Below the pieces are notes generated by a model, which saw only the letters and a list, made by a program, of their open reading frames with translations, ran no database searches and had not been told where the DNA came from. Shown piece by piece: positions 1 to 64,000 of a DNA stretch of 64,000 nucleotides (positions within the stretch are counted from its first letter, which is position 1; each line of letters begins with the position of its first letter). Both the position numbers and the translations under genes were made by a program. This stretch comes from an uncultured Lachnospiraceae bacterium (GTDB lineage: Bacteria; Bacillota; Clostridia; Lachnospirales; Lachnospiraceae), in NCBI GenBank assembly GCA_902781455.1, contig CACZJF010000002.1:94985-158984 (forward strand), in the 5' to 3' direction.

Positions 1-795
1 TGCGACCGGCCCGGAGAGCTGATCGCCGGCCTGAAAGCGGTGCTGCGGCTGTTCGGCAGCGCGAAGGGTGTGTTCTGCATCGAGGACAATAAGCCTGAGG
101 CGGTCCGTATTCTGACCGAGGCGCTGGCCAGGGAAGAGAATATCTATGTCGCGCCCTGCAGGACGAAGTATCCGGAAGGAGCAGAACGCAGCCTGATCAA
201 GGCGATCACCAGCCGCGACGTCAATTCCAGGATGCTTCCTGCCGACGCAGGCTGCATCGTCATCAATGTCAGTACGGCTTTTGCGATATTTGAGGCGGTT
301 TTTCTCGGACAGCCGCTCTATCGCAGGATTCTGACAATCTCGGGAGACGCGGTGGTGAATCCGGAGAATTTCCTGGTTCCGACAGGCGTATCCTTCGCGG
401 AGATCGCGGAGAAAGCCGGCGGTTTTCTGCAGATGCCGGAGAAACTGATCGCCGGCGGGCCGATGATGGGATTTGCCCAGAGTGATTTCACCGGCGTTGT
501 CACGAAGACTTCCAGCGCGATTACCGCGTTCCGGTATGACCTTGTCTCCAGGTACGAAGAGACGGCATGCATCAACTGCGGCAGGTGTGTGGATGCCTGT
601 CCGGCCCGCCTGGTGCCGAGCCATCTTGCGGACATGGTCCAGAAAAAGCAGATGGAGCATTTTGAGGAGAACTACGGACTGGAATGTGTCAACTGCGGCT
701 CCTGTTCGTGGAGCTGCCCGGCGGGAAGGCCTCTGGCCGCCCTGGTCAACCAGGGAAGACAGGCCATACTCGCTGCGAGAAGGAAGGCAAAATAG
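1..795 (+). CDS. rnfC: Electron transport complex subunit RnfC, 5'-truncated
   Basis: C-terminal 264 codons of RnfC; the frame is open to the first base, so the gene starts outside the window. RnfC is the peripheral subunit of the Rnf complex that receives electrons in the ferredoxin/NAD+ reaction and carries two 4Fe-4S clusters. Both cluster motifs are visible: CINCGRCVDACP near base 570 and CVNCGSCSWSCP near base 690. The stretch GGPMMGF upstream is typical of the family. The next gene begins 54 bases after the stop, which fits an rnfCDGEAB operon. The missing N-terminal part would hold the rest of the NADH/FMN-binding region. The call is secure. Confidence 0.95.
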   Translation, partial: CDRPGELIAGLKAVLRLFGSAKGVFCIEDNKPEAVRILTEALAREENIYVAPCRTKYPEGAERSLIKAITSRDVNSRMLPADAGCIVINVSTAFAIFEAVFLGQPLYRRILTISGDAVVNPENFLVPTGVSFAEIAEKAGGFLQMPEKLIAGGPMMGFAQSDFTGVVTKTSSAITAFRYDLVSRYEETACINCGRCVDACPARLVPSHLADMVQKKQMEHFEENYGLECVNCGSCSWSCPAGRPLAALVNQGRQAILAARRKAK

Positions 796-849
796 CGCTT
801 TCGTGCGGATTGTGTCAGTTATAACTTGCGTTTTACTTAAGGAGAGTCT

Positions 850-1917
850 ATGAATCAGAAACTACAGGTTTCCGCTTCCCCGCATACCAGGGGGATGATG
901 ACGACAGGCAAGATCATGACGATGGTGACTGCCGCGCTCCTGCCTGCCTGTGTGATGGGAGTCCTTGCCTTTGGCATGCACGCGCTGCTGGTTCTTGTCT
1001 TCTCGACAGCTTCAGCGGTTGCGGCGGAGTATTGTTATGAGAAGCTTCTGCATAAGAGCATTACCGTACGGGACGGATCTGCCGTGGTCACCGGACTCCT
1101 GATCGGGATGAACATGCCGCCGCAGATCGACCTGTGGATCCCCTGCCTTGGCAGCGTGTTCGCGATCGTTGTGATCAAACAGCTCTACGGCGGACTTGGG
1201 AAGAACTTTATGAATCCGGCACTTGGCGCGAGATGCTTCCTGCTGATCTCATTTTCCTCCAGGATGACGACTTTCTCCGAAGGAAAGGGGCTTTGGAAGC
1301 TTGTCACCCAGGTTCCGGCGACCACGGACGCGCTGTCCGGCGCGACACCGCTTGCCTATCTCAAGACCGGTGCCTGCTTTGACCTGAAGGCGCTGCTGAT
1401 CGGAAACCACATGGGCTGTATCGGCGAAGTCAGCGCAGCGGCGCTTCTTGCAGGCGGTCTGATCCTGCTGGCGATGAAAGTGATCCGGATCCGGATTCCC
1501 GGATCTTATCTGGGATGTTTCGCGATTCTGACGCTGATCACCGCGCTCGTGCGCGGATATGACGCGCCTCTTCTCTATACGCTGCAGCAGCTGTGCGCGG
1601 GCGGACTGATGCTCGGCGCCTGGTTTATGGCTACGGACTATGTCACTTCCCCGATCACCGCGATGGGACAGATCGTATTCGGATGCGCGCTTGGGTTTCT
1701 GACCTGGGTTTTCCGACTGATCGGGAGCGGAACTGAGGGTGTATCCTACTCCATTATTTTTATGAATCTTCTGGTACCGGTCATTGAACGTTACACAAGA
1801 CCTGTCGCGGCCGGCATGGTCCGGCAGAACCGCGAGAACAAACGCCTGATGAGGCAGAAGAAGAGAGAAGCCAGGCGTCTGAAAGCGGGCGGAGGCAAGA
1901 AGGAGAAAGATACATGA
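850..1917 (+). CDS. rnfD: Electron transport complex subunit RnfD
   Basis: Polytopic membrane subunit of the Rnf complex, 355 residues. It carries a covalently bound FMN in known members, attached to a Thr in an SGAT motif. Here SGATPLAY is present, placing the flavinylated residue at about Thr166. The MNPALGARCF segment near residue 121 is also typical. The start ATG follows an AAGGAGAG ribosome site. The C-terminal tail of about 40 residues is very basic (RQKKREARRLK and similar), longer than I would expect, and probably cytoplasmic. The stop overlaps the start of rnfG by 4 bases, so the two are likely translationally coupled. Confidence 0.95.
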   Translation: MNQKLQVSASPHTRGMMTTGKIMTMVTAALLPACVMGVLAFGMHALLVLVFSTASAVAAEYCYEKLLHKSITVRDGSAVVTGLLIGMNMPPQIDLWIPCLGSVFAIVVIKQLYGGLGKNFMNPALGARCFLLISFSSRMTTFSEGKGLWKLVTQVPATTDALSGATPLAYLKTGACFDLKALLIGNHMGCIGEVSAAALLAGGLILLAMKVIRIRIPGSYLGCFAILTLITALVRGYDAPLLYTLQQLCAGGLMLGAWFMATDYVTSPITAMGQIVFGCALGFLTWVFRLIGSGTEGVSYSIIFMNLLVPVIERYTRPVAAGMVRQNRENKRLMRQKKREARRLKAGGGKKEKDT

Positions 1918-2732
1918 GTGTGACGGATAAGAAGGAACTGAGGCAGCTGGAGGGAAAGGGACTGCATATTCCGACTCCATCCGGGGCAGGTCCGGACGAG
2001 ACAGCCAAGCTTCCGCCCGCGGATGAGATCTATACCGGCCAGGAATACAAAGCAGCCTCTTCCGGACGGGAAGAAAAGCCGGAAAGCATCGGGAAGGATA
2101 TCACGATCCTTGTTCTGATCACGCTTGCGGCAGGCCTTTTGCTGGGCACTGCCTACGGGATTACGAAAGACCCGATCGCGAGAGCGCAGGAAGCGGCGCG
2201 GACCGAGGCACAGAGCCAGGTGATGAGCAGTGCGAAGTCCTTCGAAACGAAGTATGCTTCCGATGCCGGAGAGGGAGAGCCGGTTCCGGATTCCATCGCC
2301 AAAGCGCTGGAGGATGCCGGGATCATGACGACAGACATCACGCGGGTTGACCTGGCGTTTGACGAGAATCATTCCCCGCTTGGATATGTGCTCACTGCAG
2401 TCAACCCGGATGGGTACGGCGGCGATGTGGAGCTGATGTGCGGTATTTCCCCGGATCCGGACGGATCGATGGTGATCGAAGGAATCTCATTTCTCTCGCT
2501 GTCGGAAACGGCAGGCATGGGGATGCGCGCAAAGGATGATGCTTTCCTGTCGCAGTTTCCCGGGAAAAAGACCGGGGAAGGAGAACTGGTCACCTACGTC
2601 AAGAACGGTGCGTCAAAGCCATCTGAGATCGATGCGATCAGTGGCTGTACCATCACGACCTCTGCCGTGACGGATGATGTCAATGCCGCGCTGATCGCGG
2701 CCAGACAGCTGGAAGCCGGTCAGGCAGAGTGA
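1914..2732 (+). CDS. rnfG: Electron transport complex subunit RnfG
   Basis: FMN-binding Rnf subunit of 272 residues. One membrane helix is predicted at about residues 62-82 (TILVLITLAAGLLLGTA), and the FMN-binding domain follows on the outer face. The attachment motif near the C-terminus reads SGCTITT, so the flavin would sit on Thr246; the usual Ala before that Thr is Cys here. About 60 hydrophilic residues precede the helix, a longer cytoplasmic N-terminus than the usual short one. The gene starts inside the rnfD stop codon region. It is followed by an unusually long 139-base gap before rnfE. Confidence 0.93.
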   Translation: MSVTDKKELRQLEGKGLHIPTPSGAGPDETAKLPPADEIYTGQEYKAASSGREEKPESIGKDITILVLITLAAGLLLGTAYGITKDPIARAQEAARTEAQSQVMSSAKSFETKYASDAGEGEPVPDSIAKALEDAGIMTTDITRVDLAFDENHSPLGYVLTAVNPDGYGGDVELMCGISPDPDGSMVIEGISFLSLSETAGMGMRAKDDAFLSQFPGKKTGEGELVTYVKNGASKPSEIDAISGCTITTSAVTDDVNAALIAARQLEAGQAE

Positions 2733-2741
2733 GTGGCTGGA

Positions 2742-2824
2742 ATCCTGTATCACTCATACAGGATCGTCTGATTAAGTAGCGGAATACCGCCGGCGGACGA
2801 CGAAGGCTTGAGGCTGCGGTATTC
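2742..2824 (+). repeat. Two inverted repeats between rnfG and rnfE
   Basis: The only long gap in the operon holds two perfect 9-bp inverted repeats. The first is ATCCTGTAT (2742-2750) against ATACAGGAT (2756-2764) with a 5-base loop. The second is GAATACCGC (2782-2790) against GCGGTATTC (2816-2824). Neither is followed by a T-run, so these are unlikely to be intrinsic terminators. They could be an RNA processing or stability element that sets the ratio of subunits on either side; that role is inference. Confidence 0.6.
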
Positions 2825-2871
2825 GCGACCGGACGTACTGAGACATAAAGTAAGATTTAGGAGGAAGCGGA

Positions 2872-3681
2872 ATGAGCAGAAAGAACCCCGGGGAGCTGAT
2901 CGATCCGTATCGGAAGAAGAAGCGTTTCGATCTGAGCCGGTATATCTATCTGAGGAAGGATTCTTTCCAGGAGAGAGTGGTGAACGGGATCTACTTTGAG
3001 AATCCGGTGTTCATGCTCGCGCTGGGCATGTGTCCGACCCTGGCGACCACAACGTCCGTGACCAATGCCATCGGCATGGGACTGTCCACGACAGCGATTC
3101 TGATGATGTCGAATCTGTTTATCTCGCTCCTTCGGAATATCATTCCGGAGCGGATGCGGATGCCGTCCTATATTGTGATCATTGCTTCTTTTGTGACGAT
3201 CGTGGACTTTCTGATGCAGGGCTTCCTGCCGCAGATGTATGAGTCGCTCGGCGTCTATATCCCTCTGATCGTCGTGAACTGTATCATCATGGGAAGAGCG
3301 GAGGCGTATGCCGGCAAACACGGCCCCCTGTCCTCGATCGCGGACGGAGCCGGCATGGGACTGGGCTTTACGGGTGCCCTGATCCTTGTTGCCGCCGTGC
3401 GTGAGCTGCTGGGAAACGGAACCCTGGCGGGATACCGGGTGATGCCGCAGTTTTATGAACCGATCAATATCTTTGTTCTTGCGCCCGGCGCGTTCCTGGT
3501 GCTGGCACTGTTTGTGGCCATCATGAACCGTCTGCGCATCGGGGCGGCAAGACGGGAGGACGAGTGGGATCCGACAGGAAAGTTTGTATGCGGTGACTGC
3601 CGTACCTGTCCCAGAGTAAAGGGATGCGGCGGCAAGCCTGCGATTGAGGCAGCCGGAAGCAGCCAGGAAGGGAGAAGATGA
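2872..3681 (+). CDS. rnfE: Electron transport complex subunit RnfE, with Cys-rich tail
   Basis: Membrane subunit of the Rnf complex, 269 residues, starting after a GGAGGAAG ribosome site. The core (roughly residues 20-225) matches the RnfE/NqrD family, including the conserved ENPVFMLALGMCPTLA stretch whose Cys, together with one from RnfA, holds an intramembrane iron site in known complexes. The N-terminus has about 30 extra charged residues. The C-terminus has a further extension containing CGDCRTCPRVKGCGG, a four-Cys cluster that could bind metal; the core family does not need it. The stop overlaps rnfA by 4 bases. Confidence 0.93.
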   Translation: MSRKNPGELIDPYRKKKRFDLSRYIYLRKDSFQERVVNGIYFENPVFMLALGMCPTLATTTSVTNAIGMGLSTTAILMMSNLFISLLRNIIPERMRMPSYIVIIASFVTIVDFLMQGFLPQMYESLGVYIPLIVVNCIIMGRAEAYAGKHGPLSSIADGAGMGLGFTGALILVAAVRELLGNGTLAGYRVMPQFYEPINIFVLAPGAFLVLALFVAIMNRLRIGAARREDEWDPTGKFVCGDCRTCPRVKGCGGKPAIEAAGSSQEGRR

Positions 3682-4262
3682 TGTCATTTTCCGCTATGAT
3701 GTTGCTGGTCGTGACGACGATTCTTGCCAATAATGTTGTGCTGAGCCAGTTCCTCGGGATCTGCTCCTTCCTTGGAGTCTCCCAGAAGACAGAAACCGCC
3801 AGCGGTATGGGCGGCGCCCTGACCTTCGTGCTGACCCTGGCCAGCTTTGTGTGCGGCGTCCTGTATCACCTGGTACTGGTGCCGTTCCATCTGGAGTATC
3901 TCAGGACCATCGTGTTTATCCTGATCGTGGCAGCGCTGGTTCAGTTTGTGGAGATGTTCCTGAAGAAGTACATGCGCTCCCTCTACGAAGCGCTTGGCAT
4001 CTACCTGCCCCTGATCACCACCAACTGCGCGGTTCTGGGCGTCGCGCTTCTGAATGTGCAGAAGGATTACAATATTATAGTCGGTACCATCTACGGTCTG
4101 GCTACCGCCATCGGCTACTGGGTCGCGATCGTGATTATGTCCTTTCTTCGTGAGAAGATGGCAGACAATGAGATTCCGCGTCCCTTCCGGGGCTTCCCGA
4201 TCGTTATGGTCACTGCGGCTCTTATGAGCATCGCGTTCTTCGGCTTTGCCGGAATCAAGTAA
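3678..4262 (+). CDS. rnfA: Electron transport complex subunit RnfA
   Basis: Integral membrane subunit of 194 residues, about the family's usual length, with six predicted membrane segments. The LANNVVLSQFLGICSFLGVS segment near the N-terminus and LITTNCAVLGVAL near residue 115 are hallmark RnfA/NqrE sequences with the conserved Cys residues that share an iron or iron-sulfur site with RnfE. The start overlaps the rnfE stop, so the two homologous half-channel subunits are likely made in a fixed ratio. rnfB follows after 29 bases. Confidence 0.95.
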   Translation: MMSFSAMMLLVVTTILANNVVLSQFLGICSFLGVSQKTETASGMGGALTFVLTLASFVCGVLYHLVLVPFHLEYLRTIVFILIVAALVQFVEMFLKKYMRSLYEALGIYLPLITTNCAVLGVALLNVQKDYNIIVGTIYGLATAIGYWVAIVIMSFLREKMADNEIPRPFRGFPIVMVTAALMSIAFFGFAGIK

Positions 4263-4291
4263 GTGGAATATACAGCAGAAAGGATAAGAGC

Positions 4292-5077
4292 ATGACAGAA
4301 ATGCTGTTCGCTGCAATCATGATCGGCTCGGTCGGGTTGTTTGTCGGTGTTTTTCTCGGATTCGCGAGTAAGGTTTTCGCCGTCAAGGTCAACCAGCAGG
4401 AGAAGGATATCCGGGAAATACTTCCCGGTGCCAACTGCGGTGCCTGCGGCTATTCCGGCTGTGACGCGCTTGCCGCTGCCCTGGTAAGGGGTGAGGCACC
4501 TGCCAATGCCTGCGTGGTGGGCCAGGAGGCGGTTGCCAACCAGATCAAGTGGATCATCGGCGGTAAGAGCGAAAGAGTTGTGCGCAACGTTGCGTTTGTC
4601 CGCTGCAGCGGCGACTGCAATCATACCTTTGACCGGTATGATTATACAGGTCCGAAGACCTGTGCCGCGCTGGCGCTTGTTCCGCAGGGCGGACCGAAGT
4701 CCTGCTCCTACGGCTGCATCGGCTGCGGAGACTGCATCAGGATGTGCGAGTACGGCGCGATCTCCATAGAGCGCGGTGTTGCCAAGGTAGACGAGGAGAA
4801 GTGTCTTGACTGCCGGAAGTGCATGAATACCTGTCCGAAGGGAATCATTGTGGAAGTCCCGTACTTCAGGGCCGCGCACATCGGCTGCATGAATCCGCTC
4901 AAGGGAAAACCGGTTACCGAAAACTGCAGAATCGGCTGTATCTCCTGCGGGAAATGCGCCAGGGACTGCCCTGCCGGAGCGATTGACAACAGTGGAGGCT
5001 TCCCGGTGATAGACTATGAAAAGTGTATAGACTGCGGCAGGTGCAAGGATAATTGCCCGCGCCATTGTATCGTATGA
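4292..5077 (+). CDS. rnfB: Electron transport complex subunit RnfB (ferredoxin-type)
   Basis: Iron-sulfur subunit of 261 residues that takes electrons from reduced ferredoxin. An N-terminal membrane anchor (residues 5-26) is followed by the Fe-S motif GANCGACGYSGC and a later Cys, and then by several ferredoxin-like clusters: CIGCGDCIRMC, CLDCRKCMNTCP, CISCGKCARDCP and CIDCGRCKDNCP. An AAAGGA ribosome site lies upstream of the ATG. The stop codon shares bases with the ATG of the next gene (ATGA at 5074-5077), which ties the following unknown gene to the Rnf operon. Confidence 0.95.
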   Translation: MTEMLFAAIMIGSVGLFVGVFLGFASKVFAVKVNQQEKDIREILPGANCGACGYSGCDALAAALVRGEAPANACVVGQEAVANQIKWIIGGKSERVVRNVAFVRCSGDCNHTFDRYDYTGPKTCAALALVPQGGPKSCSYGCIGCGDCIRMCEYGAISIERGVAKVDEEKCLDCRKCMNTCPKGIIVEVPYFRAAHIGCMNPLKGKPVTENCRIGCISCGKCARDCPAGAIDNSGGFPVIDYEKCIDCGRCKDNCPRHCIV

Positions 5078-6312
5078 TGAGGCAGATGATGAACTGGAAG
5101 ATGTTGGATCTGGCAGTGAGAAGACTGAATGTCTTTGCACTGAAGGAGTGGAAAAGTACATTTTTGGGCATGAGCGTCTGGATGCAGGCGATCCTGGTCG
5201 GAGCACTTGTCCTTCTGATTGGTGTCAGCGCGCTTTCCTGCTGGTGGGGAATCCGGATGAAGCGCAGCGCGCGGTTTGCCGCAGGCGCCGTGAGTGTGTT
5301 TTATATCGTTCTGATCATTCTGGTCACAGAGTATTCCATTGAGATGGACAAAGCATTGATCTACGCCGCTCTGGCCGGTGCAGGAGCGGGCTTTCTGTAT
5401 GCGTTTCTGGAGAGAATCTTTCAGCTTGCCGCTGGTTTTGTCTTCGGAACGGTTCTGTCGGCGTGGCTGCTGCCCACCTGCTTTCATATGAAGATGACTT
5501 CCGGAAAAGGAAGGATCTGGGCGCTTGTGATTGCCATTGCGGCAGGTGTTCTTTTTGCCCTTGCGGCAAAGAAACTGAAGTTTCTTCTGACCGCGCTCGA
5601 GGGCGGCGTTGTGCTTGGTCTTCTGTGCGACGCGTATCTTCCGGTGAACAGCACCGTTCAGAAGATCCCATGGGTCAAGGATAAGCTGACACAGAACCAG
5701 GTTCTGAATCTGCTTCCGCTTCTGATCGCCGCGACGGGTGCTCTGGTTCAGCTGATCCAGCTTCTGTCGATCCGCGCGGAGCAGAAGGCACTTGCGATTC
5801 CGACTGGAGAAGAGCGGGATCTGGCTTCGGACAGCGCAGCCGGAAAGGCGGACGCTTCTGATTCGGAAGCTGCCCGGGAGGAAGAAGCACAGCCTGACGA
5901 AGAAACGATCAGCATGGTTCAGGCGGAGGAGGTTCTGGTCGAAAAGGCGAAGGAACTTGCCCTTGCCGCCGCGCGCAGTGCCGAACAGGCCAGGCTGAAA
6001 GAGCGCTATGAGGACGTTGCGGCAGGACTGTACAGTGCGAAAATCGCTGCCGGACGGCTGGACATGAGCGAGGAAGCATTTACGGCCGGGATGAAGAGAG
6101 CCGGATATTCCATACCCGGAGAGGAAGCAGCGCCTGAGATGGAAGCGCAGGCGGAAGCGGAAGCGCAGACAGAAGAGGCGCCGGAGGGTGAAGAAAAAGC
6201 TGAACCCGCGCCGGAGGGCGAAGAGAAGACCGAATCCGCGCCGGAAGGTGATGCGCACACTGAAACCACACCGGAGGGTGAGGAAACACTTGAAGAGAAG
6301 GAAGAGCCATGA
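5074..6312 (+). CDS. Membrane protein of unknown function with acidic PEGE repeats
   Basis: I do not recognise this 412-residue protein. The first half has about six to seven hydrophobic segments with glycine-rich helices (for example GALAGAGAGFLYAFLE-like sequence), somewhat reminiscent of small multi-helix TMEM198-like proteins. The second half is a charged, probably coiled cytoplasmic region. The end is a low-complexity tail with about four PEGE-type repeats rich in Glu, Ala and Pro. The chosen ATG overlaps the rnfB stop; later in-frame ATGs at 5170 or 5182 are possible because the ribosome site for the first is weak. It overlaps the next gene by 4 bases, so the whole stretch from rnfC appears to be one transcription unit. 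Confidence 0.75.
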   Translation: MMRQMMNWKMLDLAVRRLNVFALKEWKSTFLGMSVWMQAILVGALVLLIGVSALSCWWGIRMKRSARFAAGAVSVFYIVLIILVTEYSIEMDKALIYAALAGAGAGFLYAFLERIFQLAAGFVFGTVLSAWLLPTCFHMKMTSGKGRIWALVIAIAAGVLFALAAKKLKFLLTALEGGVVLGLLCDAYLPVNSTVQKIPWVKDKLTQNQVLNLLPLLIAATGALVQLIQLLSIRAEQKALAIPTGEERDLASDSAAGKADASDSEAAREEEAQPDEETISMVQAEEVLVEKAKELALAAARSAEQARLKERYEDVAAGLYSAKIAAGRLDMSEEAFTAGMKRAGYSIPGEEAAPEMEAQAEAEAQTEEAPEGEEKAEPAPEGEEKTESAPEGDAHTETTPEGEETLEEKEEP

Positions 6313-6644
6313 GTCTGTTTGAGAAGAAGGTACCTGTCTTCCGCAAGAGAGACCGTGAAGCACAGGGCAGAATCAAGGAAGCCCTGGACGCGGCCGGCAT
6401 CTGGAACAGATGCTCCCATTTTGAGCAGGAAGAGATTCCGGTGGGGGGATACAGCGCGATGGATCCGCGTAATTTTGGAAAGAAGGGCCGGATTGACAGA
6501 GAAGTTTACGTGGTCTATGTGAAGGCCTCTGATGAGGCGCGCGCGCAGCGTGCGATCCGGGATGCCGGTCTGGTTGCGGAGGTAAGGACAGCGAAGGAAC
6601 TGACTTCGGAAGCGGCTGACAAAATCAGAGACCGAAAATATTGA
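6309..6644 (+). CDS. Small soluble protein, possibly DUF2007-like
   Basis: A 111-residue protein of unknown role whose ATG overlaps the preceding stop by 4 bases. There is no signal peptide or membrane segment. The pattern EVYVVYVKASDEARAQRAI followed by a short basic tail resembles small DUF2007-type putative signal-transducing domains, in which a strand leads into a helix; that match is from memory and weak. Its coupling to the membrane protein upstream suggests that the two work together. A 55-base gap separates it from the AAA+ gene. Confidence 0.65.
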   Translation: MSLFEKKVPVFRKRDREAQGRIKEALDAAGIWNRCSHFEQEEIPVGGYSAMDPRNFGKKGRIDREVYVVYVKASDEARAQRAIRDAGLVAEVRTAKELTSEAADKIRDRKY

Positions 6645-6699
6645 TACAGTATGGAAGAACTTATGAAGTTCTTAACAGATGTTCAGGCGGAGAACAGAG

Positions 6700-8010
6700 A
6701 TGGGAAAAGACAACACAGATGAGATCATCCGGCAGATCCAGGAAACCAGGAAACAGCTTACAGCCAGTCTGTATGATGATTTCTTCGGCGGTGCGGATGC
6801 GGTGAAAAAGAATCCTTCTGCGGCGGCACCCCGGACGCAGGGCGCAGCCCCGGCCGGTGCCGCAGGCGCGCAGGCCGGAAGCAGTGACGCCAAGGCACCG
6901 GTGGAAGCCGCGACAGGACCGGCGCCCAAGGCTGTGCAGGAGCCTCCGGCAAAACCGGAACCGGAAGAGGATCCGATGGAGACCCTCAACAACCTGATCG
7001 GCCTGGAGAAGATCAAGCATGATGTGAAAGAGCTGACGGATTTCGCGAAGATCCAGAAGGCCAGGAAGGATGCCGGGCTGAAAGCAGTACCGGTTTCTCT
7101 CCATCTCGTGTTTACGGGCAATCCCGGCACCGGTAAGACAACGGTTGCCAGAATTCTGGCGAAGCTCTACAACCAGATCGGCATTCTGTCGAAGGGACAG
7201 CTGATCGAAGTCGACCGGTCAGGCCTGGTTGCGGGGTACGTCGGTCAGACAGCGCTCAAGACCCAGGAGCAGATTCGGGCTGCGCTCGGCGGGGTACTGT
7301 TCATCGATGAAGCCTATACACTTGCCGCGAAGAATGAGGATTTCGGCCAGGAAGCAATCGACACGATCCTGAAGGCGATGGAGGATCACAGGGACGACCT
7401 GATTGTGATCGTAGCCGGATATACCGAACCGATGGAGCGGTTCATCAACAGCAATCCGGGTCTGAAGAGCCGGTTCAACAAGTATATCGAGTTTCCGGAT
7501 TATTCCATCGATGAACTGATGCAGATCTTTGACATGAACTGCAGGAAATATGATTACACGATCGAGGATTCGGCAAGAAGCCATGTCCGGGAAAAGCTCT
7601 CCCTCATGAAGCTTTCCTCTCCGGAGAACTTCGCGAATGCCCGTGCTGCCCGCAATCTGTTTGAGGAAATCATCACAAACCAGGCAGGAAGGATTGCGGC
7701 GATGGAACATCCTTCCCTTGAGGACATGAAGACCATCACGAACGACGACCTTACAGATGCCGAGGACGAAGCGATCTCGGCAAGAGTGCTGGCGCAGATG
7801 CTGAGCCAGGAGGGGAATGCCGAAGCTGCGGCAGATACCGCTTCGGAAGGTGCCGGCACTGACAATACTGACGCTGCTGAAGGAACGGATACAGACGGAA
7901 CTGACAGCACAGAGGCTGATCCGGGGCCGGAAGAGACAGGCGGCGCCGGGGCGGAAGAGACAGGCGGCGTTCAGTCGGAAGAAGAGACTTCCGCACAGGA
8001 GGAACCGTGA
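6700..8010 (+). CDS. AAA+ ATPase of the SpoVK/CbbX type
   Basis: A 436-residue AAA+ protein. The Walker A motif is GNPGTGKT and the Walker B region VLFIDEAYTL; the second-region arginine segment NPGLKSRFNKYIEFPDYS is characteristic of the CbxX/CfqX/SpoVK group. The ATPase core lies at about residues 85-350. It is preceded by an Ala/Pro-rich linker and followed by about 80 low-complexity residues rich in Gly, Thr, Glu and Asp. The ATG at 6700 is preferred over the upstream in-frame ATG at 6679 because GGCGGAG lies at the right distance. Family members remodel protein complexes; no substrate can be deduced here. It overlaps maf at the stop. Confidence 0.88.
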   Translation: MGKDNTDEIIRQIQETRKQLTASLYDDFFGGADAVKKNPSAAAPRTQGAAPAGAAGAQAGSSDAKAPVEAATGPAPKAVQEPPAKPEPEEDPMETLNNLIGLEKIKHDVKELTDFAKIQKARKDAGLKAVPVSLHLVFTGNPGTGKTTVARILAKLYNQIGILSKGQLIEVDRSGLVAGYVGQTALKTQEQIRAALGGVLFIDEAYTLAAKNEDFGQEAIDTILKAMEDHRDDLIVIVAGYTEPMERFINSNPGLKSRFNKYIEFPDYSIDELMQIFDMNCRKYDYTIEDSARSHVREKLSLMKLSSPENFANARAARNLFEEIITNQAGRIAAMEHPSLEDMKTITNDDLTDAEDEAISARVLAQMLSQEGNAEAAADTASEGAGTDNTDAAEGTDTDGTDSTEADPGPEETGGAGAEETGGVQSEEETSAQEEP

Positions 8011-8600
8011 TGAAGCCGGAGAACCTCAGACTGATTCTTGCGTCAGGATCTCCGAGAAGGGATGAGCTTCTGAATACGGCGGGCCTTTTTCATGAAGTGA
8101 TCGTGTCAGGTGCGGATGAGGACGTCCCGGAGCCGGATCCATGCGTGCTGGTGGAGAAGCTTTCGGCCAGAAAGGCAGAGGACGTTTTCCGGCAGGTGGA
8201 AGAGGAGAAGGACTTTGCCGTGATCGGGGCGGATACCGTTGTGGCACTGGATGGCGCGATCCTGGGAAAACCGCACAGTGAAGCGGACGCGGCGCGGATG
8301 CTCCGGCTGCTGTCCGGCAGGGCGCATCATGTCTGTACCGGCGTGACGCTTCACGGCAGAATCGGCGGAAGAGAATGTGTGAGGACCTTTTGTGAGGTGA
8401 GCCATGTCTATGTCGCTCCTCTTACCGAAGAGGAGATTCATTCCTATATCGAGACAGGAGAACCGATGGACAAGGCGGGGGCGTATGGGATTCAGGGCGG
8501 CTTCTGCAGGTATGTCACGCACATCGAAGGAGACTACTTCAATATCGTCGGTCTTCCGGTGAGCAGGGTGTACCGGGAACTGAAAGTGTTTTGTTCCTGA
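8010..8600 (+). CDS. maf: Maf-like nucleoside triphosphate pyrophosphatase
   Basis: A 196-residue protein of the Maf/HAM1-like family, which hydrolyses dTTP, UTP or modified nucleotides to monophosphates. The N-terminal ASGSPRRDELL signature and the catalytic GADTVVALDG segment are present, as is the KAGAYGIQG motif near the C-terminus. The start is ATG at 8010 sharing bases with the upstream TGA (a GTG at 8007 is also possible); AGGAGG lies just upstream. A terminator follows at 8632, closing the operon. Confidence 0.9.
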   Translation: MKPENLRLILASGSPRRDELLNTAGLFHEVIVSGADEDVPEPDPCVLVEKLSARKAEDVFRQVEEEKDFAVIGADTVVALDGAILGKPHSEADAARMLRLLSGRAHHVCTGVTLHGRIGGRECVRTFCEVSHVYVAPLTEEEIHSYIETGEPMDKAGAYGIQGGFCRYVTHIEGDYFNIVGLPVSRVYRELKVFCS

Positions 8601-8631
8601 AAGAAATCAATATTCCATGATCAAGAGAAAC

Positions 8632-8658
8632 GGCTCCCGGTGACGGGAGCCTGTTTTC
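8632..8658 (+). terminator. Intrinsic terminator after maf
   Basis: The stem GGCTCCCG (8632-8639) pairs with CGGGAGCC (8644-8651) across a GTGA loop and is followed by TGTTTTC. It lies 31 bases after the maf stop. Confidence 0.75.
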
Positions 8659-9057
8659 AGGGTGGGAAGCTGCCGGTCCTGCCATATAGGTGGTGCCGGC
8701 AGCCTCTTATAAAAAGCTTTCGCCCACCCACGCATATCTTATTCGCAGCGCGTTGGAATTACAAATAGAAAAGAATGTGGATTTACTGAAAGGTTTTGTG
8801 ACATTTGTGCAGACTTATCTGCACAAGTAATGAAACGAAGTTACATGTTGCCTCTTTTTCGTCATAATAGACAAAAAGAGGGTCGCCATACATCGCGGAA
8901 TCAACAGAAAATATGTCTGCGGCATTTGATAAAAAAAGGTTTTCGAGAATGGGAAAATATGTTACACTTTTATTAACTTTTGTTTACAACATGGTAATAA
9001 TAACAATGTCTGCATGACGGCTGCGCGGTGCGCAGGAGAGGGAACAGGGTAACAGAT
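8659..9057. promoter_or_regulatory. Gene-free region with two strong inverted repeats upstream of the NlpC/P60 gene
   Basis: No gene is seen in these 399 bases. They contain a perfect 9-bp inverted repeat TTGTGCAGA (8805-8813) / TCTGCACAA (8818-8826) with a CTTA spacer. A second, CCTCTTTTT (8851-8859) / AAAAAGAGG (8873-8881), has an inner GTC/GAC pair. The sequence from about 8930 to 9010 is very AT-rich with TAATAA and TTTACA elements, so the promoter of the next gene probably lies there. The repeats look like operator or RNA hairpin elements; which one is not decided by the sequence. Confidence 0.5.
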
Positions 9058-9924
9058 ATGAAAAAGACACTTTCTTTGAGAGTATTGCTGCTTGTGTTGA
9101 TTATGAGTTTGGGAATGCCGGCGGGCAGCGCATTTGCGGCAGAGAGATCCAAAAAAATCAAGAATGGCTATGATGAGGAAGGAAACTTCTACGATTCAAA
9201 GGGATATAAGATCCAGAAATCTACCATTCTCCATCTCCTGGAAACAGCGATCGAGCCGGTCGGAAGGACCATGTATATCTGGGGCGGCGGCCATGCCGGT
9301 AAAGAACAGACCATGATTGGTGTTTCGCCCCAGTGGGAGAAGTTTTTCAATAAGCAGAAATCGAATTATAATTACAGAAACACCAGATTCCAGTACCGTA
9401 ACGGCCTTGACTGCTCCGGGTATGTCGGATGGGTGCTTTATAATACATTTCATACAGAGAGCGGGCAGGGCAGCTGCACCTATCTTGCGCAGGATATGAC
9501 CAGAATCTACTCAGGCTGGGGATGGGGATCCTATAAGAGCGCGAGAAAGTTTAAAAAGCACAAGGCCGGTGACATCATGAGCCTGGCGGCAGGCCATGTC
9601 TACATCGTGATCGGGAGATGCACGGACGGAAGTGTTGTGCTGGTGCACTCGAGCCCGCAGGGCGTCATGATCAACGGAACAGTAAGCAGCAAGGGAAAAA
9701 AGAAGAGTAAGGCATGGAAGCTTGCAAGACAGTATATGAAGAAATATTTTCCGAAGTGGATGAAAAAGTATAAGGACGTCAGCAGAGGTTCCTCCTACCT
9801 GAAAAACTACAGCAGGATGAGCTGGTATATCGGGAAAAAGAACAGTGTTATGACTGATCCGGAAGGACTGCGGAACAAGAATGCATCACAGGTGCTGAAG
9901 ATCCTTTTCCGGAACAGAAGTTGA
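9058..9924 (+). CDS. Secreted NlpC/P60 family cell-wall hydrolase
   Basis: A 288-residue exported protein. The ATG at 9058 is chosen because it begins a clean signal peptide (MKKTLSLRVLLLVLIMSLG, cleavage after about Ala28). The catalytic Cys is in GLDCSGYVGW (about Cys119) and the catalytic His in AAGHVYIVIG (about His180), as in NlpC/P60 endopeptidases that cut peptidoglycan stem peptides. It has no recognisable wall-binding repeats but a Lys-rich C-terminus. It is transcribed alone, between a long regulatory region and a terminator. Family assignment is secure; the substrate bond is not known. Confidence 0.88.
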   Translation: MKKTLSLRVLLLVLIMSLGMPAGSAFAAERSKKIKNGYDEEGNFYDSKGYKIQKSTILHLLETAIEPVGRTMYIWGGGHAGKEQTMIGVSPQWEKFFNKQKSNYNYRNTRFQYRNGLDCSGYVGWVLYNTFHTESGQGSCTYLAQDMTRIYSGWGWGSYKSARKFKKHKAGDIMSLAAGHVYIVIGRCTDGSVVLVHSSPQGVMINGTVSSKGKKKSKAWKLARQYMKKYFPKWMKKYKDVSRGSSYLKNYSRMSWYIGKKNSVMTDPEGLRNKNASQVLKILFRNRS

Positions 9925-9933
9925 AAACCGGAC

Positions 9934-9969
9934 AAAAAAGAGGCGCCCTCAGACGAGGGCACCTTTTTT
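9934..9969 (+). terminator. Bidirectional-looking terminator after the NlpC/P60 gene
   Basis: GCCCTC (9945-9950) and GAGGGC (9955-9960) pair across AGAC, extended by GG/CC, with an A-run before and a T-run after the stem. It can stop the plus-strand hydrolase gene and the minus-strand regulator that ends at 10024. Confidence 0.8.
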
Positions 9970-10023
9970 CAATCATGTTATTCCGGAACAGCCTTTTGGA
10001 TCTGTATGACCGGACCGGCCGTT

Positions 10024-10257
10024 TCAGTCGCGGAAATCAAAGAAGTTCTTGACAGGAACATTCAGTACTTCTGCGATATCGAACAGTTTCTCCAGAGAGA
10101 TCGAGGTAGGCATGTTCGGTGCCTCCAGATTGCTGATATGCGTGCGGCTCAGATTCACCGCCTCGGCAAGTGCCTGCTGCGTAATGCCTTTCAGTTTTCT
10201 GTAATAGGCGATTGTGAGCCCAAGCTGTTTATACTGGTTAATTCTCTGCTCGGTCAT
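10024..10257 (-). CDS. Small XRE-family transcriptional regulator
   Basis: A 77-residue helix-turn-helix protein. The sequence LGLTIAYYRKLKGITQQALAEAVNLSRTHISNLE is a textbook Cro/C1-type fold, with recognition helix around SRTHISNLE. The start at 10257 is preferred over an upstream in-frame codon because AGGAGG sits 9 bases before that ATG. There is no other domain, so it is probably a small dimeric repressor. It is divergent from the DJ-1/PfpI gene, and their shared 160-base upstream region is a natural place for regulation of either. Confidence 0.85.
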   Translation of the reverse strand: MTEQRINQYKQLGLTIAYYRKLKGITQQALAEAVNLSRTHISNLEAPNMPTSISLEKLFDIAEVLNVPVKNFFDFRD

Positions 10258-10416
10258 AATATGAATCCTCCTTCCGGGCAACGCCAGCGGCATCGCGAAA
10301 TGTCATTTCAATCATTGCTATCTTATCACAAGGCAGGATGAATATCTACTGGAAATGCAACATTTTCTGCTATTTTGTTCACAAAGTTTCCGTTAACCAT
10401 ATGAGAGGAGAGAAAA

Positions 10417-10968
10417 ATGAAAAAAGTATATGTATTTGCAGCACAGGGCGTTGAAGAAATCGAATGCCTGACCCAGGTGGACCTGCTCCGCAGAGCCGGC
10501 CTTGAGGTTGTTGTCTGCGCGGTCGGCGGGGACCTGAAGATCCGGGGATCACATGATATTGTGTTTGAGGCTGACGCGCTGATCGAGGACGTGAACCTGG
10601 AAGACGCCGCCGCGCTGGTTCTTCCGGGCGGCATGCCGGGCACCCTGAACCTGGCGGCGGACGCAACGCTTGCCGGAGCGCTGAAGGCAGCAGAAGGAAG
10701 TGACACACTGATCTGCGCCATCTGCGCGGCGCCCAGAGTACCTGGTCTGCTGGGACTTCTTGAGGGGCACACTGCAACCTGCTATCCCGGGAATGAGGAA
10801 TACCTGAAGGGAGCCGTCACGACAACCAACGAGACAGAGGTTTCCGGTCAGTTCGTGACCAGCCGCGGCGCCGGAACCGCCATCGCGTTCGCCCTCCAGA
10901 TCATCGCCATTCTGCTCGGCGAGGAGCAGGCACAGAAGATCCGGACGTCAATTATTTACCGGGCCTGA
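10417..10968 (+). CDS. DJ-1/PfpI family protein
   Basis: A 183-residue protein of the DJ-1/ThiJ/PfpI superfamily. The nucleophile elbow reads ICAICAAPRVPG, with the reactive Cys in AICAAP, and a Glu near the N-terminus (QGVEEIECL) completes the usual site. LPGGMPGTLNL is another family mark. Members act as glyoxalase/deglycase-like enzymes or stress proteins; the exact activity cannot be read here. The ATG follows GAGAGGAGAG. It lies alone between the divergent regulator and tig. Confidence 0.88.
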   Translation: MKKVYVFAAQGVEEIECLTQVDLLRRAGLEVVVCAVGGDLKIRGSHDIVFEADALIEDVNLEDAAALVLPGGMPGTLNLAADATLAGALKAAEGSDTLICAICAAPRVPGLLGLLEGHTATCYPGNEEYLKGAVTTTNETEVSGQFVTSRGAGTAIAFALQIIAILLGEEQAQKIRTSIIYRA

Positions 10969-11120
10969 AACGGCTTGTGCTGAGCCTGTTCTCTGTGATA
11001 TACTGATTGAACGGTTGCCGGAAGGAAGGACTTCTGACACCTGCCCGTATGGCGGGTTGGAGGACCTTTCGGGGTGCAGCCGGAACAGACAACGATATCC
11101 AATGTAAGGAGCAAGATTTC

Positions 11121-12461
11121 ATGAGTGTGACAGTTGAAAAAAAAGATAACAATATGGCAGTCCTGACGATTGAGGTTCCGGCGGAGAAGTTCATCGAGGC
11201 CGTCGAGAAGGCTTATCAGAGGCAGAAGAACAGCATTGCCCTTCCCGGTTTCAGAAAGGGTAAGGCACCCCGCAGGATGATCCAGAAGATGTACGGAGCC
11301 CAGGTTTTCTTTGAGGAAGCCGCGAACTATATTCTCCAGACAACTTATGATGACGCTGCGAAGGAGAGCGGGGAGAAGATCGTCTCCCGCCCGCAGATCG
11401 ATATCACCCAGATCGAGGAAGGAAAGCCGTTTATCTATACCGCGACTGTCGCGCTGAGACCTGAAGTTGAGCTTGGCCAGTACAAGGGCGTGGAGATTCC
11501 GAAGAAGGAGATCACCGTTTCACCGGAAGAGGTCATGGCGGATATTGACAGGGAGCGTGAGCAGAACGCGCGTGATGTCGATGTGGATGACCGGCCGGTG
11601 CAGGACGGGGACCGGATCAAGCTGAACTTTGACGGGTATGTTGACGGAGAGCAGTTTGAAGGCGGCAAGGCGGAAGACTTTGACCTGACGATCGGCTCCG
11701 GCTCATTTATCCCGGGATTCGAGGATCAGATCATCGGAAAGAACATCGGGGAAGACTTCGATGTGAATGTCACTTTCCCGGAGGATTACCACGCGGAGAA
11801 CCTCAAGGGCAGGGACGCTGTCTTCAAGTGCAGGGTCAACAGCATCTCCGAGCATCAGGTACCGGAGCTGGACGATGACTTTGTGCAGGATGTCTCAGAG
11901 TTTGATACGGTTGATGCGTATAAAGCCGACGTTGAGAAGAAGATCCGTGAGCGCAAGGAGGGCGAACAGAAGCGGGAGAATGAAACCGCTGCCGTCCGCG
12001 CCGCCCTGAAGAACGCGAAGATGGACATCCCGGATGCGATGGTGGATGACCAGGCGAAGACGCTGGTGGAGGAGTTTGCCCAGAGAATTCAGTCCCAGGG
12101 CATGAATATGCAGCAGTATATGCAGATCACCGGCATGAACGATGAGATGCTTGAGCAGCAGATGAGACCGCAGGCGCTTGAGCGCATCCAGAACAGCCTG
12201 CTCCTTGAGGCAGTCGCGAAGGCCGAGAATATCGAGATTTCCGACGAGAGACTGGACGAGGAGATCGGGAAGATGGCGGAATCCTACAACATGGAGAAGG
12301 AGAAGCTGTATGACCTGATGGGCGAAGAGTCGAAGAAGCAGATGAAGCAGGATCTGGCGGTGCAGGAAGCCGTTAAGGTCATCGCGGAGAACGCCGTCGA
12401 GGTCGACATGCCGGAAGAAGAGCCGGTGGATCTTGAGGAAACCCCGGAAGAGAACAACTGA
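11121..12461 (+). CDS. tig: Trigger factor
   Basis: Ribosome-bound chaperone and peptidyl-prolyl isomerase of 446 residues. The N-terminal ribosome-binding loop has the signature GFRKGKAPR near residue 43. The FKBP-type domain (about residues 155-245) includes FDGYVDGEQFEGG and IPGFEDQIIG. The C-terminal helical domain follows and ends in an acidic tail. The frame extends upstream, but ATG 11121 is chosen because TAAGGAG lies just before it and the protein then begins with the family's usual short strand. The tig-clpP-clpX order is common in bacteria and links folding with proteolysis. Confidence 0.95.
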   Translation: MSVTVEKKDNNMAVLTIEVPAEKFIEAVEKAYQRQKNSIALPGFRKGKAPRRMIQKMYGAQVFFEEAANYILQTTYDDAAKESGEKIVSRPQIDITQIEEGKPFIYTATVALRPEVELGQYKGVEIPKKEITVSPEEVMADIDREREQNARDVDVDDRPVQDGDRIKLNFDGYVDGEQFEGGKAEDFDLTIGSGSFIPGFEDQIIGKNIGEDFDVNVTFPEDYHAENLKGRDAVFKCRVNSISEHQVPELDDDFVQDVSEFDTVDAYKADVEKKIRERKEGEQKRENETAAVRAALKNAKMDIPDAMVDDQAKTLVEEFAQRIQSQGMNMQQYMQITGMNDEMLEQQMRPQALERIQNSLLLEAVAKAENIEISDERLDEEIGKMAESYNMEKEKLYDLMGEESKKQMKQDLAVQEAVKVIAENAVEVDMPEEEPVDLEETPEENN

Positions 12462-12507
12462 TCATCTGACTGATTTCAGCTGATTTATTGAGGAAAGGAT
12501 CTATATT

Positions 12508-13089
12508 ATGCCACTGATCCCATATGTTATCGAACAGACATCCCGCGGAGAAAGATCCTATGATATCTATTCAAGGCTTCTGAAGGACCGGATCATCTTC
12601 CTGGGCGAGGAGGTGACGGATGTCTCGGCGAATATCATCGTCGCGGAGCTTCTGTTCCTGGAATCGGAAGATCCGAACAAGGACATCCATCTGTACATCA
12701 ACAGCCCGGGCGGCTCTGTGTCTGCCGGATGGGCGATCTATGACACGATGCGCTATATCAAGTGCGATGTGTCCACGACCTGCATCGGAATGGCTGCCAG
12801 CATGGGCGCATTTCTTCTTGCAGGAGGAACGAAGGGAAAGCGGTATGCCCTTCCGAATGCCAGAATCATGATTCACCAGCCTTCCGGCGGAGCCCAGGGA
12901 CAGGCGAGTGACATTAAGATCCAGGCAGAGCAGATTATTGAGACCAGGAAGCGGCTCAATCAGTATCTGGCGGAGAATACAGGCCAGCCGATCGAGGTGA
13001 TCGAGCGCGATACCGAGCGTGATCACTGGATGAGCGCGGAAGAGGCCAGGACATACGGTCTGGTGGACCAGGTTGTAATGTCCAGATGA
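12508..13089 (+). CDS. clpP: ATP-dependent Clp protease proteolytic subunit
   Basis: Serine peptidase of 193 residues, the usual ClpP length. The catalytic Ser lies in [11 protein letters not shown], the His in MIHQPSGG, and the Asp in the following region; [11 protein letters not shown] is the oxyanion segment. The N-terminus [20 protein letters not shown] matches the axial-loop region of family members. ClpX, its unfoldase partner, is encoded 34 bases downstream. A GAGGAAAGGA ribosome site precedes the ATG. Confidence 0.96.
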
Positions 13090-13123
13090 GTGCAGGCAAT
13101 CAGTCATAAAAACAAGGGGAAAC

Positions 13124-14434
13124 ATGGCAGGAAAGAATTTTGATAAGATCAGATGCTCCTTCTGCAACAAGTCGGAGGATCAGGTGCGCAAGCTGATCGC
13201 AGGCCCGGGCGGTGTATATATCTGTGACGAATGCATCGATGTCTGCTCGGAGATCCTGGAAGATGAGCTGGCCGAGGAGGATATGGAGCTTGCCCAGAGC
13301 GAGATTAATCTGCGCACGCCCGTGGAGATCAAGGCCTTCCTGGACGAATATGTGATCGGACAGGAGGAGGCGAAGAAGACGCTTTCCGTTGCGGTATACA
13401 ACCACTACAAGAGAGTGCTTGCCTCCGCGTCGCGCACATCTGCCGACTCTGTCGAGCTTCAGAAGAGCAACATTCTGATGCTTGGGCCGACCGGATCCGG
13501 CAAGACCTATCTGGCGCAGACGCTCGCGAAGATGCTGAATGTCCCGTTCGCGATCGCGGACGCGACTTCACTGACGGAAGCCGGCTATGTCGGAGAGGAT
13601 GTGGAGAACATCCTCCTGAAGCTGATTCAGGCGGCTGACTATGATATTGACAGGGCGCAGAGGGGAATCATCTACATCGATGAGATCGACAAGATCACGC
13701 GCAAGAGTGAGAATGTATCGATCACCCGTGATGTGTCAGGCGAAGGCGTACAGCAGGCACTTCTGAAGATCATCGAGGGAACGGTTGCCTCTGTTCCGCC
13801 GCAGGGCGGAAGAAAGCATCCGCATCAGGAACTGATCCAGATCGACACAACCGACATTCTCTTCATCTGCGGCGGCGCGTTTGAAGGACTTGATAAGATT
13901 ATCGAGAGCCGTATGGATACAAAGTCCATGGGATTCCTTGCGACGATCACCGAGAAGCGAGAGGAGAATATCGGAGAGCTTCTGAAGAATGTACTGCCGC
14001 AGGATCTGATTCGTTTCGGACTGATCCCGGAGTTTATCGGCAGAGTGCCGATCGTGGTAAGCCTGAACGCACTGGACAGGGAGGCTATGATCAGGATCCT
14101 GACCGAGCCGAAGAACGCGATCATCCGCCAGTATCAGAAGCTGTTTGAACTGGACGGCGTGGAGCTGACCTTCGAGAAGGAAGCGGTTGAGCGGATCGCG
14201 GACAAGACGATCGAGCGCAAGATCGGAGCCAGAGGCCTTCGGTCCATCATAGAGGGCGCCATGCTTGACGTCATGTATGAGATCCCGAGCGAGAAGTCCG
14301 TCACCGGCTGCGTGATGACGAAAGAGGCCGTCGACGGAACCGAAAGACCGAAGCTGATCCGGACCGACGATGCGCAGACAAAAGAAAAGAAGCAGCGCGG
14401 CAGAAAGAAGAACTCTCTGGAGGAGACTGCCTGA
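13124..14434 (+). CDS. clpX: ATP-dependent Clp protease ATPase subunit ClpX
   Basis: AAA+ unfoldase of 436 residues that delivers substrates to ClpP. The zinc-binding domain has Cys11, Cys14, Cys34 and Cys37. The Walker A motif is GPTGSGKT and the Walker B region [10 protein letters not shown]. The ClpP-docking loop, usually Ile-Gly-Phe, reads KSMGFLA here, a conservative Met substitution. The C-terminal tail is short, basic and Lys-rich ([11 protein letters not shown]). It is cotranscribed with clpP and followed by engB after 36 bases; no lon gene lies between, unlike in some Firmicutes. Confidence 0.96.
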
Positions 14435-14470
14435 GGGCCGGAACCGGCGCTGGCGAAGGAGTGAGAGCGT

Positions 14471-15151
14471 ATGAAGGTCAGAAGCGCTGAACTGAAAACA
14501 GTCTGCGGCTTTACCAGCACGCTTCCCGCGTCTGAACTGCCTGAGATCGCATTTGCCGGAAGATCCAATGTGGGAAAGTCTTCCCTGATCAATGTGCTGA
14601 TGCAGCGCAAGCGCCTTGCAAGGGTCGGCGCGACACCGGGGAAGACCCGTACGATCAATTTCTATGAGATTGACGCGCTGATGAAGCGCGGGAGCGCGGG
14701 ACCAGCCGGTCCCGGGCAGGATATGCTTTCGGCCGGGCAGACGCAGGCAGAACCTGAGCCGGCGGAAGCGCCATGTGTCTTTCAGCTGGTTGACCTTCCG
14801 GGATATGGCTACGCGAATGTATCCCTGGAAGAGAAGGCCAGATGGGGGAAGATGATCGAGCGCTATCTGAACAGTCAGAGAGATCTGCGCGCAGTGTTTC
14901 TTCTCCTGGATATCCGGCATGAGCCGAATGCAAATGACCGGCAGATGTATGACTGGATCGTGAGGAGCGGACATACGCCTGTCCTCGTCGCGACGAAGGT
15001 AGACAAGCTGAAAAGAAGCAAGGTTTCCGCACAGCTGAAGGTGATCCGGGAAGGGCTGAATGCCGTGAAGGGGACTGCTGTGATTCCCTTTTCCGCCCAG
15101 AGCAGGAGCGGGAGAGAAGAGATCTGTGCCCGTATTGCCGGCATGCTGTAA
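14471..15151 (+). CDS. engB: Ribosome biogenesis GTPase EngB/YsxC with an insertion
   Basis: GTPase of 226 residues needed for assembly of the large ribosomal subunit. The P-loop is GRSNVGKSS, the switch I segment TPGKTRTINF, the G3 motif DLPGYGYA and the G4 motif TKVDK, all as in EngB. The protein is longer than the usual 195 or so because of an insert of roughly 30 Gly/Pro/Ala/Glu-rich residues between switch I and G3 (about bases 14685-14775). The frame is intact on both sides, so this looks like a flexible loop insertion, not an error. An AAGGAG site precedes the start. Confidence 0.92.
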   Translation: MKVRSAELKTVCGFTSTLPASELPEIAFAGRSNVGKSSLINVLMQRKRLARVGATPGKTRTINFYEIDALMKRGSAGPAGPGQDMLSAGQTQAEPEPAEAPCVFQLVDLPGYGYANVSLEEKARWGKMIERYLNSQRDLRAVFLLLDIRHEPNANDRQMYDWIVRSGHTPVLVATKVDKLKRSKVSAQLKVIREGLNAVKGTAVIPFSAQSRSGREEICARIAGML

Positions 15152-15287
15152 CGGCGGCCGGCTTTGTGAAGCCGGCAGTATGAGATCGGGAACATATAAC
15201 GAGAGGAAGGCGGAGCGCCGAATCGAGGAGGGGAGATGAAGTCTTTCCTACTCGATTTTTCAACTAACAGAATCAGGAGTGAGTGTG

Positions 15288-17939
15288 ATGAGGAAAAAGG
15301 AACTGGCCAAGACATACAATCCGTCCGGAATGGAGGACCAGATTTACAGAAACTGGGAGGAGAAGGGTTATTTCCACGCGAAGGTGAACCCGGACAGGAA
15401 GCCGTTTACCATCGTGATGCCTCCGCCAAATGTCACAGGACAGCTGCATATGGGACATGCCCTGGACAACACACTCCAGGATATTCTGATCCGGTGGAAG
15501 CGGATGCAGGGCTACGAGGCGCTGTGGCAGCCGGGAACGGATCACGCCGCGATCGCGACCGAGGTCCGTGTCACGAATATGCTCAAGGAAAAGGGCATCG
15601 ACAAGCATGAGATCGGCAGGGAGAAGTTCCTGGAATACTGCTGGGACTGGAAGAAGGAATACGGCAGCCGTATCCTGACCCAGCTCAAGAAGATGGGATC
15701 CTCCGCCGACTGGGAGAGAGAACGCTTTACCATGGACGAAGGCTGTTCGGGTGCCGTGGAAACCGTATTCTGCAAGCTCTACGAGAAAGGCTGGATCTAC
15801 AAAGGAAGCAGGATCATCAACTGGTGCCCGAAGTGTCAGACATCGCTGTCTGACGCGGAGGTCGAGCATGAGGACCAGAACGGATTCTTCTGGCATATCA
15901 ATTATCCTGTCGTCGGAGAGCCTGGCCGCTATGTGGAGATCGCGACCACCCGTCCGGAGACCATGCTGGGTGATACCGCGGTGGCGGTGAACCCGGAGGA
16001 TGCGCGTTATGTCGACCTGGTCGGCAAGACGCTGGAACTGCCGCTGACCGGACGCCGGATTCCGGTGATCGCGGATGCCTATGTGGACAAGGAGTTCGGA
16101 ACCGGCTGTGTGAAGATCACGCCGGCACATGACCCCAACGATTTCGAAGTCGGAAAGCGGCATAATCTGGAAGAGATCAACATCCTGAACGACGATGCCA
16201 CCATGAATGAGCTGTGCGGCAAGTATGCCGGCATGGACCGCTATGAGGCGCGGAAGGCAATCGTGTCGGATCTGGAGGCGCTGGGTCTTCTGGTGAAGAC
16301 GGTGCCGCATGCGCATGCGGTTGGTACCCATGACCGCTGCCATACCACGGTAGAGCCCATGATCAAGCCCCAGTGGTTTGTGAAGATGGACGAGATGGCA
16401 AAGGCTGCGCTGGACGTCGTGAAGACAGAAGATCTGAACTTTGTGCCGGAGCATTTTGACAAAACCTACATCCACTGGCTCGAGAATATCAAGGACTGGT
16501 GTATCTCCAGACAGCTGTGGTGGGGACACCGGATTCCGGCTTACTACTGTGATGACTGCGGCGAAGTCGTCGTACAGAAAGGCGGCGCGCCGAAGATCTG
16601 CCCAAGGTGCGGCGGCGTGCATTTTACCCAGGACGAGGATTCCCTTGATACCTGGTTTTCGTCCGCGCTCTGGCCGTTCTCAACGCTGGGATGGCCGGAA
16701 CAGACGCCGGAGCTGGAGTACTTCTATCCGACCGATGTCCTGGTGACAGGGTATGACATTATCTTCTTCTGGGTCATCCGGATGGTGTTTTCGGCGCTCG
16801 AACAGACTGGCAGGAGCCCTTTCAAGTATGTCCTGATTCACGGTCTTGTGCGCGACGACAAGGGACGCAAGATGTCGAAGTCGCTCGGCAATGGCATTGA
16901 TCCGCTGGAGATCATCGAAAAGTACGGAGCGGACGCGCTGAGGCTGACGCTGGTCACGGGCAATGCGCCGGGCAATGACATGCGTTTCTACTTTGAGCGT
17001 GTGGAGAATTCGAGGAATTTCGCGAACAAGATCTGGAACGCAACAAGATTCATATTGATGAATTTCGATAAGAGTGAGGTGCCGGATGAGATTGATCCGG
17101 AGCAGCTTACAAACGCAGACCGCTGGATTCTGTCGAAGGTGAACACCCTCGCGAAGGAAGTCACGGAGAACATGGACCGGTTTGAGCTGGGCATCGCCGT
17201 GCAGAAGGTCTACGACTTCTTCTGGGATGAATTCTGTGACTGGTATATCGAGATGGTGAAGCCGCGTCTGTATTCGGACACGGATCCGACCAAGAGCGCG
17301 GCACTGTGGACACTGAAAAACACGCTGGTACAGGCGCTGAAGCTTCTGCATCCGTTCATGCCGTTTATTACGGAAGCGCTGTATCAGTCGGTCAATGACA
17401 CAGATGATTCCATCATGGTTTCCGACTGGCCCGTATGGCGCCGGGAGTGGAGCTTTGAGGCCGAGGAGACGGAGATCGAGACGATTAAGGATGCGGTCCG
17501 CGCCATCCGCGCGGTCCGGACTTCCATGAATGTTCCGCCTTCAAAGAAGGCGAGAGTGTTTGTGGTTTCATCGGATGAAAAGATTCGTGAGACCTTTGAG
17601 AAAGACCGCCTTTTCTTCGCGTCGCTGTCCTCCGCGCCGGAGGTGATTGTCCGCACGGACCGGGAAGGGATCGCGGAGGATGCAGTTTCCACGCTGATTC
17701 ATAACGCGTCGATCTTCATTCCGATGGAGGAGCTTGTCGATGTCGCGAAGGAGATTGAACGGCTTACGAAGGAGAAGAAGAAGCTTGAGGGAGAACTGAA
17801 CCGTTCCCGCGGCATGCTTCACAATGAGAAGTTCCTCTCCAAGGCACCCGCCTCCAAGGTGGAAGAGGAGAAGGCAAAGCTTGCGAAGTATGAGCAGCTG
17901 ATGGAACAGGTGCTCGAGCGGCTTGGGCAGCTGAGTTAA
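15288..17939 (+). CDS. valS: Valyl-tRNA synthetase
   Basis: Class I aminoacyl-tRNA synthetase of 883 residues. The HIGH-type motif is PPNVTGQLHMGHA and the KMSKS loop GRKMSKSLGNG. A CP1 editing domain is present (TTRPETMLGDTAVAV), and the C-terminus is the coiled coil typical of ValRS (KEIERLTKEKKKLEGEL). The ATG at 15288 is preferred over a GTG three codons earlier because AGGAG is correctly placed. No T-box leader motif was seen in the 136 bases upstream, although a GCCGGCTT/AAGCCGGC hairpin without a T-run occurs at 15157-15176. Confidence 0.96.
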   Translation: MRKKELAKTYNPSGMEDQIYRNWEEKGYFHAKVNPDRKPFTIVMPPPNVTGQLHMGHALDNTLQDILIRWKRMQGYEALWQPGTDHAAIATEVRVTNMLKEKGIDKHEIGREKFLEYCWDWKKEYGSRILTQLKKMGSSADWERERFTMDEGCSGAVETVFCKLYEKGWIYKGSRIINWCPKCQTSLSDAEVEHEDQNGFFWHINYPVVGEPGRYVEIATTRPETMLGDTAVAVNPEDARYVDLVGKTLELPLTGRRIPVIADAYVDKEFGTGCVKITPAHDPNDFEVGKRHNLEEINILNDDATMNELCGKYAGMDRYEARKAIVSDLEALGLLVKTVPHAHAVGTHDRCHTTVEPMIKPQWFVKMDEMAKAALDVVKTEDLNFVPEHFDKTYIHWLENIKDWCISRQLWWGHRIPAYYCDDCGEVVVQKGGAPKICPRCGGVHFTQDEDSLDTWFSSALWPFSTLGWPEQTPELEYFYPTDVLVTGYDIIFFWVIRMVFSALEQTGRSPFKYVLIHGLVRDDKGRKMSKSLGNGIDPLEIIEKYGADALRLTLVTGNAPGNDMRFYFERVENSRNFANKIWNATRFILMNFDKSEVPDEIDPEQLTNADRWILSKVNTLAKEVTENMDRFELGIAVQKVYDFFWDEFCDWYIEMVKPRLYSDTDPTKSAALWTLKNTLVQALKLLHPFMPFITEALYQSVNDTDDSIMVSDWPVWRREWSFEAEETEIETIKDAVRAIRAVRTSMNVPPSKKARVFVVSSDEKIRETFEKDRLFFASLSSAPEVIVRTDREGIAEDAVSTLIHNASIFIPMEELVDVAKEIERLTKEKKKLEGELNRSRGMLHNEKFLSKAPASKVEEEKAKLAKYEQLMEQVLERLGQLS

Positions 17940-18082
17940 GAATTTTTTCAGAATAAATGTGCACTGTCAGCCGTACCTGTTCCCGCTTCTGGTGATACAA
18001 TGAAAGCACATCGAAGTCCGGGACCGGGATCCGGACGGACTGGATCGGATGGAAAACTGGCGTTTGTCAAGGAGGCCTGGTT

Positions 18083-19198
18083 ATGAAGAGAGAGAACGCA
18101 ATCGTTGGTCACAGGTGGAGGTTGCTCCTGACTGCAGCGTGTCTGATGGCTGCATTCCTGGTGGTGAACACCCGGAACGCGCATGCGCAGCAGGCTTACG
18201 GATACCTGCTTCCGACCAGCAGCTATGCTTATCTGGACGCGAGTGCAGTCGCGGGCTGGCCGGCACAGGCTGTATGCTACGCGAAGAATGAGATCTACGC
18301 GCGCAACGGCAGACAGTTTGTTTCGGCAGAACTGCAGAACTGGTTCAACATGCAGTACTGGTATACGCCGATCTACACGCCGGAGCAGTTTTCGGATTCC
18401 ATGCTGAATCCCTTTGAGACGGCCAACGTACAGATGCTTTCCGATGTGGAGGCGTCGCTTGGCATGTACGCCCTGGACTCGGGCAGCTACAGCTACGATG
18501 TGGTGAGCTGGTATCTGGGCGGATCCCAGGCAGCGCAGTATTACGTCAATCCGGACACTTATATCTTCTATGACAGCAATACCAGGTATCTGACAGACGC
18601 GGACGTTGATGGCCTCAGCGCGCAGGAACTGTGTTACGCGAAGAATGAGATCTACGCGAGAAGAGGATACATCTTCGTCTCCACCGAGCTGTCCGATTAT
18701 TTCAACGCAAAGAACTGGTACTGGGGAACGGCGGACGCTTCATCCTTCAGTGATTCCGTGTTCAATTCCGTTGAGACGGCCAATATCGGACTGCTTCAGC
18801 AGAAGGAATTTGAGCTTGTCCCCGGCGGCTATGTGCTGGACCAGCCTGGCTATACGTATCAGAATATCGGGTCTTATTCCAACGGGACGATTGAAAGGGC
18901 GACCACCAGCGATTTTATATTCTATGACAGCGCGTCGCGCTACCTGACAGACGCGGAGGTCTCAGCACTTTCCCTGCAGCAGATGTGCTATGCGAGAAAT
19001 GAGATTTACGCGCGCCGCGGGTATATCTTCCAGTCTCAGGAACTGAGAGATTACTTTGGAAGCAAGAGCTGGTATTATCCGACTGTGCCGGCGGCTTCCT
19101 TCTCCGATCAGGTGTTCAACAGTATGGAAGTTGCCAACATTGACCTTCTGAAGCGCTATGAGTACTCGATCAACCCGAACGGGTATCAGCTTTACTGA
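18083..19198 (+). CDS. Exported protein with three YARHG domains
   Basis: A 371-residue secreted protein. A signal peptide (LTAACLMAAFLVVNTRNAHA) is followed by three copies of an approximately 100-residue unit. Each contains the YARHG-type core CYA(K/R)NEIYAR(R/N)G, then an aromatic segment and an FSDS/FNSxE stretch; copies centre near residues 68, 188 and 308. YARHG domains are extracellular and of unknown biochemical role, often found on surface proteins. A strong AAGGAGG precedes the ATG. The gene stands alone, with a terminator immediately after its stop that overlaps the leader of addB. Confidence 0.85.
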   Translation: MKRENAIVGHRWRLLLTAACLMAAFLVVNTRNAHAQQAYGYLLPTSSYAYLDASAVAGWPAQAVCYAKNEIYARNGRQFVSAELQNWFNMQYWYTPIYTPEQFSDSMLNPFETANVQMLSDVEASLGMYALDSGSYSYDVVSWYLGGSQAAQYYVNPDTYIFYDSNTRYLTDADVDGLSAQELCYAKNEIYARRGYIFVSTELSDYFNAKNWYWGTADASSFSDSVFNSVETANIGLLQQKEFELVPGGYVLDQPGYTYQNIGSYSNGTIERATTSDFIFYDSASRYLTDAEVSALSLQQMCYARNEIYARRGYIFQSQELRDYFGSKSWYYPTVPAASFSDQVFNSMEVANIDLLKRYEYSINPNGYQLY

Positions 19199-19206
19199 TC
19201 ATGATC

Positions 19207-19240
19207 CCGCCCGCAGTATGCGGGCGGTTTTTATTTTTTT
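19207..19240 (+). terminator. Strong terminator between the YARHG gene and addB
   Basis: CCGCCCGCA (19207-19215) pairs perfectly with TGCGGGCGG (19219-19227) across GTA, followed by TTTTTATTTTTTT. It ends only 11 bases before the addB ATG, so addB must rely on read-through or on a promoter inside the YARHG gene. Confidence 0.9.
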
Positions 19241-19251
19241 GGAGTTTTTTC

Positions 19252-22200
19252 ATGTCTTTGATCATCATCCCCGGAAGCGCCGGAAGCGGAAAAAGTACGA
19301 TGATGTTCCAGAGAGTGCTGCAGGAAGCGGCCGCTTTTCCGATGAGGCGCTATATCGTACTTGTCCCGGAACAGAATACACTCCAGACACAGAAGATGCT
19401 TGTATCGATGAGCGGGACCGGAGGCATCTGGAATATTGATGTCCTGAGCTTTACCAGGCTTGCGTACCGCGTTTTCGAACAGACAGGAGCAAAGCGCTCC
19501 CGGATTCTGTCTGAGACCGGCAAGGTACTGCTGCTCAGGCTGATCGCCGCGAGGGAAGGAGACCGGATTCCGATGCTGTCCGGCATCCTTGACCGCCCCG
19601 GTGTCCTGGGCGAGATCAAATCCATTCTGTCAGAGCTGGATCAGTATGGCATCGAACCGGAGACACTCAGACAGCTGGAGCAGACCTTCCGGGGATCCGG
19701 CTCCCACCCGGCGCTTGCGCGCAAGCTCTCGGAGATCGCGCTCGTTCAGGAGGCCTTTGAACGCTATCAGGCCGGTCACATGATCACAGGAGAAAAGCTT
19801 CTCCGCGTTCTGGAAGAGAAGATTCCGCTTGATGAAACGCTGCAGGGAGCAACCATCTGCCTGGACGGCTTCACCGGACTGACACCGGCACAGCTGCAGG
19901 TGATCAGCGCGCTCTTTGCGAAGGCCAGGGACATTCTGGTGACCGTGACCATAGATCCGGAGGAAGTGAAGAAGCCGCTTTCGCAGGGCCTGTTCGCGCT
20001 GCCGCTTCGAACCATCCGGGCACTGACGGACTGTGCCCGGGATGCCCGCGTGGATGTGACGTATCTTCCGGTACCGCCTGAAACGCCCGGAAGACATGAG
20101 ACAGGAGGGGAGCTGTGGTGGCTGGAGAAGCATCTGCTTCGCCCGGGAAAGGAAGGAAGACGCGTTTTTCCGGGCGGGGGAAGCCGCCCTGAGCTCTTCC
20201 TGCGGCAATGCGCGGATCCCGCGGATGAAGCCGTTTCCGCCGCTGTTACCATCTCAGAACTGATGCGGGAGGGAATGCGCTGCAGAGAGATTGCCATCGT
20301 CTGCGGCAGCCTGAAGGATTACGCGGAATATGTCCGGCGTGCGCTTTCGGTCTATCAGATTCCCTGCTATATTGACCGCACCCAGTCTGTCGTCATGAAT
20401 CCGGCGTTTGAATTCGCCCTCTGCGCGATCAGTGTGCTGGAGAAAAACTTCAGCTATGAGAGTGTGATGGCGCTGCTTCGGACCGGGCTTGTCCTGGATC
20501 CGGAAAACGGTGGAATCGATCTTCTGGAAAATTATATCCTTGCTGCCGGGATCCGTGGGCACAAGGCATGGTCGGAACCTTTTCAGCGGCAGACCCGGGA
20601 CCGGAACCGGGAATTGCTGGAGGCGGCCGAGCCGTTGCGCGCGGAATGGATGGAAAAGTTCGAACCATTTGCCCGGGTGATGAAGAAGAGCAGGGCAACG
20701 TTTCTGGAATATGCCGCCGCGCTCTGGCATCTGGTCCTGGCGTTCGATGTTCCCGGGAAGCTGGAAAAAGAGAGCGTCCGGTGCAGGGAAGACGGCCGGG
20801 AGGAGAGAGCGCAGGAATACGAGGCGGTGCCTGGTGTGATCAGCAGCGTGCTGGATGAGGCTGCCCTGCTCATGGGGCAGGAGACCATAGAGAGGACGCA
20901 GTTTGCGCAGATCCTCAAGGCAGGGTTTACAGAGGCCAGGATCGGAATCCTTCCGCGCGGAATCGACCAGGTACAGGTCGGCGACCTCGAACGGTCCAGA
21001 CTCGAGAACGTCAAAGCTGTTTTTTTCCTCGGCCTGAATGACGGTTTCGTTCCGCCCAGAAGAAAAGCCGGCGGTGTCCTGACTGACCTGGAGAGAGAAT
21101 TCCTGAAAAGCCGGAAGATCCGCCTGGCCCCCACGGCCAGGGAAGACGCGGACATCCAGCAGTACTATCTCTATCTGACACTGACGAAGAGCGCGCAGGC
21201 GCTATACCTTTCCTGGTCCATGACGCTTCCCGGTACCGGCCAGCTGCAGCCGTCCGGGATCCTGATGAATATCCGCAGACTGTTTCCGCAGGCCGCATGG
21301 GTCAATGCCGCCTCCGCGCACCCGTATGACAGCGTTGTTTCGCCTGAAACCGGGAAGCGCGTTCTGGCACAGGCGATCGGAGATTACCTGTACGCAGACA
21401 AGGCCGAAGCAGACTGGAATGAGCCGAAGCTGCGCGAACTGGTCAGCCTGTACCGGAGAGAGGAAGACTGGAACCGGCACGCGGAAGCATTCCTGAAGCG
21501 TGTTTTCGCGGAGGAAAAAACCGGACAGCTTGATGAGAAGACGGCGCTTGCCCTGTATGGGCCGGTCCTCAGAGGAAGCATTACCAGACTGGAGGAATTC
21601 TCCGGCTGCGCGTACCGGCATTTTGCGGATTACGGACTTGGACTGAAAGAGCGGGAGGAATATGTCATTCGTACGCTGGATATCGGCAATCTGCTTCACG
21701 GCGCGATCGAGATCCTGTCCGGCAGACTGGCGCAGGGAGAGCCTTCCGTAAACTGGCGCGACATTACAGATCAGATGCTGGACAGTCTTGCGCGGGAAGC
21801 ACTGCGCGCGTCTCTGGAACGGGAACATGCCGGAGAATTGTATTCGGACAGCAGGCGGTTTGAAGAGACTTACGCTCGCTGTGAGGGCATCTTCCTTCGT
21901 TCCGTCAAAGCGCTTTCCAGGCAGATCCGCGCCGGTGCCTTCGAGCCTGTCAGCTTTGAGCTTTCCTTCGGAAGACAGGATGAGGACGGGGTATGGATTG
22001 ACAATCTTCCGGGAGGAAGAAAACTGCAGCTGTACGGGAAGATAGACCGGATCGATGAATGTCCGGACGAAGGGGCAAAGCGACTCTATGTCAGGATCGT
22101 AGACTATAAGTCTTCTTCGAAGGATATCGATCTGGAGAGTCTGATCGCGGGAGAACAGCTGCAGCTGATTGTCTATCTGGACGAAGCGGCAAGAATCCGG

Positions 22201-22782
22201 CAGAAGAAGCATCCGAAGAAGGAGATTGTCTGCGCGGGAGCATTTTACTTTCCCTTCCAGGACCCCGTCATCGATCTGACCCCGCAGATGACAGATCAGG
22301 AGGCAGAAGTGCAGGCTGACTCCATGATGCGCCTGAACGGGCTGGTAAACAGCAGACAGGATGTGCTGGAGCGGCTGGAAAGCGGCCTCTGGGAGGCAGG
22401 TGCTTCCGGTGTCATCCCGGTGACAAGGAACAAGACACCCGGTGAGCTGCGCGCCGCGGACAATGTGATTACGGACAGGCAGTTTGACCTGCTCCGGCGC
22501 TATGCCAGGGACAGGATGCGGAAGATCGCTTCCGCGATTCTGTCCGGGCAGATCGCGCCGAATCCTTCCAGGAAGCGTTCCGGCACCACGTCGTGTACCT
22601 GGTGTCCTTACCGGGATGTATGTGGATTCGATCCGCACGCGCAGGGTGCGGCATTCAGGGAGCGGGAGAAAAGGAAGGCTGATGAAAGCTGGGCCCTGAT
22701 TGAGGAGACAGTGCGCTCACAGGGCCAGGAAGAAGGAACAGATGATGCCTCCGTACCGGAAAGCGGGCAAAGGAAAGGATAA
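19252..22782 (+). CDS. addB: ATP-dependent helicase/nuclease subunit B
   Basis: Subunit B of the AddAB enzyme that processes double-strand DNA ends for recombination, 1176 residues. The start has a Walker A motif (GSAGSGKST). The C-terminal nuclease domain includes KIDRIDE and VRIVDYKSS, and the iron-sulfur cluster Cys residues lie in FSGCAYRHF and CTWCPYRDVCGFD. The ATG at 19252 is chosen over the longer open frame from 19201 because that would run through the terminator, and GGAG lies 8 bases before it. addA starts 3 bases after the stop. Confidence 0.94.
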   Translation: MSLIIIPGSAGSGKSTMMFQRVLQEAAAFPMRRYIVLVPEQNTLQTQKMLVSMSGTGGIWNIDVLSFTRLAYRVFEQTGAKRSRILSETGKVLLLRLIAAREGDRIPMLSGILDRPGVLGEIKSILSELDQYGIEPETLRQLEQTFRGSGSHPALARKLSEIALVQEAFERYQAGHMITGEKLLRVLEEKIPLDETLQGATICLDGFTGLTPAQLQVISALFAKARDILVTVTIDPEEVKKPLSQGLFALPLRTIRALTDCARDARVDVTYLPVPPETPGRHETGGELWWLEKHLLRPGKEGRRVFPGGGSRPELFLRQCADPADEAVSAAVTISELMREGMRCREIAIVCGSLKDYAEYVRRALSVYQIPCYIDRTQSVVMNPAFEFALCAISVLEKNFSYESVMALLRTGLVLDPENGGIDLLENYILAAGIRGHKAWSEPFQRQTRDRNRELLEAAEPLRAEWMEKFEPFARVMKKSRATFLEYAAALWHLVLAFDVPGKLEKESVRCREDGREERAQEYEAVPGVISSVLDEAALLMGQETIERTQFAQILKAGFTEARIGILPRGIDQVQVGDLERSRLENVKAVFFLGLNDGFVPPRRKAGGVLTDLEREFLKSRKIRLAPTAREDADIQQYYLYLTLTKSAQALYLSWSMTLPGTGQLQPSGILMNIRRLFPQAAWVNAASAHPYDSVVSPETGKRVLAQAIGDYLYADKAEADWNEPKLRELVSLYRREEDWNRHAEAFLKRVFAEEKTGQLDEKTALALYGPVLRGSITRLEEFSGCAYRHFADYGLGLKEREEYVIRTLDIGNLLHGAIEILSGRLAQGEPSVNWRDITDQMLDSLAREALRASLEREHAGELYSDSRRFEETYARCEGIFLRSVKALSRQIRAGAFEPVSFELSFGRQDEDGVWIDNLPGGRKLQLYGKIDRIDECPDEGAKRLYVRIVDYKSSSKDIDLESLIAGEQLQLIVYLDEAARIRQKKHPKKEIVCAGAFYFPFQDPVIDLTPQMTDQEAEVQADSMMRLNGLVNSRQDVLERLESGLWEAGASGVIPVTRNKTPGELRAADNVITDRQFDLLRRYARDRMRKIASAILSGQIAPNPSRKRSGTTSCTWCPYRDVCGFDPHAQGAAFREREKRKADESWALIEETVRSQGQEEGTDDASVPESGQRKG

Positions 22783-22785
22783 GCG

Positions 22786-25700
22786 ATGCCTCAGTGGACA
22801 GATGAACAGACTCAGGTGATCGAGTCGCGCGGTCAGGATCTTCTTGTCAGCGCTGCGGCAGGATCCGGCAAGACAGCGGTTCTTGTGCAGCGGATCATGG
22901 AAAAGATTCTGGACGTGGACCAGCCGGCCGACATTGACCGGCTGCTTGTTGTCACCTTTACCAATGCTGCTGCGGCTTCCCTCCGGCTGAAGATCCGCGC
23001 ACGGCTGGAAGAGGAGGCAGCAGGGGAAGATCCCCAAAAAGCGAAGACTGCCCTGCGCCAGCTTTCTATGCTTGCGGGAGATCATATCGAGACCATTGAC
23101 CGTTTCTGCAGAGAGATTGTTCTGGATCACGCGGACTATCTTGGAATTGATCCTGCTTTCCGGATCGCGGACGATGGAGAGAGAAAGCTGCTGCAGTCAG
23201 AAGTCGTTTCGCAGGTAATCGAGGAGAGCTTCGAGGATCCCTCTGAGGAAAACCGGAAAGCATTTCTGGATCTTTCCAGGCTTTACGCGCCGGGCAGAAC
23301 AGACGAAGGACTGGAGGAGCTGATTCTGCAGTTTTATGAGTTCTCCGTTTCCCACGAATTTCCAAAGCTGTGGAGACATGGCTGCGCTGATCTTTACCGT
23401 TCCGGGGCCGGCGGCCAGGAGTGGGAAAAGGATCTGACCGACAGCCTGCGCATGCGGTTTGAGGAGATTTACGGCAGCCTGGTGGAAGGGATCGGCATCT
23501 GCCGGGCAGAAGGCGGACCATACCATTACACACAGGCGATGGAGGACCATGCGGCGCTGCTCGAACGTCTGCTGCGGTGCGGTTCCATGGCGGAATGTGC
23601 TGTCATAATGCAGGACTATTCCTGGAAAAGGCCGGGCGTGAAAAAAAGAAGCGCCGGAGCGCCGGTCGTGGAGGAAGCGCTGGAAAAATATGTAAAGGAG
23701 ATCCGGGAGCGCGCGGGAAAGGCCCTGAAGAAGCTGGCGGAGCAGTTCTTCTACGCGCCGGAGGAAGAGATTGACAAGATGCGGCTTTCTACAGCCCGGT
23801 TTATGGACGCGCTTGTCACGCTGACAGACCGGTTTGAGGAACGGTTTGCACGGGAGAAGACGGAACGGGGAATCGCGGATTTTTCGGACGTGGCACACTG
23901 GGCGCTCAGGGTGTTGATCTGTGTCGATGATGACGGGATGCCTGCTGTGGATGAGAACGGAAACTATGTCAAAACGTCTTTCGCAGCAGAGCTGGCTGAT
24001 TATTATCAGGAAATTTACATCGATGAGTATCAGGATTCCAACCGGGTACAGGAGATCCTGCTTGGCAGCATCGCAAGAAGCGGCGGCCGTTTCATGGTCG
24101 GAGACATGAAACAGAGCATCTACCGCTTCCGGATGGCAGATACCGGAATCTTTCTGGAGAAAGCTGCGTCCTATTCGGGTGAGGCACACGCGAAACAGCG
24201 CAGGATTGACCTGCACAGTAATTTCCGCAGCCGTGCGTGTGTACTGGACGCTGTCAATCTGATCTTCCGGCAGATCATGCGCCGGGAGACCGGCGGCGTG
24301 GAGTACAGTGAGGATCAGGAACTCAGGGCAGGGTATGTGTTTCCTGCCTGCACGATGAAATATATCGATGAATCGATATCTGTCGATGATGAAGGCGACA
24401 GCACGGCTGACACCGCGGAACCGGACGGATCGGACGAATCGACAGATAACGATATGAATGGTGACGCACATTTCCTGCTTCCGGAGCTGATTCTTGCGGA
24501 GCAGGGAGATGTTCCGGATGCGTCCTCCGGCGCTGAGGCAGAGGCTGCCGTTGTGGCGGCACGTATCCTGGCCATGGTGGGAAAGATGCCTCTGTACAAC
24601 AAGGAGACGGGGGAATACGCTCCTGCCGGATATGGCGACATTACCATCCTTCTGCGCACTGCGGCCGGATGGGCCGAGACCTTTTCCAGAGTGCTGGACG
24701 AGCATGGCATTCCGAACCGCTCCGATGCCAGTACAGGATATTTTGACGCGCCGGAAGTCAGGACGATCCTTGCTTACCTGAATGTGCTGGACAATCCGCG
24801 GCAGGATATTCCGCTGGCAGCTTCGCTGCGCTCCGTGATCGGTGACCTGACGGACAGGGAACTTGCACTGATTCGCGCTGAGGCAGGGAAGGGGTCTTTG
24901 TATGACATCGTCCGGTGGTACCGGGAGCAGGGGCAGGACGCTGCCGTACGCAGGAAGCTGGCAGGTTTTCTGGATATGACAAAGAAGCTGCGCGCCTGTG
25001 TGCGCGATACCCCGATCCACATTCTGCTGTGGAAGATCTTTGATGTGACCGGTTATGAAAACAGGGTCAGCGCGATGCGGGGCGGACGGCAGAAGAGGGC
25101 GAACCTCGCTCTGCTGGTCGATATGGCGATGACCTTCGAGCAGACAAGCTACCGCGGGCTGTTTCATTTTGTCAGGTATATCGAGAAGATCAGGAAGGCG
25201 GAGAAAGACATCGGACAGGCGCCGGAACAGGCAGGCGCACAGAACTGTGTGCGGATTATGACCATGCATAAGAGCAAGGGCCTGGAGTTTCCTGTTGTCT
25301 TTGTGAGCGGACTGAGCAAGGGGTTCAATCTCCAGGATTCCAGGGGAAAACTGGTGCTGCACGAGCATCTTGGGGCCGGCCTGGACTATTGTGATGTCCG
25401 CCGCAGAGGAAGGATGCCCAACCGCATCAAAAACGCGGTCGCCGCCAGAATCAGGACGGATTCGATTGGCGAGGAACTGCGGGTTCTGTATGTCGCGATG
25501 ACCCGGGCAGAGCAGAAGCTGATCCTGACAGGCTGTGTAAACAGTACGCCAAAGGCAGTGGAAGCGGCATTGTTCAGCCGCTTTCACAAAAAGCAGAAGC
25601 TGCCAAAGGGCACAATAGAAGGAGCCTCCTGCATGCTGGACTGGATCCTCAGCGCGCTTGCGCGGCATGACACAGCGCGCGGTTTCTTTGACAGCGGAAG

Positions 25701-26670
25701 ATGGCAGGGAATCTCCTTCCGGGAGAATGAGGCTGCCAGACTGCCCGGCAGGATTGTGATCCGCACGGGAAGAGAGGTCCTGGCAGATCAGAACATGATG
25801 CTGAAGGCGGAAGAGCGCCGGCTGGAGGATCTTTTTTCCAACAGCCCGTATGAAGTGTCGGATCCGGCACTGCACAGCCGTCTGGCGTATCTGCTTGACA
25901 CCGCTGTGGCCCGGCCCGCCGGGCTGGAGCAGATTCCGGGCAAGGTGTCTGTTTCCCTGATCAAGCATGAGGCTTATGCCGCGGAGATGAACAGAGTCCT
26001 GGCCAAGGAGGAAGGGCCGGATTCCTTTATCATGCCGGAAGAGATGCCTGCTGCGGAAGAAACGCTGAAGCCTGCAATCCCCCTTCCGGAATTCCTGAAG
26101 GAAGAGAAAGAGGGACCGGCACATACAGCCGCCGACCGCGGAACCGCGTATCACCAGGTCCTGGCAGACATCGACTTTTCCGGTGACCGCACGAAGGAGC
26201 AGATCGCGGCACGGTTGGAAACCATGGTTAATTGTGATAAAATCCAAAAGGAAGAAGCGTCCGGCATTGATACCGGGCGGATTGCGGCATTCCTGTCTTC
26301 CACGCTGGGAGAACGGATGAGAAGAAGCGCCGGTCAGAAGAAACTCTGGCGGGAACAGCCATTTGTCATCAGCCGCGCAGCCCGCAGCATCCGTCCCGCG
26401 TGGGACAGTGACGAGAAGATCCTGATTCAGGGGATCATAGACGCTTTCTTTATAGAAGAGGATGAGGTGGTCCTTGTCGATTATAAGACCGACCATGCAA
26501 GGCCGGGAGACGAGGAGAGTCTGGTCACACGCTACCGGGAGCAGTTCCGGCTCTATGCTGACGCGCTTCAGAGCCTGCTGCAAAAAAGGGTAAAGGAGGC
26601 CTGGCTCTATTCGTTGAGTCTGAACAAAGCAATCCGGGTCGATCTTCCGGACGCGTCCGGCATACAGTAG
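22786..26670 (+). CDS. addA: ATP-dependent helicase/nuclease subunit A
   Basis: UvrD-type helicase and nuclease subunit of AddAB, 1294 residues. The Walker A motif is AAAGSGKTAVL at about residues 23-33; motif II reads IYIDEYQDSN; RVLYVAMTRAEQKL and TMHKSKGLEFPVVFV are helicase motifs. The C-terminal RecB-type nuclease site is seen in LIQGIIDAFF and VVLVDYKTD. It is cotranscribed with addB. A stretch of about 40 acidic residues near residue 530 is low-complexity and probably a surface loop. The call is secure. Confidence 0.95.
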   Translation: MPQWTDEQTQVIESRGQDLLVSAAAGSGKTAVLVQRIMEKILDVDQPADIDRLLVVTFTNAAAASLRLKIRARLEEEAAGEDPQKAKTALRQLSMLAGDHIETIDRFCREIVLDHADYLGIDPAFRIADDGERKLLQSEVVSQVIEESFEDPSEENRKAFLDLSRLYAPGRTDEGLEELILQFYEFSVSHEFPKLWRHGCADLYRSGAGGQEWEKDLTDSLRMRFEEIYGSLVEGIGICRAEGGPYHYTQAMEDHAALLERLLRCGSMAECAVIMQDYSWKRPGVKKRSAGAPVVEEALEKYVKEIRERAGKALKKLAEQFFYAPEEEIDKMRLSTARFMDALVTLTDRFEERFAREKTERGIADFSDVAHWALRVLICVDDDGMPAVDENGNYVKTSFAAELADYYQEIYIDEYQDSNRVQEILLGSIARSGGRFMVGDMKQSIYRFRMADTGIFLEKAASYSGEAHAKQRRIDLHSNFRSRACVLDAVNLIFRQIMRRETGGVEYSEDQELRAGYVFPACTMKYIDESISVDDEGDSTADTAEPDGSDESTDNDMNGDAHFLLPELILAEQGDVPDASSGAEAEAAVVAARILAMVGKMPLYNKETGEYAPAGYGDITILLRTAAGWAETFSRVLDEHGIPNRSDASTGYFDAPEVRTILAYLNVLDNPRQDIPLAASLRSVIGDLTDRELALIRAEAGKGSLYDIVRWYREQGQDAAVRRKLAGFLDMTKKLRACVRDTPIHILLWKIFDVTGYENRVSAMRGGRQKRANLALLVDMAMTFEQTSYRGLFHFVRYIEKIRKAEKDIGQAPEQAGAQNCVRIMTMHKSKGLEFPVVFVSGLSKGFNLQDSRGKLVLHEHLGAGLDYCDVRRRGRMPNRIKNAVAARIRTDSIGEELRVLYVAMTRAEQKLILTGCVNSTPKAVEAALFSRFHKKQKLPKGTIEGASCMLDWILSALARHDTARGFFDSGRWQGISFRENEAARLPGRIVIRTGREVLADQNMMLKAEERRLEDLFSNSPYEVSDPALHSRLAYLLDTAVARPAGLEQIPGKVSVSLIKHEAYAAEMNRVLAKEEGPDSFIMPEEMPAAEETLKPAIPLPEFLKEEKEGPAHTAADRGTAYHQVLADIDFSGDRTKEQIAARLETMVNCDKIQKEEASGIDTGRIAAFLSSTLGERMRRSAGQKKLWREQPFVISRAARSIRPAWDSDEKILIQGIIDAFFIEEDEVVLVDYKTDHARPGDEESLVTRYREQFRLYADALQSLLQKRVKEAWLYSLSLNKAIRVDLPDASGIQ

Positions 26671-26749
26671 CGTCGGAGCGAAACAGTCATCCCGCCTGCC
26701 GCCGGCAATGGCAGACCGGGGAATCAGAGAAACAGGAACAGGGTTATTC

Positions 26750-29700
26750 ATGCACGCATCACGCAGACACACGGGAGCATATTATTTCTGGATCGGAATG
26801 CTGATCCCGATCCTTCTGGCAGGAGTTGGATTCATTCTGATCGGGATCTGGCCTTTTGGCGACGGTACGGTTCTGATCATCGATTCTCTTCATCAGTATC
26901 TGCCGTTCTACACGGATTTTCATGAGAAACTGAGGTCGGGCGGGAGCCTTCTCTATTCCTTTTCGGCAGGGTTCGGCTACAATTTCTGGGCGACCTATGC
27001 CTATTACCTGGCCAGCCCCGTCAACTTCCTGATCGCGCTTGTGCCGACGGAAAATGTATGTGATTTCATGGATCTGGTGATCCTTCTGAAGATCGGACTG
27101 TGCGGCGGAACCATGACCTGGTACCTGCACCGCAGAAACACCAGGGCATTTGGGCTGAGCGCGGCGTTCGGGACGATGTTTGCCCTGAGCAATTTCATGA
27201 TCGGGTATTATTTCAACCTGATGTGGCTGGACTCCGTGGCGATGCTTCCTCTGTGCATGTGCGGGATCGAACGCATCTGCGGGATCGGGAAAAACCGCGT
27301 CCTGTCAGATTCCTCGGATGGCAGACTGTACGGAATCGCCCTCGCGTTCGGGATCTGGTGCAATTATTATATCGGCTTCATGCTGTGCATCTTCTCAGTG
27401 CTCTACTTCTCGGTCTGCCTGATCACTGCCGGCAGATGCAGTGTGAAAAGATTCTTCTCGAGAGTCGTACGCTTTGGCTGGTGGTCTGTTCTGGCAGGCG
27501 GGTGCGGGGCCGTGGTGCTGCTGCCCGCTTACCGCGCGCTTACGATCTCGGAAGCGATGCAGGACAATCATCTGCCGCTGACGCTGGATACATTCGACAG
27601 CCTTCTTGACATGCTGCTGACGCATTTCGCGATGATCAAACCGATCAATATCGCGAACACACAGGTCGGACTGAACGCGTACTGTGGAGTGAGTGTCCTG
27701 ATCCTGGTCCTTCTGTTCGCACTGGACCGGTACTGCCCGCTCAGGGAAAGGATCGCCAGGATCGCGCTTGCAGGGGTTCTGCTTCTGAGCTTCAGCATGA
27801 AGACGCTCAATTATATCTGGCATGGGTTTCATCAGCAGAACGGACTGCCGAACCGGTTCGCGTTCGTGTACATCGGCATCGTACTGACGATGTCCTATGA
27901 CGCGCTGAGAGACCTGAAACGGCTGAGTCTGTGGCGCGTAATCGTGGGAGGAACCGCCCCGATTGTCTTTGCGCTGGTGTGCCTGATCGGGCAGTATGGG
28001 GAGGACTATGAGAACTATCGATATCCGAATGAGGTATATCTGGTAACGCTTGCCCTTCTGGCCGGTTACCTGGTGATACTGCTTGTCCTGCGCCGGGTCC
28101 GGATGCCGAGGCGCGCGGCAGGCCTGCTTCTTTCCGCTCTGTGTATTACGGAGGCAGGTGCCGGCGGAATCTACGGAATCATCTGCAACGATTCCGTCAC
28201 GCGGTCCATCTATCTGGATGACCAGCGCTCCTATAAAAGCCTGATGGCGCAGATCGCGGACGAAGACTGGTACCGTTCCGAGGTGGATGCGCAGAGGATG
28301 CGGAACGTAACCTTGTTCTGCGGCGGCAATTCCATCGTCATGTTCAACTCCACCATGCAGGAGTCGGTGACGAACTTCTGTGACCGGATCGGCATGGAGG
28401 CGCGTACCAACAAGAACGGCTACAATGGGGTCACGGACCTGATGAATGACGTGTTCGGCATCCGGTATGTGCTGAGCGCGCACGGCAAGGGCAGTACGCT
28501 GTACGGGTTTGAGGAGCTTACGAAGGATAACAATCTGACGGTATACAAGAATGACAATGCCCTGCCCATCGGCTTCCTGGCCAATCCGGAGGTCACACAG
28601 TGGGATCTGTCCGGACCGACGCCGATCGATGTCCAGAACGATTTTGTGCAGCTGGCTGCCGGTCATGATCCGATCTATACGCTGGACCGTTATGTGACGC
28701 TCAGGACAGATGAGACCTGTCCGATCCGGATTCCGGAAGGGAAACAGGTTTATGTATATCTGCCGGACCGTGTCAGTGAACTGGTGGTGAAAACGCCGGA
28801 ATTCACGAAAACCTACACTACATTTACGGATCATCTGTATGTGATTGAAGCATGCGACGATTCCTTTGAAGCCTCCGTGGACGCGAAGACCAAAGGAAGC
28901 GCCGGGCAGGAAGCCATCATCTATACCTGTCCTGACGCGCTGGAGGAGGAAGTGGTCGAAACACTGTCGGCAAGTGTCCTGGAGCAGGTCAGGACTAAGG
29001 GCAGTACACTGTCGGGAACCATCCGGGCGGACCGGGACGGAGAACTCGTGCTCACGATCCCCTATGACCGGAACTGGACCTGTCTGGTGGACGGCGAGAA
29101 GGTGGAGGCAGACCTGATCGGCGAGGCGCTGACGGGACTGGCACTGACGAAGGGCGAACATCAGATCAGGCTTTCTTATCTGCCGGATGGCATCCGGACA
29201 GGACTTGCCGTGAGCCTTGTCTGCCTGGTACTGATGACAGTCACCTTCCTGTATGAGAGAAAAAAGAGAAAGAAAGAGACAGCCATGGCAGAAGAAAGAG
29301 CATATACAGAGGAAATCGCGGCCGGCCTGATCGATATTGTGGGAGAGGAGGCCTGCCTGGAACACGAAAGCATGAAGAAGCATACGACCTTCCGGATCGG
29401 CGGAGAGGCAGATGTGTTCGTCATGCCCCGCAGTGAAGAGGAACTTTCATATGTCCTGGCTTACTGCCGGCAGAGCGCGGTCCGCCATGCTGTCATCGGA
29501 AACGGAAGCAATCTGCTTGTCTCAGACCGGGGATACCGCGGCGTCATCATTCAGATCGCGAAGAATCTGTCCGGGATCCGGGTGGAAGACTGTGAGATAG
29601 AAGCGCAGGCGGGCGCGCTGCTTTCCTCGATCGCGCGCCGGGCGATGGAGTCGTCTCTGACCGGAATGGAAGCACTTTCCGGGATTCCGGGAACCCTCGG

Positions 29701-30220
29701 CGGCGCCCTGACCATGAATGCGGGGGCATATGGCACGGAGATGAAGGACATCGTCAGATCCGTGCGCGTGCTGGATGAGGAAGGCCGGATCCGGGAGCTT
29801 TCCTGTGAGGAAATGGAATTCGCTTACCGCACTTCCGTCGCGCAGAGAGAAAACATGATCATTCTTTCCGCCTGCCTGGTGCTGCAGAACGGAGAGAAGG
29901 AGCAGATCCAGCGTGCTATGGATGAACTGCGTGAAAGACGCCAGTCAAAACAGCCGCTGGAGCTTCCAAGCGCCGGATCGACCTTTAAGCGGCCGGAAGG
30001 ATACTATGCAGGGGCCCTGATTGAGCAGGCAGGCCTGCGCGGATACCGGGAGGGCGGTGCCCAGGTATCGGAGAAACACTGCGGTTTTGTCGTCAACACG
30101 GGCGGCGCGACAGCGGAAGACGTACTCAGACTGATCCATGCGGTACAGGATGCGGTGTATGAGAACACAGGCGTCAGGCTGGAACCGGAGGTCAGGATGC
30201 TGGGGTTTGAAGACGACTGA
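26750..30220 (+). CDS. YfhO-family membrane protein fused in frame to MurB
   Basis: One uninterrupted frame encodes two proteins that are normally separate. Residues 1-845 are a YfhO-type polytopic protein: many membrane helices, the early DSLHQYLPFYTDF motif, and a large extracytoplasmic beta-rich region. YfhO proteins are implicated in glycosylation of wall polymers. A final helix and a basic ERKKRKKE stretch lead to residues 846-1156, a full UDP-N-acetylenolpyruvoylglucosamine reductase: FRIGGEADVFV, the FAD-binding GNGSNLLVSDRGYRG, and GIPGTLGGALTMNAGAYG. MurB would thus be tethered on the cytoplasmic face. ATG 29285 could also start MurB alone, but its ribosome site is weak. ATG 26708 is an alternative start. 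Confidence 0.85.
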   Translation: MHASRRHTGAYYFWIGMLIPILLAGVGFILIGIWPFGDGTVLIIDSLHQYLPFYTDFHEKLRSGGSLLYSFSAGFGYNFWATYAYYLASPVNFLIALVPTENVCDFMDLVILLKIGLCGGTMTWYLHRRNTRAFGLSAAFGTMFALSNFMIGYYFNLMWLDSVAMLPLCMCGIERICGIGKNRVLSDSSDGRLYGIALAFGIWCNYYIGFMLCIFSVLYFSVCLITAGRCSVKRFFSRVVRFGWWSVLAGGCGAVVLLPAYRALTISEAMQDNHLPLTLDTFDSLLDMLLTHFAMIKPINIANTQVGLNAYCGVSVLILVLLFALDRYCPLRERIARIALAGVLLLSFSMKTLNYIWHGFHQQNGLPNRFAFVYIGIVLTMSYDALRDLKRLSLWRVIVGGTAPIVFALVCLIGQYGEDYENYRYPNEVYLVTLALLAGYLVILLVLRRVRMPRRAAGLLLSALCITEAGAGGIYGIICNDSVTRSIYLDDQRSYKSLMAQIADEDWYRSEVDAQRMRNVTLFCGGNSIVMFNSTMQESVTNFCDRIGMEARTNKNGYNGVTDLMNDVFGIRYVLSAHGKGSTLYGFEELTKDNNLTVYKNDNALPIGFLANPEVTQWDLSGPTPIDVQNDFVQLAAGHDPIYTLDRYVTLRTDETCPIRIPEGKQVYVYLPDRVSELVVKTPEFTKTYTTFTDHLYVIEACDDSFEASVDAKTKGSAGQEAIIYTCPDALEEEVVETLSASVLEQVRTKGSTLSGTIRADRDGELVLTIPYDRNWTCLVDGEKVEADLIGEALTGLALTKGEHQIRLSYLPDGIRTGLAVSLVCLVLMTVTFLYERKKRKKETAMAEERAYTEEIAAGLIDIVGEEACLEHESMKKHTTFRIGGEADVFVMPRSEEELSYVLAYCRQSAVRHAVIGNGSNLLVSDRGYRGVIIQIAKNLSGIRVEDCEIEAQAGALLSSIARRAMESSLTGMEALSGIPGTLGGALTMNAGAYGTEMKDIVRSVRVLDEEGRIRELSCEEMEFAYRTSVAQRENMIILSACLVLQNGEKEQIQRAMDELRERRQSKQPLELPSAGSTFKRPEGYYAGALIEQAGLRGYREGGAQVSEKHCGFVVNTGGATAEDVLRLIHAVQDAVYENTGVRLEPEVRMLGFEDD

Positions 30221-30279
30221 GACACTCCGCCGCCGGCGCTTGTGAACAGCATACAGACAGGAAGAAGCAAAGGACAGAA

Positions 30280-31134
30280 ATGAGATTTGTGGTAGTGACC
30301 GGAATGTCCGGATCAGGAAAGACACAGGCTCTGAAGATGCTGGAGGATATGGGTTATTTCTGCGTGGATAACCTGCCGCTGGAGCTGATCGGAAAGTTCG
30401 CGGAGCTTGCTGCCGCGCCGGCGCAGGAGTACAGCAAGGTGGCCCTCGGACTGGATGTAAGAAGCCTGTATAAGGGCAGAGAAAGCGTGGGACGGTTTCT
30501 GGAGATCATGAAAGCGTATCCGCACGAGATTCTCTTTCTGGACTGCAGCCAGCAGCAGCTGGTGCGGCGGTACAAGTATTCCCGCAGGCTGCACCCGCTC
30601 GCCCAGGGAGACCGGATTGAAGACGGGATCACGAGGGAGAGAGCGTATCTGATGCCGCTGCGGAACACGGCGGATTACGTGATTGACACAAGTGACCTGC
30701 TGACCAGACAGCTTAGGGAAGAGATGTCCCGCCTGTTCTCGGAAGGCGTGGATCAGAGCAGCCTGTTTTTATCCATTCTCTCCTTTGGCTACAAATACGG
30801 GATTCCGTCGGATGCGGACCTGGTTTTTGATGTCCGGTTCCTGCCCAATCCTTTCTATGTTGATGAGCTGAAGCATAAAACCGGGAATGACCCTGAGGTG
30901 CAGCAGTATGTATGCCAGGGCGGTGAGGCGGATACGTTTCTGAAAAAGATAACGGATCTTCTGGAATTCCTGATTCCGAAGTACTGCGCGGAAGGCAAGC
31001 GGCAGCTGATGATCTGCGTGGGCTGCACCGGCGGCAAACACCGGTCCGTCACCATGGCCAACAAAATCGCGGAAGCATTTGTCAAAAGCCCCTGGACGGT
31101 CTCGGTACTTCACAGGGATATCGCACGGCAGTAG
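30280..31134 (+). CDS. rapZ: RNase adapter RapZ / P-loop nucleotide-binding protein
   Basis: A 284-residue member of the RapZ/YvcJ family. The P-loop is GMSGSGKTQALK at the N-terminus, the second nucleotide motif GLDVRS lies near residue 62, and the C-terminal domain has the invariant CTGGKHRSV segment. In enteric bacteria the protein guides RNase E to a small RNA that controls amino-sugar synthesis; in Gram-positives it binds nucleotides and affects wall metabolism. Its position after MurB and before whiA is the usual Firmicutes arrangement, though yvcK, often found between rapZ and whiA, is missing here. Confidence 0.94.
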   Translation: MRFVVVTGMSGSGKTQALKMLEDMGYFCVDNLPLELIGKFAELAAAPAQEYSKVALGLDVRSLYKGRESVGRFLEIMKAYPHEILFLDCSQQQLVRRYKYSRRLHPLAQGDRIEDGITRERAYLMPLRNTADYVIDTSDLLTRQLREEMSRLFSEGVDQSSLFLSILSFGYKYGIPSDADLVFDVRFLPNPFYVDELKHKTGNDPEVQQYVCQGGEADTFLKKITDLLEFLIPKYCAEGKRQLMICVGCTGGKHRSVTMANKIAEAFVKSPWTVSVLHRDIARQ

Positions 31135-31142
31135 GAGAAGAG

Positions 31143-32102
31143 ATGTCATTTTCGTCCGGAGTCAAAGAAGAGCTTGCACTTGTCAACAGCCCTGCGAGGC
31201 ACTGCGCGATCGCACTCATTGCCGCGCTGTTTCATCTGTGCCCGGTCCTGGAGAAGGAACACGCCGGGATCAGGACAGAGAATCCGTACGCGGCTGCGGC
31301 GTTTGAAGCCGCGCTCAGAAGGGTCAGGCTCGAAAACATAGAAGTGGCAAAGAGCGGACGGGAGATCGTCGTACAGATTGCAGGAGAGCAGCAGGTGACC
31401 AGATTCCTGGAAATGCTCAAGCTTGATCATGCAGTCCGCATGGGGGAGGCCGGAAGCGGACAGCTCGCGGATCAGGCGGCGGCCTGGCCTGTGTCTCCTG
31501 TCCTGCTGCAGAAGACCTGCTGCAGGAAGACATTTCTCCGCGGCCTGTTTCTCGCGGCAGGATCGGTGAGCGATCCTTCCGGGAGCTATCATCTGGAGAT
31601 TGCCCCGCTCGGCGGGGAAGATGCGGAAGCTGTTCTGAAGCTGCTTTCGTCCATCGGTTTTCAGGCAAAATGCACCCGGAGGAAGGGGCGCAGTGTCGTC
31701 TACCTGAAGGACGGAGAGCAGATATCTGATTTTCTCGGATCCATCGGGGCAACGCAGAGCCTGATGAAGCTGGAGAATGCGAGGATTTTGAAGGACATTG
31801 CGGGAAACATCAACCGGCAGGTCAATTTCGAAGCGGCGAATCTGAAGAAAACCGGGATTGCTTCAGACAGGCAGATGGAGGATATCGCCCTCATAGAGCG
31901 GACGATCGGCATTCATTCCCTGAGCGAACCGCTTCAGCAGGCCGCCCGCCTGAGAACCGAGAATCCGGACGGAAGCCTGCAGGAACTGGCGGATGCTTCC
32001 AATCCCCCGGTCGGCAGGAGCGGAATCAACCACCGGCTGCAGCGCCTTGCCCAAATCGCGGCGAAGATCCGGGAGAAAGAAGGTTACGCATCATGGCAGT
32101 GA
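31143..32102 (+). CDS. whiA: DNA-binding protein WhiA
   Basis: A 319-residue WhiA protein with an N-terminal LAGLIDADG-like fold (FLRGLFLAAGSVSDPSGSYHLE in two halves) and a C-terminal helix-turn-helix (LQELADAS, VGRSGINHRLQRL). WhiA is a sporulation regulator in actinobacteria and affects cell division or chromosome segregation in Firmicutes. The start lies 8 bases after the rapZ stop behind TAGGAGA. The last 10 bases overlap the next gene in another frame, so translation is probably coupled. Confidence 0.94.
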   Translation: MSFSSGVKEELALVNSPARHCAIALIAALFHLCPVLEKEHAGIRTENPYAAAAFEAALRRVRLENIEVAKSGREIVVQIAGEQQVTRFLEMLKLDHAVRMGEAGSGQLADQAAAWPVSPVLLQKTCCRKTFLRGLFLAAGSVSDPSGSYHLEIAPLGGEDAEAVLKLLSSIGFQAKCTRRKGRSVVYLKDGEQISDFLGSIGATQSLMKLENARILKDIAGNINRQVNFEAANLKKTGIASDRQMEDIALIERTIGIHSLSEPLQQAARLRTENPDGSLQELADASNPPVGRSGINHRLQRLAQIAAKIREKEGYASWQ

Positions 32103-33310
32103 CATATTATATCTCGGTCACGCTTGCACTGTTTGCCGGCGCGCTTCCGGCACAGATCCTTGGTGTGATCTGGGAAATGATTGGTGAGAGCATGACCGTA
32201 GAGATTCCGTATATCGCACTGCTGCGGCTTTTGGGAAGCGCAGGAGCAGTGGCGGCGGTGATTCTTTCCGACCGGATCAGGGGCTATATTCTGGCCAGGG
32301 ATCTCATCGTGGGGGCAGTCGCCCTGGAGGCGATGTCCCTGATCGGTTTCTCCATGTCCAGAGAATTCTGGAATCTGGCGGTATGGATCACTGCGCTGGG
32401 GTTTTCTCTGGGGCTGTGTATGACGCTGATCTGCTATCTGCTCAGGGGAACCTGGTCAAAAAAGACAAGCCTTCTGTTTGCTGCCAGCGCTTTGGGGATG
32501 GGGGCAGGTGTTTTCTTTGTGCGATACACCCTCTCCCTGGGACGCAGCTGGCGTACGGCATGCCAGGGACTGGCAATTCTTCAGGTTGTGCTGTGCATGA
32601 GCGTTTTTCTTCTCAGGAGAACGCTCATGCGTGACGTTGCTGTCATCCTGAAAAAACAGAAGCGGGAGAGAGGAATCCAGAGACAAAAACGTGCCGAGGA
32701 ACTGATCCGGAAAAAGGGTTCCGTGGATGAGCGTTTTGAAGAAGCCTGGCTGATCCGGCTTCTGTTTCTGTACGGATCAGCTGTCAGCTGCGGCCTTCTG
32801 CTGCTTTCGGCGGCTCACCTGACTTACAGCGCCCAGGCGGCGCAGCAGAATCCGGCTGCGGATCTGGCAGTGAGCGTTTTGACCGTATGCGCAGGCATGG
32901 CGGCGGGCCGGATTGTGATCGGATTTCTCCGGATCAATGCCAGGCGTGCGTGCCTGGCCGGTTCGGTTCTTTCGACAGCCGTTCTTGCGGTCTGCTTTAT
33001 CATGGTACAGACGGGACAGACAGCAGACTGGATTGTGCTGCCTGTGCGGGCCGGCTGCGGGTTTGGAGCGGGTATGATCTTTCCAAACCTGATTCAGCTG
33101 GACGATGAGCGTTTTGATGAAGAAGCGCAGACGGGCATGGCCGGTCTGATTCCGGCGTTTTACTTCGGAGCGGATGCCATGATCACGCCCTTTGTACAGT
33201 CAATCTCACGCTCATTTACGATGTCTGCCTGTACGCTGGCGATGCTGGCGCTTTCGTGCTGTATGGGGCTGTGTATAATCCTTGCCACAGCGCGGATGGG
33301 AAGAAGGTAA
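32093..33310 (+). CDS. MFS-like membrane protein
   Basis: A 405-residue polytopic protein with about eleven to twelve hydrophobic segments, resembling a major facilitator transporter. The central basic, coiled loop (about residues 185-220, rich in KKQKRER) matches the cytoplasmic loop that joins the two halves. The GAGMIFPNLIQLDDERF stretch near residue 325 is notable, but no substrate motif is recognised. It begins within whiA and ends 9 bases before the kinase-like gene, so it is part of the rapZ-whiA operon. Transport function is inferred from topology alone. Confidence 0.7.
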   Translation: MAVTYYISVTLALFAGALPAQILGVIWEMIGESMTVEIPYIALLRLLGSAGAVAAVILSDRIRGYILARDLIVGAVALEAMSLIGFSMSREFWNLAVWITALGFSLGLCMTLICYLLRGTWSKKTSLLFAASALGMGAGVFFVRYTLSLGRSWRTACQGLAILQVVLCMSVFLLRRTLMRDVAVILKKQKRERGIQRQKRAEELIRKKGSVDERFEEAWLIRLLFLYGSAVSCGLLLLSAAHLTYSAQAAQQNPAADLAVSVLTVCAGMAAGRIVIGFLRINARRACLAGSVLSTAVLAVCFIMVQTGQTADWIVLPVRAGCGFGAGMIFPNLIQLDDERFDEEAQTGMAGLIPAFYFGADAMITPFVQSISRSFTMSACTLAMLALSCCMGLCIILATARMGRR

Positions 33311-33319
33311 GGAGGAGGC

Positions 33320-33946
33320 ATGGAGAATTATATCATCACGATATCCCGCCGGTTTGCGAGCAAGAGTCATGAGATCGCCGGTATGATGAGCAGCGCGCTG
33401 GGCATACCGGTTTATGACCGGAGCGCCGTGGAGGCCAGAGTGCAGAGCCTGCAGATGGAACTGGGGAAGGGCGAAAGCGACGAGAAGGCAGCAGAAAAAA
33501 ACCGGACGGAAACCGGGACGAAGAGCCTTCTGATGGGACTGTTCCGCCGTGAGATACACGATGAAGTCCGCGATGAAGCACAGCTGGAGTTTGAACGGCA
33601 GAGCCAGGTCATCCGTGCTCTTGCCCAGGAAGGATCCTGCATCATCCTCGGACGGTGCGCGGACCGGCTCTTTGAGGAACATCCCCGCGCGCTGCACGTC
33701 TTCATCTATGCCTCCGATGAAGCGCGGATCAGGAATACCATGCAGATGCTGCACACCGGGGAGGAAGAGGCCAGGGCGCTCGTCCAGAATGAGGACAGAG
33801 CCAGGGAAGCATACCGCAGAAGATTCTCTTCCCACCCGGAGGATGAGGTTGCCGGGCGCCATATCCTGATTGATTCAGGGAAGCTCGGCGTTGAGAAGAG
33901 CGCGGATATCCTGGTACAGGCGGCAAAATACCTGTTCTATGAATAA
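33320..33946 (+). CDS. Cytidylate-kinase-like protein with altered P-loop
   Basis: A 208-residue protein of the cytidylate-kinase-like family. The order ITISRRF..., HEIAGMMSSALGIPVYDR, CIILGRCAD and HVFIYASDEARI fits that fold. In typical members the P-loop begins ISRQFGSGGREIG; here it reads ISRRFASKSHEIA, without the glycines, so ATP binding by the classical loop is doubtful. Such proteins are common in Clostridia and their role is not known to me. AAGGAGGAGG gives a strong ribosome site. Confidence 0.75.
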   Translation: MENYIITISRRFASKSHEIAGMMSSALGIPVYDRSAVEARVQSLQMELGKGESDEKAAEKNRTETGTKSLLMGLFRREIHDEVRDEAQLEFERQSQVIRALAQEGSCIILGRCADRLFEEHPRALHVFIYASDEARIRNTMQMLHTGEEEARALVQNEDRAREAYRRRFSSHPEDEVAGRHILIDSGKLGVEKSADILVQAAKYLFYE

Positions 33947-34003
33947 GCAAGGGGTTATGTTATACTGTTACAGTTCAGGGGAAAGGAAAGGGGAGGAACT
34001 GAC

Positions 34004-34453
34004 ATGAGATGTCCATATTGCGGAAGCGATGACACCAGGGTGACGGATTCCAGGCCGGTGGAGGAGACGAATTCCATCCGGCGCAGAAGGCAGTGTGACC
34101 AGTGCGGAAAGCGGTTTACGACATATGAGAAGATCGAGGCCATTCCGCTGGTCGTGATCAAGAAGGACAGTACCAGGCAGCAGTATGACCGCAGCAAGAT
34201 TGAGTCCGGCGTGATGCGTGCCTGCTACAAGCGTCCGGTACCGATCACGCAGATTGAGTCCATGATCGACAAGGTTGAGGCGGATATCTACAGCCGGAAG
34301 GGCTCCGAGGTCAGCAGTGCCGAGATCGGCGAGATGATCATGCACCGTCTGAAGGCGCTCGATCCGGTCGCTTATGTCAGGTTTGCTTCCGTCTACCGGG
34401 AATTCAAGGATGTAGAGACATTCATGGACGAGCTGAAAACGCTGATTCACTGA
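34004..34453 (+). CDS. nrdR: Transcriptional repressor NrdR
   Basis: A 149-residue regulator of ribonucleotide reductase genes. The N-terminal zinc ribbon (MRCPYCGSDDTRVTDSR, then CDQCGKRFTTYE) is followed by an ATP-cone domain beginning near PLVVIKKDSTRQQYDRSKI. It binds ATP/dATP and represses nrd operons at NrdR boxes; no nrd gene lies in this window. A TATACT element at 33961 may be the -10 box of its promoter. It is separated by 47 bases from the large unknown protein that follows. Confidence 0.95.
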   Translation: MRCPYCGSDDTRVTDSRPVEETNSIRRRRQCDQCGKRFTTYEKIEAIPLVVIKKDSTRQQYDRSKIESGVMRACYKRPVPITQIESMIDKVEADIYSRKGSEVSSAEIGEMIMHRLKALDPVAYVRFASVYREFKDVETFMDELKTLIH

Positions 34454-34500
34454 ATCAGCCGGAACATGCATTGCCATAGAGTGAATGATGAGGTTTTGTT

Positions 34501-37500
34501 GTGCGTAGACGCCTGGAACAGCTTCTGAATGAGTCATTTGAATATGATGTGCCTGCTCTTGTCTATGAGCCTGCGTCCATCAGTGAACAGGCGGACGAGG
34601 GAGCAATCCTTCGGGGGAGTGTTCTGGTTTCTCATCCGGAGGGGAAGAGGTGCAAGGGGTTTGTATATTCTTCCAATCCCCGGGTTGTCCTGCAGACGGA
34701 AGATTTCTACAGTCCGAAGTCTGAGATCCGCTACCAGGCGGATCTGACCGGACTTACGGCGGGAGAGACGGCGGAAGGAAAACTGACCATCTGCTCTGAA
34801 CTGGGGGAAGTATCCATTCCCTACTCTTTTCATGTAAAGGAAGCAGTGCTTCCGGAAGAGCCGATGGATACAGAGTCTCTGGCGCAGCTTGCTTCCACCG
34901 ACATGAATGCCGCGGCACAGATCTTTACTTCATCGCGGTTTGACCGGTTTCTGGAAGGGGCAGGCTATGAGACACGCACCATGCGGCAGGCCCTCGGCGG
35001 CGAGGAAGAGGCGAAGCATGCCCTGGAACAGTTCCTGATCGCGGAGGGGAAGAAGGAGATCATCGAGCTTTCTCTCTCGCGGGAAACGCAGCGGATCGTG
35101 AACCCGGGAGGAACCATTCTGGAAGAGGTTACGCTGACCAAGAGTACCTGGGGGTATATGGAGATCAGCATCACCTCCGACACACGGTTCCTGCGCGTAG
35201 AGAAGAAGCATCTGACGACGGAGGATTTTATCGGATCCGAGTGTCCGCTCCGTTATGTCATCGATTCGAATTTTCTGCATGCCGGGCGTAATTTCGGAAG
35301 AATCACCGTACATACCTGTTACCAGACGCTTGCTTTTGAACTGTGCGTAGAGGTCAGGGGAGGGGCGGATCTTCGCGCGCACCGTGTGCAGAATGTCATG
35401 GTCCGGAACGCCATCAGCCTGTATCTGGATTACCGGCTTGGAAGGATCGACCTGCGCCAGTGGACGGAACGCACCAACGGTGTCATCGAGAGCTATCAAA
35501 GAACAGGCGGAAAGAATCTTTTTGCGGATCTGCTGAGTGTGTTTGTCCTGCAGGCGGCAGGCAAGCGTTCGTCCGCGGAACGGCAGCTGCGCCGGATCGA
35601 GCAGAATCCGGAGATTCTGGAGGATGCCAACGCGCAGGCGGTATGGCTCTATCTGTCCACCTTTTTCTCCCACGATCAGGACTACAGAATGCATGTGCGG
35701 GAGCAGATGCGGGAGCTTTCCCTGAAGAACCGCTCCTCATGGCTGATCCTGTGGCTGAATCTGTACCTTCTAGAAGACGAGCTGGGAGGAGAAGGCGGGA
35801 AACTCGAGAGAATCCTCCGCTATCTGGAGCAGTACAGAGCAAGCACGATTCTGCTGCTGGAGGGTGTGCAGATCATACGGGAAAACCCGTTCCTGATCCA
35901 TGAATGGACGCCGGGCGCGCGTATGCTTCTTTCATGGGCTGTCAAGGAAAAGACCCTGGACGAGCGGCTGGTCCTGCACAGCATGAACCTGATCCGGCGC
36001 AGGGGCGGATATGATCCGTCTACGTTCCGGATGCTGGAAGCGTGCTGGGAGGAGACGAATCTGGACGATGTGCTGGCCGTCCGCACGGAGATGGCAATCG
36101 CCGGAGAGAAGACGGACGAAAAGTATTTTCCGCTCTATCAGAGTGCCGTCGCGCGCGATCTGAAGATCACCGGACTGTACGAATATTATATCCGCACCAT
36201 GAGTGAGGTCAGAATCGAACAGATGCCGCAGGTGATCCGCAGGTACTTTATCCTGAACGACACCATGGACTGGCGCAGGAAAGCGCGCATCTACCGGAAT
36301 CTGTCTGACTCTGAGGAAAACATACCGCAGATTTTCTCTGCCATGCGGCAGGGGATGGAGAAGTTTGTCACGGATCAGATTCAGATGGGGCATATCAATG
36401 AGGACCTGTCTGTCCTGATTTCCAGATATCTTGTGAAGCAGATGGTGACGCCTCAGCTGGCGAGGAAGCTGATCCGGCTGCTGTTTACCTTTGAGGTCGA
36501 CTGTCTGAGTCCGGACATGAAGAAGGTAATCGTGGCAGACGAGCGCAGGAGCAGGGAACACTCCTGCGCGATTGTGGACCACATGGCGCAGGTGCGGATC
36601 TACTCGGAACAGTCCCGGATTCTTCTGGAGGACGAGGCTGGAAGACGGTATACCTCAACCTCACTGTACATGGCGCAGCATCTTCTCAACGACACGTCCC
36701 TGATGAACCTCTGTGTCCGGGAGGCGGTGGATGATCCGTCTCTGGTGATGTTCTTTACGCTGAACCCGAAGGTCAGGCAGCCGATTACGCACAAGACCCT
36801 GAAGTTCTATCTCGAGGCGGCGCGGATGGCCGCATTTTCCGAGAGCTACCGGACGCAGCTGAAGACATGGCTTCTGGAATATTACTATGCCAATCCCCAG
36901 GAAGAGACCCTGTCGTCTTTCCTGCGGGAAAGTGACATGGAAACTTATGTGCGCATCGACCGCGCGAAGTACCTTTCCCTTCTGACGGTGGACGGAAGGT
37001 ATGAGCGGGCATGGCTCGTGCTTGAGAAGTACGGAATCCAGGATGTGGATCTGAACCTTCTGATGCGGATTCTGTCGCAGATCGTCATTTCCAGGGAGTA
37101 CGAGGAGAACCGGACCCTGCTTGGAATGTGTGCCGCCCTGTTTGCCGCCGGAAAGGTGGAGGAGCATATGCTCATCTATCTTCTGATGTACTATGAAGGT
37201 CCGGTGGAAAGCATGAAGAATCTCTGGCGCGCCGGGCGCGAATACGGGCTGGAGACCATCAACCTGGAGAAAAAGATCCTGAGCCTGATCCTGTTCATGC
37301 GGCAGGGAAGCGAGAACAGTGAGCAGATCTACCGGTCCTACCGGAGATCTCTCGGAAGCCGCAGAATCTGTCAGGCCTATGTGATTCTGAGGAGCTATGA
37401 GTACCTGGTCAAAGGCAGTCCTGTCCTGGAGACCGTTTTTGATGACTGTCTGACCGATTATAAAAAAGGCGGCAAGCTGCCGGACGTATGCGCGCTCGCG

Positions 37501-38034
37501 CTTCTGCAGTACCTGAGCAGGCTTCCGGAATATACCAAAGAACAGAGAGAAGCTGCCGTGACCCTTCTGCAGATGTATTCCGGAAGAGGCATACGGTTTG
37601 CCTTCTTCCAGAGATTCCCGTTTGACATGCGCCGGAATCTCGGCTGTGACGACAGGGTATTCTGTGAGGCGGTTGCCAGCACCAAAAGTACAGTGAAGCT
37701 GTTTTACCGGATCCGTTATGAAAATGAGCCTTTCACAGAGGTTACCATGAAGGATGTATTTGAAGGGATCCGCGTGAGGGAGTTTGTTCTGTTTGAGGGA
37801 GAGCAGCTCGAATGCTACACGGAGGAGACGAAAGAGGACGGCAGCAAGGTGGTCAGTTCACACCGTGTCCTGAAGGCAGGCGCGGTTCCTGAAGAACTGC
37901 AGATGAGCCGTTACGGAAGAATGAATCAGATGGCACGGGACCTGGAAAAAGGGGATGAAGCCGCGTTCCGGGAGGAACTGAAGGAATACAGGCAGCTGGA
38001 TGCCCTTACGAAGGAGCTGTTCACACTGCTGTAG
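34501..38034 (+). CDS. Very large DUF5717-like protein
   Basis: A 1177-residue soluble protein, probably DUF5717 (recalled, not searched). It begins at a GTG after TGAGGT. The N-terminal 290 residues hold two beta-sandwich-like segments; the second reads like an Ig-type fold, with FLRVEKKHLTTEDFIG and HAGRNFGRITVHT. The remaining 880 residues look almost wholly helical with TPR-like spacing. There is no signal peptide or catalytic motif. The next gene starts 12 bases after the stop and the third overlaps it, so three proteins are made together. A scaffold or client-binding role is inference only. Confidence 0.75.
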   Translation: MRRRLEQLLNESFEYDVPALVYEPASISEQADEGAILRGSVLVSHPEGKRCKGFVYSSNPRVVLQTEDFYSPKSEIRYQADLTGLTAGETAEGKLTICSELGEVSIPYSFHVKEAVLPEEPMDTESLAQLASTDMNAAAQIFTSSRFDRFLEGAGYETRTMRQALGGEEEAKHALEQFLIAEGKKEIIELSLSRETQRIVNPGGTILEEVTLTKSTWGYMEISITSDTRFLRVEKKHLTTEDFIGSECPLRYVIDSNFLHAGRNFGRITVHTCYQTLAFELCVEVRGGADLRAHRVQNVMVRNAISLYLDYRLGRIDLRQWTERTNGVIESYQRTGGKNLFADLLSVFVLQAAGKRSSAERQLRRIEQNPEILEDANAQAVWLYLSTFFSHDQDYRMHVREQMRELSLKNRSSWLILWLNLYLLEDELGGEGGKLERILRYLEQYRASTILLLEGVQIIRENPFLIHEWTPGARMLLSWAVKEKTLDERLVLHSMNLIRRRGGYDPSTFRMLEACWEETNLDDVLAVRTEMAIAGEKTDEKYFPLYQSAVARDLKITGLYEYYIRTMSEVRIEQMPQVIRRYFILNDTMDWRRKARIYRNLSDSEENIPQIFSAMRQGMEKFVTDQIQMGHINEDLSVLISRYLVKQMVTPQLARKLIRLLFTFEVDCLSPDMKKVIVADERRSREHSCAIVDHMAQVRIYSEQSRILLEDEAGRRYTSTSLYMAQHLLNDTSLMNLCVREAVDDPSLVMFFTLNPKVRQPITHKTLKFYLEAARMAAFSESYRTQLKTWLLEYYYANPQEETLSSFLRESDMETYVRIDRAKYLSLLTVDGRYERAWLVLEKYGIQDVDLNLLMRILSQIVISREYEENRTLLGMCAALFAAGKVEEHMLIYLLMYYEGPVESMKNLWRAGREYGLETINLEKKILSLILFMRQGSENSEQIYRSYRRSLGSRRICQAYVILRSYEYLVKGSPVLETVFDDCLTDYKKGGKLPDVCALALLQYLSRLPEYTKEQREAAVTLLQMYSGRGIRFAFFQRFPFDMRRNLGCDDRVFCEAVASTKSTVKLFYRIRYENEPFTEVTMKDVFEGIRVREFVLFEGEQLECYTEETKEDGSKVVSSHRVLKAGAVPEELQMSRYGRMNQMARDLEKGDEAAFREELKEYRQLDALTKELFTLL

Positions 38035-38046
38035 TGAAGGGAAGAC

Positions 38047-39210
38047 ATGGAAGACGAAAAACGGATACTGATCGGAATACAGATGTCTGCGGATGGTGCT
38101 CAGATTACCTGGTACAACAGTACGCTGACGGAACCCCAGACACTGTCCTTGCCCGGAGAAGGGGAGGACGGTCTGATGAGTGTGCCTTCGGAAGCCTGGA
38201 AGGGAGCAATGCGGGGCGGAAGGTTCGGCACGCAGGCACTGACACGCTTTCTCGCCGGAATGATTGACACGGTTCCGGGCGAGAAACAGATCAAGGACCT
38301 CAGGATTGCCATCACGGTGCCTTCCCTGACACAGAGCCTCGGAGACCATCTGGTCGCGGCGCTGGAGAGCCTGGGAGCAGAGCGGAAAAACATCTTCCTG
38401 CAGGACTGGAGGACAAGTTTCTACTACTATGTGATCAGCATGCGCAGGGAGCTGTGGAGCGGCGATGTCGCATTCCTCCGGGTGAAGAATCAGCAGATGG
38501 TCGGGAGCATCCTCCACATAGACCGCTCCGTGAAGCCGGCGGTTGTGACGATCGATGAGATCGCCTCAGCCGATGTCAGCGAGCGCGCGCGGGGAGGCAT
38601 GAACGACGAGGACTGGGACCGTGAGCGGGACCGCCGTCTGTATGAACTGCTGGGCAAACTGTTTGAGCGCCGCAATGTCACCACAAGCTATCTCTACGGA
38701 AATTACTTTGACAGAAGCTGGGCGCAGAGATCTTTTCAGTATCTGACATTCCGCAGACACGCGTTCCAGGGCCAGAACCTGTTCTCAAAGGGTGCCTGCT
38801 ACTGCGTCATGGCCAGACTTGGCTATGTGAAGATGCCGGATCTTCTGTTCATGGGCGTAGACCAGATCAGTGAAGACATCGGTATCCGCATCAGGGTACG
38901 CGGGAAGGAGCAGTATCAGGTCCTGATTCCCGCCGGACTGAACTGGTATGAGGCACATTGCCAGATTGACATGATCCCCGACGCAGAGAAGAGCGTGACG
39001 ATCCTGACCACTCCCGCTGACGGCGGCGAGACCGTGGGGCATGTACTGAGGCTTGATCATTTTCCGGAGCGGGAGAACCGCGCGACCCGCCTGCGCATGA
39101 CCATCTATTTCACAAGCCGCAACCGCTGTGAGATAGAGGTGGAGGATCTTGGGTTCGGCGGCTTCTATCAGCCGACGGGAAGAGTCTGGAAGAGACAGGT
39201 GATCCTATGA
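38047..39210 (+). CDS. DUF5716-like protein with Hsp70/actin-like features
   Basis: A 387-residue soluble protein, probably DUF5716 (recalled, not searched). The N-terminus RILIGIQMSADGAQITWYN resembles the phosphate-1 strand pair of actin/Hsp70 ATPases. DLRIAITVPSL followed by a helix and ERKNIFLQDWRTSFYYYV resembles the region where Hsp70 reads VPA and then an ExxAA-type helix, and FSKGACYCVMARLG matches the place of the Hsp70 GAA segment. The last 120 residues are beta-rich and could stand for a substrate-binding sandwich. Classic glycine-rich phosphate loops are weak, so ATP use is uncertain. It shares 4 bases with the following gene. Confidence 0.7.
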   Translation: MEDEKRILIGIQMSADGAQITWYNSTLTEPQTLSLPGEGEDGLMSVPSEAWKGAMRGGRFGTQALTRFLAGMIDTVPGEKQIKDLRIAITVPSLTQSLGDHLVAALESLGAERKNIFLQDWRTSFYYYVISMRRELWSGDVAFLRVKNQQMVGSILHIDRSVKPAVVTIDEIASADVSERARGGMNDEDWDRERDRRLYELLGKLFERRNVTTSYLYGNYFDRSWAQRSFQYLTFRRHAFQGQNLFSKGACYCVMARLGYVKMPDLLFMGVDQISEDIGIRIRVRGKEQYQVLIPAGLNWYEAHCQIDMIPDAEKSVTILTTPADGGETVGHVLRLDHFPERENRATRLRMTIYFTSRNRCEIEVEDLGFGGFYQPTGRVWKRQVIL

Positions 39211-40004
39211 GTTTTGATCTGTGCAGCACGAAGATTGCGGAACGGCCGTTCTACATAGGAAGCATCGGGACCCGGATCTATTCCCTTGAGGAACTGTGCT
39301 TCTTTCTGTATCATAATCTCTGCCTGATCGATGACAACGTGGCATCGATGGCTCTGGTGGAATGGGTGAGAGAGGATCTCGGCCTGAAGAATCTGGCAAA
39401 GAAGCTGTCTGACGCGCTGGAGCGTCCGGACAAGGATGTCAGCTATTTTGTCCTGCCTGTCTTTCAGGAGGCAGGATATCTTCCTGTCGGAGAATCCAGA
39501 CGGGTGAGAGAAGAACTGACCAGGGTGCAGGTCCAGCCCCAGGAGCAGCGGCTGAAGACGCGCGCGGACTATCTGCTGAAGGGCGGTCGACTCCAGGCTG
39601 CCGCGCTGATCTACAGGGACATTCTGGAAAACCGCAGCGAGGGCATGCTGAGCGCGGCGTTCTACGCGTCGGTCTGGAACAACCTCGGCTGCGCGCTGGC
39701 CAGACAGTTCTGTTTCCAGGAAGCGGCGGACGCGTTCCTGAACGGGTGGAAGTCCTTTCAGACAAGAGAGCTGATGCGCAAATATGTCAGCACGCTTCCT
39801 CTGTTCCTGTCGGATGAGGAGTACCGGCGGACACTGGAGGAGTTCGGCGCGGATCATGTGCTGACCGGAAAGATCCAGGAGTACAACGCCGCCGCCGCGA
39901 AAAAGGTGAAGGAGCGGCTGTCCGCGCAGAGCCGGCCGGAGAAGGACAGTGTGGCCGAGCTGGAAGAACTGAAGGATGAATACCGGCGAAGTACGGTAAG
40001 CTGA
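39207..40004 (+). CDS. TPR-like helical protein coupled to the Hsp70-like gene
   Basis: A 265-residue soluble protein starting at an ATGA overlap. Residues 115-205 form what look like two to three TPR-type helical hairpins (ADYLLKGGRLQAAALIYRDI, then WNNLGCALARQFCFQEAADA). The first 100 residues, including GSIGTRIYSLEELCFFLYHN, are helical with a conserved look that I have no name for. The end is charged and probably coiled. Its coupling to the Hsp70-like gene suggests a co-chaperone or adaptor role; this is inference. Confidence 0.65.
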   Translation: MSFDLCSTKIAERPFYIGSIGTRIYSLEELCFFLYHNLCLIDDNVASMALVEWVREDLGLKNLAKKLSDALERPDKDVSYFVLPVFQEAGYLPVGESRRVREELTRVQVQPQEQRLKTRADYLLKGGRLQAAALIYRDILENRSEGMLSAAFYASVWNNLGCALARQFCFQEAADAFLNGWKSFQTRELMRKYVSTLPLFLSDEEYRRTLEEFGADHVLTGKIQEYNAAAAKKVKERLSAQSRPEKDSVAELEELKDEYRRSTVS

Positions 40005-40050
40005 ACGATAGAAACAATAGCAGGTATCAGATATAAGAATAGGTTGATAG

Positions 40051-41508
40051 ATGAGGAAAGAGACAGGGATATTTGACGCAGGAGAGATCCTGGATGAGCC
40101 TCGTGAGGAATGCGGGGTTTTTGGCATGTATGACTTCTCCGGGCAGGAGAATGCGGCGACGACGATCTATTACGGTCTGCTGGCTTTGCAGCACAGGGGA
40201 CAGGAAAGCTGCGGAATCGCGGTGAGCGATACGTCCGGCCCGAAGGGGAGGGTCCAGAGCCGCAAGGGGATGGGCCTTGTGAATGAGAATTTCGGGGAAA
40301 ATGACCTGGATTCCCTTCACGGCGACATCGGTGTCGGCCACGTCCGCTATTCGACAGCCGGCGCGAGCACGATCGAGAACGCGCAGCCTTTGGTGCTTCA
40401 TTATATCAAGGGCACGCTCGCCATGGCGCACAACGGAAACCTGGTGAATTCACCGGAGCTGATGCGGGATCTGTCGCGCACAGGCGCGATCTTCCAGACG
40501 ACCACGGACTCCGAGCTGATTGCGTATGAGATTGCCCGGGCACGCATCAACACCGGATCGGTCGAGGAAGCCGTATCGAAGGCAATGGACCGGCTGAAGG
40601 GTTCCTATTCCCTGGTGATCATGAGCCCGAGAAAGCTGATCGGCGCAAGAGATCCTTTCGGGTTCCGGCCTCTGTGCATCGGCAGAAGAGGAAAAGCGTG
40701 GTTCCTGGCATCCGAATCCTGCGCCCTGGATACCATCGACGCAGAGTTCGTCCGGGATGTGGAACCCGGAGAGATCGTCACGATCAGTCCCAGATTCGGA
40801 ATCCATTCCGACAGGAGCCATTGTATCCGCCCGTGCAAAACCGCCCGGTGCATCTTCGAATATATCTATTTCGGAAGAGCAGATTCGGTGATTGACAAGA
40901 TTCCGGTCTACAGCTCCAGACTGCTCGCGGGACGGTTCCTTGCCAAGGACAGTCCGGTGGATGCCGACCTTGTCATCGGCGTACCGGAATCCGGAAGCGC
41001 CGCCGCGCTGGGCTTCAGCATGGAGAGCGGGATCCCCTATGGACAGGGGTTCGTCAAGAACGGATATGTGGGAAGAACCTTTATCAAGCCGGGGCAGCAG
41101 AGCCGGGAGTCCGCTGTCCGGGTCAAGCTGAACCCTCTCCGGCCGGCAGTGGAAGGAAAACGTGTTGTCATGATCGATGACTCGATCGTGCGGGGTACCA
41201 CCAGCGACCGGATTGTCAGGATGCTGCGGGAAGCCGGGGCAAAAGAGGTTCATATGCGGGTCAGTTCGCCTCCGTTCCTCTATCCGTGCTACTTCGGAAC
41301 AGACATCCCAAGCAGTGAGCAGCTGCTTGCCTACAACAGGTCTCTGGAGGAGGTAAGGCAGATCATCGGAGCGGACAGTCTTGCGTATCTGAGGATGGAA
41401 AGGCTGGCTGAGATTGCGGACGGCATTCCGATCTGTACCGGCTGCTTCAACGGCGAATACCCGATCGATCCGCCGGAAGAGGACATACGCGGATCGTATG
41501 AACCCTGA
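40051..41508 (+). CDS. purF: Amidophosphoribosyltransferase
   Basis: First committed enzyme of purine synthesis, 485 residues, transferring glutamine amide nitrogen to PRPP. The nucleophile Cys is at residue 21 (REECGVFGMYD), so a 20-residue propeptide would be removed as in Bacillus. The PRPP-binding site is VVMIDDSIVRGTTS. Cys residues at the places of the Bacillus iron-sulfur ligands are visible (in CKTARCIFEYIYF, CYFGTD and CTGCFNGEYP), pointing to a 4Fe-4S protein. The ribosome site is weak. It is followed by purB and purA, but no purine riboswitch is seen in the 46 bases upstream. Confidence 0.95.
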   Translation: MRKETGIFDAGEILDEPREECGVFGMYDFSGQENAATTIYYGLLALQHRGQESCGIAVSDTSGPKGRVQSRKGMGLVNENFGENDLDSLHGDIGVGHVRYSTAGASTIENAQPLVLHYIKGTLAMAHNGNLVNSPELMRDLSRTGAIFQTTTDSELIAYEIARARINTGSVEEAVSKAMDRLKGSYSLVIMSPRKLIGARDPFGFRPLCIGRRGKAWFLASESCALDTIDAEFVRDVEPGEIVTISPRFGIHSDRSHCIRPCKTARCIFEYIYFGRADSVIDKIPVYSSRLLAGRFLAKDSPVDADLVIGVPESGSAAALGFSMESGIPYGQGFVKNGYVGRTFIKPGQQSRESAVRVKLNPLRPAVEGKRVVMIDDSIVRGTTSDRIVRMLREAGAKEVHMRVSSPPFLYPCYFGTDIPSSEQLLAYNRSLEEVRQIIGADSLAYLRMERLAEIADGIPICTGCFNGEYPIDPPEEDIRGSYEP

Positions 41509-41606
41509 AGATAAGGCAGGAGCCAGAATATTTCGCCGCGCGGATTTCCTCTGATTGATTCACTTAAGGAGCGCGAAACAGCAAATTGACCGAAGGAGCA
41601 GCCTGT

Positions 41607-43040
41607 ATGAATTATGACGGTTACATCAGTCCGCTTTCACAGCGGTACGCATCGAAGGAGATGCAGTATCTGTTTTCTCCGAACAAGAAGTTCCGGACCT
41701 GGAGAAGTCTCTGGATTGCTCTGGCCGAGACCGAGAAAGAACTCGGCCTGCCGATTACCCAGGAGCAGATCGACGAGCTGAAGGCACACCGGGACGACAT
41801 CAATTATGAAGAGGCAGCCGAGAGAGAGAAGCTTGTGCGGCATGATGTCATGAGCCATGTCTATGCCTACGGCCTGCAGTGCCCGAAGGCGAAGGGCATC
41901 ATCCATCTCGGCGCGACCAGCTGCTATGTTGGAGACAACACGGACATTATCATCATGCGCGACGCGCTTGTCCTGGTCCGCAGCAAGCTGGTCAATGTGA
42001 TCGCTTATCTGGCTGCCTTCGCCCAAAAGTATAAAGACCTGCCGACGCTCGCATTTACCCATTTCCAGCCGGCACAGCCGACTACGGTCGGAAAGCGCGC
42101 GACATTGTGGATCAATGAATTCATGATGGACCTGGAGGACCTGGAATACTTGCTGGGATCCTTGAAGCTGCTTGGCTCCAAGGGCACCACGGGAACCCAG
42201 GCGTCCTTCCTGGAGCTGTTTGACGGCGACCAGGAAAAGGTGGACAGGATCGACCCGATGATTGCGCAGAAGATGGGATTTGAGAAGTGCTATCCGGTAT
42301 CGGGACAGACGTATTCGCGCAAGGTTGACGCACGGGTCATGAATGTGATCGCGCAGATTGCCTGCAGCGCCCATAAGATGTCCAATGACATCCGCCTGCT
42401 TCAGCATCTCAAGGAAGTGGAAGAGCCCTTTGAGAAGAACCAGATCGGTTCCAGTGCCATGGCCTACAAGCGCAATCCGATGCGAAGCGAACGGATCGCT
42501 TCCCTGGCGCGCTATGTCATGACAGACGCGATGAATCCGGCCATTACGAGTTCGGTGCAGTGGTTTGAGCGGACCCTGGACGATTCCGCCAACAAGCGGC
42601 TGGCCATCGCGGAGGGATTTCTGGCGATCGACGGGATTCTGGATCTGTGCATCAATGTCACGGACGGCCTGAAGGTCTACCCGAAGGTGATTGACCGTCA
42701 CCTGCGCGCGGAGCTCCCCTTCATGGCGACAGAGAATATTATGATGGACGCTGTGAAGGCCGGCGCGGACAGGCAGGAAATGCATGAGAAGATCCGGACG
42801 CTCTCGATGGAAGCGGGAAGACGTGTCAAGGAAGAAGGGCAGGAGAACAACCTGCTCGACCTGATCGCCGCGGATCCGGCATTTCCGCAGACCAGGGAAG
42901 AACTGGAGCAGTCCATGGAACCGTCGAGATATGTTGGTTGCGCACCGCGCCAGGTCGAGAAGTATCTGGAGGAAGAGGTGAAGCCGGTTCTGGACGCGCA
43001 CAGGGACGCGCTTGGGCTGACAGCGGAGATATCCGTGTAA
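41607..43040 (+). CDS. purB: Adenylosuccinate lyase
   Basis: Enzyme of 477 residues that cleaves SAICAR and adenylosuccinate in purine synthesis. The fumarase-superfamily signature GSSAMAYKRNPMRSE holds the flexible catalytic loop, and HDVMSHVYAYG and GTTGTQASFLELF are other conserved segments. The ATG at 41607 follows GAAGGAG and is preferred to an in-frame ACCGAAGG-preceded codon seven residues earlier. The length is slightly above that of short bacterial forms and matches the eukaryote-like group of PurB found in many Clostridia. purA follows after 75 bases. Confidence 0.94.
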   Translation: MNYDGYISPLSQRYASKEMQYLFSPNKKFRTWRSLWIALAETEKELGLPITQEQIDELKAHRDDINYEEAAEREKLVRHDVMSHVYAYGLQCPKAKGIIHLGATSCYVGDNTDIIIMRDALVLVRSKLVNVIAYLAAFAQKYKDLPTLAFTHFQPAQPTTVGKRATLWINEFMMDLEDLEYLLGSLKLLGSKGTTGTQASFLELFDGDQEKVDRIDPMIAQKMGFEKCYPVSGQTYSRKVDARVMNVIAQIACSAHKMSNDIRLLQHLKEVEEPFEKNQIGSSAMAYKRNPMRSERIASLARYVMTDAMNPAITSSVQWFERTLDDSANKRLAIAEGFLAIDGILDLCINVTDGLKVYPKVIDRHLRAELPFMATENIMMDAVKAGADRQEMHEKIRTLSMEAGRRVKEEGQENNLLDLIAADPAFPQTREELEQSMEPSRYVGCAPRQVEKYLEEEVKPVLDAHRDALGLTAEISV

Positions 43041-43115
43041 ACACAGGAAAGAATCAGGAAGCCCTGCGATAAAAGGGCAGATGACAGAGATTTGAGTAGT
43101 AGGAAGGAGTCAGGA

Positions 43116-44414
43116 ATGGTACAGGCAGTAGTAGGCGCCAACTGGGGCGATGAGGGAAAAGGAAAAATCGTTGACACACTCGCGGACCGCGCGGATATCG
43201 TCGTCCGCTATCAGGGCGGCGCGAACGCAGGTCATACGATCGTGAACAAATACGGAAAGTTTGCGCTGCATACCCTTCCGAGCGGTGTGTGCCATCCCGC
43301 ATGCATCAATGTGCTTGGCAACGGCGTCGCGCTGAATATTCCGCTTGTCATCAAGGAAATCAAGGAACTGGAAGAGCGAGGCGTGCCGAAGCCGCAGGTC
43401 CTGATCTCAGACCGCGCGCAGATCGTCATGAGCTATCACATCAGTTTTGATGCCTATGAGGAGGAGCGGCTGGGCGGAAAGTCCTTCGGATCGACAAAGT
43501 CAGGGATCGCGCCGTTCTTCTCCGACAAGTACGCCAAGATCGGCTTTCAGGTCTGCGAACTGTTCGACGATGAGATCCTTCAGGAGAAGATTCAGAGAGT
43601 CTGCGTGCTGAAGAATGTCCTTCTCGAGCACCTGTACCACAAACCGCTTCTTCAGGAAGAGGCTCTGATGGAAGAGGTACATACTTATCGCGATATGGTC
43701 AGGCCTTATGTCACGGACACGGCCTCCTTCCTGCAGCGCGCGATCGCGGAAGGAAAGCAGATACTTCTGGAAGGACAGCTCGGGACCATGAAGGATCCCG
43801 ATCACGGCATCTATCCGATGGTGACATCCTCTCCGACACTGGCCGGCTATGGCGCGATCGGCGCAGGAATCGCGCCATACGCGATTGAAAAGATCGTTAC
43901 GGTGACCAAAGCCTATTCTTCCGCGGTCGGCGCGGGCGAGTTCGTTTCAGAGATCTTTGGAGATGAGGCAGAAGAGCTGCGGCAGCGCGGCGGAGACGGC
44001 GGCGAATACGGCGCGACGACAGGCCGGCCCAGAAGAGTCGGCTGGTACGATGCCGTCGCATCGCGCTATGGCTGCAGGCTGCAGGGGGCAACGGACGTCG
44101 CCCTTACCGTTGTCGACGCGCTCGGGTATCTGGATCAGATTCCGGTCTGCACAGAGTATGAGATCAATGGCGTGCGGACAAAGGAATTCCCGACCACGCC
44201 CGGACTGAAGAAGGCAAAGCCTGTGTGGACGGTTCTTGATGGCTGGAAATGCGACATCCGCGGCATCCGGACTTATGAGGAGCTGCCGGAGAACTGCAGA
44301 AAGTATGTGGAATTCATCGAGGAACAGATCGGATTCCCCATCACCATGGTTTCCAACGGCCCAGGCAGGGAAGATATCATCTACAGAAATTCCGGGTATG
44401 TGAAGGAGGGCTGA
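43116..44414 (+). CDS. purA: Adenylosuccinate synthetase
   Basis: GTP-dependent ligase of 432 residues that joins IMP and aspartate. The N-terminal P-loop is NWGDEGKGKIVD, and QGGANAGHT follows. The C-terminal region contains TTGRPRRVGWYD, as in all PurA enzymes. ATG 43116 is chosen over a codon eight residues earlier because AAGGAG lies 6 bases upstream. Together with purB just before it, this gives the complete IMP-to-AMP branch in one place. Confidence 0.95.
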   Translation: MVQAVVGANWGDEGKGKIVDTLADRADIVVRYQGGANAGHTIVNKYGKFALHTLPSGVCHPACINVLGNGVALNIPLVIKEIKELEERGVPKPQVLISDRAQIVMSYHISFDAYEEERLGGKSFGSTKSGIAPFFSDKYAKIGFQVCELFDDEILQEKIQRVCVLKNVLLEHLYHKPLLQEEALMEEVHTYRDMVRPYVTDTASFLQRAIAEGKQILLEGQLGTMKDPDHGIYPMVTSSPTLAGYGAIGAGIAPYAIEKIVTVTKAYSSAVGAGEFVSEIFGDEAEELRQRGGDGGEYGATTGRPRRVGWYDAVASRYGCRLQGATDVALTVVDALGYLDQIPVCTEYEINGVRTKEFPTTPGLKKAKPVWTVLDGWKCDIRGIRTYEELPENCRKYVEFIEEQIGFPITMVSNGPGREDIIYRNSGYVKEG

Positions 44415-44416
44415 GC

Positions 44417-45535
44417 ATGGCGGTACTGCTGCTTTCGGCTGCGGCTCTGGTGGTTCAGCTGTTCCTGTTTCTGTGCGTCGGATCCATCGTCATGAAGATC
44501 CGCGGCAGACAGGTGTATTCGCTGAGCCAGGCAGCGCTTCTGGGATATTTTGTCTGGTTTGGGCTGTTTGAGGCAGTCTGTCTGATCTGCGAGATCAGTC
44601 TGCTTCCGCTCAGGACACTTTCTCTGATTATGGCTGCAGCTGCAGGGGCGGCGATTCTGCTGGGGCTTTACACCGGATACCGCAGCTGGATCGAGGCGAT
44701 GAATTCCCTGCGCTACCGGCTGAGCCTGCACGGCATCACGTTCATACTCCTGCTCGTGGCGCTGGCGGCCTCTGTTGCGTTTGTCATCCTGTACGCGGAC
44801 GCTTCCGCGGACTCAGGCTGGTATGTAGGGGAAGCGTCCACTGCGCTGGCGACAGATACCATCGGACGATTTGATCCCTCTACCGGGACGGCAACGTTTC
44901 TGTTCCAGGCGAGATACGCCCTGAACTGTTTCCCATATCACAATGCTGTCATCTGCGCGCTTCTGCGCGGTCTTCCGGTCATCGTACAGGCCCGGAGCGT
45001 CATGAGCGCCATCAATATGATTATGAGCTTCCTGGCTGTATACGCGCTGGGACTTTCTCTGTTCCCGGACGAGGAGGAAAAGAAAGAGAAGATCCGGTCC
45101 ATCAGAAACCGCCCGGGCAGTTACAGCCGCAGACGGGCAGATCTGTTTGTCATGATGGTATTTGCCATCAATCTGCTTTCTTCCACGATCTACATGCCGG
45201 GCGTCTTTTTGTATATGCGCACTTATGAAGGAAAAGCGCTGATCGTTAACGTGGTGATCCCTGCGGTGCTGGCTGTCGGTGTCAGAATGTGGCATGAGAT
45301 GGAAGAGGATTCGATGCGGAACCTTTTCTGGATTCTGGCTGCAGCTGTGTGTTTCTCCGCGAGCAGCATCATGGCACTGATTCTCAGCCTGATGATTGCG
45401 CTTCCCCTGATTGCGGTCAGAGGCGCATGGAACCGGCTGGTTCCTCTGATCTGTGCGTGCAGCCCGGTGCTGGCCTGGGGAGTTGTGTATTATCTGATCC
45501 AGCACGGGATGATCGTACTTCGGACATGGAGGTAA
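44417..45535 (+). CDS. Polytopic membrane protein, DUF6077-like, N-terminal part
   Basis: A 372-residue membrane protein with about eight to nine hydrophobic segments. It starts two bases after purA behind AAGGAGG. It resembles the N-terminal half of large glycosyltransferase-like or DUF6077-type membrane proteins (recalled). The frame ends abruptly after VYYLIQHGMIVLRTWR, and the next gene continues with further helices in another frame 4 bases later. In the second frame the sequence stays open through the stop region (reading GHGGKDMSG), so the two may be pieces of one gene after a frameshift, or a natural two-gene split. Confidence 0.65.
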   Translation: MAVLLLSAAALVVQLFLFLCVGSIVMKIRGRQVYSLSQAALLGYFVWFGLFEAVCLICEISLLPLRTLSLIMAAAAGAAILLGLYTGYRSWIEAMNSLRYRLSLHGITFILLLVALAASVAFVILYADASADSGWYVGEASTALATDTIGRFDPSTGTATFLFQARYALNCFPYHNAVICALLRGLPVIVQARSVMSAINMIMSFLAVYALGLSLFPDEEEKKEKIRSIRNRPGSYSRRRADLFVMMVFAINLLSSTIYMPGVFLYMRTYEGKALIVNVVIPAVLAVGVRMWHEMEEDSMRNLFWILAAAVCFSASSIMALILSLMIALPLIAVRGAWNRLVPLICACSPVLAWGVVYYLIQHGMIVLRTWR

Positions 45536-45539
45536 AGAT

Positions 45540-46559
45540 ATGTCAGGGATTACACTGAAAGAATACGGCCTGACCTTTGTGTGGGCCTGTCTGAAAGAAT
45601 ATCTTGGCGCCTCCTGGCCGTTTGCCCTGCTCTTTGCCGTGGGAATCGCGGCCGCGATCCTGCTTCCGCATGTCAGGCGGAAGAAAGAGGCAGAACTTGA
45701 GATCGTTGACGCGAAAGAATATGTTCCCGGCACATATGAGGACAGCCCGGGCCCGGATACGTCCGCGGCAGCGTGGATGTTCCTGAGCGTCGTGATCTTC
45801 TGCGCGCTTACGGTCATGAATCCGTTCCTGGTCCGCATCCTGATTCCAAAGCTGGGAATGACCACGGTATACTACCGGTTTTTCTGGATTCTCCCCATCA
45901 CGTTCGGGGCGGCCGCCTGGCTGGCCAGAGCAGTGGGATCTCTGAGAAGAAAGACCTTTCAGGCAGTCCTGTTTGCCCTGATCTGTGCGGGACTTGCATT
46001 TCTGATTCCGCTGAATCCGGGAATCGCGAACCTGCGCATCCCTACCAATGTCTATAAGGTAGACGGCGCGGTGCCGGTGCTGTGTGATTCGATTCATAAG
46101 GACTTTGAGCAGACGGACGCTTATAAAAAAGCAGTGGAGAAGCTGTCACAGACAACGGACCGGACTTCGAAAAAGTGGCTCAAGCGGAAGGGAAAACAGT
46201 ATCCGCTGTGCGTGTTCCCGTATGGGATCGAATTTGCCGTACGCCAGTATGATCCCACGATCCGGCTGCTGTTCAACCGGAATCTGAGGCTGTTCTATGA
46301 GGGAAATACTTCAACCGGGATCTCCTATAACGAGAAGCATAAGCGTTATATGAGAAGAAAGCATATCCTGGATGCCATGTACGGAAGAGATCCTGATCTT
46401 ACGGAAGAGTCTTTCCGGAAAGCAATGAAGAAAACCAAAACACAATATCTGATCGTGGAGGAGCATCTGGCAAACGGAGATTTTCTGGTCCGCAGCGGCT
46501 GCACGCAGATCGGTGTCACAGCCGGATACACGATTTTCCGGTACGATCAGAACCTCTGA
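45540..46559 (+). CDS. Membrane protein, probable second half of the preceding protein
   Basis: A 339-residue protein with about five hydrophobic segments in its first half and a soluble C-terminal part of 160 residues (KKWLKRKGKQYPLCVFPYG, then KTQYLIVEEHLANGDFL). That tail resembles the extracytoplasmic end of large polytopic surface-glycan proteins. TGGAGGT sits 6 bases before the ATG, a good ribosome site that argues for real independent initiation. The mirror view is that it is the frameshifted continuation of the gene before it. No function can be named. It converges with a minus-strand gene 18 bases beyond the stop. Confidence 0.65.
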   Translation: MSGITLKEYGLTFVWACLKEYLGASWPFALLFAVGIAAAILLPHVRRKKEAELEIVDAKEYVPGTYEDSPGPDTSAAAWMFLSVVIFCALTVMNPFLVRILIPKLGMTTVYYRFFWILPITFGAAAWLARAVGSLRRKTFQAVLFALICAGLAFLIPLNPGIANLRIPTNVYKVDGAVPVLCDSIHKDFEQTDAYKKAVEKLSQTTDRTSKKWLKRKGKQYPLCVFPYGIEFAVRQYDPTIRLLFNRNLRLFYEGNTSTGISYNEKHKRYMRRKHILDAMYGRDPDLTEESFRKAMKKTKTQYLIVEEHLANGDFLVRSGCTQIGVTAGYTIFRYDQNL

Positions 46560-46577
46560 TCCGTGTTTTCTTTCCGA

Positions 46578-46859
46578 TCAATGCTTCTCATCAGAGGAAG
46601 CGTCCGGTCCTGATTTAAGATCCGGCATGCGGCCTTCCCGGATCGCCTGGTCGATCTCATCGGTCGCGGGTTTGCCGGAAACAATCCTTGCGACGAGAAG
46701 GATGGCATAGATCAGTACCGGAACAACGACTGACAGGACCAGCAGGGCTGTCAGCAATTCTTTCGTGCCGCCGAGAACGGCAGTCAGGAAGGTGGCAATC
46801 CAGATACCGGCCGTGAGGATGACACCGGCCATTGCCATAACGCGTTTGAGCTTGTCCAT
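46578..46859 (-). CDS. Small two-helix membrane protein
   Basis: A 93-residue protein with two membrane segments (about residues 7-30 and 42-62) and a short acidic tail. The start at 46859 is chosen because GAGGTG lies 4 bases before it and the longer frame begins with non-membrane, odd sequence. I do not recognise the family. It lies on the opposite strand between the membrane pair and the SEC-C gene, and its upstream region is shared with the SEC-C promoter. Confidence 0.7.
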   Translation of the reverse strand: MDKLKRVMAMAGVILTAGIWIATFLTAVLGGTKELLTALLVLSVVVPVLIYAILLVARIVSGKPATDEIDQAIREGRMPDLKSGPDASSDEKH

Positions 46860-46960
46860 AAGCACCTCTTTTCCCGGAGGGTGAGAACCTTCCGTACGGA
46901 AACGATGAAAAGACGATAAAAACAGGTATAGTTTACCATACATCCTGTGTTTCGGCAGTC

Positions 46961-46989
46961 TTGAATCAGGACAGAAGATAAGTTATACT
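46961..46989 (+). promoter_or_regulatory. Promoter of the SEC-C gene
   Basis: TTGAAT (46961-46966) and TATACT (46984-46989) are spaced by 17 bases, a good SigA-type promoter 45 bases before the ATG at 47034. Confidence 0.65.
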
Positions 46990-47033
46990 GGTTCGGTTGA
47001 AAATACAAAAAAACAGATACGAGGTAATATAAA

Positions 47034-47597
47034 ATGGCTTTACTGGAGACATGGAGAGAGCAGGCATACAATGCCCAGACAGACAAGAAGCAGATGCAGG
47101 CTTTCTGGGATGAGTATTTCAAGAAAGAGCAGGCGATCTATGAGCAGCTGCTGGATGATCCCGACACGGAGGTGAAGGGGACGGTCAAAGAACTTGCTGA
47201 AAAGTACGGAATCGACATTATGACGATGACCGGATTCCTGGACGGGATCAATGATTCCCTGAAAGAGAAGAATCCGATTGAAACGATGGAAGAGGACACG
47301 ATGGTCTCTCTCGCGTTCGACAAGGAAAAGCTCTACAAGAACATGGTCGACGCAAAGGCACACTGGCTGTACGGGCTGTCCCAGTGGCAGACGATCTTTG
47401 ACGAAGAGACACTGAAGCGTTTCTATCTCGAAGCAAAGAAGATGAACACCATCGTCAAACCAAAGAAGATCGGCCGCAATGACCCGTGTCCGTGCGGAAG
47501 CGGAAAGAAATACAAGAAGTGCCACGGCATGACGAAGGAGCTGGAAGAGGAACTGCAGAAGATGCTCGCACAGGCAGCCGGGGACGAGGAACAGTAA
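47034..47597 (+). CDS. SEC-C metal-binding domain protein
   Basis: A 187-residue soluble protein. The last 30 residues hold a SEC-C zinc motif ([19 protein letters not shown]), the same kind of module that ends SecA. The first 150 residues are helical and acidic, without recognisable catalytic motifs. SEC-C proteins of this type are common in Clostridia, and their role (often guessed to be binding to SecA partners or ribosomes) is unknown. It has its own promoter and a GAGGTAATATAAA ribosome region. Confidence 0.82.
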
Positions 47598-47677
47598 TCT
47601 GTACGATCATCATGACAGGAGAAACAGCCGGGAGAAGCAGCTGGTTTCCCGGCTGAAAGGGAAGGAAGGAGAAGTCT

Positions 47678-48070
47678 ATGAACCGTTTGGAGCGCAAGGC
47701 CGCACTGGCAGTCGCGGCAGCGGCAGCAGGTGTTGTGGCAGCCGGTGTTACGCTGCTGAAAAAACACACGAAGTATATGACTGAGAAGGCCGCAGCGACC
47801 TTCGATCCGGAAGATGAGGAAGACTGGTTCGACGAGGCGGAATCATTCACAGAGGTGGAGGAATCCGAAGAAGCTGTGAACATGGAAGAAGCACAGTCCG
47901 GGGATGCCGCAGAAACGGAAGAAGAGGAATCTGAGGATGCCGCAGAAGTGGAAGAAGAGGAATCTGAGGACGCCGCAGAAGCGGAAGAAGAGGAATCTGA
48001 GGATGCCGCAGAAGCGGAAGAAGAGGATCCCGAGGGCGCAGAGCCGGAAGACGAGGAGGAAGGATTATGA
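47678..48070 (+). CDS. Acidic repeat protein with N-terminal membrane segment
   Basis: A 130-residue protein overlapping thrS by 4 bases. Residues 8-25 form one hydrophobic segment (AVAAAAAGVVAAGVTLL), then come about 100 residues that are nearly half Glu, including four in-frame copies of a unit reading EEEESEDAAE or close to it. The repeats are encoded by near-identical 30-base units at about 47905-48030. Strong ribosome site AAGGAAGGAG. The family is unknown. Cell-surface display or a cytoplasmic acidic tail are both possible, depending on which way the helix inserts. Confidence 0.7.
   Translation: MNRLERKAALAVAAAAAGVVAAGVTLLKKHTKYMTEKAAATFDPEDEEDWFDEAESFTEVEESEEAVNMEEAQSGDAAETEEEESEDAAEVEEEESEDAAEAEEEESEDAAEAEEEDPEGAEPEDEEEGL
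47905..48030 (+). repeat. 30-base in-frame tandem repeats in the acidic protein
   Basis: About four units of 30 bases with the pattern GCCGCAGAA-x-x-GGAAGAAGAGGAATCTGAGGA-like sequence differ by only a few bases. Being a multiple of three, gain or loss of a unit keeps the frame open. Confidence 0.7.
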
Positions 48071-49995
48071 TCATCACACTGAAGGATGGTTCGACAAAAG
48101 AGTATTCCCAGCCGATGTCAGTGATTGACATTGCAAAAGATATCAGCGAAGGACTCGCCCGCGCGGCTTGCGTGGCGGAAGTGAACGGCGAGACCGTAGA
48201 TCTGCGTACGGTGATTGACAAGGACAGCACGCTGAATCTTTATACCTTCGACAGCTCCGAGGGACAGCATGCATTTAACCATACCGCGTCCCATATCATG
48301 GCTCAGGCAGTCAAGCGCCTGTATCCGGAAGCAAAGCTCGCGATCGGTCCTTCCATCGACAACGGCTTCTACTATGACATCGACTTTGAGAGACAGCTGA
48401 CGAATGATGATCTCGAAAAGATCGAAGCAGAGATGAAGAAGATCGTGAAGGAGAACCTGGCCCTCACACGCTTCACCAAGCCGCGTGATGAGGCGATTGC
48501 GTACTTCCGTGAGAAGGAAGAACCTTACAAGGTGCAGCTGATCGAAGACCTTCCGGAAGATGCAGAGATCTCTTTCTATACCCAGGGAGAGTTCACTGAC
48601 CTGTGTGCCGGACCGCACCTGATGACAACAAAACCGGTCAAGGCGTTTAAGCTGACGTCTCTTGCAGGCGCTTACTGGAGAGGTGATGAGCACAACAAGA
48701 TGCTTACCAGAATCTACGGAACCGCCTTCCCCAAGAAGAGCGAGCTGGATGAATACCTTGCGCGCATAGAAGAGGCAAAGCGCCGCGATCACAGAAAGAT
48801 CGGCAAAGAGATGGGACTGTTTATGCTCAGTGAGTACGGCCCCGGCATGCCTTTCTTCCTTCCGAACGGCATGATCCTGAGAAATGAGCTGCTGAACTAC
48901 TGGAGAAAGCTGCATCTGAAGAACGGCTACGTCCAGATCGACACACCGATCATGCTCAGCCGCAAGCTCTGGGAGACGTCCGGTCACTGGGATCATTATC
49001 ATGATGCCATGTATTCGCTGAAGGTGGACGATGAGGACTATGCCATCAAGCCGATGAACTGCCCCGGCGCGATCCTGGTTTACCAGAATGAGGGACGTTC
49101 TTACCGTGACCTTCCGCTGCGTTACGCGGAGCTCGGTCATGTACACCGTTATGAGAAATCCGGTGAGATGCACGGCCTGATGCGTGTACGCTCCTTTACA
49201 CAGGACGACGCGCATATCCTGCTTGCCAAAGAGCAGATCCAGGACGAAGTACGCAGAATCACTGCGCTGATTGATGAAGTCTATAAGATGTTCGGCTTTG
49301 AATATTATGTCGAACTGTCTACAAGACCGGATGACTCCATGGGTTCTGATGAAGACTGGGAGCTTGCGACAGACGGTCTGAGAAATGCGCTCGAGTCTCT
49401 TGGACTCAAGTATATCGTCAATGAAGGGGACGGCGCATTCTACGGTCCGAAGATCGACTTCCATCTCAGAGACTGCCTGGGCAGGACCTGGCAGTGCGGA
49501 ACCATCCAGCTGGATTTCCAGCTTCCGGAGCGTTTCAATCTGGAATACATCGGAGCGGACGGCGATAAGCACCAGCCGGTCATGATCCACAGAGTCGTGT
49601 TCGGATCGGTCGAGCGTTTCATCGGCATCCTGATCGAGCACTTCGCCGGACAGTTCCCGACCTGGCTTGCGCCGACGCAGGTCAAAGTGCTGCCGATCTC
49701 GGAGAAGTTCGAAGAATACGCAAGAAAGGTCACGAATCAGCTTCAGGAGCACGACATCCGTGCGTCCCTGGACGAGAGAAATGAGACTCTGAAGTTTAAG
49801 ATCCGTGACGCGCATATGCAGAGAATCCCGTATACGGTCATCGTCGGGGCGAAGGAGGAAGAGAACGGAACCATCTCCCTGCGCTCCAGATTTGCCGGAG
49901 ACGAAGGATCAAAGACGGTGGATGAATTCGTAAAGAGCCTCCGTGAGGAGATCGATACGAAGGCGATTCGTGAGAGCGTTTCGGAAGAGAAGTAA
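48067..49995 (+). CDS. thrS: Threonyl-tRNA synthetase
   Basis: Class II synthetase of 642 residues. The N-terminal TGS domain (MIITLKDGSTKEYSQP), the second editing domain with the HxxxH-type FNHTASHIMAQA, class II motif 2 (around ELGHVHRYEKSGEMHGL) and the C-terminal anticodon-binding domain are all present. Zinc ligands include the Cys in KPMNCPGAILVY. In most Firmicutes this gene has a T-box leader; here the ATG overlaps the previous gene, and no T-box motif is visible in that gap. A terminator follows at 50036. Confidence 0.96.
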   Translation: MIITLKDGSTKEYSQPMSVIDIAKDISEGLARAACVAEVNGETVDLRTVIDKDSTLNLYTFDSSEGQHAFNHTASHIMAQAVKRLYPEAKLAIGPSIDNGFYYDIDFERQLTNDDLEKIEAEMKKIVKENLALTRFTKPRDEAIAYFREKEEPYKVQLIEDLPEDAEISFYTQGEFTDLCAGPHLMTTKPVKAFKLTSLAGAYWRGDEHNKMLTRIYGTAFPKKSELDEYLARIEEAKRRDHRKIGKEMGLFMLSEYGPGMPFFLPNGMILRNELLNYWRKLHLKNGYVQIDTPIMLSRKLWETSGHWDHYHDAMYSLKVDDEDYAIKPMNCPGAILVYQNEGRSYRDLPLRYAELGHVHRYEKSGEMHGLMRVRSFTQDDAHILLAKEQIQDEVRRITALIDEVYKMFGFEYYVELSTRPDDSMGSDEDWELATDGLRNALESLGLKYIVNEGDGAFYGPKIDFHLRDCLGRTWQCGTIQLDFQLPERFNLEYIGADGDKHQPVMIHRVVFGSVERFIGILIEHFAGQFPTWLAPTQVKVLPISEKFEEYARKVTNQLQEHDIRASLDERNETLKFKIRDAHMQRIPYTVIVGAKEEENGTISLRSRFAGDEGSKTVDEFVKSLREEIDTKAIRESVSEEK

Positions 49996-50035
49996 AGAGA
50001 AGTAAAGAGAAAGCTGCAGACACAAGCATTCAGTG

Positions 50036-50068
50036 AATCCCCTCGCCTTCCCGGACGGGGGGATTTTT
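50036..50068 (+). terminator. Terminator after thrS
   Basis: AATCCCCTCG (50036-50045) pairs with CGGGGGGATT (50056-50065, one G-T pair) across a 10-base loop, with a run of five T (50064-50068). Confidence 0.82.
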
Positions 50069-50079
50069 CAAAATAATGA

Positions 50080-50108
50080 TTGACATCACAGTCTGCAAGT
50101 GGTAGAGT
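50080..50108 (+). promoter_or_regulatory. Promoter of the infC-rpmI-rplT operon
   Basis: A perfect TTGACA (50080-50085) and TAGAGT (50103-50108) are spaced by 17 bases. Transcription would start near 50115, giving a leader of about 200 bases before infC. No identifiable L20-type leader sequence was recognised, but the length suggests room for autoregulation. Confidence 0.8.
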
Positions 50109-50313
50109 AACTGCAGTTTTGAGACAGGAAAGCAGAGTGTCCACTCTCACCCAGACGCCGAAGGGCGATTCGAGGTTCATAGATGATCGGAGAATCTTTC
50201 TCTGAGTATTTGTGTGAGCGGATAACCATGCGGTTAGACGCTTTTCTTATTCTTGAGACAAGCAGTACACGTAACACGGATGTCGTCCAGATCAAGGTGG
50301 GAGGTGCAAAACC
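50109..50313 (+). promoter_or_regulatory. Long infC leader
   Basis: About 200 bases of transcribed but apparently untranslated sequence lie between the infC promoter and its AUU start. No ORF with a ribosome site is seen here. Such leaders in Firmicutes often fold into an L20-binding or attenuator structure; I could not assign stems with confidence, so this is positional evidence only. Confidence 0.45.
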
Positions 50314-50823
50314 ATTAGCGATTACATGATTAACGAACAGATCCGCGACAGGGAAGTTCGTCTGGTAGGGGAAAACGGTGAACAGCTGGGCATTATGTCT
50401 GCTCTGGATGCCCTGAAGATGGCGCAGGACAGGGATCTGGACCTGGTCAAGATCGCCCCGCGCGCGAAGCCGCCGGTATGCAAGATTATTGATTATGGTA
50501 AATACCGCTATGAGCAGGTGCGCAAGCAGAAGGAAGCCCGGAAAAAGCAGAAGATCGTTGAACTGAAAGAGGTCCGGCTCTCCCCTAACATTGATGTGAA
50601 CGACATGAACACGAAGGTCACTGCGGCAAGGAAGTTCCTTGAGAAAGGAAACAAGGTCAAGGTGACGCTGAGATTCCGCGGACGTGAGATGGCGCATATG
50701 CAGGCAAGCCGGCATATCCTGGATGAGTTCGCTCAGAAGGTGGAAGATATTGCCGTGATTGACAAACCAGTCAAGCAGGAAGGAAGAACACTGACCTGTG
50801 TCCTGTCTGCAAAGAAGAACTGA
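50314..50823 (+). CDS. infC: Translation initiation factor IF-3, AUU start
   Basis: IF-3 of 169 residues. The usual ATG at 50326 is 19 bases from the only ribosome site, GGGAGGTG (50299-50306), far too distant. The in-frame ATT at 50314 is 7 bases from it, the ideal spacing, and adds Met-Ser-Asp-Tyr before MINEQIRDREVRL. AUU starts are the known hallmark of infC because IF-3 rejects them, so the factor limits its own synthesis. Core motifs VRLVGENGEQLGIM, APRAKPPVCKIIDYGKYRYE and VKVTLRFRGREM are standard. Confidence 0.93.
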   Translation: MSDYMINEQIRDREVRLVGENGEQLGIMSALDALKMAQDRDLDLVKIAPRAKPPVCKIIDYGKYRYEQVRKQKEARKKQKIVELKEVRLSPNIDVNDMNTKVTAARKFLEKGNKVKVTLRFRGREMAHMQASRHILDEFAQKVEDIAVIDKPVKQEGRTLTCVLSAKKN

Positions 50824-50844
50824 CCAATAAGGAGGAAGACAGTC

Positions 50845-51042
50845 ATGCCAAAGATGAAGACAAGCAGAGCAGCAGCCAAAAGATTTACCAAAACCGGTAC
50901 AGGCCTGCTGAGAAGGAACAAAGCTTATAAGAGCCACATCCTGACCAAGAAGTCCACGAAGAGAAAGAGAAACCTGCGCAAGTCTACGATCATTGACCCG
51001 ACGAACGCATCCAATATGAAGAAGATCCTGCCGTATCTCTGA
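50845..51042 (+). CDS. rpmI: Large subunit ribosomal protein L35
   Basis: A 65-residue highly basic protein. The sequence [20 protein letters not shown] and the [16 protein letters not shown] segment are classic L35. It lies 21 bases after infC behind AAGGAGGAAG, in the standard infC-rpmI-rplT order, so its supply is tied to IF-3 and L20. Confidence 0.96.
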
Positions 51043-51105
51043 TCGGCAGCTGTCACCAATTTCGGGATTTCAGATTACAGACATTGAAGTCAGGAGGATA
51101 ATAAA

Positions 51106-51462
51106 ATGGCTAGAATTAAAGGCGGCCTCAACGCCAGGAAGAAGCACAACAGAGTTCTGAAGCTCGCGAAGGGCTACAGAGGAGCAAGAAGCAAGCAGTA
51201 CAGAATCGCGAAGCAGTCAGTCATGCGCGCACTTACCAGCGCATACGCGGGCCGCAAGCAGAGAAAGAGACAGTTCAGACAGCTGTGGATCGCCCGTATC
51301 AACGCGGCGGCAAGACTGAACGGTCTTTCCTACAGCAGGTTTATGTATGGCCTGAAGCAGGCGGAGATCGACCTGAACAGAAAGGTTCTTGCAGATATGG
51401 CAGTCAACGATCCGAAGGGATTCGCTGATCTCGCCGAGATTGCAAAGAGCAAGATTGCGTAA
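51106..51462 (+). CDS. rplT: Large subunit ribosomal protein L20
   Basis: A 118-residue basic protein with the N-terminal extension [20 protein letters not shown] and the globular end ([20 protein letters not shown]) of L20, an early-assembling 23S rRNA binder that represses its operon in Bacillus and E. coli. CAGGAGGATAATAAAATG supplies the ribosome site. A long perfect terminator follows. Confidence 0.96.
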
Positions 51463-51469
51463 GCCATTC

Positions 51470-51506
51470 AGCCGGCAGACGATTTCGTCTGCCGGCTGTT
51501 TTTTTT
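51470..51506 (+). terminator. Terminator after rplT
   Basis: A perfect 12-bp stem, AGCCGGCAGACG (51470-51481) against CGTCTGCCGGCT (51486-51497), is followed by GTTTTTTTT. It closes the operon. Confidence 0.93.
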
Positions 51507-51556
51507 CAGGATATATCTGGGGAGTTAAAGACCAGCTGTCTTTATGAGGAAATGAC

Positions 51557-53389
51557 ATGGCGATTCACAGACAAAAGGGGCAGAATGAGATTCTTAAGCG
51601 GATCTTCTTCAGGCTGCTGCCGGTACAGATGGCGATCATTGCCATGGGCTCCATCAATACGATCGTTGATGGCGTAATTGCTGCACGTTTTATCGATGCC
51701 GCAACGGTAGGTGTTATCGGCCTGTATTACACGATGCTGCGCGTGCTGGAAGCTTCAGGATCGGTTCTGATCGGTGGTGTCACTGTGCTCAGTGGAAAAC
51801 ACCTGGGGAGCGGCCGGATCGATCAGACACGGGGAACCATCTCTCTGGGGATCAGCCTGGCTCTGATCATCGGAGCCATCCTGTCAGCTGTCAGTCTGCT
51901 TGCGCCGGGAACGATTGCAGACCTGCTCGGGGCTGACCAGAACCTGAAGGGCGCTCTGTCTGCTTATGTGCGGGGATATGCCATCGGAATCATCCCCCAG
52001 CTTCTGGGACAGCAGTTTGCTTCCGCCCTGCAGATGGAGCGGAAGGAATGGCTGGGGCATGTTGCGGTTGCTGTCATGGTTGTCAGCAATGTGACACTGG
52101 ATATTGTCTTCGTTGTAGTGTGGAACCTGGGAATATGGGGGATTGCGCTGGCAACTTCCCTTGCCAACTGGGCTTATTTTCTGGTAGTTGCATGTTATTT
52201 CCTGACAAAGAAAGCGCAGATGAGACCCAGTTTGAAACTGATTGTCTGGAAAGAAAGTTCTTCCATCATAAAAATCGGATTTCCCAATGCACTTCTGGTC
52301 ATCTGCCTGGCAGTCAGAAGCCTGGTCCTGAACCGGCTTTTGCTCACTTACTCCGGAAGCGACGGGCTGAGTGCATTGTCCTCATTCAATATGGTTTTGG
52401 GCTTAATTGTTGCCATGGCGATTGGCGCCGGCTCCCTGGTGCGTATGCTTTCGAGTGTATTCCTGGGCGAGGATAACCGGGAGAGTCTCCTGGCGGTGAT
52501 TCGGATTGCGTCCACCTATGTGATGGCAGGGATGGTTGGTGTAGCCATTCTGACGGTTGTGTTCTCTTCATTCCTGACTGGCCTTTTCTTCCAGGATTCT
52601 GCTTCTGTGGTGTATGGCCTGACCAGGCAGCTCTTTATCATATATGGCTGCGGTCTTCCCATCGCATTGGCATGTATCATCATCTCAAACTACTTCCAGG
52701 CGGCAGGACATCTGCTGTTTGTGAACATCATCTCTGTCATGGACGGCTTTTTCAGTTCTATGATACCGGCCCCGATCCTCGCGCCGCGTATGGGTGCTTT
52801 GGGTGTCTGGCTGGCTTTCCTGATCGGTTTATGCATCACGCTTATCTGTTCTATGCTCTATCCCATTCTGCGCCTTCGGAAGATACCGCGCAGCCTGGAC
52901 GAGTGGCTGCTTCTGCCAGCGGATTTCGGAGCCAGTGAGCATCTGGTTCTGAATCTTCACAATGCCGCAGACGTGACGCAGACCGCGAAAACGGTTCAGA
53001 CGTTCTGCAATCAACACGGGCTGTCACGAAAAGCAGGCATACATGCAGGACTGTGCCTGGAAGAAATCGCCGGCAACATTGTCAGGTATGGGTTCCGGGC
53101 GGACAGAAGGCGGCATGACATAGAAGTCAGGGTTGTCCTCAAAGAGCAGAACGTCACTTTGCGAATCAAAGATGACTGTGTTCCATTTAATCCGCAGAAA
53201 TGGCATGAGATGACGTCCGCCGGAACGGATCCAACGAAAAACGTCGGAATCCGGCTTGTCTATGGAATAGCCGGTGAAGTAGAGTACAGGAGCATGCTTG
53301 GAATGAATGTCCTGACAATCGTTGTCGCAGCGCGCAATCTCAAGGAGAGCCGGAACAGGACAGCCGGAGCGGCCGGGACATCCGGATAA
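51557..53389 (+). CDS. MATE-type transporter fused to an RsbW-like ATPase domain
   Basis: A 610-residue fusion. Residues 1-445 form a twelve-helix multidrug and toxin extrusion (MATE) transporter. Residues 460-600 are a GHKL histidine-kinase-type ATPase domain of the anti-sigma/RsbW sort: the N-box LCLEEIAGNIVRYGF holds the Glu and Asn that bind Mg-ATP, and VGIRLVYGIA stands for the G2 region. The G1 motif reads DDCVPFNP, where the usual Gly is Cys. The transporter may thus carry a cytoplasmic phosphorylation or binding module that ties export to a signal. The arrangement recurs in Lachnospiraceae to my recollection. The ATG follows ATGAGG. Confidence 0.85.
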   Translation: MAIHRQKGQNEILKRIFFRLLPVQMAIIAMGSINTIVDGVIAARFIDAATVGVIGLYYTMLRVLEASGSVLIGGVTVLSGKHLGSGRIDQTRGTISLGISLALIIGAILSAVSLLAPGTIADLLGADQNLKGALSAYVRGYAIGIIPQLLGQQFASALQMERKEWLGHVAVAVMVVSNVTLDIVFVVVWNLGIWGIALATSLANWAYFLVVACYFLTKKAQMRPSLKLIVWKESSSIIKIGFPNALLVICLAVRSLVLNRLLLTYSGSDGLSALSSFNMVLGLIVAMAIGAGSLVRMLSSVFLGEDNRESLLAVIRIASTYVMAGMVGVAILTVVFSSFLTGLFFQDSASVVYGLTRQLFIIYGCGLPIALACIIISNYFQAAGHLLFVNIISVMDGFFSSMIPAPILAPRMGALGVWLAFLIGLCITLICSMLYPILRLRKIPRSLDEWLLLPADFGASEHLVLNLHNAADVTQTAKTVQTFCNQHGLSRKAGIHAGLCLEEIAGNIVRYGFRADRRRHDIEVRVVLKEQNVTLRIKDDCVPFNPQKWHEMTSAGTDPTKNVGIRLVYGIAGEVEYRSMLGMNVLTIVVAARNLKESRNRTAGAAGTSG

Positions 53390-53428
53390 CGCCGCAGGGA
53401 AAATAAAGACAATTGATCAGCAAAAGCA

Positions 53429-53457
53429 GTTGACATCGCCGGCCTGTTTTGATATGA
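53429..53457 (+). promoter_or_regulatory. Promoter of tRNA-Leu
   Basis: A perfect TTGACA (53429-53434) and TATGAT (53452-53457) are spaced by 17 bases, 12 bases before the tRNA 5' end. Confidence 0.85.
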
Positions 53458-53469
53458 TACGGTTTGTTC

Positions 53470-53554
53470 GCGGAAGTGTCGGAACTGGCAGACGAGCTAG
53501 ACTAAGGATCTAGTGACTAATGCAGTCGTGTGGGTTCAAGTCCCATCTTCCGCA
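53470..53554 (+). tRNA. tRNA-Leu (anticodon AAG)
   Basis: An 85-base tRNA. The acceptor stem is GCGGAAG (53470-53476) / CTTCCGC (53547-53553), with discriminator A and no encoded CCA. The anticodon stem CTAGA/TCTAG encloses the loop CTAAGGA, giving AAG at 53504-53506, normally read as inosine-AG for Leu CUU/CUC codons. A long variable arm (type II tRNA) and the TTCAAGT T-loop are present. It marks the left edge of the accessory island that follows. Confidence 0.95.
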
Positions 53555-53570
53555 CTAAAAATTATCAAAT

Positions 53571-53600
53571 GCCGTCTGAAGTTGTCAGGCGGCGTTTTTT
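53571..53600 (+). terminator. Terminator after tRNA-Leu
   Basis: GCCGTCTG (53571-53578) pairs with CAGGCGGC (53586-53593, one G-T pair), followed by six T. Confidence 0.78.
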
Positions 53601-53639
53601 ATGTCAACCATGCGGGTTTGTAAACCCTCAACCATTCTA

Positions 53640-53735
53640 TTACATTTCGTCTGATTCCGTCCAAAAACACCCATATCCACAGGCAAATGATGTCAAAAAT
53701 GATGTCAGGTTTGATGTCAGGAAAAGCCCGTACTT
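53640..53735 (-). pseudogene. Possible C-terminal tail of a site-specific integrase
   Basis: The minus strand reads, without a start codon, about 31 residues ending in LTSNLTSFLTSFA and then GYGCFWTESDEM before a stop. Repeated Leu-Thr-Ser units at the extreme C-terminus are something I recall from tyrosine integrases of Clostridia elements that insert at tRNA genes, and it lies where an integrase would end. The catalytic part is absent, so this may be a remnant after deletion. The evidence is positional plus a short pattern. Confidence 0.35.
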
Positions 53736-53764
53736 TCAAGGAAAACTGAAGGTACGGGCTTTCT
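53723..53764 (-). terminator. Terminator of the island XRE repressor gene
   Basis: An 11-bp stem AAAGCCCGTAC (plus strand 53723-53733) against GTACGGGCTTT (53752-53762) lies directly after the minus-strand stop at 53766, with T-rich sequence in that direction. Confidence 0.7.
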
Positions 53765-53765
53765 A

Positions 53766-54347
53766 TCATTTCTGTTTTTTCCACTCAATATGTGATGTGA
53801 ATATGTCTGAGAGCAAGTTTCCGAAACGATTTGCATTACTTAGTGATAAGGAAAATACCTTTTTCCCGTCTTGATAGAAAACCATATATTCATTCATTCT
53901 TCTAAACACATCTTCAATTTGTACGTTACCATCGCCGCTTAGTTTCTGTATCTCTACAGTGTAACCATTAAGAGCGGCAAGGGAACATATTACTGTGAAT
54001 ATCAAATTGTTTTCTTGTATCGGTTCTTCAAGTACTGTATCGAGGTGTTCGTCTATTGTCTTGTATTCAACAGTTTCATCAAGCAAATATAACGGATTGA
54101 TACCAAAGATTCTGGATAGGCAATAAGCCATTGTTTTAGATATTGGACGTTTAGCAGATTCTAACATGCTGATATAACTTGCATTTTTACATTTTCCACC
54201 GTTTGTGTCTATCGAATCTGCAAGTTCTTCCTGCGTTAGATCACGTTCTATTCTAAGCATTTTAAGCCGTTCTGCTAATACGGGATTCCCCTTGTTATAT
54301 TTTTCTGCATAATTTGGTGGTTTTATCTGTTTTTTTGTCGAAATCAT
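53766..54347 (-). CDS. XRE-family repressor of the island
   Basis: A 193-residue protein. Residues 20-90 form a Cro/C1 helix-turn-helix (LAERLKMLRIERDLTQEELADSI, then SYISMLESAKR). The rest resembles the helical dimerisation or sensor part of phage-type repressors, with no catalytic motif that I can see. AGGAGG lies 7 bases before ATG 54347. It diverges from three small DNA-binding protein genes, the usual layout of a phage or ICE control region. The base composition is AT-rich relative to the chromosome. Confidence 0.82.
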   Translation of the reverse strand: MISTKKQIKPPNYAEKYNKGNPVLAERLKMLRIERDLTQEELADSIDTNGGKCKNASYISMLESAKRPISKTMAYCLSRIFGINPLYLLDETVEYKTIDEHLDTVLEEPIQENNLIFTVICSLAALNGYTVEIQKLSGDGNVQIEDVFRRMNEYMVFYQDGKKVFSLSLSNANRFGNLLSDIFTSHIEWKKQK

Positions 54348-54385
54348 CACAAATCCTCCTTTCCCTGTTTATGGTAAACATCATC

Positions 54386-54419
54386 AACAAAGTATATGAT
54401 GAGATTGTAACAAAGTATA
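54386..54419. promoter_or_regulatory. Direct repeats in the divergent control region
   Basis: AACAAAGTATA occurs at 54386-54396 and again at 54409-54419, 23 bases apart, about two helical turns. The pair lies between the divergent repressor and the small DNA-binding genes, so it may be the repressor's operator. The second copy overlaps a TATAACTATAG element that may be the rightward -10 region. Confidence 0.55.
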
Positions 54420-54446
54420 ACTATAGTTTCAATGGGAGGTGATGTT

Positions 54447-54629
54447 TTGAATAACAAATCGTTGCGGCTATATGCCGCGAGTAGAGGTGTTCGGTTGTGG
54501 GAAATAGCCGAAAAATTTCATCTTGCTGAAGCTACATTCAGCAAGAGAATGCGAAAAGAGTTTTCAGAAGAGGATGCAGAACGATTCAGGAATTATGTGG
54601 ATGAGATTGCATCTGTGAAAGGGGTGTAA
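54447..54629 (+). CDS. Small island DNA-binding protein (TTG start)
   Basis: A 60-residue protein. A longer frame from ATG 54432 is rejected because the only strong ribosome site, GGAGGTGAT (54435-54443), lies inside it; the TTG at 54447 is correctly spaced. The sequence GVRLWEIAEKFHLAEATFSKRMRKEF is a compact helix-turn-helix of the type found right of phage repressors. It ends directly before the next ATG (TAA then ATG). Confidence 0.75.
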   Translation: MNNKSLRLYAASRGVRLWEIAEKFHLAEATFSKRMRKEFSEEDAERFRNYVDEIASVKGV

Positions 54630-54830
54630 ATGAATAAGACTGAATCGAACAATATTCCGTTATCTGAAAAGACAGCGTGGACAGTAGAGGAATTGAAGCA
54701 GGGGCTTTCCTGTGGGCGTGCATCAGCTATCAAGATCGGGACGGCGGCGGGTGCGCGGTTACAGATCGGCAGACGTGTTCTATGGGATGCGGAAAAAGTA
54801 CGGGCGTACATACGGAATATGTCGAGGTGA
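54630..54830 (+). CDS. Excisionase-like small DNA-binding protein
   Basis: A 66-residue protein that starts directly after the preceding stop. TVEELKQGLSCGRASAIKIGTAAGARLQIGRRVLWDAEKVRAYI has the shape of a winged-helix excisionase or MerR-like domain: a helix, a glycine turn and a second beta segment that ends in a basic strand. Such proteins assist element excision or activate early genes. The recognised integrase partner is missing here, so the module may be non-functional. Confidence 0.7.
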   Translation: MNKTESNNIPLSEKTAWTVEELKQGLSCGRASAIKIGTAAGARLQIGRRVLWDAEKVRAYIRNMSR

Positions 54831-54836
54831 AACGAT

Positions 54837-55055
54837 ATGAGAACGATACTTGATTGCATCCCACCGTCACCGGATCGGGTAAGCAGGGATGAACTGTCAC
54901 GGATGTTCGATGTACCTGTAAGAGAGATTCAGCGTTGTGTTACCAATGCGCGGTTGGACGGCGAAATCATTGGAAGTGATGAACGGGGTTATTTCATACC
55001 GCAGAAGCCGCAGGAAATGGCCTTATTCTACCGGACACATCGTGCAAATGGATAA
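54837..55055 (+). CDS. Small winged-helix-like island protein
   Basis: A 72-residue protein behind GAGGTGAAACG. RVSRDELSRMFDVPVREIQRCVTNARLDGEIIGSDERGYFI reads like a helix-turn-helix with a wing. This resembles small phage proteins that follow excisionase-like genes. It ends near the onset of degraded sequence. Confidence 0.65.
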   Translation: MRTILDCIPPSPDRVSRDELSRMFDVPVREIQRCVTNARLDGEIIGSDERGYFIPQKPQEMALFYRTHRANG

Positions 55056-55108
55056 AGAAGGAATTTCCGTAGAAAGCCGAACGCATTATACGCTGTGCGC
55101 TACCCGAA

Positions 55109-55570
55109 GAAACCGTAATTGAAGCAGGAATAGAGCTTAATGAGCATGAGGTTTTTGTTCAGTATCCCGGTTTCGAAGAATACTATGGATCAAATTTCGG
55201 AAGACTGATTTAGATTAAAGGAGAGGAATTAACTCTCAAGGCTCAGCCCATTGATGGCGAAGGGTACGTTGTATACGTGTTTACCAAGAAAGGTTCAAGT
55301 CAACTAGGGAGATAGGTAGGTGAGAATGTAATCTTTCCAATTACTGCACACAGAATGGTGGCTGATCTGTTTCTACCAAATTATTGGCCAGAAATAGAAA
55401 GACATAGATTACATACGCATCACATGGATCACCAAAAGCAGAATAACCAATATACCAATTTGCTGTTTTTACCAAGAAGCCTGCACTATTACATGGATAG
55501 AGTATCGAAGATACTTTTCTCAGCAGGAACACCGTTTGAGGAAATACACCCATATCAAATATTACAGTAG
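55109..55570 (+). pseudogene. Degraded HNH endonuclease with a NUMOD-like segment
   Basis: One frame carries a recognisable protein broken by two stop codons. EVFVQYPGFEEYYGSNFGRLI matches the NUMOD4-type pattern found in phage homing endonucleases; after a stop the reading continues, a second stop follows SSQLGR, and then TAHRMVADLFLPN and HTHHMDHQKQNNQYTNLLFL give the HNH core (His-His ... Asn-Asn ... Asn-Leu). The start is lost or unclear in the mixed frames before base 55109. The gene is probably dead. Confidence 0.65.
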
Positions 55571-55582
55571 ACCAACTTGACT

Positions 55583-55750
55583 ATGGAGAATCTTATTCTT
55601 CCGCTCAAGAGAGAACCGGATTTATTGGAGTTTCAAGATGGAAATCCGCTTTACATTTATAATCTCGGAGAGTGTTTCGTGGGTTATGTATTAACTGAAG
55701 CAGAGCTTCTGAGGCGAGAAGGAAAGGAAAGAAGAAACACAGATTTTTGA
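55583..55750 (+). CDS. Small hypothetical ORF after the HNH remnant
   Basis: Fifty-five codons (MENLILPLKREPDLLEFQDG at the start) form a clean small ORF after the HNH remnant, without a good ribosome site. The sequence does not match a family known to me. It may be a remnant of a phage gene. Confidence 0.35.
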   Translation: MENLILPLKREPDLLEFQDGNPLYIYNLGECFVGYVLTEAELLRREGKERRNTDF

Positions 55751-55881
55751 TTGAAAACATGATTGTTTTTGAAGATATGACCTTCCGAATCGGTATTTGA
55801 AAGAATCGGTTCGGGAGGTTTCTTTTTTTATAGAACCAATTTACGATGGATCTCAAGTCCATTTTATCCTTTGCAGATGAT

Positions 55882-56119
55882 AAATTTCTCCCTCCTCTGT
55901 AGATCAGTCATGCGCACCCATAGCGTTCCGTGAACTCTATACTCAGCTCATAAAAATTGAGGCAAAAATCGATTCTATACCCTTCGGCGTATATTTCCCC
56001 GAAGACAATGCTATGAGCGGAAATCGGTGCTGGTTTTATATTGTTAATCCATGGTAGGGAACAGTGACAGAATCGAGGTATATCGTTTGAATGAAATGGA
56101 AAACTCCAATGGGGATTAG
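55882..56119 (+). pseudogene. Frameshifted remnant of an unknown protein
   Basis: Without a start codon, one frame reads from about 55882 through FRELYTQLIKIEAKIDSI and PFGVYFPEDNAMSGNRCWFY to a stop at about 56055. The next frame continues with SDRIEVYRLNEMENSNGD and stops at 56117-56119 inside the loop of a strong terminator. The two look like pieces of one coding sequence with a frameshift. The protein family is unknown. Confidence 0.4.
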
Positions 56120-56140
56120 TTTACCCATTGGAGTCTTTTT
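56101..56140 (+). terminator. Terminator after the unknown remnant
   Basis: ACTCCAATGGG (56103-56113) pairs perfectly with CCCATTGGAGT (56124-56134), followed by CTTTTT. A strong structure such as this shows that a real gene once ended here. Confidence 0.85.
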
Positions 56141-56600
56141 GCATAGGATCAAAGTGCGATTTTATCCAGTGAGGAAACGCTGTGTCCGTATCATGTTTGA
56201 CATCCCGTAAAAAAGAGTTTACCAGTCAGCATCTGAGGGTTGCTGTTCGTCCGAAATCCGTTCCCTTCTTCGTTTGTAGCCTGCTCCCATACGATATCCC
56301 AGCTTGAAATTGTCGTAGAGCAGTTGAAGACGTTTCCATTGTGCCGACACTGGGGTTTCCATCATCCCGGAATCATGGTGTGATCCTGTCGATATATTCA
56401 CCTAACAACAAATGACTTGATTTCCTGCTCACAAGTAAGAATTCTCATTTCCAATGATCGGAAGAAATCACCAGATAGTCGAAGCGGTATATCTGACTGG
56501 TATCAAGAAAATCACGTTCTACAAGCTTCCATGGCAGTAGAGATGGCTAAATTGCTGGAATACGGCAGATCTTGGCTGGTATCTTCTTTCCTCTATGTGC
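56141..56600. other. Mostly gene-free degraded sequence
   Basis: This 460-base stretch has no gene I can support. It carries the 24-base repeat at 56148-56171 and a short minus-strand frame (56219-56401) without known features or a clear ribosome site. Confidence 0.5.
56147..56171 (+). repeat. Cassette-type repeat, copy 1
   Basis: ATCAAAGTGCGATTTTATCC and the next four bases (56148-56171) recur exactly at 58998-59021. The core GATCAAA-N4-GATTTTATC also recurs at 59862-59881 and, less exactly, at 57574-57592. Confidence 0.7.
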
Positions 56601-57137
56601 TTATTTCAGATACGGGTGCTTTTTCTTGCCCGGCTCCGGACCGCAGTACAATCCGTATGGATCGCAGATCCAGTAGGTCTTTCCCACTTTCACCCGAGCC
56701 CACTGGTGACAATATTTATTCTCATGCACATGCGAATACTTAATCCCGAGCATATTCAAACACAGACCAACCGTCCTTGTACAGCCTGCGCAGGAAGCAT
56801 ACCCCTTGACTAGGTAGCCGTAAGGATCGTTGTAGTGCTTCTTCTTCATCGAGTAGGTGACTTTTCCCGAATCAACCAGCTGCCTCAGACCGATCGCGAT
56901 GCCGACCAGCTGGTCTTCTTTCTTTTTCCCCAGCAGAGGTTTAACGATAGGTTTCGCCTTGTCATATGCTTTCTTGAGCTGCTTATTGCTCATATAACGC
57001 CGGAAATAAGTATACTTCGCCATCTTCTTCATTGGTACGAGCTTCGTTCTGGCGGCGTATGTCGTGCCAGAATACATAAGCACACAGAGTGTAAATACAA
57101 ACAGGAATCTTTTCAGTACAGATCTAGATGGCTTCAT
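56601..57137 (-). CDS. Secreted transglutaminase-like protein
   Basis: A 178-residue exported protein. A signal peptide (VLKRFLFVFTLCVLMYSG) ends near Ala28. A Cys-His-Asp triad of the transglutaminase/protease fold is visible: Cys116 or Cys119 in SCAGCTRTVGLCLNMLGI, His144 in CHQWARV and Asp159 in CDPYG. Such domains act as cysteine proteases or crosslinkers at the cell surface. ATG 57137 is chosen because AGGAGG is immediately followed by an earlier ATG that is too close to be used. The gene lies between copies of the cassette repeat. Confidence 0.8.
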   Translation of the reverse strand: MKPSRSVLKRFLFVFTLCVLMYSGTTYAARTKLVPMKKMAKYTYFRRYMSNKQLKKAYDKAKPIVKPLLGKKKEDQLVGIAIGLRQLVDSGKVTYSMKKKHYNDPYGYLVKGYASCAGCTRTVGLCLNMLGIKYSHVHENKYCHQWARVKVGKTYWICDPYGLYCGPEPGKKKHPYLK

Positions 57138-57355
57138 ATTCATCCTCCTTATTCTTCTGCCAGTCCTTCCTCTGGATCCGAGACCATATCAACAGTAACA
57201 GTCAGCAAAAACTGTATTTAGTATACACCATTTCCGGTTCTCCATCCTTCACATTCTTAATCGCTGGAAATATTCTTTTGAGTCTGAACCACCGATGTTC
57301 TTAAATAAGCCGATTGAAGTGATCTCTGCAGTGGAAGCAGTCAACGAGCCCAACT

Positions 57356-57495
57356 TCAAGCTGATATTTGTTGCATCTCAAGTGTCACGCTTTTCGGAGA
57401 CAACTTGACTTTGCATTTGCTGTAAACGGAATACAAGCCAGAAGAATCAGACCAAGAAGAAGAGTACGGCTGAGCATTATCAGTATTTTTCTCAT
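57356..57495 (-). pseudogene. Frameshifted remnant of a secreted BIG2-type protein
   Basis: Starting behind GGAGGT, the frame reads a signal peptide (KILIMLSRTLLLGLILLACI, then ANA) and soon ends. A one-base shift restores VKLSPKSVTLEM, the opening of a BIG2-like repeat as in the intact gene at 59082-59726. The remnant stops within about 15 residues. The first 120 bases upstream match the upstream region of that intact gene, so this looks like a truncated relative. Confidence 0.6.
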
Positions 57496-57518
57496 ATGTA
57501 CCTCCATTGTTTTGTAGA

Positions 57519-57637
57519 ATGTTGATAAAAGTATCGCGGTGAATATAGAAGAGAGCAAGGTCATAAGATGGGTGTTCAAAATCTGATTTTATTGGAAAGA
57601 TTTCAGAGGGTCTTTTCAGAGTGCTGATTGTAATTCT
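57519..57637 (+). repeat. Shared upstream repeat, copy A
   Basis: About 120 bases here match 59807-59908 with scattered substitutions, including the invariant block GAGAGCAAGGTCATAAGATG. It contains a minus-strand promoter whose -10 box has decayed to GATACT. Confidence 0.85.
57530..57558 (-). promoter_or_regulatory. Decayed promoter of the BIG2 remnant
   Basis: On the minus strand TTGCTC (plus 57553-57558) and GATACT (plus 57530-57535) are 17 bases apart. The intact counterpart at 59818-59846 reads TATACT, so the first base of the -10 box differs. Confidence 0.5.
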
Positions 57638-57876
57638 GCGAGATACTTGTAAAAGCTGGTCTTGGTAATCCCACACAGACGCCAGCATTGTTCGTTGGTC
57701 AACTTGCCGCCAAAGTGCTTGCTGTTTTTCAGAATGTATTCCTTGGCACGAATGCTCTTCTTCGTGGTTTTCTTCCTGCCGGGAACAGATCCGATTTGGC
57801 TTCCATTCTTGCGGGCAGTGACCAGTCCCTCTTTTGTTCTCTGCCGCAGATCCACCACTTCTTTTTGGCTGAAAGA
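57616..57876 (-). pseudogene. C-terminal fragment of a serine recombinase
   Basis: A fragment of 86 codons without a proper start, open from just after an upstream TGA. FSQKEVVDLRQRTKEGLVTARKNG resembles the end of the catalytic domain, and CWRLCGITKTSFYKYLAEL is the helix-turn-helix tail of a resolvase. The N-terminal catalytic half is absent. Another fragment of such an N-terminal half lies at 60391-60626 on the same strand, upstream in the direction of transcription. Confidence 0.65.
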
Positions 57877-57987
57877 TCATGTAGTGCGGAGACTGTGAGC
57901 TGTTGAGATGATGTGTGGTGGAATTGCAGCGTTATGAGAGGAAGATTAGAGAAAGGGACAAAACTAAACTATCATATTTATTCTTGC

Positions 57988-58016
57988 TTGTTCAAATAAG
58001 CTGATCGGAGTATACT
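57988..58016 (+). promoter_or_regulatory. Promoter of the 58062 gene
   Basis: TTGTTC (57988-57993) and TATACT (58011-58016) are spaced by 17 bases, 45 bases before the ATG. Confidence 0.6.
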
Positions 58017-58061
58017 GATATCATCGGCAGTAAATTTGTTACTAGATGAAGGGAGAATACT

Positions 58062-58751
58062 ATGAAGAGGATAGCCAAGATTACAGTAATCATGCTTCTT
58101 GTGTTTCTTATGTCTCCGCTTGCGGTATTCGCGGCGCCGAAGGGGTATAAGGAAGTTACGCTCACGAAGAAGAATTTCAGTAAGTATTTTGAAGTTGTGA
58201 AGATGAAGCACTATGATGAATTCGGGGACTACAATGGATACAGCTTTATTTTGAAAAGCAAGCTTCTTAAAAAGAAGTATTATTTATATGAAACAGATGA
58301 TTATGTAATAAAAACCACCACGAAAGAGAGGTATAAGTATAAACATAAAAAGAAGACATATAAGAACACATGGAAATTTAATTCAACCTCTAGTTGGGTA
58401 GGTAACTCTATAATGGCTCGTTATAGTGGTACATTAAAATACGACTATAAATATGCCAAATTAAAAAGCTTTAAAGTCAAAAAAGCAAAAGGTAAATTGG
58501 TATTTATCGAACCAAGCAATGTAAAAGGAATCAAAAGAATCTATGATGATGACGGGAAGTATGATGGTTCAATCATCATGTTGAAGTATCCGTACATAGA
58601 ATATCCCCAAAAATATCACACTTCATGTGAAACACATTGGGACGATGACAAGGATAAATACGTGGTCGATTACTACTATATGCACCTGAATGACCAAAAC
58701 ATATATTACAATGGCAAGAGTGGTGTGAAAGGCGAGACCATCGTCCGTTAA
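58062..58751 (+). CDS. Secreted Lys/Tyr-rich protein of unknown function
   Basis: A 229-residue exported protein with a signal peptide (VIMLLVFLMSPLAVFAA) and a mature part rich in Lys and Tyr. The pattern KEVTLTKKNFSKYFEVVKMK suggests a small beta-rich surface domain of unknown family. GAAGGGAG precedes the ATG, a promoter is upstream and a terminator lies at 58787. It is the only intact plus-strand gene between the repeats, and is AT-rich relative to the chromosome. Confidence 0.72.
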   Translation: MKRIAKITVIMLLVFLMSPLAVFAAPKGYKEVTLTKKNFSKYFEVVKMKHYDEFGDYNGYSFILKSKLLKKKYYLYETDDYVIKTTTKERYKYKHKKKTYKNTWKFNSTSSWVGNSIMARYSGTLKYDYKYAKLKSFKVKKAKGKLVFIEPSNVKGIKRIYDDDGKYDGSIIMLKYPYIEYPQKYHTSCETHWDDDKDKYVVDYYYMHLNDQNIYYNGKSGVKGETIVR

Positions 58752-58786
58752 CGTGTAACTCACAGCCAAAACAGCAAAACGATCTC

Positions 58787-58817
58787 AACGGTATCAGGGA
58801 AACCCGATGCCGTTTTT
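58787..58817 (+). terminator. Terminator of the secreted Lys/Tyr-rich gene
   Basis: ACGGTATCAGGG pairs with CCCGATGCCGT (one bulge, one G-T pair) across AAA, then a T-run. It lies about 36 bases after the stop. Confidence 0.75.
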
Positions 58818-58880
58818 ATTGCAATCTCCAATCCGTCAATCACCAAAACTGCGTGAGATTGCCTCTGGTTAACTTGCTGA

Positions 58881-58912
58881 GGTACCGTCAATAGTCGGTA
58901 CCGTCAATAGTC
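58881..58912 (+). repeat. Tandem 16-base repeat
   Basis: GGTACCGTCAATAGTC occurs twice in a row without mismatch. Confidence 0.9.
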
Positions 58913-58996
58913 TTGCGCAAATCTGCTGATATCAGAACAAACAGCGGACAGCCCTCGATGCTTGAGATCTGTCCGTTGTTTATTGTATGGCATGTA

Positions 58997-59021
58997 AATC
59001 AAAGTGCGATTTTATCCAGTG
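58997..59021 (+). repeat. Cassette-type repeat, copy 2
   Basis: An exact 24-base match (58998-59021) to 56148-56171, in the same orientation and 2850 bases away. Confidence 0.85.
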
Positions 59022-59081
59022 CGGAAAAGTCTTCGGTGATCTAATCATCTTTTCCATTTAACAAAGTTAGCTTTCATATTA

Positions 59082-59726
59082 TTACCATCCAACAACATAA
59101 TCGAATTCATCATCGGTCAGTTTTGTCAGATCTATAAAGCGCATGCTGGGGAAATCCTTCTTCTTTAGTGTCATGGTCAATGTATGTACGTTGCCGGAGT
59201 CGACAAAAAAAGAAGTAGTTAAATAGACATATTCATTGAAAAAGGCAGTACCGTTTTTGAACATTTTCAGACTAATATCACTCACTACGATATATCCGTC
59301 CAATGGTTGAAACTTAATTGTCGCGACCAAAGTATTTGGAGAAGTATATTGTAATTTGTATATCTTAATCGCAACTGTTACGCCATTTAAAAGTGGATCA
59401 GCGTAGGAATCATCCTTGCTGATATAAACATTTGCCTTAACCGTTATGTTGCATTTGAATGTTTTTCTTCCAACCTTGGCTTTGATAGTAGCTTTTCCAA
59501 TCTTCTTCGCGGTAATCACGCCTTTGCTGCTGACAGAAGCTACAGATTTTTTAGTTGAAGACCACTTTACCTTGCCAGACGCCTTTTTTATCTTTAGCTT
59601 CAAGGTTTGACCGACAACCAAGGTTGCCTTTTTTTGACTGATTTTAGCCGCGTTTGCAGGAAGTGTGAACAGTGTCATAATCAGTGTCATTACAATTAGT
59701 GCCAGGGTGATTCGCTTCTTGTTCAT
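59082..59726 (-). CDS. Secreted protein with a BIG2 domain
   Basis: A 214-residue exported protein. ATG 59726 follows AGGAGGAAAAGACT, and the long frame upstream is rejected because it lacks a ribosome site and reads through the conserved upstream repeat. A signal peptide (LALIVMTLIMTLFTLPANA) precedes a BIG2-type Ig-like domain at about residues 27-100 (KKATLVVGQTLKLKIKK, then SKGVITAKKIGKATI). The rest, about 115 residues, is beta-rich and unnamed. BIG2 domains mediate surface attachment. Upstream lies the shared promoter repeat. Confidence 0.8.
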   Translation of the reverse strand: MNKKRITLALIVMTLIMTLFTLPANAAKISQKKATLVVGQTLKLKIKKASGKVKWSSTKKSVASVSSKGVITAKKIGKATIKAKVGRKTFKCNITVKANVYISKDDSYADPLLNGVTVAIKIYKLQYTSPNTLVATIKFQPLDGYIVVSDISLKMFKNGTAFFNEYVYLTTSFFVDSGNVHTLTMTLKKKDFPSMRFIDLTKLTDDEFDYVVGW

Positions 59727-59806
59727 AGTCTTTTCCTCCTTTACAGGCTGTTCAAAGATAATAGATGACAGTATCCTTCTTGTGTGCACCTCCATTCTTT
59801 TGTTGG

Positions 59807-59908
59807 TTGTTGATAAAAGTATAGCGGTGAACATAGAAGAGAGCAAGGTCATAAGATGGGAGATCAAAACCTGATTTTATCGGAAGGATTTCAGAGCACT
59901 GATTGCAA
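59807..59908 (+). repeat. Shared upstream repeat, copy B
   Basis: The counterpart of 57519-57637. It contains a consensus minus-strand promoter and ends in the GATCAAA-N4-GATTTTATC core (59862-59881). Confidence 0.85.
59818..59846 (-). promoter_or_regulatory. Promoter of the BIG2 gene within the shared repeat
   Basis: On the minus strand TTGCTC (plus 59841-59846) and TATACT (plus 59818-59823) are 17 bases apart, about 90 bases before the start codon at 59726. Confidence 0.65.
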
Positions 59909-59964
59909 TTTCTATGCTAAGGCACAAACCCTTGGCTATATACGAAAATCGTTTTCAGAGAGAG

Positions 59965-59994
59965 AATTAAGCCTGCCATTCTACATGACAGGCT
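59965..59994 (-). terminator. Probable terminator after the exported-protein remnant
   Basis: On the minus strand AGCCTGTC and GGCAGGCT form a stem with a 9-base loop, followed by a loose T-rich stretch (TTAATTCTCTCT). It lies 40 bases past the stop of the remnant at 60034. Confidence 0.45.
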
Positions 59995-60033
59995 CTGTTA
60001 GTCTTATAAAGTAAAACTATTCTGTTGATTCTC

Positions 60034-60399
60034 TTACTTCTTCCGTCTACCGGTAAAGTAGATTTCAACATGATCAAATGGATCATATGTGTTGCACTGT
60101 TCACTAAGAGTAGCACCGGGCTTTATTTCACCATCATCATCTGTAACATACGCACTAGAAACATCGGTTATGTTGTTTTCAGCATCGAAGAACAAAACAT
60201 AAGCCTCAACGTAATCAGCGGCGGTATCACCATTATTCGTGACAGTAACAACGACATTGCTTTCATTTATGCTTGCCTGTGCAGAAAGATCACTTATGAC
60301 TGGAGCATAGTAGCTGTCCGTTTTATAGGAGAGCTTGTAATCAATATGATCAAAATCGCTGCCAATATTTGAGAAATAGAAATATCCAATAGGCGATCC
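60034..60399 (-). pseudogene. 5'-truncated exported-protein remnant (FxLYD-like)
   Basis: About 120 codons without a start. They read GYFYFSNIGSDFDHIDYKLSY, then NESNVVVTVTNNGDTAADYVEAYVLFF-like beta strands and a C-terminus EIYFTGRRKK at 60036. The pattern of a bare VTVTNNGD strand followed by YVLFFDAENN and LKPG-like IKPGATLS resembles FxLYD-type extracellular domains. It is easy to miss because it has no start codon. The 5' end runs into the serine recombinase fragment. Confidence 0.55.
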
Positions 60400-60626
60400 A
60401 TCTTGGTCACAATCAGCTTATCGCCAGGAGAGATCATAGACAGAAGTGATATGAGTTGAGGCCGATCTTTGACTGTGCCAGTGAACGCTTCCTTAAAGAT
60501 AATTTCTGCGCCGGCTTCACGGAGAGTACCTTCTTGGGCTTCAAGGCTGTTGCCTTCAGTCGCTTGCTGACGAGAGCTTACACGAGCGTAGCCGTATATT
60601 TTGGGTTTGCTGTTTTCTTTTTCCAA
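60391..60626 (-). pseudogene. N-terminal fragment of a serine recombinase
   Basis: Starting at TTG 60626 behind a GGGGGG-type site, the frame reads KIYGYARVSSRQQATEGNSL, EAQEGTLREAGAEIIFKEAF, TGTVKDRPQLISLLSMIS and GDKLIVTKMDR, the N-terminal half of a resolvase catalytic domain including the nucleophile Ser in ARVSS. After VTKMDR the family sequence stops and unrelated sequence begins, so it is broken at about base 60391. The break shares a few bases with the exported-protein remnant, suggesting a recombination junction. Confidence 0.75.
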
Positions 60627-60810
60627 ATGAAATCCCCCCTTTATTTGGTAATCGTTTTGACCATAAGTTTTGTGAACACGGTTCTTCCGATAGAATCGCT
60701 GTAGATTTGGTGTTTACGAAATTCATAAGTTATGATTACGGAGCTGCTTGGCTATGATTCGCTCATACGGACGGAAGAGCGGTGATTCTCAGGACACAGT
60801 GATTGCCTGG

Positions 60811-61356
60811 CTAATCCTCCCATTCGTATGTCAGAACCGCACAGTTCTTAACGCCGAACCTGGCATATTCGCGGTTGGACATGGGTCTGAAATAGGATTC
60901 AACAACTCGTGCGATACCATTGTGTGCCACCAGCAGATATGTTTTTCGTTCCGGATCTGCCTTGATCTCATCAATCAGGTTATAAATACGCTGTGCAAGA
61001 TGAAGCATGGATTCTCCGCTTCCAAAGCGGTCAGCAAAGTTTTCTTTCGCGAGCTGGAATTCTTTCCCATCCCTTGCAGTTGACTCATATCTTCCGAAGT
61101 TCTGTTCTGTGAGACGAGCATCCAGGCGCATCGGTTTTTTGGTTACTTCTGAGATATGACGGGCGGTTTCCGATGCACGGATCAGAGGGGAGCTGATGAT
61201 CTCATCGAACAAAATTCCGGCTTTCAGAATCTCCTTGCCAGTAAGGATCGCCTGTTCATGTCCAAGAGGTGTCAGCGCGATGTCGGTCGCTCCGCATATT
61301 TTGTTTTCCACATTCCAGAATGTCTGTCCGTGCCGGACGAAATACAGCTTTCCCAT
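60811..61356 (-). CDS. Histidine phosphatase family protein (phosphoglycerate-mutase-like)
   Basis: A 181-residue protein of the histidine phosphatase superfamily. The catalytic motif RHGQTFWN begins at about residue 8, SSPLIRASETARHI is the second region and LLVAHNGIARVVESYF holds the second His. It removes phosphates from small molecules or proteins; the substrate is not known. ATG 61356 is chosen because GGAGGG is just upstream, while the frame before it has no such site. It lies outside the island. Confidence 0.9.
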   Translation of the reverse strand: MGKLYFVRHGQTFWNVENKICGATDIALTPLGHEQAILTGKEILKAGILFDEIISSPLIRASETARHISEVTKKPMRLDARLTEQNFGRYESTARDGKEFQLAKENFADRFGSGESMLHLAQRIYNLIDEIKADPERKTYLLVAHNGIARVVESYFRPMSNREYARFGVKNCAVLTYEWED

Positions 61357-61611
61357 TTCTCCCTCCGTGTGCTCCATTCTGTCAGACTGGTTTTCAGAAT
61401 CAGTATAACACGTCAGGAGATGAGGCTGCCAGGTCGCAGGCACGATGATTTGCACACCCTGTCTTTTGAAAAAACAATGTGTTATACTGTTGAGAGTGAG
61501 GTTTCTGGAGAAAAGATCCGGCAATCATGTGGACGAGGAACTTTACAAGGTCATATCTGAAGCAGAGAAAACCGGGGAAGTCTTTGAGAAAAAAGAAAAG
61601 GGAGAACTGCT

Positions 61612-62502
61612 ATGAAAAAGATGATTTTGAACGGGCTGTTAATATCGATGGCGGCATGCCTTACCGTGATGCCTGTGTCTGCTTCGACGCAGGAGAATGT
61701 CACAGAAGCGGATGCCGGTATGGATCCGGAAGAAACCGGAAGTGATGACGTTGAGGAAAGGATCTATCAGGTTGCCCTTCTTCAGTCTCTGGTGCAGGGC
61801 TACTACGACGGAATTATCACTGTGGGAGAATTGAAAGAACATGGTGATACAGGTATCGGAACGTTCGAAGGAGTCAACGGGGAAATGATCGTGCTGGACG
61901 GTGTTGTGTACCAGGCTCTCGCGGACGGAAGCATTGCTGTACCGTCTGATGAGGAGACAGTCCCGTTTTCCAATGTGACTTTCTTTGATGCCGATGAGAG
62001 CCTTGAATTGTCCGGTGTTTCCGATATGGCCGGGCTTCAGTCGAAACTGAATACTGTGGTAGAGGAAAAGGGAAGCAATCTGTTTTATGTAGTCAGGATT
62101 GACGGAACGTTTTCAGATCTTAAAGTGCGAAGCGAATATAAACAGGAGAAACCCTACAGGATGCTGGATGAGGCTCTGGCCAGCGACCAGACAGAATTTG
62201 ATTATGAGAATGCGGAAGGAACACTCGTTGGGCTTTACTGCCCTGATTATATGGGCGGACTGAACAATGCCGGCTGGCACCTTCACTATATCTCCGCTGA
62301 TCTGACCCGCGGCGGTCACGTCCTGCAGGTTCGTATCGATGAGGCAACTGCCCTGATCGACGTAACAGACGGTTTTGAGATGGTGCTTCCGGAGGCAGAA
62401 GATTTTCAGGAAATGGATCTGGCAAAGAACGTGGATGAGGCACTTCACAAGGCAGAAACAGCGGTCACATCAGAAACAGAGGAAGAAGCGGAAACAGAAT
62501 AG
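61612..62502 (+). CDS. alsD: Secreted alpha-acetolactate decarboxylase
   Basis: A 296-residue enzyme that converts acetolactate to acetoin. The family marks are GEMIVLDGVVYQAL, and the zinc-ligand region WHLHYISADLTRGGHVLQ with its three His residues. Unlike the usual cytoplasmic forms, this one has a signal peptide (LNGLLISMAACLTVMPVSAS), as in a few bacilli that secrete it. The C-terminal 30 residues are acidic. TATACT at 61483 is the likely -10 region. No acetolactate synthase gene is in the window. Confidence 0.88.
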   Translation: MKKMILNGLLISMAACLTVMPVSASTQENVTEADAGMDPEETGSDDVEERIYQVALLQSLVQGYYDGIITVGELKEHGDTGIGTFEGVNGEMIVLDGVVYQALADGSIAVPSDEETVPFSNVTFFDADESLELSGVSDMAGLQSKLNTVVEEKGSNLFYVVRIDGTFSDLKVRSEYKQEKPYRMLDEALASDQTEFDYENAEGTLVGLYCPDYMGGLNNAGWHLHYISADLTRGGHVLQVRIDEATALIDVTDGFEMVLPEAEDFQEMDLAKNVDEALHKAETAVTSETEEEAETE

Positions 62503-62648
62503 GCCGCAACAGCCGTGAACAGGTAAAGAAGGAGAAATGAATCATGCGATATTCAGACGTGCTATGGCGATTATACGGAGTTTCATGCTTGTGACAGGCT
62601 TTCCCATACACGGAACACAGAGTACCTGAGAGCCAATATGATATCATG

Positions 62649-62677
62649 AAAAAGAGGAGCCGGCTTAGTCCGGCTCC
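62649..62677 (-). terminator. Minus-strand terminator of the 21-codon gene
   Basis: GGAGCCGG (plus 62656-62663) pairs perfectly with CCGGCTCC (62670-62677) across CTTAGT. On the minus strand it is followed by TCTTTTTC, so it points to a transcript arriving from the right, not to alsD. Confidence 0.85.
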
Positions 62678-62724
62678 AGATTACTGTATGAACAATGGTG
62701 TTATCTTCTCCGAAAACGTGCCGC

Positions 62725-62790
62725 TCAGTTCTTGAAGCTCTCGTAATATTCTTCCAACGCGTGCTCGATCATCATAAAGAATGTCTTCAT
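62725..62790 (-). CDS. Hidden small protein gene, 21 codons
   Basis: The peptide is MKTFFMMIEHALEEYYESFK plus a final Asn. A strong AAAGGAG site lies 6 bases before the ATG, a TTTACA/TACTCT promoter lies about 110 bases upstream on the same strand, and a clean terminator follows the stop. It is divergent from the LysR regulator. Its amphipathic, acidic helix has no relative that I recall. Coding is inferred from the complete set of signals; conservation was not tested. Confidence 0.6.
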   Translation of the reverse strand: MKTFFMMIEHALEEYYESFKN

Positions 62791-62896
62791 AGCCTGCTCC
62801 TTTCCTGATCCGGCCAGACTCCGGGTCCTGGTCATGTGAGAACCTTTCCGTCCCTCTGTTGATGGGGTTTTCAGGTCTCTGTCCTTTGTTGTTTAC

Positions 62897-62925
62897 AGAG
62901 TAGCACTTTGCCGTGCTGGTGTAAA
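62897..62925 (-). promoter_or_regulatory. Promoter of the 21-codon gene
   Basis: On the minus strand TTTACA (plus 62920-62925) and TACTCT (plus 62897-62902) are 17 bases apart. It overlaps the plus-strand lysR promoter, with GCAC/GTGC symmetry between them, so one bound regulator could control both. Confidence 0.55.
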
Positions 62926-62936
62926 ATACATATAAT
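62908..62936 (+). promoter_or_regulatory. Promoter of the LysR gene
   Basis: TTGCCG (62908-62913) and a perfect TATAAT (62931-62936) are 17 bases apart, 54 bases before the ATG at 62990. Confidence 0.78.
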
Positions 62937-62989
62937 AGTGGTATTAAGATACCTTTCAAGTATATCAAAGAGGCAGAGAGGAACAGAAG

Positions 62990-63868
62990 ATGGAACTGAG
63001 ACATATCCGATACTTTCTGGCGGTTGCGGAGGAAGGCAGCTTCACCAAAGCTGCTCAGAAGCTGATGATTGCCCAGCCGCCTTTGTCGAGGCAGATCAAG
63101 GATCTGGAGGAGGAGCTCGGGACGGAACTGTTTATCCGCAGGAATCGCGGACTCAGCCTGACCGAGGCAGGAAACCGTTTCCGTGTGTATGCATCCCGGA
63201 TTGATTCTCTGGCGAAAGCTTCCACGGAAGAGATCCGGGAAATGAACAAGGGACTGTCAGGAACCATTTTTTTGGGGACGGTTGAGGGCTGTGCGCCACG
63301 TCTTCTTGCCGAGTGGGTTACCGCATTTCACAGGAAATATCCCCTGGTTGATTTTAATATCTGGAATGGGAGTTCCGATGATGTGGTAAACCGTGTCAAT
63401 TCAGGCCTGTGCGATATGGGAATCATCACGGCTCCGTATGACGAAGAGGGTCTGGAAGGTATCCCGGTTCATACCGAGCCATGGATCGCGATGATTCCGA
63501 CAGGACATCCGCTTGCGAAAAAGAGGAGTGCTTCTGTGAAAATCGAAGACCTGGCACCGTATGAGCTGATCATCCCTTCCAGGCATTCCCGCAAAAAAGA
63601 GATTGAAGGATGGTTTGCTCTTGTACAGAAAGAGCCTAAGATCATCTGCCGTATTGCGCATATGCTGAATGCGTACGAGCTGACTGCCCATGGCCTTGGC
63701 ATTACGATTTACCCGGCAGCGGCAGCAGAGTATGCTTCAGAGGATGTATGCATCAAGCCGCTTTCGCATCCGGCCGTAAGCGCAACATATATTCTGATCC
63801 GCAGCAACAGCCGGACGCATTCGCTGGTCGCGAGGGAATTCTGGGACGCTGTTCCGGCCGATCGATAA
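62990..63868 (+). CDS. LysR-family transcriptional regulator
   Basis: A 292-residue regulator. The N-terminal winged helix (ELRHIRYFLAVAEEGSFTKA, then KLMIAQPPLSRQIKDLEEEL) is the LysR signature, followed by a coiled linker and the periplasmic-binding-like effector domain (residues 90-290). GAGGAACAGAAG precedes the ATG. Its divergent partner is the 21-codon gene, and its upstream neighbour is alsD; in Bacillus a LysR-type protein (AlsR) activates acetoin genes, so a similar job is possible but not shown. Confidence 0.93.
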   Translation: MELRHIRYFLAVAEEGSFTKAAQKLMIAQPPLSRQIKDLEEELGTELFIRRNRGLSLTEAGNRFRVYASRIDSLAKASTEEIREMNKGLSGTIFLGTVEGCAPRLLAEWVTAFHRKYPLVDFNIWNGSSDDVVNRVNSGLCDMGIITAPYDEEGLEGIPVHTEPWIAMIPTGHPLAKKRSASVKIEDLAPYELIIPSRHSRKKEIEGWFALVQKEPKIICRIAHMLNAYELTAHGLGITIYPAAAAEYASEDVCIKPLSHPAVSATYILIRSNSRTHSLVAREFWDAVPADR

Positions 63869-64000
63869 CAGAGATTCCTGACTAAGAAGGACAAAGAAGG
63901 ATCCTAACTTGAAAAAGTAAATTCCAGTGCAAGAGTAAATTCCACCGCCCTTTATTTTTTGGCTAAAACAGGGCACATTTTAAAACTATTTCATGCTGAT

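Follow-up and report, generated by a model that had tools for sequence, protein, structure and literature searches.

A conserved gene trio of the Lachnospiraceae with a divergent relative of Hsp70 that lacks the ATPase motifs

The gene trio and its surroundings

The window considered in this work is a stretch of 64,000 nt from an uncultured Lachnospiraceae bacterium (assembly GCA_902781455.1, contig CACZJF010000002.1, positions 94,985-158,984 of the forward strand), whose genome assembly is 81% complete. When counts are given, the term "family" refers to the Lachnospiraceae, the window's own family, and the comparison set comes from sister families of the same order. The genes and features of interest are the following:

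34004..34453, + strand: nrdR (Zn ribbon and ATP-cone, from Pfam), upstream neighbour, outside the unit
34490..34493, + strand: GAGG, ribosome-binding-like, 7 bases ahead of the GTG of gene A (from the sequence)
34501..38034, + strand: gene A, DUF5717_N and DUF5717, 1177 aa, GTG start (from ORF, Pfam and order-wide profile)
38047..39210, + strand: gene B, pseudo-Hsp70 (DUF5716), 387 aa (from ORF, Pfam and profile alignments)
39207..40004, + strand: gene C, N-terminal domain and short TPR region, 265 aa (from ORF and C-family profile)
40051..41508, + strand: purF-like gene (glutamine amidotransferase), downstream neighbour, outside the unit

The initial annotation of this DNA described three tightly packed and coupled reading frames, and its coordinates, the + strand, the 12-base gap between A and B (38035-38046) and the 4-base overlap of B with C (39207-39210) were all reproduced. 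A chance origin of these frames is excluded because A and B match Pfam strongly and the unit is conserved. The protein of gene A matches DUF5717_N (PF18984) at 7.6e-208 and DUF5717 (PF18983) at 1.5e-80 (692.8 and 271.1 bits, gathering scores 25 and 25), and that of gene B matches DUF5716_C (PF18980) at 1.2e-85 (287.5 bits, gathering score 34.7). The initial annotation gave none of the three an assigned function; Pfam already names A and B, as families of "unknown function", so that the names carry none. None of the three window proteins has TM stretches. The nrdR gene is a local neighbour of the window unit, and other loci show different neighbours. Among RNA families, tRNA alone reached gathering scores, and a scan for promoters and terminators returned about as many as expected from shuffled sequence.

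Conservation in the family

Gene B was found in 145 of the 150 sampled family genomes, and the DUF5716 match is single-copy in all positive genomes except G129 and G137; for this reason, it does not look accessory, as a gene with a mobile or defence role might. Conserved adjacency, which the initial annotation had named beforehand as one of two points on which its proposal depended, was found as well: the order A-B-C is retained across the family loci, and B and C are fused in 5/43. In G020, A is missing beside B, and G146 shows the reverse, A with no B; these genomes are 67% and 68% complete, respectively.

Genes A and C, and gene 5

The window's gene A corresponds to two genes of most sister-family loci, here fused, as judged from Pfam and an order-wide profile. 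The first, AN, is beta-rich and corresponds to DUF5717_N, about residues 1-305 of A; the second, AC, is helical and corresponds to about residues 301-874 plus the C-terminal DUF5717. The N-terminal part of A had been described as Ig-like, and this assignment was dropped since Pfam and the PDB gave no convincing match: a profile of 13 sister-family AN proteins reached E 0.14 at best against the PDB, and only one of the 13, searched singly, weakly matched a Pfam family (BACON_2, E 0.0025). The profile of full-length A found no PDB match under E 0.77.

The TPR-like character assigned to C is clear at the level of the family; the TPR matches of the window protein by itself in Pfam are all below the cut-off. 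Single sequences being too weak for this assignment, a profile of 21 C proteins was used in their place; it is clearly TPR, matching many TPR chains, and one C from a sister-family operon exceeds the cut-off. Many loci have a further gene, gene 5, which encodes a coiled coil and TM protein and comes after C in 71/79 and 14/43 loci; each of 6 copies checked has either one or two TM-like stretches. It was not found in the window genome, which is 81% complete, by a search that ran without a positive control.

A larger operon in the sister families

Among 25 hand-picked sister-family genomes, 14 have a larger operon, in which AN-AC, B and C are accompanied by three Hsp70s with intact motifs and a protein with a GrpE domain. 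Its order is AN-AC-Hsp70(H1)-GrpE protein(X)-B-Hsp70(H2)-Hsp70+VWA(H3)-TPR protein(C), to which some loci add gene 5, and the GrpE domain was found in all 4 X proteins scanned. The B proteins of these operons are already degenerate and group beside H2.

In the family, A is fused, B and C are kept, and gene 5 is often present. The 1927 ORFs of the family loci were searched for H1, H2, H3, X and an upstream 416-aa protein: H1, H3 and X were not found, and B itself was all that matched H2; H1, the only one searched genome-wide, was found in 0/150 family genomes. Flanking genes are partly shared: a divergent aminotransferase gene flanks the locus in 9/25 sister genomes and occupies position -2 in 15/43 family loci, while a valyl-tRNA synthetase gene lies downstream in 2/25 and 11/43, respectively. 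The interpretation that suits the window unit best is descent by reduction from a larger ancestral operon, with an ATPase-dead Hsp70 and its partners apparently retained. A similar reduction, apparently independent, is seen in genome G462, where the locus consists of AN-AC-B and the other HSP70 matches are DnaK and two MreB-like proteins, with no more. C was not seen near this A-B locus and hence may be dispensable.

Descent of gene B from Hsp70

At the level of sequence, profile comparisons establish B as a divergent Hsp70 by descent, homologous along its length, with an NBD framework followed by SBD-beta. HHalign aligned 117 B proteins with 7 DnaKs over 388 columns, from the start of the NBD to the end of SBD-beta, with a probability of 85; the value for H2 was 99.7, and 13 other families used as controls gave at most 2.8. 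The alignments with H1 and H3 cover only about 200 columns. In searches of the PDB, a profile of 24 diverse B proteins found DnaK at E 2.9e-4, and one of 17 sister-family B proteins found it at 1.9e-24, collinear from 22-502 to 37-500. The beta-rich C-terminal domain that the initial annotation saw in B, about the last 120 residues, is the part aligned with SBD-beta of the DnaKs.

Membership in Hsp70 (PF00012), by homology over NBD and SBD-beta, is reached through bridging orthologues. Of 17 sister-family B proteins, 16 match DUF5716_C and 13 match HSP70, and the operon Hsp70 L233_6, whose motifs are intact, scores 41.3 bits on DUF5716_C, above the cut-off. In the opposite direction, a profile built from three H2 Hsp70s with intact motifs retrieved 63 B proteins, and no others, from the 1927 family-locus ORFs. 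With a profile made from 59 B proteins that are close relatives of one another, DnaK was not found in the PDB, and individual B proteins matched Pfam HSP70 in 0/24 and 0/59 cases; the link to Hsp70 therefore rests on diverse profiles and intermediates. In a tree of 78 rows, the B proteins of the family and of the sister families form one clade with H2 next to it, both with UFBoot 100. FastTree gave the B clade a support of only 0.68.

Loss of the ATPase parts

The motif alignment comprised 139 B rows (19 from sister families, 117 from the family and 3 B-C fusions) along with 7 DnaK, 21 H1, 17 H2 and 18 H3. The NBD of B lacks subdomain IIB, the catalytic Lys and Thr, and the Gly-rich phosphate loops, and the set of intact ATP motifs (GTTN, K70, E171, GGGT, GGS) is missing from it. 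The catalytic lysine K70 occurs in none of the 139 B rows, compared with 7/7 DnaK, 21/21 H1, 17/17 H2 and 17/18 H3, while E171 occurs in one and T199 in four. In each of the 120 family rows (117 B and the 3 fusions), the alignment has gaps at the two IIB columns examined, and the IIB glycine is present in 11/19 sister-family rows. The alpha-helical lid is absent as well, the aligned B proteins stopping where SBD-beta stops; the aligned H1 and H2 proteins likewise stop at this point.

Some positions are retained: the phosphate-1 Asp, D8, in 106/117 family B, 3/3 fusions and 18/19 sister-family B, and D194 in 58/117 family B; the adenosine loop has kept its first glycine throughout the 139 rows. 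The window copy has Q in place of D8 and R in place of D194, and a portion of its first NBD lobe is missing. The mean pairwise distance among B proteins (19 from sister families and 16 from the family) is 2.2-2.5, about 4 to 9 times larger than the 0.28-0.56 of H1-H3 (17 H2, 8 of the 21 H1 and 8 of the 18 H3). The initial annotation had proposed an Hsp70/actin ATPase fold for B; the kinship with Hsp70 is borne out by HHalign and the profiles, the ATPase is not, since its motifs are gone, so that B is described here as a pseudo-Hsp70.

Proposed role and alternative explanations

Our preferred reading, which we regard as fairly probable, is that A-B-C is what reduction has left, throughout the family, of a chaperone operon with several Hsp70s, with B as an ATP-independent binder or docking subunit. 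B would have lost ATP cycling and would work at low affinity and independently of nucleotide, its SBD-beta gripping a client peptide, or else a stretch of one of its partners, A or C. The role of large scaffold may fall to A and that of TPR adaptor to C, with gene 5, in the loci that have it, as a putative membrane anchor. Such a client-binder and adaptor arrangement, already suggested in the initial annotation, is plausible, and the gene order together with the B-C fusions suggests that the three proteins may form a complex. The reduction to AN-AC-B in G462 likewise speaks for function as a unit.

The trio may instead be a structural or regulatory complex without a chaperone role, the NBD-like and SBD-beta-like parts of B providing no more than protein-protein contacts to the A solenoid, perhaps to organise the envelope via the membrane coiled-coil gene 5. 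The TM-like stretches of gene 5 and its frequent position after C speak for this explanation, but gene 5 was not found in the window genome, within the limits of the search given above, and the three intact Hsp70s and the GrpE protein of the sister operons point to an ancestral chaperone role; on balance we consider it unlikely. Less likely still is that B binds nucleotide in a non-canonical way and that the unit is a working divergent Hsp70 machine, with exchange performed by the GrpE of DnaK or by another factor. The retention of D8, D194 and the adenosine-loop glycine at the frequencies reported above would suit such a machine. Against it, the family rows have lost K70, E171, IIB and the G-rich loop of phosphate 2 with few exceptions or none. 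The window copy, devoid of both D8 and D194, and the high divergence of B relative to H1-H3 also speak against it.

Actin-like proteins and the Hsp70 NBD share one superfamily fold, and B might on this ground be a filament protein of the actin/MreB/FtsA type instead of an Hsp70. This identity is disfavoured to the point of being very improbable: HHalign gave 8.2 for MreB, the actin-like family compared as a profile, and 85-100 for the Hsp70s, SBD-beta of B aligns with that of Hsp70s, and the 60 shown of 123 PDB sequences matched by the profile of sister-family B proteins all have Hsp70-type names, bar one "putative uncharacterized protein".

Relation to known systems

B shares with DnaK and Hsp70 in general the succession of NBD framework and SBD-beta, but not the catalytic Lys, phosphate loops, IIB and lid. 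PDB chains that bear the title "Putative heat shock protein" and that we take to be Ssz1 match the profile of 24 B proteins weakly (E 0.035-0.061). As described in two reports, Ssz1 is an Hsp70 of the yeast ribosome-associated complex, where it is a stable partner of Zuo1; it has no SBD-alpha lid, keeps SBD-beta and hydrolyses little or no ATP (PMC7083937, PMC8476630). B resembles it in being an Hsp70 by descent that has no lid and keeps SBD-beta and, its ATPase motifs being lost, would hydrolyse little or no ATP, and the trio may be a bacterial functional parallel of this lid-less, non-hydrolysing Hsp70 with Zuo1. However, Ssz1 binds ATP, whereas B, which is bacterial, has neither the binding motifs nor IIB, and A and C show no Zuo1-like sign. 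No DnaJ match, the sign of a J-domain, was found in the trio or in the sister-operon members scanned.

The sister operons, in which X adjoins H1 and B, recall Myxococcus xanthus DnaK2, a duplicated Hsp70 adjoined by the gene of a dedicated NEF, MXAN_6672; the part of that report available mentions no pseudo-Hsp70, A and C partners or such an operon (PMC11019930). No description of the trio or of the sister operon was found in the open-licence papers searched.

Significance

A more specific proposal, which we put forward tentatively and hold to be somewhat short of probable, is that the trio is a near-core bacterial counterpart of the Ssz1 principle, in which a DUF5717 scaffold bears an ATP-dead Hsp70. 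It would be the remnant of an undescribed multi-Hsp70/GrpE/VWA/TPR machine of the order and would serve as an ATP-free platform for client holding or assembly, tethered to the membrane where gene 5 is present.

For the Lachnospiraceae, a large family of gut bacteria, the placement of B in Hsp70 and the discovery of the sister operon give an origin and a testable mechanism to a gene set that is near-universal among the sampled genomes and has so far had DUF names only. Together with the sister operons, the trio would represent a series, supplied by nature, along which the engine of an ATP-driven chaperone is lost while its partners stay, and it opens to test the role of SBD-beta without nucleotide control in bacteria.

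Gene Trio in the Window

The three genes lie on the forward strand, as follows:

34501–38034, forward strand: gene A, DUF5717_N plus DUF5717 protein
38047–39210, forward strand: gene B, DUF5716 protein
39207–40004, forward strand: gene C, putative TPR protein

The reading frames, the 12-base gap and the 4-base overlap described in the initial annotation were all recovered when re-read from the window sequence, in which a GAGG lies 7 bases 5' of the GTG start of gene A. Pfam assigns DUF5717_N and DUF5717 to A and DUF5716_C to B, while C has only TPR matches below the cut-off, and an NCBIfam scan of the trio gave no usable match. The source genome is a 2.39 Mb draft, 81% complete.

RapZ-like and WhiA genes, an MFS protein, a cytidylate-kinase-like gene and nrdR stand directly 5' of the trio (30280–34453, forward strand), and RapZ, WhiA and MFS are again beside it at L053, a locus of the same genus. 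A single 1170-aa ORF (26708–30220, forward strand) is an apparent YfhO-MurB fusion, with a YfhO membrane protein at residues 31–836 and, in frame, FAD-binding and MurB_C domains at 902–1165.

Conservation in Lachnospiraceae

Of 150 genomes sampled from the family, 145 carry DUF5716_C, that of the window among them. A class-wide sample comprised 291 genomes, of which 281 fall outside the family, just three of these belonging to the same order; PF18980 was found in 0/281 and PF18984 in 1/281, with a score under the cut-off. B is absent from five family genomes, namely G029, G091, G098, G128 and G146; the first four also miss the C-terminal DUF5717 domain of A, which G146 (68% complete) has, and G020 (67% complete) has B and no A. 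Many of the genomes labelled G, here and in the sister families below, are drafts. Two loci from records titled Ca. Gastranaerophilales and Bacillus sp. MAGs (L155, L127) carry B, and probably come from mislabelled bins.

Conserved adjacency had been named beforehand as a test of the unit, and it holds: A is directly 5' of B in 42 of 43 loci of a first set, composed of 43 fetched loci plus the window, which is non-random, with deliberate inclusion of divergent copies and of long open frames. B was found in 43 of these 44 sources (not in L086), and C follows it in 37/43 loci; the script placed C in 36 of these, and in the window, where it favoured an opposite-strand ORF, C was confirmed by direct reading. 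B and C are fused in five loci (L045, L048, L049, L050 and L051), and L084 has neither A nor C, also by tblastn with eight copies of each. In a second set, the best 80 of at least 595 named loci, B was called in 79; the order is A-B-C in 75 of them and A-B in the other four, with C uncalled or displaced by an ORF call, and a coiled-coil and TM gene (gene 5) follows C in 71/79, compared with 14/43 in the first set. Over loci of these sets, the best 80 of at least 595 included, the A-B gap has a median of 17 bases (≤60 in 113/121) and the B-C gap of 12 bases (≤60 in 105/111). ORF calling relied on a simple script that takes the longest frame and can overlook small or overlapping genes; it overlooked the window C and one H1 gene (genome G490) of the operon described below.

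A Larger Operon in Sister Families

A search for Hsp70s among relatives found gene clusters in other families of Lachnospirales, and the fetched clusters have the order AN-AC-H1-X-B-H2-H3-C. AN matches the DUF5717 front and AC its remainder; H1, H2 and H3 are Hsp70s, H3 being Hsp70 plus VWA in 2/2 scanned; X has a C-terminal GrpE domain in 4/4 scanned (5.4e-12, 1.4e-14, 3.4e-12, 2.6e-11); and the one C scanned is a clear TPR protein. The AC profile matches 145/295 genomes of the order, 48 in this family and 97 in 15 others, and gives five weak partial matches among 278 genomes outside the order.

From the 97 AC-positive genomes, 25 were hand-picked for variety, and the full order occurs in 14, with A fused in some; in some genomes, G464 and G527 among them, an unlabelled extra ORF separates members. 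Loci are incomplete at the edges of the fetched stretch in G507 and G657 and interrupted by contig ends in G453, G454, G457, G459 and G463; no X was detected at the G490 locus; AN-AC is located apart from the Hsp70 genes in G472 and G620; and G462 has AN-AC-B alone, its remaining HSP70 matches being DnaK and two MreB-like proteins. In G452, H3 and C are each in two ORFs (L234:6205-9384), perhaps through decay of the operon or draft errors.

Eleven sister loci (including L235:626-1930 and L238:3771-5156) encode a protein with a median length of ~416 aa, TM-like stretches being present in 2/2 copies checked. It is a possible additional operon member, and none of 1927 family-locus ORFs matched its profile. 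At the contig end of G457, an Hsp70 adjoins a PP2C phosphatase and a protein kinase (L240:6161-9293), a different Hsp70 gene context in the order.

B as a Divergent Hsp70

Single B proteins do not match Pfam HSP70 at E 1 (none of 24 diverse ones, none of 59 closer relatives). As a profile against the PDB, the 59 did not find DnaK; the 24 found it with a best E of 2.9e-4 in the first part of the NBD, one DnaK chain adding a collinear, very weak (3 bits) SBD-beta stretch. The bridge to Hsp70 is provided by the sister-family B orthologues, 17 of the 19 found being aligned: DUF5716_C is matched by 16/17 and HSP70 by 13/17 at E 0.001, and their profile finds DnaK at E 1.9e-24 over positions 22–502. 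From the other side, the operon Hsp70 L233_6, motifs intact, scores 41.3 bits on DUF5716_C, above the 34.7 cut-off, and L234_8 falls slightly below it at 33.3 bits. A profile of three intact H2 recovers 63 family B and nothing else from the 1927 ORFs (E 1e-5), among which H1 and H3 profiles have no match.

HHalign scores family B at 100 against sister-family B, 99.7 against H2, 94.0 against H3 (204 columns), 87.7 against H1 (191 columns) and 85.2 against DnaK (388 columns), versus 8.2 for MreB and ≤2.8 for 13 other control families; the alignment with Hsp70 runs collinearly from the N-terminus through SBD-beta to its end. By these comparisons, B is an Hsp70. The initial resemblance to an Hsp70/actin ATPase thus stands for Hsp70 homology (DnaK 85.2 vs MreB 8.2) but not for the ATPase, whose motifs are lost (K70 in 0/139).

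Residues retained at Hsp70 motifs (E. coli DnaK numbering). Two H3 rows are pieces of one gene; the fusion rows are three truncated ones of five, the other two being left out.
Group	K70	E171	T199	IIB glycine
DnaK	7/7	7/7	7/7	7/7
H1	21/21	21/21	21/21	21/21
H2	17/17	17/17	17/17	17/17
H3	17/18	17/18	16/18	17/18
Sister-family B	0/19	1/19	0/19	11/19
Family B	0/117	0/117	4/117	0/117
B-C fusions	0/3	0/3	0/3	0/3

D8 is retained in 18/19 sister-family B, 106/117 family B and 3/3 fusions, and the first adenosine-loop glycine in all 139 B rows; in the window B, Q replaces D8, R replaces D194 and the K70 position is a gap. B is also more divergent, with mean pairwise distances of 2.2–2.5 vs 0.28–0.56 for H1–H3. 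Judged from these motifs, the engine is lost in B.

Direction of Change and Possible Role

Shared flanking genes tie the family and sister loci together: an opposite-strand aminotransferase is just 5' of the locus in 9/25 sister genomes (one with a far lower profile score) and at position -2 in 15/43 family loci, and a valyl-tRNA synthetase is 3' in 2/25 and 11/43, respectively. In an IQ-TREE phylogeny of 78 rows, family and sister-family B fall together in a single clade (UFBoot 100) adjoined by H2 (100), and family B is grouped first with the G452 copy of B (100), then with the copies of the two f96 genomes (99); FastTree agrees, with a B clade support of only 0.68. Profile searches of the family-locus ORFs found no H1, H3 or X, nor any H2 beyond B, the X profile matching 17 ORFs in sister loci as positive control. 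A genome-wide search, made for H1 only and without a positive control of its own, found nothing at 1e-70 across 150 family genomes; H1 copies that had not gone into the first H1 profile reached scores of 860–1109 bits. Read most simply, these comparisons point to loss of H1, X, H2 and H3 from the family, which retained B, C, a fused A and, in many cases, gene 5; G462 seems to have undergone a comparable loss on its own.

The nearest worked example for the role proposed for B is Ssz1, which is described as having no lid and no ATP hydrolysis, with a Zuo1 segment filling its SBD in cis (PMC7083937; PMC8476630). Relative to Ssz1 as so described, B would be further gone, because its binding motifs are lost as well. 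B probably works without ATP cycling, and is likely to be a fixed subunit on A, the presumed scaffold, that binds with low affinity or serves for docking, with C likely as an adaptor alongside it.
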